Source: Anaerolineales bacterium
GTDB lineage: Bacteria; Chloroflexota; Anaerolineae; Anaerolineales; Villigracilaceae
DNA: 18,694 nucleotides
Direction of reading: 5' to 3'
NCBI GenBank assembly: GCA_025938055.1
Contig: JAICQC010000029.1
Span: forward strand, 1-18,694
Shown in pieces: positions 1-18,694 of the stretch. The notes below the pieces were generated by a model. That model had not been told where the DNA came from, did not search any database, and saw only the letters and a program-made list of their open reading frames with translations. The number at the start of each line of letters is the position of its first letter. Within the stretch, counting starts at the first letter, position 1. Both the position numbers and the translations under genes were made by a program.

Positions 1-827
1 GCGGTCGTGGCTCCGTCCACTTCGAGGAAAGCCAGCCAGAGATAACCCTGCCTGTGCGCATTCTGAAAGGTGGCAGTCATTTGTTCGCGCATGGCGGGAT
101 GGAGGAATTTTTCTTTATCGGGGGATTGCACCATCAAATCGAAAAAGGCATTGATCTCGGAGTCAATATTTTCGTTTCCATCCACGATATAAAAACGGAC
201 GTTCTTCTCGCTCTCGGCGGCGCGGCGCATCTTGCGGCGGATCTCGTGGCGCTGTTTCTTGTCGATGCGGGCAAGATAGTCTTCAAATGATCCGTTCAAC
301 GGGATGCGCGGCGTGGGGCGATAGATCTCCTCGTGATGGGTCCAGCCGCGCTTCTCGGCTTCCGCTCTGAGCGCGGCGAGCGTGGGAGAGGTATCGGGGA
401 GGTTGTACCAATCGAGGGCAGACCAGCGATCTTCGAAGGAAGAAAGCTCGCCCTGAGCAGCGTCGAAGGGAAGAAAGTCGAAAAGTCCTGCTACGAAACG
501 CGATACGTCCGCCTCGCGCACGATCAAATCCAGGTAATCTGAAATTTCGATACTGCCCACCAGCATCAGCGCGCGCTGACCGTCATACTCCGTGATGAAC
601 AACGGCGCGATGCCGATCAATTGATCGTTTTCGGCTGCCGAAATCAGAACGAGTACGGGGGGGCGGCCGCCCTCCTCCACATTCCATTCCCCGCCGCCGA
701 GAGTCTGCCACCACTCACTGAGATATTCGTATCGGGAGAAAGGTGTGTCTGCAATGCTTTGCTCCACGAGCGCGTTCCACGTTGCTGCATCGATCTCCGA
801 AAAATCCTTGTGCAAAATGAAATTCAT
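1..827 (-). CDS. GNAT-like acetyltransferase, CelD/BcsL type (partial, 3' end outside window)
   Basis: An open frame of 275 codons starts at the ATG at 827-825 and runs without a stop off the left edge, so the C-terminus is missing. The N-terminus reads MNFILHKDFSEIDAATWNAL. Further in, SRYEYLSEWW and a stretch with FEDYLARIDKKQRHEIRRKM are typical of the Acetyltransf_6 (CelD/BcsL, FemAB-like) fold, where the basic helix precedes the second acyltransferase lobe. No signal peptide or membrane segment is seen, so it is probably cytoplasmic. Members of this family are often linked to polysaccharide or cell-envelope modification, but the substrate cannot be read from sequence. There is no clear Shine-Dalgarno (an AAGGA lies about 12 nt upstream). 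The gene diverges from the one at 1128, with a repeat element between them. Family call fairly sure, role unknown. Confidence 0.75.
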   Translation of the reverse strand, partial: MNFILHKDFSEIDAATWNALVEQSIADTPFSRYEYLSEWWQTLGGGEWNVEEGGRPPVLVLISAAENDQLIGIAPLFITEYDGQRALMLVGSIEISDYLDLIVREADVSRFVAGLFDFLPFDAAQGELSSFEDRWSALDWYNLPDTSPTLAALRAEAEKRGWTHHEEIYRPTPRIPLNGSFEDYLARIDKKQRHEIRRKMRRAAESEKNVRFYIVDGNENIDSEINAFFDLMVQSPDKEKFLHPAMREQMTATFQNAHRQGYLWLAFLEVDGATT

Positions 828-893
828 TTATGCTTTTTATCCTTGGTTTAGTATCTATATGAGAGTCTCAAGTTTCGAGAACACTCCATGCTA

Positions 894-1030
894 TGTCACC
901 CTGAGCAAAGCGACACTTGCACCTGCGTGCCAGTGCAGGTGAGGGTCTTCCGAAGAGTTGAGTCTATAGGCTCAACTCTTCGGGGATTCTTCGTTCGTGG
1001 CGCTCGGTGCGCCACTCGCTCAGAATGACA
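894..1030. repeat. Interspersed MITE-like repeat with terminal inverted repeats and three hairpins
   Basis: The ends TGTCACCCTGAGC and GCTCAGAATGACA are inverted repeats matching at 11 of 13 positions. Between them lie three hairpins: CACCTGC/GCAGGTG (920-926 with 935-941), a 15-bp stem around TATA with one G-T mismatch (950-983), and GTGGCGC/GCGCCAC (997-1003 with 1009-1015). It lies wholly in the gap between two divergent genes and has no coding potential. This TGTCA..CTGAGC..GGGATTCTTCG pattern is one I recall as a dispersed repeat in several bacterial phyla including Chloroflexota; the copy number here cannot be checked. The rest of the gap (828-893 and 1031-1092) shows nothing else recognisable. 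Confidence 0.7.
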
Positions 1031-1092
1031 TTATATTTCTTATATTTGACACGCCCACTTTGGTCTACCGTCCCGCGTTGAAATTTTACCAG

Positions 1093-1098
1093 TATAAT
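1093..1098 (+). promoter_or_regulatory. Putative -10 box for the gene at 1128
   Basis: A perfect TATAAT lies 29 nt before the GTG start, giving a predicted transcript start near 1105 and a short leader. There is no good -35 at 16-18 bp; TTGAAA at 1078-1083 is only 9 bp away and TTGACA at 1046-1051 is 41 bp away. Confidence 0.4.
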
Positions 1099-1127
1099 GA
1101 TAGGGACCTTTTGAGCATTCTTACGCT

Positions 1128-3629
1128 GTGGCTACCTTTAATCTAAACATCCTCCCCATCCATAGACATAACGGACAGGAGTCGGCGGAACTGCCTGGCT
1201 TGCTTGCCCTCACGCCGCCGCGCAAGACCGCCCGCGGGCGCGAGCGCGATCACTTCGTCGCTTATCTGATCCTGTCGGGCAATACATCGCTCTCGGCTGC
1301 CGAAGTGAGGAAACTCACCAACGACGCAGGAGGCTCCTTCTATCAGTCCCATGGTCCGCTCACGTCTGCGATGCGCAAAGCGGCAGACCAGATCAATGCC
1401 AAACTGCTCGAACGCAATCTGGCGACGGCGAGCCACGGGGAATACGCGCTGGGGCTGCTCATCCTTGCAGTGATCAGAGAAAGTCAGTGCACCTTATTAC
1501 TCAGCGGACCCACGCATGCGGTCTGGGTGAGCGACGGGAAGTCGCGTCACATTCATGAACCGGCGCTTTCCGGCAAGGGGCTGGGCGCCGCGCAAAACCT
1601 TACTGCCTACCTTTCGCAAGTGGAACTGCACCCGCAGGACCTGCTTGCGCTCTGCGCGACCTTTCCACGGGATTGGGAAGCCGACCTGCTGAACGAGCGC
1701 CCGCCCGCCTCACTGGATGCCAGTTACCGCAAGCTGACATTTACCAAAGGTGACCTGAACGCGGTCCTGGTGCAGGCGCAGAGCGGGCACGGGACGATCA
1801 CGATCCTGCGCCCGGATGTGAACTCGGCGCGTCACGCGGCGCGCCAGCCGGAGCCCGTACCTGCTGCGGAGGTTAACGCTGCTCCACAGCAAATGGGACC
1901 GCAGAATCACGAAGTACAGAATGAAGTAGTTCCGCCTGGGACGGAACCTCAAACGGAAGAAGCGGTTTCGAATCCTCAAGCGATTATTACAGAAGAAAAA
2001 CTCGATGCACTGGCAGAATTCGCCGCGCATTACGTGCAGCCCTCTGCCTACGCGATCCCGCCGCAGCCTGAGAGCGGGATGCCCCCTCCAAGCGAAGAAA
2101 TACCGGCAGCAGCCTCCGGCGGGCGCGGCTTTCCCTCCTCCATCCCGCGTGCAAAACCAGTTGAGCAGCAGCCTGTTGTAGAAGAGGAAAATGTTGAAGA
2201 CAGTATAACGGCTCAGCCTGCTGAAAACTCTTCCCGCTCCTGGAGGTCGCGCCGGCGCAGGCAGCGCTCCGATGCGCCTGCCGCGGCGACGCGCCAGGTG
2301 GCAAAGGTAATGGTCGGTGGGATACAGACCGGGCGGCGCCTGAACGAGCGCATCGGCGCGTTCCTACGATCGTTCCTGCCGCGCCTGCTCCCCGGCTCGG
2401 ATGCAAAACAGCCCTATTCCCTTCCCACCTATGCGTTGATCTTTATTGCCGTGGTGATCCCGGTGACGGTGGTCACGGTGGCAAGCGTCGTCTATCTGCG
2501 CTTTGGGCAAAGCATCCAGTACGACGAGCTCTTCGCGCAGGCGAACAATGCGAAGGCACAAGCCGTAAGCGAAACCGATCCCACACGTCAGCGCGATGCG
2601 TGGCAGAGGGTGCTGGTATATCTCGACGACGCCGATGAATACCGCGAGACAGACGAATCGAAACAACTGCGTTCGGAGGCGCAATTCCAGCTCGACATCC
2701 TGATGGGGATCAGCCGCCTCGAATTCCTTCCCGCGTTCGGCGGCGGGCTCGGCAGTTCCATCCAGATCAGCCGCATGGCTGCCAGCGAAAGCGACCTGTA
2801 TATGCTGGACGCCGAAGCAGGCAGGATTCTGCATGCCTCCTTCACAGGCAGAAGCCTCGAGATGGATACCGCTTTTAGTTGTCAGCCCGGTTCGTATGGC
2901 GGTTATCAGGTCGGTACCCTGATCGACCTGCTGGCGCTGCCAAAGGTCAATGCGGTGGGCGCGACCGTCATGGGCATCGACGACGGTGGGAACCTGCTTT
3001 ATTGCGCGCCGGATCAGGTCCCGCAAGCCATTCCCCTGCCATCCCTTCCGAATACCAACTGGGGACGCATTACCTCCTTTGCACTGGACAGCGGCAACCT
3101 GTATGTGCTCGATGCGCAATCGCGCGCGGTGTGGGTCTTTTTGGGTCAAGACAGCGCCTTCGTTGCCGCGCCATATTTTTACTTCGGTAATGAAATTCCG
3201 GTGAATATCGACAGCGCCATCGACCTGACTGTGAACAGCGATGACCTGTATATGCTGCATGCAGACGGACATCTTTCCACCTGCACCTTTAGCCGCCTCT
3301 CCGAAGTTCCCACCCGCTGCCAGGACCCCGCGCCGCGCGTAGATAATTATCCCGCTCACCAGGGTGTCGACATCTTCCAGCAGACACACTTTACGCAGAT
3401 GGGGATCACCAGCCCGCCCAATTCTGTGATCCTTTTGTTGGATTCTGAAAACCGGAGTGTCTTCCGCTTTTCGCCGCGTTCCTTCGAATTGCAGACTCAG
3501 GTGACGGGTTATGCCGGGGATGCCAACCCGTTCAAGGACGGGTCCGCCCGAGCGATGGCGGTCAGCCCCAACTACGTCCTGTATCTCGCGATCGGCGATC
3601 AGGTGTACTTCGCGACCAATATGCCCTGA
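1128..3629 (+). CDS. One-TM protein: degenerate PPM-phosphatase-like N-terminus, propeller-like extracytoplasmic C-terminus
   Basis: The 833-aa product starts with GTG; no Shine-Dalgarno is visible. Residues about 1-230 look like a PPM/PP2C-type fold (the LLILAVIRESQCTLLLSGPT strand pair, GKGLG, then a DLLALCATFP strand) but lack the conserved metal-binding Asp residues, so catalysis is unlikely. Residues about 230-420 are Pro/Glu/Gln-rich and low complexity, ending in a basic SRSWRSRRRR patch. One membrane helix spans about 434-458 (IFIAVVIPVTVVTVASVVYL). A short TPR-like helical stretch follows (QRDAWQRVLVYLDDADEY). The C-terminus has recurring blade-like units ending in YMLDAEAGRI, YVLDAQSRAVW, YMLHADGH and LLLDSENRSVF, suggesting a beta-propeller outside the membrane. 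The gene at 3673 follows after 43 nt and is probably co-transcribed. The architecture is visible; the function is unknown to me. Confidence 0.8.
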   Translation: MATFNLNILPIHRHNGQESAELPGLLALTPPRKTARGRERDHFVAYLILSGNTSLSAAEVRKLTNDAGGSFYQSHGPLTSAMRKAADQINAKLLERNLATASHGEYALGLLILAVIRESQCTLLLSGPTHAVWVSDGKSRHIHEPALSGKGLGAAQNLTAYLSQVELHPQDLLALCATFPRDWEADLLNERPPASLDASYRKLTFTKGDLNAVLVQAQSGHGTITILRPDVNSARHAARQPEPVPAAEVNAAPQQMGPQNHEVQNEVVPPGTEPQTEEAVSNPQAIITEEKLDALAEFAAHYVQPSAYAIPPQPESGMPPPSEEIPAAASGGRGFPSSIPRAKPVEQQPVVEEENVEDSITAQPAENSSRSWRSRRRRQRSDAPAAATRQVAKVMVGGIQTGRRLNERIGAFLRSFLPRLLPGSDAKQPYSLPTYALIFIAVVIPVTVVTVASVVYLRFGQSIQYDELFAQANNAKAQAVSETDPTRQRDAWQRVLVYLDDADEYRETDESKQLRSEAQFQLDILMGISRLEFLPAFGGGLGSSIQISRMAASESDLYMLDAEAGRILHASFTGRSLEMDTAFSCQPGSYGGYQVGTLIDLLALPKVNAVGATVMGIDDGGNLLYCAPDQVPQAIPLPSLPNTNWGRITSFALDSGNLYVLDAQSRAVWVFLGQDSAFVAAPYFYFGNEIPVNIDSAIDLTVNSDDLYMLHADGHLSTCTFSRLSEVPTRCQDPAPRVDNYPAHQGVDIFQQTHFTQMGITSPPNSVILLLDSENRSVFRFSPRSFELQTQVTGYAGDANPFKDGSARAMAVSPNYVLYLAIGDQVYFATNMP

Positions 3630-3672
3630 TCCTCACACTGCTGACGCCGTGCGCGGCGCTTCGGGCAATTCG

Positions 3673-4674
3673 ATGACCATCTTCAACTCCTTCTTCCGCA
3701 GACGAAAACCTTCGCCGCCGTTCGCGACCCAGCTACAGACGGCTCCCGATAATTCGGATGAGCCCGTGCAAGTGACGGTCCTCAAGACGCTGGTCATCGT
3801 CTACGACCCGGTGGTGGATTCCAAGACAGGGAAAAGACTTTCACAGTTCATGAACTGGAACCGGGTGGAAGATCTGGCAAAAGGCTTCATGACAGACATC
3901 CTGCAGGTGAGCGGCGGACTGGCACGCTATCAGATCATGCAGCGCATCGACGTGGATGGCTTCCCTGCCAAGGTCGACGGGTACTACTACGACGCGCGAA
4001 CCTATCTCGATGTGGTGCGCGGCGTTTCACGACCCTATATGCCGCAGGAAGCGGATTACCATGCGATCATCAACCGCTTCAATATCCTGCAGCTCGTGGC
4101 AAGGGATGAGATCGACGAGGTCTGGGTCTTTAACTTTCCGCATGCGGGTTTTTACGAATCGATCATGGGTGGTCCCGGCGCATTCTGGTGCAACGCCCCG
4201 CCGCTGAAAAACACGGATGCAGCAAAGCGGCGCTTCGTCATCATGGGGTTTTCCTATGAACGCGGCGTCGGAGAGATGCTCGAGAATATGGGGCACCGGG
4301 CAGAGTCCATTCTGGAAAAGACGTTTGAGAAGTTGACCGGCGACGACAACTTATGGAAGCGCTTTATCCGTTATGAAAGAACAGCGCCTGGCAAAGCCGC
4401 GCTGGGAAACATCCACTTTGCGCCGAACAGTGAGCGTGATTACGATTGGGGGAACTCCGGCTCAGTCTTAAGTGAGTGTGATGACTGGTCAAAAAACTTC
4501 CCGGATTTCAAAGGGGATGTCCGCCTGGTGACAGCAGAGGAATGGGGTAACGGGGATACCCGCAAGCATCACCTCTGGTGGTTTAGGCATGTACCCAGAG
4601 TCGCCGGTCGTAAAAATGGCATCCGCCACAATTGGTGGCAATACATTATGAATCCAAATTATGTCGGGGAATGA
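3673..4674 (+). CDS. Conserved protein of unknown function (333 aa)
   Basis: The frame is open from 3511, but that part overlaps the upstream gene and reads as out-of-frame sequence, so I chose the ATG at 3673 (MTIFNSFFRRRKPSPPF). A GTG at 3649 in the same frame is an alternative; neither has a good Shine-Dalgarno. The protein has no signal peptide or membrane helix. It has well-marked blocks: DEVWVFNFPHAGFYES, GAFWCNAPPL, MGFSYERGVGEMLENMGHRA, and a Trp/His-rich end with HHLWWFRHVPR and HNWWQYIMNPN. I associate these blocks with an uncharacterised family also seen in actinobacteria, sometimes in secreted form; that is memory, not a search. The conserved His, Trp, Glu and Asp residues would fit an enzyme, but no reaction can be named. 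It lies 43 nt downstream of the one-TM gene and probably shares its transcript. Confidence 0.75.
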   Translation: MTIFNSFFRRRKPSPPFATQLQTAPDNSDEPVQVTVLKTLVIVYDPVVDSKTGKRLSQFMNWNRVEDLAKGFMTDILQVSGGLARYQIMQRIDVDGFPAKVDGYYYDARTYLDVVRGVSRPYMPQEADYHAIINRFNILQLVARDEIDEVWVFNFPHAGFYESIMGGPGAFWCNAPPLKNTDAAKRRFVIMGFSYERGVGEMLENMGHRAESILEKTFEKLTGDDNLWKRFIRYERTAPGKAALGNIHFAPNSERDYDWGNSGSVLSECDDWSKNFPDFKGDVRLVTAEEWGNGDTRKHHLWWFRHVPRVAGRKNGIRHNWWQYIMNPNYVGE

Positions 4675-4728
4675 GTTCGGCAGATTTTATGGAGTGAAAT
4701 GGGATTTCATCGATTATCAGGACTGTAA

Positions 4729-4778
4729 GCGCATGATTTCAAACCTGTAATGTTTGACTCTCATGCGCAGAATACAAT
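4729..4778 (+). promoter_or_regulatory. Inverted repeat and weak promoter-like boxes before the diguanylate cyclase gene
   Basis: In the 172-bp gap, GCGCATGA (4729-4736) and TCATGCGC (4761-4768) form a perfect 8-bp inverted repeat with 24 bp between. A TTGACT (4754-4759) lies inside the loop edge and a TACAAT (4773-4778) follows after only 13 bp, too short for a standard sigma-70 promoter. It could be an operator; nothing else stands out in the gap. Confidence 0.3.
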
Positions 4779-4846
4779 AAACCCCTGCACAGTTTTTTAA
4801 TCGCTCCCTGGTGAAACTGGTTTGAGAAACAAAGAAGATTATATCC

Positions 4847-7294
4847 ATGTTACGACTTGCCTATCCGGCTAATAAGCGGCTACCTCATATTTTCATTACG
4901 ATTATCTTTGCATTGTATGTAGTGCTATTCGCAGTACTTCATGAGCGTATCGGAAGTGGCATTGCATCCCTTGCCACCGTCCCGGTGATTGGTGCAAGCT
5001 GGTATTTTGGTGTCCGTGGGGGAATACTGACAGCCGTCCTGTTGATTCTGGCAAATACAGTCATACTACTCACGGGAGATGACCCTCACATTGAACAGTT
5101 TACTGCCCCGGGCTATTTGATCGGCAGTGCTTCCCTGTTCCTGATCAGTCTGGTGGTTGGGAGTCTGGCAAGGGTTACGCGCGAGCGCAGGGAAGCCATC
5201 CTTAAACTGGAAGAATATGAACGGGAACGCCAGGCACATACCACGTTCCTGGAATCACTGGGTTCCATTACCAGCCGGGCACTTGAGGCGGATAGCCTTG
5301 AGTCAACCTTGAAGATTCTTGTCGAGAGAATCAGCAAACTTTTTGAGGCAGATGATAGTTTCTTTTCGCTATGGAGCGAAGCAAAACAGGTGCCCATCCC
5401 CACCGTTGCATATGGCTCCATGAGGGATATCTATTCCTACATACAGTTTGAACTTCACGACCGGGTTCCAAGCGTCTTTGCCTTCGAAGCGGGGCAGCCG
5501 GTTGCAATCCCGGACATCAATGACTCTCCTCATATTGAACCAAAGATCGCGGCAATTTATCCCAGCCAGTCCCTACTTGTCATCCCGCTGGTTACGCAGA
5601 ACCGAAAGCTCGGTTCTCTGCTCCTGGGCTATAACAAGAGACGGTCATTTATCCAAACTGAAATGGAACGGGCTCAAACTGCCGCCGAGCAGGTCGCCCT
5701 GGTGCTATCGAAATCGCTCCTGCTTGAAGAGGAACGAAAACAGGTCCGGCAGCTGACCGCCCTGCACGACATTGCCCTGATCTCCATCGACATCGACAAC
5801 GAAGATGAATTGATCAATCGCCTGACCGATGTGATTGGTCAAAACTTATTTCCCGATAATTTTGGCGTCTTATTGTTCGATGAACAATCCGGGGTTTTGC
5901 ATGCCCATCCGTCCTATCGCTTCTTTGCTGAAGATGAGCGCCACATGATGGACGTGCCGATAGAGCGGGGGATCACAGGCCTGGCTGTACGCACAGGCAG
6001 AGCACAGCGGATCGGGAACGTGCGGCAGGCAAGTGAATATCTGGATGTGGATGAACGAACGATTTCTGAGCTTTGTGTTCCCATCAAGTTCAAGGAACGG
6101 ATTCTGGGCGTCATCAATGCCGAAAGCACAAAAAAGGATGCTTTCACAGAGGACGATGAACGTCTGCTGGTGACGCTGGCGGGACAGATCGCGACAGCCA
6201 TCGAACAGATCCATAAGGCGCAGTCGGAACGGAAGTGGCTTGACCAACTCGCCCACTCTAATGACCTGATCTATGCCCTGGCGCAGATCACCACTCACAT
6301 GGAAAAAGCCTTTAGCACAGGCGATATTATTCGAAATCTGGGCGAGGAACTAAAAAAGATCGATCTGACCTGCATTATGGCTACCTATAGTAATGACAGG
6401 AACCTGTTCACTGTCAGCTACACATCCATGGATCCCCAGCTCATTGAAATCGTAGAAAATAATCTTGGTTATCCAATGATTACCTATACATTTGCTCCTG
6501 ACAAACTAGGTCCCGGAAACCTCCTCTATCCCACCGTGTTATCCAGCCCTGTGGATGAAATCCAACAGATCTTCGCTCGCATACCCAGGCAGGGCGTCTC
6601 AGACCTACTTTCTGACATTGGGGTCGGACCTGAGAGAGAGCCGTTACGCCTGCCGCTTGTATTTGAAGAAAACCTTCTGGGCATTTTATGGATCTGGGGA
6701 GAAAATCTCACAAAAGCAGACCTGCCGATCATGTCCATCTTTGCAAAACAGATCGGGGTCTCCCTGGAGCGCGCCCGGCTCTTTCAGGAGGTCCAAAGCC
6801 TGGCGCTCACCGATCACCTTACGGGACTCCAGAACCGCCGCAGCCTCTTCGAGCTGGGGCGTGTGGAATTTTCCCGGGCGCACCGCATGCACCGCCCGTT
6901 TTGCTGCATGATGCTGGACCTTGATAACTTTAAGCAGGTCAATGACACACACGGCCATGCTGCTGGCGATCTGGTCTTAAAGGAATTTGCCAGGCGCTGC
7001 AAGAGTTCAGTTCGTGAGATCGATCTTGTGGGCAGGTACGGAGGAGAGGAACTGGTTATTCTTCTGCCGGAAACAGATCGAAAAACATCAATTCTGGTTG
7101 CCGAACGCCTGCGCGCCTCCATTGCATCGAGACCGATCAGGGTTTTAGACAAGGAAATTGCCGTGACGGTCAGCATCGGTGTGGCAACACAGGATGAAAA
7201 CACTTCTCAACTGGAAACCCTGATCGCACGCGCCGATCAAGCCATGTATATCGCAAAACACAAAGGGCGGAATCGCGTGGCAATGAGCAAATAA
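4847..7294 (+). CDS. Membrane diguanylate cyclase with three GAF-like domains and GGDEF output
   Basis: This 815-aa enzyme should make c-di-GMP from two GTP at the inner face of the membrane. Four membrane helices lie at about 12-32, 38-56, 58-76 and 88-108, then a coiled linker. Three GAF-like sensory domains follow, at about 150-295, 305-460 (GITGLAVRTGRAQRI, LGVINAES) and 475-640 (LGILWIWGENLTKADL; the most divergent). The C-terminal GGDEF domain (about 650-815) has DHLTGLQNRR, LDLDNFKQVNDTHGHAAGD and the active-site loop GGEEL at 732-736, a functional-type variant of GG(D/E)EF. RxxD (REID, 723-726) sits exactly five residues before it, so the product-inhibition I-site is present. There is no EAL or HD-GYP domain. 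It converges on the phosphatase gene with only 6 bp between the two stops. The signals sensed by the GAF domains are unknown. Confidence 0.92.
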   Translation: MLRLAYPANKRLPHIFITIIFALYVVLFAVLHERIGSGIASLATVPVIGASWYFGVRGGILTAVLLILANTVILLTGDDPHIEQFTAPGYLIGSASLFLISLVVGSLARVTRERREAILKLEEYERERQAHTTFLESLGSITSRALEADSLESTLKILVERISKLFEADDSFFSLWSEAKQVPIPTVAYGSMRDIYSYIQFELHDRVPSVFAFEAGQPVAIPDINDSPHIEPKIAAIYPSQSLLVIPLVTQNRKLGSLLLGYNKRRSFIQTEMERAQTAAEQVALVLSKSLLLEEERKQVRQLTALHDIALISIDIDNEDELINRLTDVIGQNLFPDNFGVLLFDEQSGVLHAHPSYRFFAEDERHMMDVPIERGITGLAVRTGRAQRIGNVRQASEYLDVDERTISELCVPIKFKERILGVINAESTKKDAFTEDDERLLVTLAGQIATAIEQIHKAQSERKWLDQLAHSNDLIYALAQITTHMEKAFSTGDIIRNLGEELKKIDLTCIMATYSNDRNLFTVSYTSMDPQLIEIVENNLGYPMITYTFAPDKLGPGNLLYPTVLSSPVDEIQQIFARIPRQGVSDLLSDIGVGPEREPLRLPLVFEENLLGILWIWGENLTKADLPIMSIFAKQIGVSLERARLFQEVQSLALTDHLTGLQNRRSLFELGRVEFSRAHRMHRPFCCMMLDLDNFKQVNDTHGHAAGDLVLKEFARRCKSSVREIDLVGRYGGEELVILLPETDRKTSILVAERLRASIASRPIRVLDKEIAVTVSIGVATQDENTSQLETLIARADQAMYIAKHKGRNRVAMSK

Positions 7295-7300
7295 CGCACA

Positions 7301-8320
7301 TTAACCGGATATTTTCAGCGCCACCATCGTTACATCATCCACGAGGGGCTTGTCTCCGCCGAACGCGCTGACAGCCTGCCGCACAGCCTGCAGAAGGTCA
7401 GGCGCGGGCCGGTCGGCATGCTGGTGAATCAGTTCAGCCAGGCGCTCCTGCCCAAACTGTTCGTTGCTGATACTCAACACTTCCGTCACGCCATCGGTAT
7501 ACAGTAACAGAGAATCACCGCCTGAAAACCCGATCGATTCCATCCTGGCATGAAAATCTTCAGCCAGTCCAATGGCTGGCGCAGTCGGTTTCAGCCAGAT
7601 GATCGAGGAACCCTCTCTGCGGCGCACGGCTGGCGGGTTGTGCCCCGCGTTGACATAGGTCAGCGTAAGCGTAGCCGGGTCAAACCGCGCCAGGAAAACG
7701 GTGACAAACGTAGTGAAATGAATGTTATGGATGTAGAAACGATTGATGCGCTCCAGGATTTCAGCGGGGGAATCTGTATAAGGGGCCATCGTCCGCAGCG
7801 CAGTTTGCAGGCTGCTCATGAGCATACCCGCCGAAACGCCATGTCCACTCACGTCTGCGATGACCAATCCATGAGTCCCGTCGCGGAACTGGAAGAAATC
7901 GAAATAGTCGCCGCCGATGATCTCGGACGGACGACTGAAGGCAGCCAGTTCCACACCCCGGATTTGGGGCATACGCTGCGGCAGCAAGGCACGCTGAACC
8001 ACCTGCGAGAGTTCCAGCTCAGATTCCAAGCGCCGCCGCTCATCTTCGGAGTAATGATCCAGACAAACCGCCGCGGTGTAATCCATTTCAAGGAGCTGTG
8101 CGTCCACATACCCGTGACAGACTACACAAACGCCGAGGGTCTTGTCATCGATTTTCTCCAGGCTGGTCTCAATGACGTGCAGGTGCGTTTCGATACATTC
8201 TTCATCATTGCCCAGGCAAACTTCCTTCTCCGGCTCAGGCGCAGTCTCCAGGAATTCTGTAATTTCCTTTTGCTTCTCCTCCAACCCTTGCTGAATACGT
8301 TCGTAAAGCTCAGTAACCAT
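7301..8320 (-). CDS. RsbU/SpoIIE-type PP2C phosphatase with N-terminal DksA/TraR-like zinc finger
   Basis: I place the start at the ATG at 8320-8318, which has a GGAGG four bases upstream; a longer in-frame start at 8446 would overlap the neighbouring gene and has no such site. The product is 339 aa. Residues 1-60 are helical and charged. Residues 61-92 form a DksA/TraR-like zinc site with C65, C68, C86 and H89 (LGVCVVCHGY, AAVCLDHY), a CCCH rather than CCCC set. Residues about 100-339 are the PPM output domain: the LPQRMPQIRG linker typical of RsbU, GGDYFDFF with metal ligand D138, IADVSGHG with D156, LLLYTDGVTE and the final DDVTMVAL. RsbU-type enzymes remove phosphate from anti-sigma-factor antagonists; the substrate here is not nearby. 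It lies 73 bp downstream of the methyltransferase gene on the same strand. Confidence 0.9.
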   Translation of the reverse strand: MVTELYERIQQGLEEKQKEITEFLETAPEPEKEVCLGNDEECIETHLHVIETSLEKIDDKTLGVCVVCHGYVDAQLLEMDYTAAVCLDHYSEDERRRLESELELSQVVQRALLPQRMPQIRGVELAAFSRPSEIIGGDYFDFFQFRDGTHGLVIADVSGHGVSAGMLMSSLQTALRTMAPYTDSPAEILERINRFYIHNIHFTTFVTVFLARFDPATLTLTYVNAGHNPPAVRRREGSSIIWLKPTAPAIGLAEDFHARMESIGFSGGDSLLLYTDGVTEVLSISNEQFGQERLAELIHQHADRPAPDLLQAVRQAVSAFGGDKPLVDDVTMVALKISG

Positions 8321-8372
8321 CCAACCTCCAAGTTGCTTGGTGCCGTTAGAACATTTGTCTGATTCTGACACT

Positions 8373-8378
8373 ATTATA
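8373..8378 (-). promoter_or_regulatory. Putative -10 box for the zinc-finger phosphatase gene
   Basis: On the minus strand TATAAT lies 52 nt before the ATG at 8320, in the 73-bp gap after the methyltransferase stop. No convincing -35 is present. It suggests the phosphatase can be transcribed on its own as well as by read-through. Confidence 0.4.
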
Positions 8379-8393
8379 CAGAAAAATCTTACA

Positions 8394-9122
8394 TCATGAG
8401 ATGGGCTTCCAAACCTCATATAAACCCAGATTCCCCGTCGCGCCATCCGAGTAAAAGGTGTCTGTGATTTGAAAGTGACTGGCTTGGGCTAATTCGCCAA
8501 ATTCCTTCTCATCAAAGTGATGGACGTACCGTAAACCTGCTCCTCCACTGCGCCAGTCGAGCAGATAATCATTTGCGTCCACCTCGCCAGGCGAAAGCCC
8601 TATCTTCGACCAATCCTGAATCCTTGCCTTGAGTTTTTCACTGTTCAGGAACTGCCAGTTGGAATGGATAAAGATGCCGTCATGCCTGAGCAAGTCATGG
8701 ACTACGCGCAAGATATCCAGGCGCAACTCAGTAGAGGGAATATGATGCAGCACTGCAAAGGCAGTCACCACGGACCAATTACCACTTACCAATAACTGTT
8801 CTTTAGCGGCTGACAGCTCCATCAAATCCATTTGCATAAACCTGGCAGAGAAGCCCCCCGGCTGGGCTTCCGCTTCCCGCAGCAGCGGCAGGCTGAAGTC
8901 TATGCCAAGATATGAGCCGCGATGATCGCGCTTCGCCAGTTCGCGCGCCAGTTCCCCGTTCCCGCAGCCCGGATCCAATATCGACTCATCCCCATTCAGC
9001 CTCTCGAGCACGCGCCGTACCCCCGGCTGGATGCGCTGGCGGGTCGCCGAGAAGGAGTCGCCAAAACGAGTGTAAAACTCCCGATTAATCTCAGTTAAGC
9101 GCGTTGCGATGCTTAAATCCAT
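8394..9122 (-). CDS. Class I SAM-dependent methyltransferase resembling Trm9/ALKBH8 tRNA wobble-uridine methyltransferases
   Basis: This 242-aa soluble protein has the SAM-binding motif I DPGCGNGELA, an acidic LGIDFS strand for the ribose hydroxyls, and AFAVLHHIPSTE as motif IV. Features beyond the general fold match the Trm9 family by eye: FYTRFGDSFSATRQRIQP before motif I (Trm9 has FSxTRxxxWP), a Trp at the end of HSNWQF, and RYVHHFDEKEFGEL near the C-terminus (Trm9 has RYYHLYxxxEL). Trm9 methylates the carboxymethyl group of cm5U34 in tRNA, a product of Elp3 action, and elp3 lies in the divergent operon. The eukaryotic partner Trm112 is not in the window. Family membership as a methyltransferase is sure; the tRNA role is inference. 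The start has no Shine-Dalgarno but a TATAAT six bases upstream. Confidence 0.85.
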   Translation of the reverse strand: MDLSIATRLTEINREFYTRFGDSFSATRQRIQPGVRRVLERLNGDESILDPGCGNGELARELAKRDHRGSYLGIDFSLPLLREAEAQPGGFSARFMQMDLMELSAAKEQLLVSGNWSVVTAFAVLHHIPSTELRLDILRVVHDLLRHDGIFIHSNWQFLNSEKLKARIQDWSKIGLSPGEVDANDYLLDWRSGGAGLRYVHHFDEKEFGELAQASHFQITDTFYSDGATGNLGLYEVWKPIS

Positions 9123-9127
9123 GTGAA

Positions 9128-9146
9128 GATTATAACGGGTATAATC
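9128..9146. promoter_or_regulatory. Divergent leaderless promoter pair within a 7-bp inverted repeat
   Basis: The 29-bp gap between divergent starts contains GATTATA (9128-9134) and TATAATC (9140-9146) around ACGGG. On the plus strand TATAAT (9140-9145) is six bases before the ATG at 9152. On the minus strand TATAAT (9134-9129) is six bases before the ATG at 9122. Each promoter would start its transcript at or next to the A of the start codon, so both mRNAs should be leaderless. No -35 boxes are clear. Confidence 0.7.
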
Positions 9147-9151
9147 TCGGC

Positions 9152-9907
9152 ATGTTTTCGGCTACTGAGATCGAGCGTCTTTCTGAAGAGTTCGAAACGA
9201 AATGCCCTCAGGAGATCATCAAATGGGCTGTGGACACGTTTTGGCCTCAAGTCGCGCTGAGCTCTTCTTTTCAGACGCAGTCTGTGCCGTTATTGCACAT
9301 GGCATGGCTGATCCGACGTGATATCCTGATCTTTTTTCTGGATACAGGTTATCACTTTTGGGAAACGCACATGTTTCGTGAACGCCTCTCGGCGCACTGG
9401 CAGTTGAATGTGCTGGATTTATATCGTGACCCGCGCTGGGACGAATTTGCCCGTCATCGCACACGCTCGCTGCCTGTCGCTGACCCAAACCTGTGCTGCT
9501 TCATCCATAAGGTCCAGCCAATGCAAAAGGCGTTGAAGGATATGAGGGCATGGATCAGCGGCATACGCCGCGATCAAACCTCCGTGCGGGCGCAGGCAAA
9601 AATCCTCGAATTGCAGGAGGATGGCTTACTGAAGATCAACCCGCTCCTGAACTGGACGAAGGAAGACATAAAAAGATATTCACAGGAGCACCGCCTGCCG
9701 GCGCATCCGTTGTTTCAGCGAGGCTATCGAAGTATCGGCTGTTCCCCCTGTACGATCGCCATCGGACTCAACGACGATGAGCGTGCCGGGCGCTGGGTTG
9801 GACGCGAAAAAACAGAATGCGGTTTACACACCGAGATGTTCCAGCATAAGGATGTGGCTGAATTGAAAAGCGATTTTAGAATCGATCCGATTGAAGTGAA
9901 AGAGTAA
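9152..9907 (+). CDS. cysH: Assimilatory adenylyl-sulfate (APS) reductase, [4Fe-4S] type
   Basis: The 251-aa enzyme reduces APS to sulfite and AMP with thioredoxin-type electrons in the cytoplasm. It shows the iron-sulfur signature that separates APS reductases from the E. coli PAPS enzyme: C115-C116 (LCCFIHKV), then 80 residues, then C197-x2-C200 (GCSPCT). The nucleotide loop is ALSSSFQTQS, an SGIRRDQ block binds the sulfonucleotide, and the catalytic cysteine is C223 in ECGLH. I start it at the ATG at 9152; an upstream in-frame ATG at 9104 would lie inside the divergent methyltransferase gene and before the promoter. Its stop overlaps the elp3 start by one base (TAATG), implying translational coupling. 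No other sulfate-assimilation genes are in the window. Confidence 0.93.
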   Translation: MFSATEIERLSEEFETKCPQEIIKWAVDTFWPQVALSSSFQTQSVPLLHMAWLIRRDILIFFLDTGYHFWETHMFRERLSAHWQLNVLDLYRDPRWDEFARHRTRSLPVADPNLCCFIHKVQPMQKALKDMRAWISGIRRDQTSVRAQAKILELQEDGLLKINPLLNWTKEDIKRYSQEHRLPAHPLFQRGYRSIGCSPCTIAIGLNDDERAGRWVGREKTECGLHTEMFQHKDVAELKSDFRIDPIEVKE

Positions 9908-11544
9908 TGCAGACAGAACGACAGGAACTTTGGCGCTCTACCCACCTCCTCACAGAGGATAAAAGAGATCTGGCACGGACTGTGCTAGAGGAGATTCGGC
10001 GCGGGCGCGACGTGACGAAAACGCTGCGCAGCTATCCTTTGCAAAGCGGCGGTTACCTCAACAAATCCATGCTCGTGGCGGTGTACAACGAGATGGTCGC
10101 AGCGGGAGAGATCCATGAGGACGCGCGCCTGCTTGAGCGCATTCGCATGAAGCCTATGCGTACGCTTTCCGGCGTGACGACGGTCACGGTGCTGACGAAG
10201 CCGTATCCATGCCCCGGGAAATGCATCTTCTGCCCCACCGATGTGCGCATGCCCAAGTCCTACCTGCCGGACGAACCGGGCGCCATGCGCGGGCTCGAGC
10301 ATGAGTTCGACCCGTATGCACAAGTCCGCTCCCGAATCGAACAGCTCGCCTCGGTGGGTCATCCCACGGATAAGATCGAGCTGCTCATCCTCGGTGGTAC
10401 ATGGTCATCCTACCGACGCGATTATCAGGAATGGTTTATCAAACGCTGTTTTGACGCGATGAATGGGCCTATTCCCCCTGTGTCCCCCCTTCCCTTAAGG
10501 GAAGGGGGGAGCGGGGGGTTAGGTGAAGCCCACTCCCTCAACGAAACCGCCCACCATCGCAACGTGGGGCTGGTTATTGAAACCCGACCCGACGAGATCA
10601 CGCCTAAGGAATTACAGTGGCTGCGTCACCTCGGCGTGACCAAGGTGCAGATGGGCGCGCAGAGCCTTGACGACCACATCCTGGAAATCAATAAACGCGG
10701 GCACGATGTGGAATGTACGCGGCGCGCCACGGCATTACTGCGTGCCGCAGGATTCAAGATCGTTCTGCATTGGATGCCTAACCTGCTGGGTGCCACACCC
10801 GAATCAGACCGCGAGGATTTCACACGCCTCTGGAACGAATTCTGCCCGGACGAAATAAAGATCTACCCGAATCAACTGCTGGCAAACGCAGAGTTATATG
10901 AGTACTGGCAGCGCGGCGAATTCAAGCCGTACACCACGCAAGAGCTGATCGACCTGATCGCAGACATCAAACCAACCATTCCGCGCTACTGCCGCGTCAA
11001 TCGGGTGATCCGCGATATACCATCCACCAATGTCGTCGAGGGCAATCGCAGGACCAGCCTGCGGCAGGATGTCCACGATGAGATGAAACGGCGCGGGACG
11101 CGCTGTGAGTGCGTGCGCTGCCGTGAGGTGCGCGGCAAATCTGTCCACCCGGAATCACTGCGACTGGATGACAGGGTGTATACGGCGGGCGCGGCGGAGG
11201 AGCATTTCATTTCGTACATCACGCCCGATGACAGACTGGCGGGGTTTATGCGTTTGTCATTACCCGGTAAAGACTCGCCGCAGACCGGCATGGCTGACCT
11301 GAATGGCGCGGCATTGATCCGTGAGGTACACGTCTATGGACAGTCGCTGCCGGTCGGCGCGGAGCAACAGGGCGCGGCGCAGCATGCAGGTTTGGGAACG
11401 CGCCTGCTCGAAAAGGCAGAAGAGGTCGCAAAGGCGGGCGGCTTTGAGCGTATGGCTGTTATTTCCGCCGTGGGGACACGGGGATATTATCTCGAGCGCG
11501 GTTTTGAACGCGGGGAACTTTACCTCACCAAAAACCTGACCTAA
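9907..11544 (+). CDS. elp3: tRNA uridine-34 carboxymethyl-modifying radical SAM/acetyltransferase Elp3
   Basis: Elp3 joins an acetyl group from acetyl-CoA to C5 of the tRNA wobble uridine by radical chemistry, giving cm5U-type products. The 545-aa protein has the cluster motif C102-x3-C106-x2-C109 (CPGKCIFCPT), MPKSYLPDEPGAMRG, ETRPDEI and QMGAQSLDDHIL of the radical SAM part, a Cys-rich RGTRCECVRCREV segment, and a C-terminal GNAT domain with EVHVYGQ, AQHAGLGTRLLEKAE, AVISAVGTRGYYLERGF. It is a one-subunit bacterial type, like the known Dehalococcoides protein. Residues about 188-207 (PIPPVSPLPL then REGGSGGLGE) are an in-frame insertion encoded by a palindromic repeat just before the conserved NETAHHRNVGLVIETRPD segment. 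Translation is coupled to cysH by a one-base overlap. The divergent neighbour is a Trm9-like methyltransferase. Confidence 0.93.
   Translation: MQTERQELWRSTHLLTEDKRDLARTVLEEIRRGRDVTKTLRSYPLQSGGYLNKSMLVAVYNEMVAAGEIHEDARLLERIRMKPMRTLSGVTTVTVLTKPYPCPGKCIFCPTDVRMPKSYLPDEPGAMRGLEHEFDPYAQVRSRIEQLASVGHPTDKIELLILGGTWSSYRRDYQEWFIKRCFDAMNGPIPPVSPLPLREGGSGGLGEAHSLNETAHHRNVGLVIETRPDEITPKELQWLRHLGVTKVQMGAQSLDDHILEINKRGHDVECTRRATALLRAAGFKIVLHWMPNLLGATPESDREDFTRLWNEFCPDEIKIYPNQLLANAELYEYWQRGEFKPYTTQELIDLIADIKPTIPRYCRVNRVIRDIPSTNVVEGNRRTSLRQDVHDEMKRRGTRCECVRCREVRGKSVHPESLRLDDRVYTAGAAEEHFISYITPDDRLAGFMRLSLPGKDSPQTGMADLNGAALIREVHVYGQSLPVGAEQQGAAQHAGLGTRLLEKAEEVAKAGGFERMAVISAVGTRGYYLERGFERGELYLTKNLT
10474..10518. 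repeat. REP-like palindrome inserted in frame inside elp3
   Basis: Positions 10484-10496 and 10497-10509 form a perfect 26-bp palindrome (six C, TT, CCC, TT and its complement). Outer C-rich 10474-10478 and G-rich 10513-10518 tracts extend an imperfect stem. It adds about 20 Gly/Pro-rich residues to Elp3 without shifting the frame. The GGGGGGTTAGGTG edge is one I recall from dispersed repeats. Confidence 0.75.
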
Positions 11545-11605
11545 AAACCTTGCGAAGGTTGGTCGTCGACTCTCTATCAGTTTCTCCAAAACCTTCGCAA
11601 GGTTT
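11545..11605. repeat. Perfect 16-bp inverted repeat after elp3, possible terminator
   Basis: AAACCTTGCGAAGGTT (11545-11560) and AACCTTCGCAAGGTTT (11590-11605) are perfect inverted copies 29 bp apart, starting right at the elp3 stop. Each arm is itself a small hairpin (AACCTT/AAGGTT). No T-tract follows, so it may be a transcript end, an mRNA stabiliser or a small dispersed repeat. The rest of the gap to 11676 is AT-rich with nothing else recognised. Confidence 0.6.
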
Positions 11606-11676
11606 ATGTGCAAGCCACATATTTTCTTCATCCTTAATTAATGAATTAGAGTTATGTTAATCATCCAATCGGATGC

Positions 11677-11705
11677 TTGACTTGCGTTCGGCGCAGTGTA
11701 ACAAT
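11677..11705 (+). promoter_or_regulatory. Sigma-70-type promoter of the dnaJ-like gene, probably leaderless
   Basis: TTGACT (11677-11682), a 17-bp spacer and AACAAT (11700-11705) preceded by TGT (extended -10) make a good promoter. The ATG at 11712 begins six bases after the -10 box, so the message likely starts on the start codon. No Shine-Dalgarno is present. Confidence 0.6.
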
Positions 11706-11711
11706 ACTCTC

Positions 11712-12623
11712 ATGGACTATAAAGATTACTATAAAACACTGGGTGTGGAACGTAACGCCAGCGAGGAGGATATTCGTAAAGCCTATCGCAAAATGGCAAT
11801 GCAATATCATCCGGACCGTAACCCCAATGACAAGCAAGCCGAGGAACGATTTAAGGAGATCAATGAGGCGTATCAGGTCCTGCATGATCCCCAAAAACGC
11901 GCCCATTACGACCAGCTTGGGAGTGACTACTCGAGGTGGCAGCAACGCGGCGCGCCCGGAGACTTCAACTGGGACCAGTATGGAGGCTTTCCTGGCGGCG
12001 TGCGCGTCGAGTATGGTGATCTTGACGATCTATTTGGCGGTGCCGGCGCCGGCGGTTTCTCCGATTTTTTCCGCACGATCTTTGGGCAGGCTGCGGGAAC
12101 CGGGACAGGCACGCGTGCGCGTACACGCCGGCAGCCGCAGGGCTATCAGCAGGAACTGGAGATCACTCTGGACGAGGCATACCAGGGGACCACGCGCCTG
12201 CTACAAAGCGATGGCAAACAAAAGCAGGTCCGCATTCCTCCCGGCGTTCGCACCGGCTCCAAGGTCCGTGTAGCGGGTGCCGGTCCCAATGGGCTGGACC
12301 TCTATCTGATCGTGGAAGTCAAGGACGACCCACGCTTCGAGCGCCGCGGTAGTGATCTTCACACAACAGCCACTGTCAGTGTATTCACAGCCATTCTCGG
12401 TGGCGAGGCAGAGGTGGAAACCCTGAGCGGAAAGATCAAGCTCAACGTTCCGGCAGGCACACAACCAGAGCAGGTCTTCCGGCTGGCGGGGCGAGGCATG
12501 CCCAGCGTGAAGAACCAGAACGAAAAAGGCGATCTCTACGTCCGCCTGAAAGTCCAGATCCCCAAATATCTTTCTCCCAAACAACGTGAGTTATTAGATG
12601 AAGCCTCACGGCTTAAATTTTAG
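11712..12623 (+). CDS. DnaJ/CbpA-like Hsp40 co-chaperone (no zinc-finger domain)
   Basis: The 303-aa protein has an N-terminal J domain (MDYKDYYKTLGVERNASEED) with the HPD motif at 33-35 that stimulates DnaK ATPase. A Gly/Phe-rich linker follows (about 75-140, with FGGAGAGGFSDFFRTIFG), then two client-binding beta domains (about 143-290) containing IPPGVRTGSKVRVAGAG, DPRFERRGSDL and NVPAGTQPEQVFRLAGRGMP. The four CxxCxGxG repeats of classical DnaJ are absent, which makes it a type II (CbpA/DnaJ2-like) protein. I use the ATG at 11712 instead of an in-frame one at 11673, since the promoter lies between them. The stop overlaps the Shine-Dalgarno of the following protease gene, so the two are an operon for protein quality control on both sides of the membrane. 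Confidence 0.93.
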   Translation: MDYKDYYKTLGVERNASEEDIRKAYRKMAMQYHPDRNPNDKQAEERFKEINEAYQVLHDPQKRAHYDQLGSDYSRWQQRGAPGDFNWDQYGGFPGGVRVEYGDLDDLFGGAGAGGFSDFFRTIFGQAAGTGTGTRARTRRQPQGYQQELEITLDEAYQGTTRLLQSDGKQKQVRIPPGVRTGSKVRVAGAGPNGLDLYLIVEVKDDPRFERRGSDLHTTATVSVFTAILGGEAEVETLSGKIKLNVPAGTQPEQVFRLAGRGMPSVKNQNEKGDLYVRLKVQIPKYLSPKQRELLDEASRLKF

Positions 12624-12633
12624 GAAGGATGAA

Positions 12634-13764
12634 ATGAAACGAGTTTTACTTGTAGTATCGGTTTTGATGATCGCCATGCTTGCCTGTCAGGTGACGGGGC
12701 TTCCCTCTCTTCCACAGCCGACACCAGCTGTGCAGATCCAGGCGACGGCTCCCTCCCTGCCAACTCCTGCGGACCCTGCCGAGGCGGGCAGCACGCTGGA
12801 GGCACTTTACGAGCAGGTTCTGCCCGGGGTGGTTGCCATTCAGACAGACACAAGCCAGGGGTCTGGCTTTGTGTTTGACAGTGAAGGTCATGTGGTGACA
12901 AATCAGCATGTGGTGGAAGGTGCAAGCGAAGTGGAGGTGACTTTCGCCTCAGGCTTCAAAGCATACGGAACAGTGATCGGTTTCGATGTTGATGCAGATA
13001 TCGCGGTTATCAAGGTGGACGCGCCCGCCGACCAGATCCATCCCCTGGCGATCGGCGATTCCAACACACTGAACGTCGGCGAGCAGGTTGTAGCTATCGG
13101 CAATCCGTTCGGCTTGGATGGCACCATGACTCTGGGAATCGTGTCGGGACTTGGACGGACCCAACCTGCGCATGCTGACCCTGACGGCGGCGGATTCTTT
13201 AGCACAGCCGATATCATCCAGACGGATGCCGCCATCAACCCCGGCAATTCGGGTGGTCCGCTCTTTAACTTGCAGGGCGAAGTGGTCGGTGTCAACCAGT
13301 CCATCCGTACAGGGACCTTCAATGATGTCACCGGTAACGCCGTGAACTCCGGCGTGGGCTTCTCGATCTCGATCAACCTGGTCAAACGCATAGTGCCATA
13401 CCTGATCCGCGATGGAAATTACGAATACCCCTATTTAGGCATTTCCTCAGCAGCGGACTTAAGCCTGGCTGCGATCGAGGCACTGGGGCTGAATACCTAT
13501 ACCGGCGCGTACGTGACCAACGTGACACCGGGCGGTCCCGCTGACCAGGCTGGCATCCGCGGCGGCAGTCAGGCTACGAATCTCAATAATCTGCAGGCGG
13601 GTGGAGATGTTATCACTGCCATCGATGGGCAACCTGTGGAGACATTCGATGATTTGCTGGGGTATCTCACGACAAGCAAATCCCCCGGCGAGATCGTCGT
13701 GCTGACCATCCTCCGGGATGGTCAGACCATGGATGTGACAGTTACATTAGGCACACGCCCTTAA
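12634..13764 (+). CDS. HtrA/DegP-like S1C serine protease, lipoprotein, one PDZ domain
   Basis: The start is the ATG at 12634, served by AGGAAGG at 12622-12628, which overlaps the upstream stop; a longer in-frame ATG at 12598 lies inside the dnaJ-like gene. The 376-aa product has a lipoprotein signal peptide ending MIAMLAC (lipid-bearing Cys18, a slightly atypical lipobox), then a Pro/Thr-rich tether. The trypsin-like domain has the full triad H92 (TNQHVVEG), D122 (VDADIAVIKVD) and S206 (NPGNSGGPL). A PDZ domain spans about 265-370 (YLGISS, PGGPADQAGI, GGDVITAIDGQPV). It should degrade or refold damaged proteins outside the membrane. Pairing with a J-protein suggests a shared stress role. Confidence 0.93.
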   Translation: MKRVLLVVSVLMIAMLACQVTGLPSLPQPTPAVQIQATAPSLPTPADPAEAGSTLEALYEQVLPGVVAIQTDTSQGSGFVFDSEGHVVTNQHVVEGASEVEVTFASGFKAYGTVIGFDVDADIAVIKVDAPADQIHPLAIGDSNTLNVGEQVVAIGNPFGLDGTMTLGIVSGLGRTQPAHADPDGGGFFSTADIIQTDAAINPGNSGGPLFNLQGEVVGVNQSIRTGTFNDVTGNAVNSGVGFSISINLVKRIVPYLIRDGNYEYPYLGISSAADLSLAAIEALGLNTYTGAYVTNVTPGGPADQAGIRGGSQATNLNNLQAGGDVITAIDGQPVETFDDLLGYLTTSKSPGEIVVLTILRDGQTMDVTVTLGTRP

Positions 13765-13799
13765 AAAATTTCAGGCGGCACTATGGTGCCGCCTGAAGC
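13763..13799. terminator. Bidirectional intrinsic terminator between convergent genes
   Basis: A perfect 12-bp stem TTCAGGCGGCAC/GTGCCGCCTGAA (13770-13781 with 13786-13797) and a 4-base loop lie between two convergent stops. A run of A on the left becomes a T-tract for minus-strand transcripts; the right side has only GCTTTA, so termination is probably stronger for the minus strand. Confidence 0.8.
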
Positions 13800-13804
13800 T
13801 TTAA

Positions 13805-14449
13805 CTAACCAAATCGTTCCTCGCGCCAGACGTCAGCACGGTTATGGTAACCCGCCTGTTCCCAGAACCCGCGCCTGTCGCGTGGCATGAATTCGAGCGA
13901 ACGCAGCCATTTAGCGCCCTTCCAGAAATAGGGTGTCTCAAGATCTTTCTGGCCGGGGAGCAACCCCACCACGCCGCGCAGCGGATACCCATGATCGGGT
14001 GAGATCGGCTCACCGTTGAAGTGGGTGGCGAGCAGAAAGTTGTCCTGCAGAACAACCTCAAGCGGGAGATTCACGGTAAACCCGTATTCGGCATGCTGCA
14101 TCACGTGCGTGGCACTCGGCTTGATCTTGAAGAGACCGTTCTCCACCATCGTTTTGACGGAAACGCCCTCCCAGACCGTGTCGAACTTGCTCCAGCGCGT
14201 CACGCAGTGGATATCCATCTGGATCTTGGAGCGAGGCAACTGGTTGAATTGGTCCCACGTCCAGGTTTTTTCCTCCTCCACTTCGCCCCAGACGCGGAAA
14301 TCCCATGTGGCGGCGTTGAAATGCGGCACCGGTCCATAATGCAGGACGGGGAATTTCAGGGTCAGGGACTGCCCGGGAGGCAGACGCCCCTCCTGACGAA
14401 CGCGCTGCTCCTCCTTGCGGCGATCCAAGCCTTCAAACGATGAAAACAT
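13805..14449 (-). CDS. Sulfite-oxidase-like molybdopterin oxidoreductase
   Basis: The 214-aa protein matches the oxidoreductase molybdopterin-binding domain family (short sulfite-oxidase-like type). C82 in DIHCVTRWSKFD is the expected molybdenum ligand, and HVMQHAEYGFTVNLPLE and SPDHGYPLRGVVGLLPGQK are the conserved cofactor-pocket blocks. There is no Tat signal, heme domain or dimerisation domain, so it is a compact cytoplasmic version; the electron partner and substrate are unknown. The start ATG at 14449 has AGGAG seven bases upstream. On the minus strand a TATAAT lies about 21 nt before the start. It is a single gene converging on the protease operon. Confidence 0.88.
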   Translation of the reverse strand: MFSSFEGLDRRKEEQRVRQEGRLPPGQSLTLKFPVLHYGPVPHFNAATWDFRVWGEVEEEKTWTWDQFNQLPRSKIQMDIHCVTRWSKFDTVWEGVSVKTMVENGLFKIKPSATHVMQHAEYGFTVNLPLEVVLQDNFLLATHFNGEPISPDHGYPLRGVVGLLPGQKDLETPYFWKGAKWLRSLEFMPRDRRGFWEQAGYHNRADVWREERFG

Positions 14450-14614
14450 AATAATCTCCTGTCAAAATTATATCAATAACTTTACAAATAGACTCCGGCT
14501 ATGGACGATTCGTTACTTCGGGTCGATAATAGGTTGATTAGAGAACTTTTCGTATCTGTAAAGACTAGATTGCCCCTTTTTCCCAATCCAAAACTCTGGG
14601 TTTTCAAAAAGGTT

Positions 14615-14620
14615 TATAAT
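14615..14620 (+). promoter_or_regulatory. Possible -10 box upstream of the sigma factor gene
   Basis: A perfect TATAAT, about 100 nt before the sigma-factor ATG, in an AT-rich 273-bp gap. No -35 fits at 16-18 bp. It could give basal transcription with a leader of about 95 nt. Confidence 0.3.
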
Positions 14621-14674
14621 ACGGTGAAACCCGGAAAGCAGATTTATTCTTTGATGCTATTTTCTAGAACTTTT

Positions 14675-14702
14675 GGAACCCTGGGTGCCTTCTATTTCGT
14701 GG
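14675..14702 (+). promoter_or_regulatory. ECF-type promoter candidate directly upstream of the sigma factor gene
   Basis: GGAACC (14675-14680), 17 bp, then CGTGG (14698-14702) resembles the GGAAC-N16/17-CGTC pattern of ECF sigma promoters. It lies 20 bases before the ATG at 14723, as expected if the sigma factor drives its own operon. Confidence 0.4.
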
Positions 14703-14722
14703 AGCACAAAAAGTGAGGCTCG

Positions 14723-15289
14723 ATGAATGAGGGAGTATCTCTATTGAAGGCTGCTCAGAAACTTGACGAGGAGGCGCTGACTGCTATCTTCGATCAGTTC
14801 GCGCCTGCGATTTACAAATATACCCTGCGTTTATGTCACGACCAGATCGTGGCAGACAATATTGTGGGCGATGTCTTTGCTCAACTGCTCGAACAGTTTG
14901 GGCAGGGCAAGGGTCCGCGCACAAATCTGCGATCCTACCTTTATCAGACAGCCTACCACCTGGTGGTCGATCGCTCCCGCGACAACCAGCACAATGCGCC
15001 CCTGGAAGTGGCTGCGAACGCCTATGAGGGCGGACAGTTCGCACCGACACAGTCTCAGATCGAGGAACGCGTGATGATGGAGGCGTTGATCACTGCCATG
15101 AACACGGAACTGACCGAGGACCAGCGCCATGTGATCATCCTGCGTTTTCTGGAGGATTTCAGCCTCAAGGAAACGGCTGAAATCATCGGCAAAGAAGTCA
15201 ACAACATCAAGGTAATTCAGAACCGCGGGATTGCCAAACTCCGAAAGGCAATGGGGCTCCACCTCGAAGACGAAGAAGACAACTGGTAA
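14723..15289 (+). CDS. ECF-family RNA polymerase sigma factor
   Basis: The 188-aa protein has only sigma regions 2 and 4, the ECF layout. Region 2 (about 15-85) includes FDQFAPAIYKYTLRLC, DNIVGDVFAQLLEQF and RSYLYQTAYHLVVDRSRDN. Region 4 (about 120-180) has LTEDQRHVIILRFLEDFSLK and a helix-turn-helix ending NIKVIQNRGIAKLRKAM. The start has GAGG five bases upstream. Six bases separate its stop from the next start, a single-TM protein that is the likely anti-sigma partner. An ECF-like promoter upstream suggests autoregulation. The inducing signal and regulon cannot be told. Confidence 0.92.
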   Translation: MNEGVSLLKAAQKLDEEALTAIFDQFAPAIYKYTLRLCHDQIVADNIVGDVFAQLLEQFGQGKGPRTNLRSYLYQTAYHLVVDRSRDNQHNAPLEVAANAYEGGQFAPTQSQIEERVMMEALITAMNTELTEDQRHVIILRFLEDFSLKETAEIIGKEVNNIKVIQNRGIAKLRKAMGLHLEDEEDNW

Positions 15290-15295
15290 CCTGCC

Positions 15296-15946
15296 ATGGG
15301 CCTTGATCCCCACGATCAGGAAGTCATACGGTTACTCGCCAGGCTAAAAGAGGCGGACTCGGAATATCCACAAGAGTTACTGGCTACGCGTCGCCTACGT
15401 TACTTGAGGCGCATGGGGGAAATAGAGCTTGGAATTGGCAACAGGGTGGAAGCTAGCCAGGTAACAGAGAGTATAACGCCCCAGGCACCGCCTACAGTCA
15501 GGAGCGCACTTTTGGAAACAGTTCTCGTGGTTGCGATCCTTGCAGAAGCGGGCGCCGTTGCGTATTTAAATCGCGGCAAACTTGCAGACCTGCTCCAGAC
15601 GATCACCAGCCAACCGGAAGTTCAGGAAATCATATCTCCGCCTGAGACTGTGACATCTGCAGCGCCAGGAATAGTCAGCCTATCGCCAGTTGCCACGCCT
15701 ACAGTTCTCTCGCCCACCATCTCATCGAGCCCCACCGAGGTCATCGTCACTCACACAGGCACACCCAGCCCTGAGAGTTTGGCAGTCACGCTAACCGTAG
15801 TCGGTCCCAATAGTGGTGAGCCTACCCGGGTTGATTCCACGCCCGTCCCCAATGGAAACAATGGCAACCACTACGGGCAGACGCCGAAGCCCGAGAGAAC
15901 CAAGGAAAACAACGGTAACAATGATAACAAACCTCCCAGAGATTAG
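15296..15946 (+). CDS. Single-TM Ser/Thr/Pro-rich protein, probable anti-sigma factor
   Basis: The 216-aa product has a cytoplasmic N-terminal segment of about 68 residues rich in charged helix (QEVIRLLARLKEADSEYPQE, LLATRRLRYLRRMG), one membrane helix at about 70-90 (ALLETVLVVAILAEAGAVAY), and a low-complexity outer tail rich in Pro, Ser, Thr and Val that ends in Asn/Gly/Lys (NGNNGNHYGQ, KENNGNNDNK). No ZAS zinc motif (HxxxCxxC) is present, so it is not a standard anti-sigma. The role is inferred from position immediately after the ECF gene and the short cytoplasmic domain next to a membrane anchor. It could also be a wall-spanning sensor. Confidence in the gene is high, in the role moderate. 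Confidence 0.8.
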   Translation: MGLDPHDQEVIRLLARLKEADSEYPQELLATRRLRYLRRMGEIELGIGNRVEASQVTESITPQAPPTVRSALLETVLVVAILAEAGAVAYLNRGKLADLLQTITSQPEVQEIISPPETVTSAAPGIVSLSPVATPTVLSPTISSSPTEVIVTHTGTPSPESLAVTLTVVGPNSGEPTRVDSTPVPNGNNGNHYGQTPKPERTKENNGNNDNKPPRD

Positions 15947-15979
15947 CCAAAGCCTACCAAACCCAAGTAATAGGAATCG

Positions 15980-16030
15980 ACCTCCTGGCAAGCCAGCGTA
16001 CACGCAGCAGATCAGGAGGTTTGTTTTTTT
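15980..16030 (+). terminator. Intrinsic terminator of the sigma/anti-sigma operon
   Basis: ACCTCCTG (15980-15987) pairs with CAGGAGGT (16013-16020), followed by TTGTTTTTTT. The loop is 25 nt and may fold further. Confidence 0.7.
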
Positions 16031-16047
16031 AGAGAAAACTTGACGAA

Positions 16048-16935
16048 TTAATCAGATATCACTTGAACATAATCAGTGGCTTTATCCCCGAACAGCCCAC
16101 TGACCCAATGATAAAGCGCGTACAGCTCCAGCGCAAAGGGCAGATAACCGCCGTAGCCAAGCAAAGGCATTTCAAAGACATGTAGCCAGTCTCCCCATGC
16201 GACATGGTAAATCCACTTTGGATAGGAAAAGTAATTCCACATCTCCCAGAAGAAGGCAGTCAGCAAAACACCCAGCCACAGCGCAATGACAGGTCGCCAA
16301 TCTCCGTTTCGGGTCCAGTGTGCCAGGGAGCGGTTCCCGAGCCAGATGTTAACCGGCTCCAAAATAAAGTATAGCGACAGCCAGATAAACGGGAAGAAAA
16401 TTTGGGGCCGGAACAACATCAGCGCCAGCATGACCCAGCCGAGGACGAAAAAGGTAAGCGTTGTTCGTTTCTCGGTGCCAATCACGGGTCCGCGCTGGAG
16501 ACGCTTCACAACGTCAAAGCTGGCAAACAGCTCGGCGCTCCCGAATACAGCCGGGATGACTGTTGTGAAGCTCAAAGTCGTCCAGAAGGCATATTCAAGG
16601 GGCGAGAAAATTTCCACACCCAGGTAGGTCCAGTTCTGGGTTCGGAGGTTGAGCAGTTCGAAGATCCACCAGACCGGCGCCGAGATGAGGAACAGCCCCA
16701 CATATTTGCGCGGGTTACGAGTCAGCAGGGACGTACCCGTCCGCCAGAAGACGAGAGCGTCGATCGCCAGGCAGTACCCAAGCCATAAGGGAAAAAACCC
16801 CCAGTGTGTGCGCGCGCCGGTCAATATCCAATTGAAAGCCCAGAACACAACTATCAGGCTCAGACCGAGCCACCCATGGACAGGAAGCCTGGTTTTTTGA
16901 GACTCAATATTTTTGATCTTGATATTGGTTGTCAT
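16048..16935 (-). CDS. Polytopic membrane protein of unknown function
   Basis: The 295-aa protein has about eight hydrophobic segments, roughly at 20-40, 47-68, 78-95, 113-135, 157-176, 178-195, 215-232 and 265-283. It is very rich in Trp and Phe at membrane edges (WIFELLNLRTQNWTYLG, FFWEMWNYFSYPKW). Near the C-terminus FEMPLLGYGGYLPFALELYA carries conserved acidic and Gly/Pro residues inside the membrane, which suggests a membrane-embedded enzyme or carrier, but I do not recognise the family and name no function. The ATG at 16935 has no Shine-Dalgarno; a TAAACT (16947-16942) lies six bases before it, another possible leaderless start. It stands alone, converging on the sigma operon and diverging from the riboswitch region. 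Confidence 0.8.
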   Translation of the reverse strand: MTTNIKIKNIESQKTRLPVHGWLGLSLIVVFWAFNWILTGARTHWGFFPLWLGYCLAIDALVFWRTGTSLLTRNPRKYVGLFLISAPVWWIFELLNLRTQNWTYLGVEIFSPLEYAFWTTLSFTTVIPAVFGSAELFASFDVVKRLQRGPVIGTEKRTTLTFFVLGWVMLALMLFRPQIFFPFIWLSLYFILEPVNIWLGNRSLAHWTRNGDWRPVIALWLGVLLTAFFWEMWNYFSYPKWIYHVAWGDWLHVFEMPLLGYGGYLPFALELYALYHWVSGLFGDKATDYVQVISD

Positions 16936-17048
16936 GCTTCAAGTTTACACTAGGAAAATAAAATACGCGATAGCTGATGAACACAATGATTTTGCAATCT
17001 TTTGACAAACCTTGATAATTTCCTGTAAGGTGTTAAGCATTAATTTCA

Positions 17049-17057
17049 TGCTATAGT
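17049..17057 (+). promoter_or_regulatory. Extended -10 promoter of the riboswitch transcript
   Basis: TGC followed by TATAGT (17052-17057) is an extended -10 element. The predicted start near 17064 coincides with the 5' edge of the aptamer. A TTGACA at 17002-17007 is too far upstream to pair with it. Confidence 0.55.
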
Positions 17058-17060
17058 GTT

Positions 17061-17160
17061 GGCACAACATCCGATAAAGGCAAACCCGGCGAAAGCCGGC
17101 GACGCAAAGCTATGGGTCTACCGCCATGCTAGATTGGTCATGACCGCCAGGCCGCCGAAG
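17061..17160 (+). ncRNA. Cyclic di-GMP-I (GEMM-I) riboswitch aptamer
   Basis: The conserved core is clear: AAAGGCAAACC (17077-17087), a P2 hairpin CCGGC-GAAA-GCCGG with the GAAA tetraloop (17086-17099), GACGCAAAGC (17101-17110) and TATGGGTCTACC of the P3 5' side. The P3 3' side GACCGCCAGG (17142-17151) then supplies the tetraloop receptor, followed by CCGCCGA. This order and these bases match the GEMM-I class, which binds c-di-GMP. It precedes an intrinsic terminator and a secreted-protein gene. GCCAGGCC (17146-17153) can pair perfectly with GGCCTGGC (17188-17195) in the terminator 5' arm, an antiterminator. Ligand binding would hold that strand in the aptamer and let the terminator form, so an OFF switch is predicted. 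Confidence 0.92.
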
Positions 17161-17162
17161 AT

Positions 17163-17180
17163 CACAAAATGAATTTTGTG
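17163..17180 (+). other. Small hairpin between aptamer and terminator
   Basis: CACAAAA (17163-17169) and TTTTGTG (17174-17180) pair around TGAA. It would bring the two antiterminator strands together, stacking under the 8-bp pairing of 17146-17153 with 17188-17195. Confidence 0.55.
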
Positions 17181-17188
17181 CATTTTAG

Positions 17189-17216
17189 GCCTGGCTTCGA
17201 TAAGCCAGGCTTTTTT
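17189..17216 (+). terminator. Riboswitch-controlled intrinsic terminator
   Basis: GCCTGGCTT (17189-17197) and AAGCCAGGC (17202-17210) form a perfect 9-bp stem with a CGAT loop, followed by six T. It lies between the aptamer and the next gene, 64 bases before its ATG, so it is the expression platform. Confidence 0.9.
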
Positions 17217-17280
17217 ATCGGGTGGCTACATATCACAGCGCAGCTCGATTGGCATTCGGGTTGCCCAAAGGAGAAAAGCC

Positions 17281-17682
17281 ATGTTACGTAATTTCAAAGT
17301 CCTATTGTTCGTATTCGCTGTCCTCGTGATCGCCGGAAGTGCCTACGCCTTCGCTGCAACAAACACTGTTGCGGAGAGCGCCGCCGGTTTCAAGGCGAGT
17401 GTGGTCCCAGGCTATGCTGCGACCAACATTGTGTATGACCTGGATGCAACTGATCCCACCCTCGTCGATGCAATCACATTCGATATTTCGCCCAGCAGTG
17501 GGTCGGCGGCAGCGGCCCTCGTCAAGGTTCAGACCGAAGACGCCGGCACCTGGACGGACTGCTCCCTTTCCGCCGGTGTTGCGCCCGCCATATCCGCGAC
17601 CTGCACATTTGGGTCTCTCTCGGTTGAGGATCTGACCGCCTTGAATATCGTCGCCAGCAGCAGCACCGATCCGGCTCCGTAA
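17281..17682 (+). CDS. Small secreted protein under c-di-GMP riboswitch control
   Basis: I start at the ATG at 17281 (AAAGGAG at 17267-17273); a longer frame from 17176 would cross the terminator. The 133-aa product has a classical signal peptide (MLRNFKVLLFVFAVLVIAGS) with cleavage expected after AYA-23 or two residues on. The mature part of about 110 residues is small, acidic and predicted beta-rich, with ATNIVYDLDATDPTLVDAIT, a VKVQTEDAGTW strand and two Cys (TDCSL, ATCTF) that may form a disulfide, ending SSSTDPAP. I recall similar tiny exported proteins in Chloroflexota, without a known role. The neighbouring ER-type signal peptidase recalls the TasA/SipW pairing of Bacillus matrix fibres, so a surface fibre or matrix subunit is possible, but no homology to TasA is visible. 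Confidence 0.85.
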   Translation: MLRNFKVLLFVFAVLVIAGSAYAFAATNTVAESAAGFKASVVPGYAATNIVYDLDATDPTLVDAITFDISPSSGSAAAALVKVQTEDAGTWTDCSLSAGVAPAISATCTFGSLSVEDLTALNIVASSSTDPAP

Positions 17683-17718
17683 TTTGCTGCTCTTGAACGT
17701 GTTCCAATAAGATCTGTC

Positions 17719-17759
17719 ATTAAAGATAAGGCTTGGGAGATCCAAGCCTTATCTTTAAT
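17719..17759 (+). terminator. Strong 18-bp intercistronic hairpin, possible attenuator
   Basis: ATTAAAGATAAGGCTTGG (17719-17736) pairs perfectly with CCAAGCCTTATCTTTAAT (17742-17759) over a 5-base loop. The 3' arm is U-rich but no separate T-tract follows, so it may terminate partly or protect the upstream message, lowering signal-peptidase output relative to the secreted protein. Confidence 0.65.
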
Positions 17760-17809
17760 AAGACCAGATGAGACAGTACGCTCCATAAAACAGAGAACGC
17801 AATTCGCTT

Positions 17810-18694
17810 ATGAGAAAGTCCTGGCATTCACCGTCTGTTGCTGCCAACCTGATTCTTGCTATAAGCCTGGCAATCCTATGGATTTCCTTTGCACCCACCC
17901 GGTTGGGAGGAAAGGTCTCCTATATCATGGTAAACGGCATCAGTATGGAACCCGGTTACCATCTGGGCGACCTGACCATCATGCGTAAGGCGGCCGCCTA
18001 CCAGGTCGGGGATGTCGTTACTTACCACGACGCCGAAATGCAGGCTTATGTTATTCATCGGATTATCGGGGTGGACCAAGATCAGTTTGTACTCAAGGGT
18101 GACAACAATTCGTGGATCGATGCCTACCGCCCGACCCACGAAGAGATTATTGGCAAGTTATGGGTCCATATCCCTAAACTCGGACGGGTTTTCAAGTGGC
18201 TGCGTGCGCCGCTGAACATGGCTCTCACGATTGGTTTACTCGGAGGAATTCTTATGGCTGGTATGCTAAAACCTTCACAACGCGGAACGATGAAAAGGAG
18301 CCCCACTGGAAGTTTCAGTGGAGCACTGGAAGCCGGGCTGTACACGTTTGCATTTTTCGCCCTGGTCTTTGTAGGGCTGAGTGTTTTTGCCTTTGCTCGT
18401 CCGCTTAACCGGCCTGCGGACAAGATCCAGTATAAACAGGAAAGTCACTTCTCCTATTCTGCGACAGGAACGCCGGTGATCTATGATACGGAAACCGTGC
18501 GTTCAGGTGAGCCCGTTTTTCCGCGCCTGACATGTTTCCTCAACATCGGCTTTACCTATACCGTGCTAGGAACTGGATTACAGGATGTTTCGGGAAGTCA
18601 CCAGTTGATCGCGCGTGTCATGGACGAACAGAGCGGCTGGCAGCGCACGATTCCTATGAACGAACGGACGCCTTTCAGCGGCAATTCGTTTTCC
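17810..18694 (+). CDS. SipW/Sec11-type signal peptidase I with C-terminal extracytoplasmic domain (partial, 3' end outside window)
   Basis: The frame is open from the ATG at 17810 to the right edge (295 codons). Residues 10-28 are the first membrane helix. The catalytic serine is S45 in NGISMEPGYHLGD. Where bacterial LepB has a lysine, this has H83 in YVIHRIIGV, the archaeal/ER (SipW, Sec11) type. D98 (LKGDNNSW) and D104 complete the usual polar residues. Two further membrane helices lie at about 137-153 and 176-197. Residues 200-295 begin an extracytoplasmic domain with YKQESHFSYSATGTPVIYDT and the VRSGEPVFPRL segment, resembling the DUF5305 family as I remember it from archaea; this is tentative. 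Spacing and strand suggest it processes the small secreted protein upstream. The weak AGAGAA before the start and the hairpin suggest lower expression than its neighbour. Confidence 0.85.
   Translation, partial: MRKSWHSPSVAANLILAISLAILWISFAPTRLGGKVSYIMVNGISMEPGYHLGDLTIMRKAAAYQVGDVVTYHDAEMQAYVIHRIIGVDQDQFVLKGDNNSWIDAYRPTHEEIIGKLWVHIPKLGRVFKWLRAPLNMALTIGLLGGILMAGMLKPSQRGTMKRSPTGSFSGALEAGLYTFAFFALVFVGLSVFAFARPLNRPADKIQYKQESHFSYSATGTPVIYDTETVRSGEPVFPRLTCFLNIGFTYTVLGTGLQDVSGSHQLIARVMDEQSGWQRTIPMNERTPFSGNSFS

Follow-up and report, generated by a model that had tools for sequence, protein, structure and literature searches.

The window analysed here, an 18,694-nucleotide stretch of a contig from an Anaerolineales bacterium, ends in a group of elements that lie on the forward strand in the order c-di-GMP-I (GEMM-I) riboswitch aptamer, intrinsic terminator, gene for a 133-amino-acid exported protein (gene A) and gene for a Sec11/SipW-type signal peptidase (gene B). 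A preliminary description had read this order from the letters of the sequence, and cmscan, open reading frames and protein profiles confirm it; the same order of parts recurs in relatives. Gene B is truncated by the end of the contig, and the rest of B (a DUF5305 ectodomain and a cytoplasmic part) and a third gene, C, thus fall outside the window. The features are as follows.

17023 to 17057, + strand: putative promoter, with CTGTAAGGT at 17023–17031 and a −10-like TATAGT at 17052–17057, directly 5' of the aptamer
17070 to 17160, + strand: c-di-GMP-I (GEMM-I) riboswitch aptamer, found by cmscan with the RF03167 (GGC) model
17146 to 17153, + strand: candidate antiterminator strand GCCAGGCC within the 3' strand of aptamer helix P3, complementary to 17188–17195
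17187 to 17212, + strand: intrinsic terminator of 11 pairs and a T run, whose 5' arm GGCCTGGC is the switching strand
17281 to 17682, + strand: gene A, 133-amino-acid exported Ig-like protein, called from its reading frame, ribosome-binding site, family and AlphaFold2 model
17721 to 17757, + strand: 16-bp perfect hairpin between A and B, a possible attenuator or 3'-end stabiliser
17810 to 18694, + strand: gene B, incomplete at the contig end, called from a TIGR02228 match and alignment with full-length relatives

The reading frame of gene A has an AGGAG shortly 5' of its ATG, and its product shows a predicted helix at residues 2–27, a conserved signal-peptide end (AYAFAAxNTV) and two cysteines, Cys94 and Cys108. 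The AlphaFold2 model (mean pLDDT 84.9) is an Ig-like sandwich with a low-confidence N-terminal arm. Neither Pfam nor NCBIfam assigns A of the window to a family; a lone Pfam line, at E 0.71, is insignificant. The TasA/camelysin and SipW-cognate substrate families gave no Pfam or NCBIfam match for A of the window or of two relatives (L001 and L007), nor an NCBIfam match for A of L010, and a PDB sequence search with A brought up no relation to the exported subunits of archaeal pili. Our database searches, with A and with the B protein of locus L073, scored only the candidates sharing most words; at E ≤ 1e-5 the search with A places 692 database proteins in family A, with no Pfam domain among the 120 listed. 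In an alignment of 81 rows (80 of 107 A proteins plus the window), position 22 is aromatic in 80 rows, as is position 24, again in 80. Both cysteines are present in 78 rows, neither in three and a single one in none, a pattern that points to one probable disulphide. The earlier designation of A as a surface fibre or matrix protein runs ahead of such evidence, the predicted fold being a generic Ig-like sandwich.

B of the window matches TIGR02228 (sigpep_I_arch) with 76.7 bits, above the equivalog cut-off of 51.85, and scores 34.3 bits, below the cut-off of 190, against the Bacillus SipW equivalog NF046067. Alignment with full-length relatives identifies catalytic Ser45 and His83 and puts the start of the ectodomain at about residue 200. 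In relatives B is longer and joins the peptidase to DUF5305 (PF17231, cut-off 29), with 30.9 bits in L001 and 38.5 bits in L002; among seven further B proteins tested, the domain exceeds the cut-off in L071, L075, L063, L069, L067 and L004b and lies below it, at 26.4 bits, in L073. The window fragment, which is cut inside the domain, has no DUF5305 match. DUF5305 is predicted to be an Ig/FnIII-like ectodomain, and B has four membrane-length helices and a conserved cytoplasmic part. L127 and L144 encode the peptidase and DUF5305 in two adjoining genes; L083, L128 and L129 also read as split B, and the in-frame stops met there in the genome search make damage or assembly error possible. The catalytic Ser, His and Asp are kept in 101 of 101 B relatives, and a P-type signal peptidase is encoded elsewhere in 21 of 22 cassette genomes, in keeping with the proposal that the locus has its own ER-type processing enzyme.

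Gene C codes for a small exported protein with RTX-type repeats (PF00353, cut-off 23; 46.7 bits in L001, 44.6 in L002 and 33.1 in L008, the three relatives tested) and an N-terminal signal helix, as in A. The two exported proteins often share a motif behind this helix, A.N[TSVIL][VI]P: 70 of the 107 A proteins and 43 of the 95 C proteins have it, as against five occurrences in 613,227 amino acids of other reading frames. The first ten B relatives from species genomes are titled Chloroflexi, Anaerolineae, Anaerolineales or, once, Herpetosiphon sp., which agrees with the Chloroflexota host suggested earlier; A lies 5' of B in all ten and C lies 3' of B in nine (not in L005). Among 346 genomes of the class of genome G001, a profile of A finds matches in 16 and a profile of B in 21, including all 16 with A. 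In a phylum sample of 400 genomes B matches occur in 39, and in an order sample of 301 they occur in 73; these samples overlap, and peptidase-only matches are included.

For the comparison of loci we took the first ten, 15 further A loci and 76 B loci, leaving out 14 essentially peptidase-only matches (five from the order sample and nine from the phylum sample) and the fragment G036:C363. Across the first ten and the other 91 loci, 96 reading frames combine peptidase and ectodomain. A lies 5' of 91 of the 96 (of the five loci without A, L084 has a sequence that begins only inside B), C lies 3' of 89 and all three genes occur together at 87, the last two counts rising to 90 and 88 with L071, where C is present but was missed by the distance rule. 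In 85 of 90 cases C overlaps the B stop or begins no more than 30 nt from it. By its own criterion the preliminary description would have been refuted had its parts not occurred together in related genomes; the comparison gave the opposite outcome, with GEMM-I aptamers recurring 5' of A, and we consider the elements at this end of the window to be the 5' part of a three-gene A-B-C export cassette of Chloroflexota that is real and conserved, and probably new.

These counts bear directly on another account, which makes B one more signal peptidase of the usual sort, serving many clients, with A and C as neighbours that have no particular tie to it and a riboswitch that concerns A alone. The hairpin between A and B would suit it, as would a lone GEMM-plus-A unit behind the cassette at L085 and the fact that databases name the family only signal peptidase I (the names displayed in a search with B of L073 are signal peptidase I, signal peptidase, EAL domain-containing protein or hypothetical protein). 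The retention of A and C around B in divergent genomes, the close spacing of B and C and the presence of another, P-type enzyme in nearly all genomes examined for one nevertheless make this account very improbable, and we read B as dedicated to its neighbours.

The aptamer, proposed earlier without a covariance-model search, holds under one: cmscan over the whole window gave a sole match at the gathering threshold, to the c-di-GMP-I-GGC model RF03167 at 17070–17160 on the + strand (65.2 bits, cut-off 59, E 1.1e-13). RF03167 and RF01051 form one clan (CL00126), and sister cassettes fall under either model; from its family, the ligand of the window aptamer would be c-di-GMP. An Rfam scan of L001–L010, the 1.5-kb-flank loci L042–L058 and 18 of the 76 later loci found an aptamer 5' of A in nine of the first ten relatives and none in L007. 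We also built a covariance model, R1, from 20 elements and searched it over 99 sources (889,506 bases, L149–L151 left out). It scored 110.4 bits at 17063–17165 in the window, which is itself a training row, and gave 28 matches overall (15 training rows and 13 new), every one of them 103–347 nt 5' of an A gene on the same strand. Genome-wide riboswitch scans covered 80 of the 87 cassette genomes in a list that lacks G036, G086 and G192, while a separate scan covered G001–G010 for RF01051 only; under strict filters and among the matches listed, RF01051 occurs in 55 of the 80, with 1 to 12 matches per matching genome. Because cassette genomes carry so few such aptamers, their placement before A is not chance.

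Within the 60 nt 5' of the aptamer, TGYAAK occurs in 22 of the 28 cassettes, TATAGT in 17 and both in 16, at spacings of 21 to 34 nt. A sigma-70 scan did not report the putative promoter site at 17023–17057. With TATAGT shortly 5' of the aptamer in 17 cassettes, the aptamer probably opens the transcript.

Terminator-like sites number two in the search against 1.3 expected by chance, so the weight of the window terminator comes from its conservation. Behind the aptamer, 27 of 28 cassettes have a GCCUGGC...GCCAGGC-type hairpin, with at least four U after it in 24 (by reading); in these same 27, a helix of 5–9 bp can form between its 5' arm and the 3' strand of P3. This helix between aptamer and terminator reaches at least 7 bp in 24 cassettes and is only 5 bp in L005, L009 and L088; L122 has a platform of a different type. 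Matched changes in the alternative pairing are found at L079 (GCCAAGCC with GGCUUGGC), at L061/L077 and at L081. For a transcript ending at the arm, folding favours the antiterminator over the most stable structure with the arm left unpaired by 3.4–13.0 kcal/mol in 27 of 27, in energies that take no account of ligand, kinetics or tertiary contacts. Judged on complementarity and such energies only, an expression platform alternating with the aptamer is present in 27 of the 28 cassettes.

As the antiterminator is favoured in the intermediate transcript, it should form without ligand, whereas with ligand the aptamer would be locked and the terminator would form. We therefore take the GEMM-I element to be, more likely than not, an OFF switch in which ligand ends transcription. 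The OFF layout would have A made at low c-di-GMP, unlike a simple matrix gene. The c-di-GMP-I riboswitch Cd1 of Clostridioides difficile, in the part of its description available to us, is such an OFF switch: as in the window, its terminator is compatible with the folded aptamer and its antiterminator takes aptamer bases, while the genes controlled are others and the terminator is different (PMC9262584). An ON switch, with A made at high c-di-GMP in an attached or floc-forming state, is what the preliminary description expected, and homologous aptamers of both signs are known (PMC9262584, same part). We find it rather doubtful here, given that aptamer and terminator can coexist, that the alternative pairing takes aptamer bases as in the published OFF layout, and that 27 of 28 cassettes share this layout, with matched changes. 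The earlier picture of a c-di-GMP-controlled matrix gene thus survives as to control, with a sign that may be reversed by a platform resembling an OFF switch.

Other devices at the cassette involve the same second messenger. At L071, a c-di-GMP-II-GAG aptamer (RF03169, 66.7 bits, cut-off 40), which belongs to a different clan from c-di-GMP-I, lies 5' of two tandem A genes; comparison of coordinates found no further RF03169 match at a cassette in the 80 genomes. B itself can carry an EAL domain on its cytoplasmic end (193 bits in L073 and 158 bits in L075, both Pfam) or, in L071, an HD-GYP-type domain (HD_5, 117.5 bits, Pfam), and the remaining fusions were called with our own profiles. The EAL and HD-GYP fusions, like gene C and DUF5305, are parts beyond the account of the preliminary description. 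Altogether 17 of 96 B rows bear EAL and seven bear HD-GYP. The R1 scan found no GEMM-I element in these 24 rows (for L126, over only 345 nt 5' of A); GEMM-I accompanies 26 other B rows, and 46 rows show neither, nine of them without A or with less than 460 nt before it. At L122 and L124, a separate HD-GYP gene adjoins A. With the aptamer confirmed, and with another class of riboswitch and fused domains of two kinds recurring at the same cassette, the link to c-di-GMP that was first drawn from the window alone is well supported.

A search with residues 1–545 of the L073 B protein returned 47 proteins with PF00563 among the 120 listed, a share biased by a query that is itself of the EAL type; one protein has HD domains (P0100) and one has histidine kinase domains (P0120). 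We tabulated the motifs of 45 EAL sequences (43 of the 47 EAL proteins listed plus two loci), in which, by reading, the Glu of EAL, the Asn, the second Glu, the Lys, the Glu of GVE and the Gln of QG are kept. Active EAL enzymes have the loop consensus DDFGTGYSS. This loop is altered in all 45 sequences and in all 17 EAL domains at the loci (DD is kept in three of the 17), and the fused B forms lack the complete catalytic motifs of an active EAL phosphodiesterase. Eight fused HD-GYP domains (the seven plus L128) have HHExxDGxGYP intact in five cases and broken, to RTE or RSE, in three; for L121, a pattern search did not find the HD motif. Judged by these residues, the domains fused to B look like receptors.

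That the cassette performs dedicated processing under c-di-GMP control seems to us very likely. Our best overall reading, towards which we lean with modest confidence, is the dedicated maturation of a c-di-GMP-controlled surface assembly. B would be the private ER-type (Ser-His) signal peptidase that cleaves A and C, and its DUF5305 domain would probably keep the cleaved subunits at the membrane. The arm of A freed by the cut (NTVPxSxAG...) would most likely insert into the next A, while C, whose repeats are predicted to bind calcium, could serve as starter, anchor or tip, and the product would be a surface thread or coat. We are evenly divided on whether the cassette yields a surface polymer, putatively a fibre. 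In the clade of the window, the 3' strand of the GEMM-I aptamer would compete with the terminator, so that ligand means OFF; in other clades, the c-di-GMP input would come through EAL or HD-GYP on the cytoplasmic end of B. As a more tentative proposal, B may be a signal peptidase gated by c-di-GMP: the messenger, bound in the cytoplasm by a catalytically degenerate EAL (or HD-GYP) domain, would affect the outer Sec11-type active site by way of the membrane and DUF5305, so that the final export step and the onset of A/C assembly are switched allosterically. The window clade, which lacks the domain, would exert the same control by its riboswitch.

The architecture of B could also be that of a sensor. 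An Ig/FnIII-like ectodomain, four membrane-length helices and a conserved cytoplasmic part look like a receptor, and EAL, HD-GYP and, once, histidine kinase domains (in P0120) occur with the peptidase, so that A and C could be secreted or surface binding proteins (A by Ig-like binding, C as a calcium sensor) and B with DUF5305 a sensor-protease, the whole forming a signalling unit with no fibre. That A is usually a single gene agrees with this. Eight loci, however, have tandem A genes (L070, L071, L110, L111, L127, L138, L144 and L145), which, like the hairpin that separates A from B, accord with a subunit required in surplus. In the window this hairpin reaches −28.0 kcal/mol (stretch 17715–17775), and where the A–B gap exceeds 25 nt, a hairpin below −12 kcal/mol is present in 69 of 76 cases, versus 41 of 76 after mononucleotide shuffling. 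The motif common to A and C likewise favours assembly or common handling. We consider a signalling unit unlikely and prefer the maturation of a surface assembly.

Several known systems resemble the cassette in part. In archaeal bundling pili, a SipW-like peptidase adjoins an exported fibre subunit, and haloarchaeal Sec11-DUF5305 gene sets place DUF5305 beside signal peptidases, both as in the cassette; we know of no c-di-GMP element in either. LapA, of the LapD-LapG-LapA system, is an RTX adhesin. TasA, of the Bacillus tapA-sipW-tasA operon, is about twice as long as A. Compared with that operon, A has no sequence match to the TasA families and is predicted to be Ig-like, not a jellyroll, C is an RTX protein, and B has the added DUF5305 ectodomain and, in part, c-di-GMP domains. 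In the portion of the source available, the Bacillus operon combines two exported proteins, one of them the fibre-forming TasA, with an ER-type signal peptidase of their own, and is under SinR control, unlike the cassette; behind their signal peptides TasA and TapA have a stretch in common (the donor strand of TasA), as A and C share a post-signal motif (PMC9674648). TasA and A are alike in having aromatic residues at the cleavage site, which in A is a predicted one, and for LepB the Trp and Phe adjacent to the TasA site are a hindrance, according to the accessible part of PMC10269814. The accessible part of PMC12564702 describes LapD as a degenerate EAL receptor that controls proteolysis outside the membrane. 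Fused B would be comparable, by analogy only, in that a degenerate EAL domain in the cytoplasm is tied to the cleavage of a surface protein outside; the protease LapG is a periplasmic protein of its own and frees the adhesin, whereas in fused B the signal peptidase shares a chain with EAL (PMC12564702).

The accessible part of that review of c-di-GMP effectors contains no word beginning with peptidase (PMC12564702). Our literature search, whose coverage is thin for subscription journals, found no mention of DUF5305, nothing joining SipW or a fused signal peptidase-EAL protein with Chloroflexota, and no mention of Anaerolineae in work on c-di-GMP with EAL and riboswitches. Two reviews mention SipW, signal peptidase and Chloroflexi once each, three papers mention c-di-GMP riboswitches and Chloroflexi, and the work that names c-di-GMP, signal peptidase I, EAL domains and riboswitches together is, by title, a biofilm review and a study of a Clostridium perfringens locus. 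Each part is of a known kind; we found no description of the combination or of a signal peptidase bearing a second-messenger domain. Signal peptidases are usually treated as unregulated housekeeping enzymes, and to our knowledge no regulated one has been reported; if c-di-GMP gating of B is true, B would be the first. Uncultured filamentous and floc-dwelling members abound in Chloroflexota, for which the cassette is a candidate surface or matrix system. It also gives context to DUF5305 and to protein family A, and it makes c-di-GMP output in these bacteria testable with purified parts.

A FastTree phylogeny of the 96 B cores gathers the GEMM-I rows into one clade of 27 (including L007, without an aptamer, and L084, which is cut off) and the distant L122, and places this clade among EAL-bearing rows. 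On the tree, EAL needs seven changes (four of them forced by starred branches) and HD-GYP two, which suggests the exchange of one c-di-GMP input for another, in an order of gains and losses left uncertain by long branches and open forks. With four kinds of device (GEMM-I, c-di-GMP-II, fused EAL and fused HD-GYP) at one cassette, c-di-GMP has been joined to the export step more than once.

Upstream of the GEMM-I (c-di-GMP-I riboswitch) aptamer, the window carries a CTGTAAGGT-like motif and a TATAGT motif (positions 17023–17057), and the pair recurs at the equivalent place, with variable spacing, in 16 of the 28 cassettes that have GEMM-I before A, the gene for the small exported Ig-like protein. 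The two motifs may form a promoter for a non-standard sigma factor. The window also holds these genes:

14723–15946, an ECF sigma factor gene, then a gene for a 216-aa protein, ~1.3 kb before the cassette
4847–7294 and 7301–8446, a GAF-GGDEF protein and a SpoIIE-type phosphatase on the opposite strand

The 216-aa protein contains a single hydrophobic segment and ends in a polar tail of low complexity, and the GAF-GGDEF protein is a possible source of c-di-GMP on the cassette's own contig.

Non-cassette GEMM-I aptamers in cassette genomes precede several other ORFs, whose putative identities we assigned by reading:

L014, L017, L022 and L040, exported sortase-like protein, 3′ of the aptamer
L025, L030 and L039, subtilase, 3′ of the aptamer
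L028 and L029, trypsin-like protease, 3′ of the aptamer
L032 and L037, MBOAT acyltransferase, 3′ of tandem aptamers

Perhaps, then, surface and secreted proteins of these genomes make up a c-di-GMP regulon. Tandem, apparently triple, GEMM-I matches also lie 5′ of a putative ruvB, likewise identified by reading, in L019 (genome G005), L031 (G002) and L036 (G007); a Holliday-junction helicase under c-di-GMP control would, if true of this gene, be unusual.

Two loci, L004 and L083, each contain two adjoining cassettes with an aptamer at just one, and on the tree of cores of B, the signal peptidase, the aptamer-less cassette of L004 falls outside the aptamer clade. Locus L085 has a complete A-B-C cassette without an aptamer, followed by a second, lone A with its own GEMM-I aptamer (L085:4664–5273).

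One protein retrieved by search, P0120, joins a signal peptidase domain to histidine kinase domains (PF00512, PF02518) in a single chain, possibly an additional regulated-peptidase architecture.
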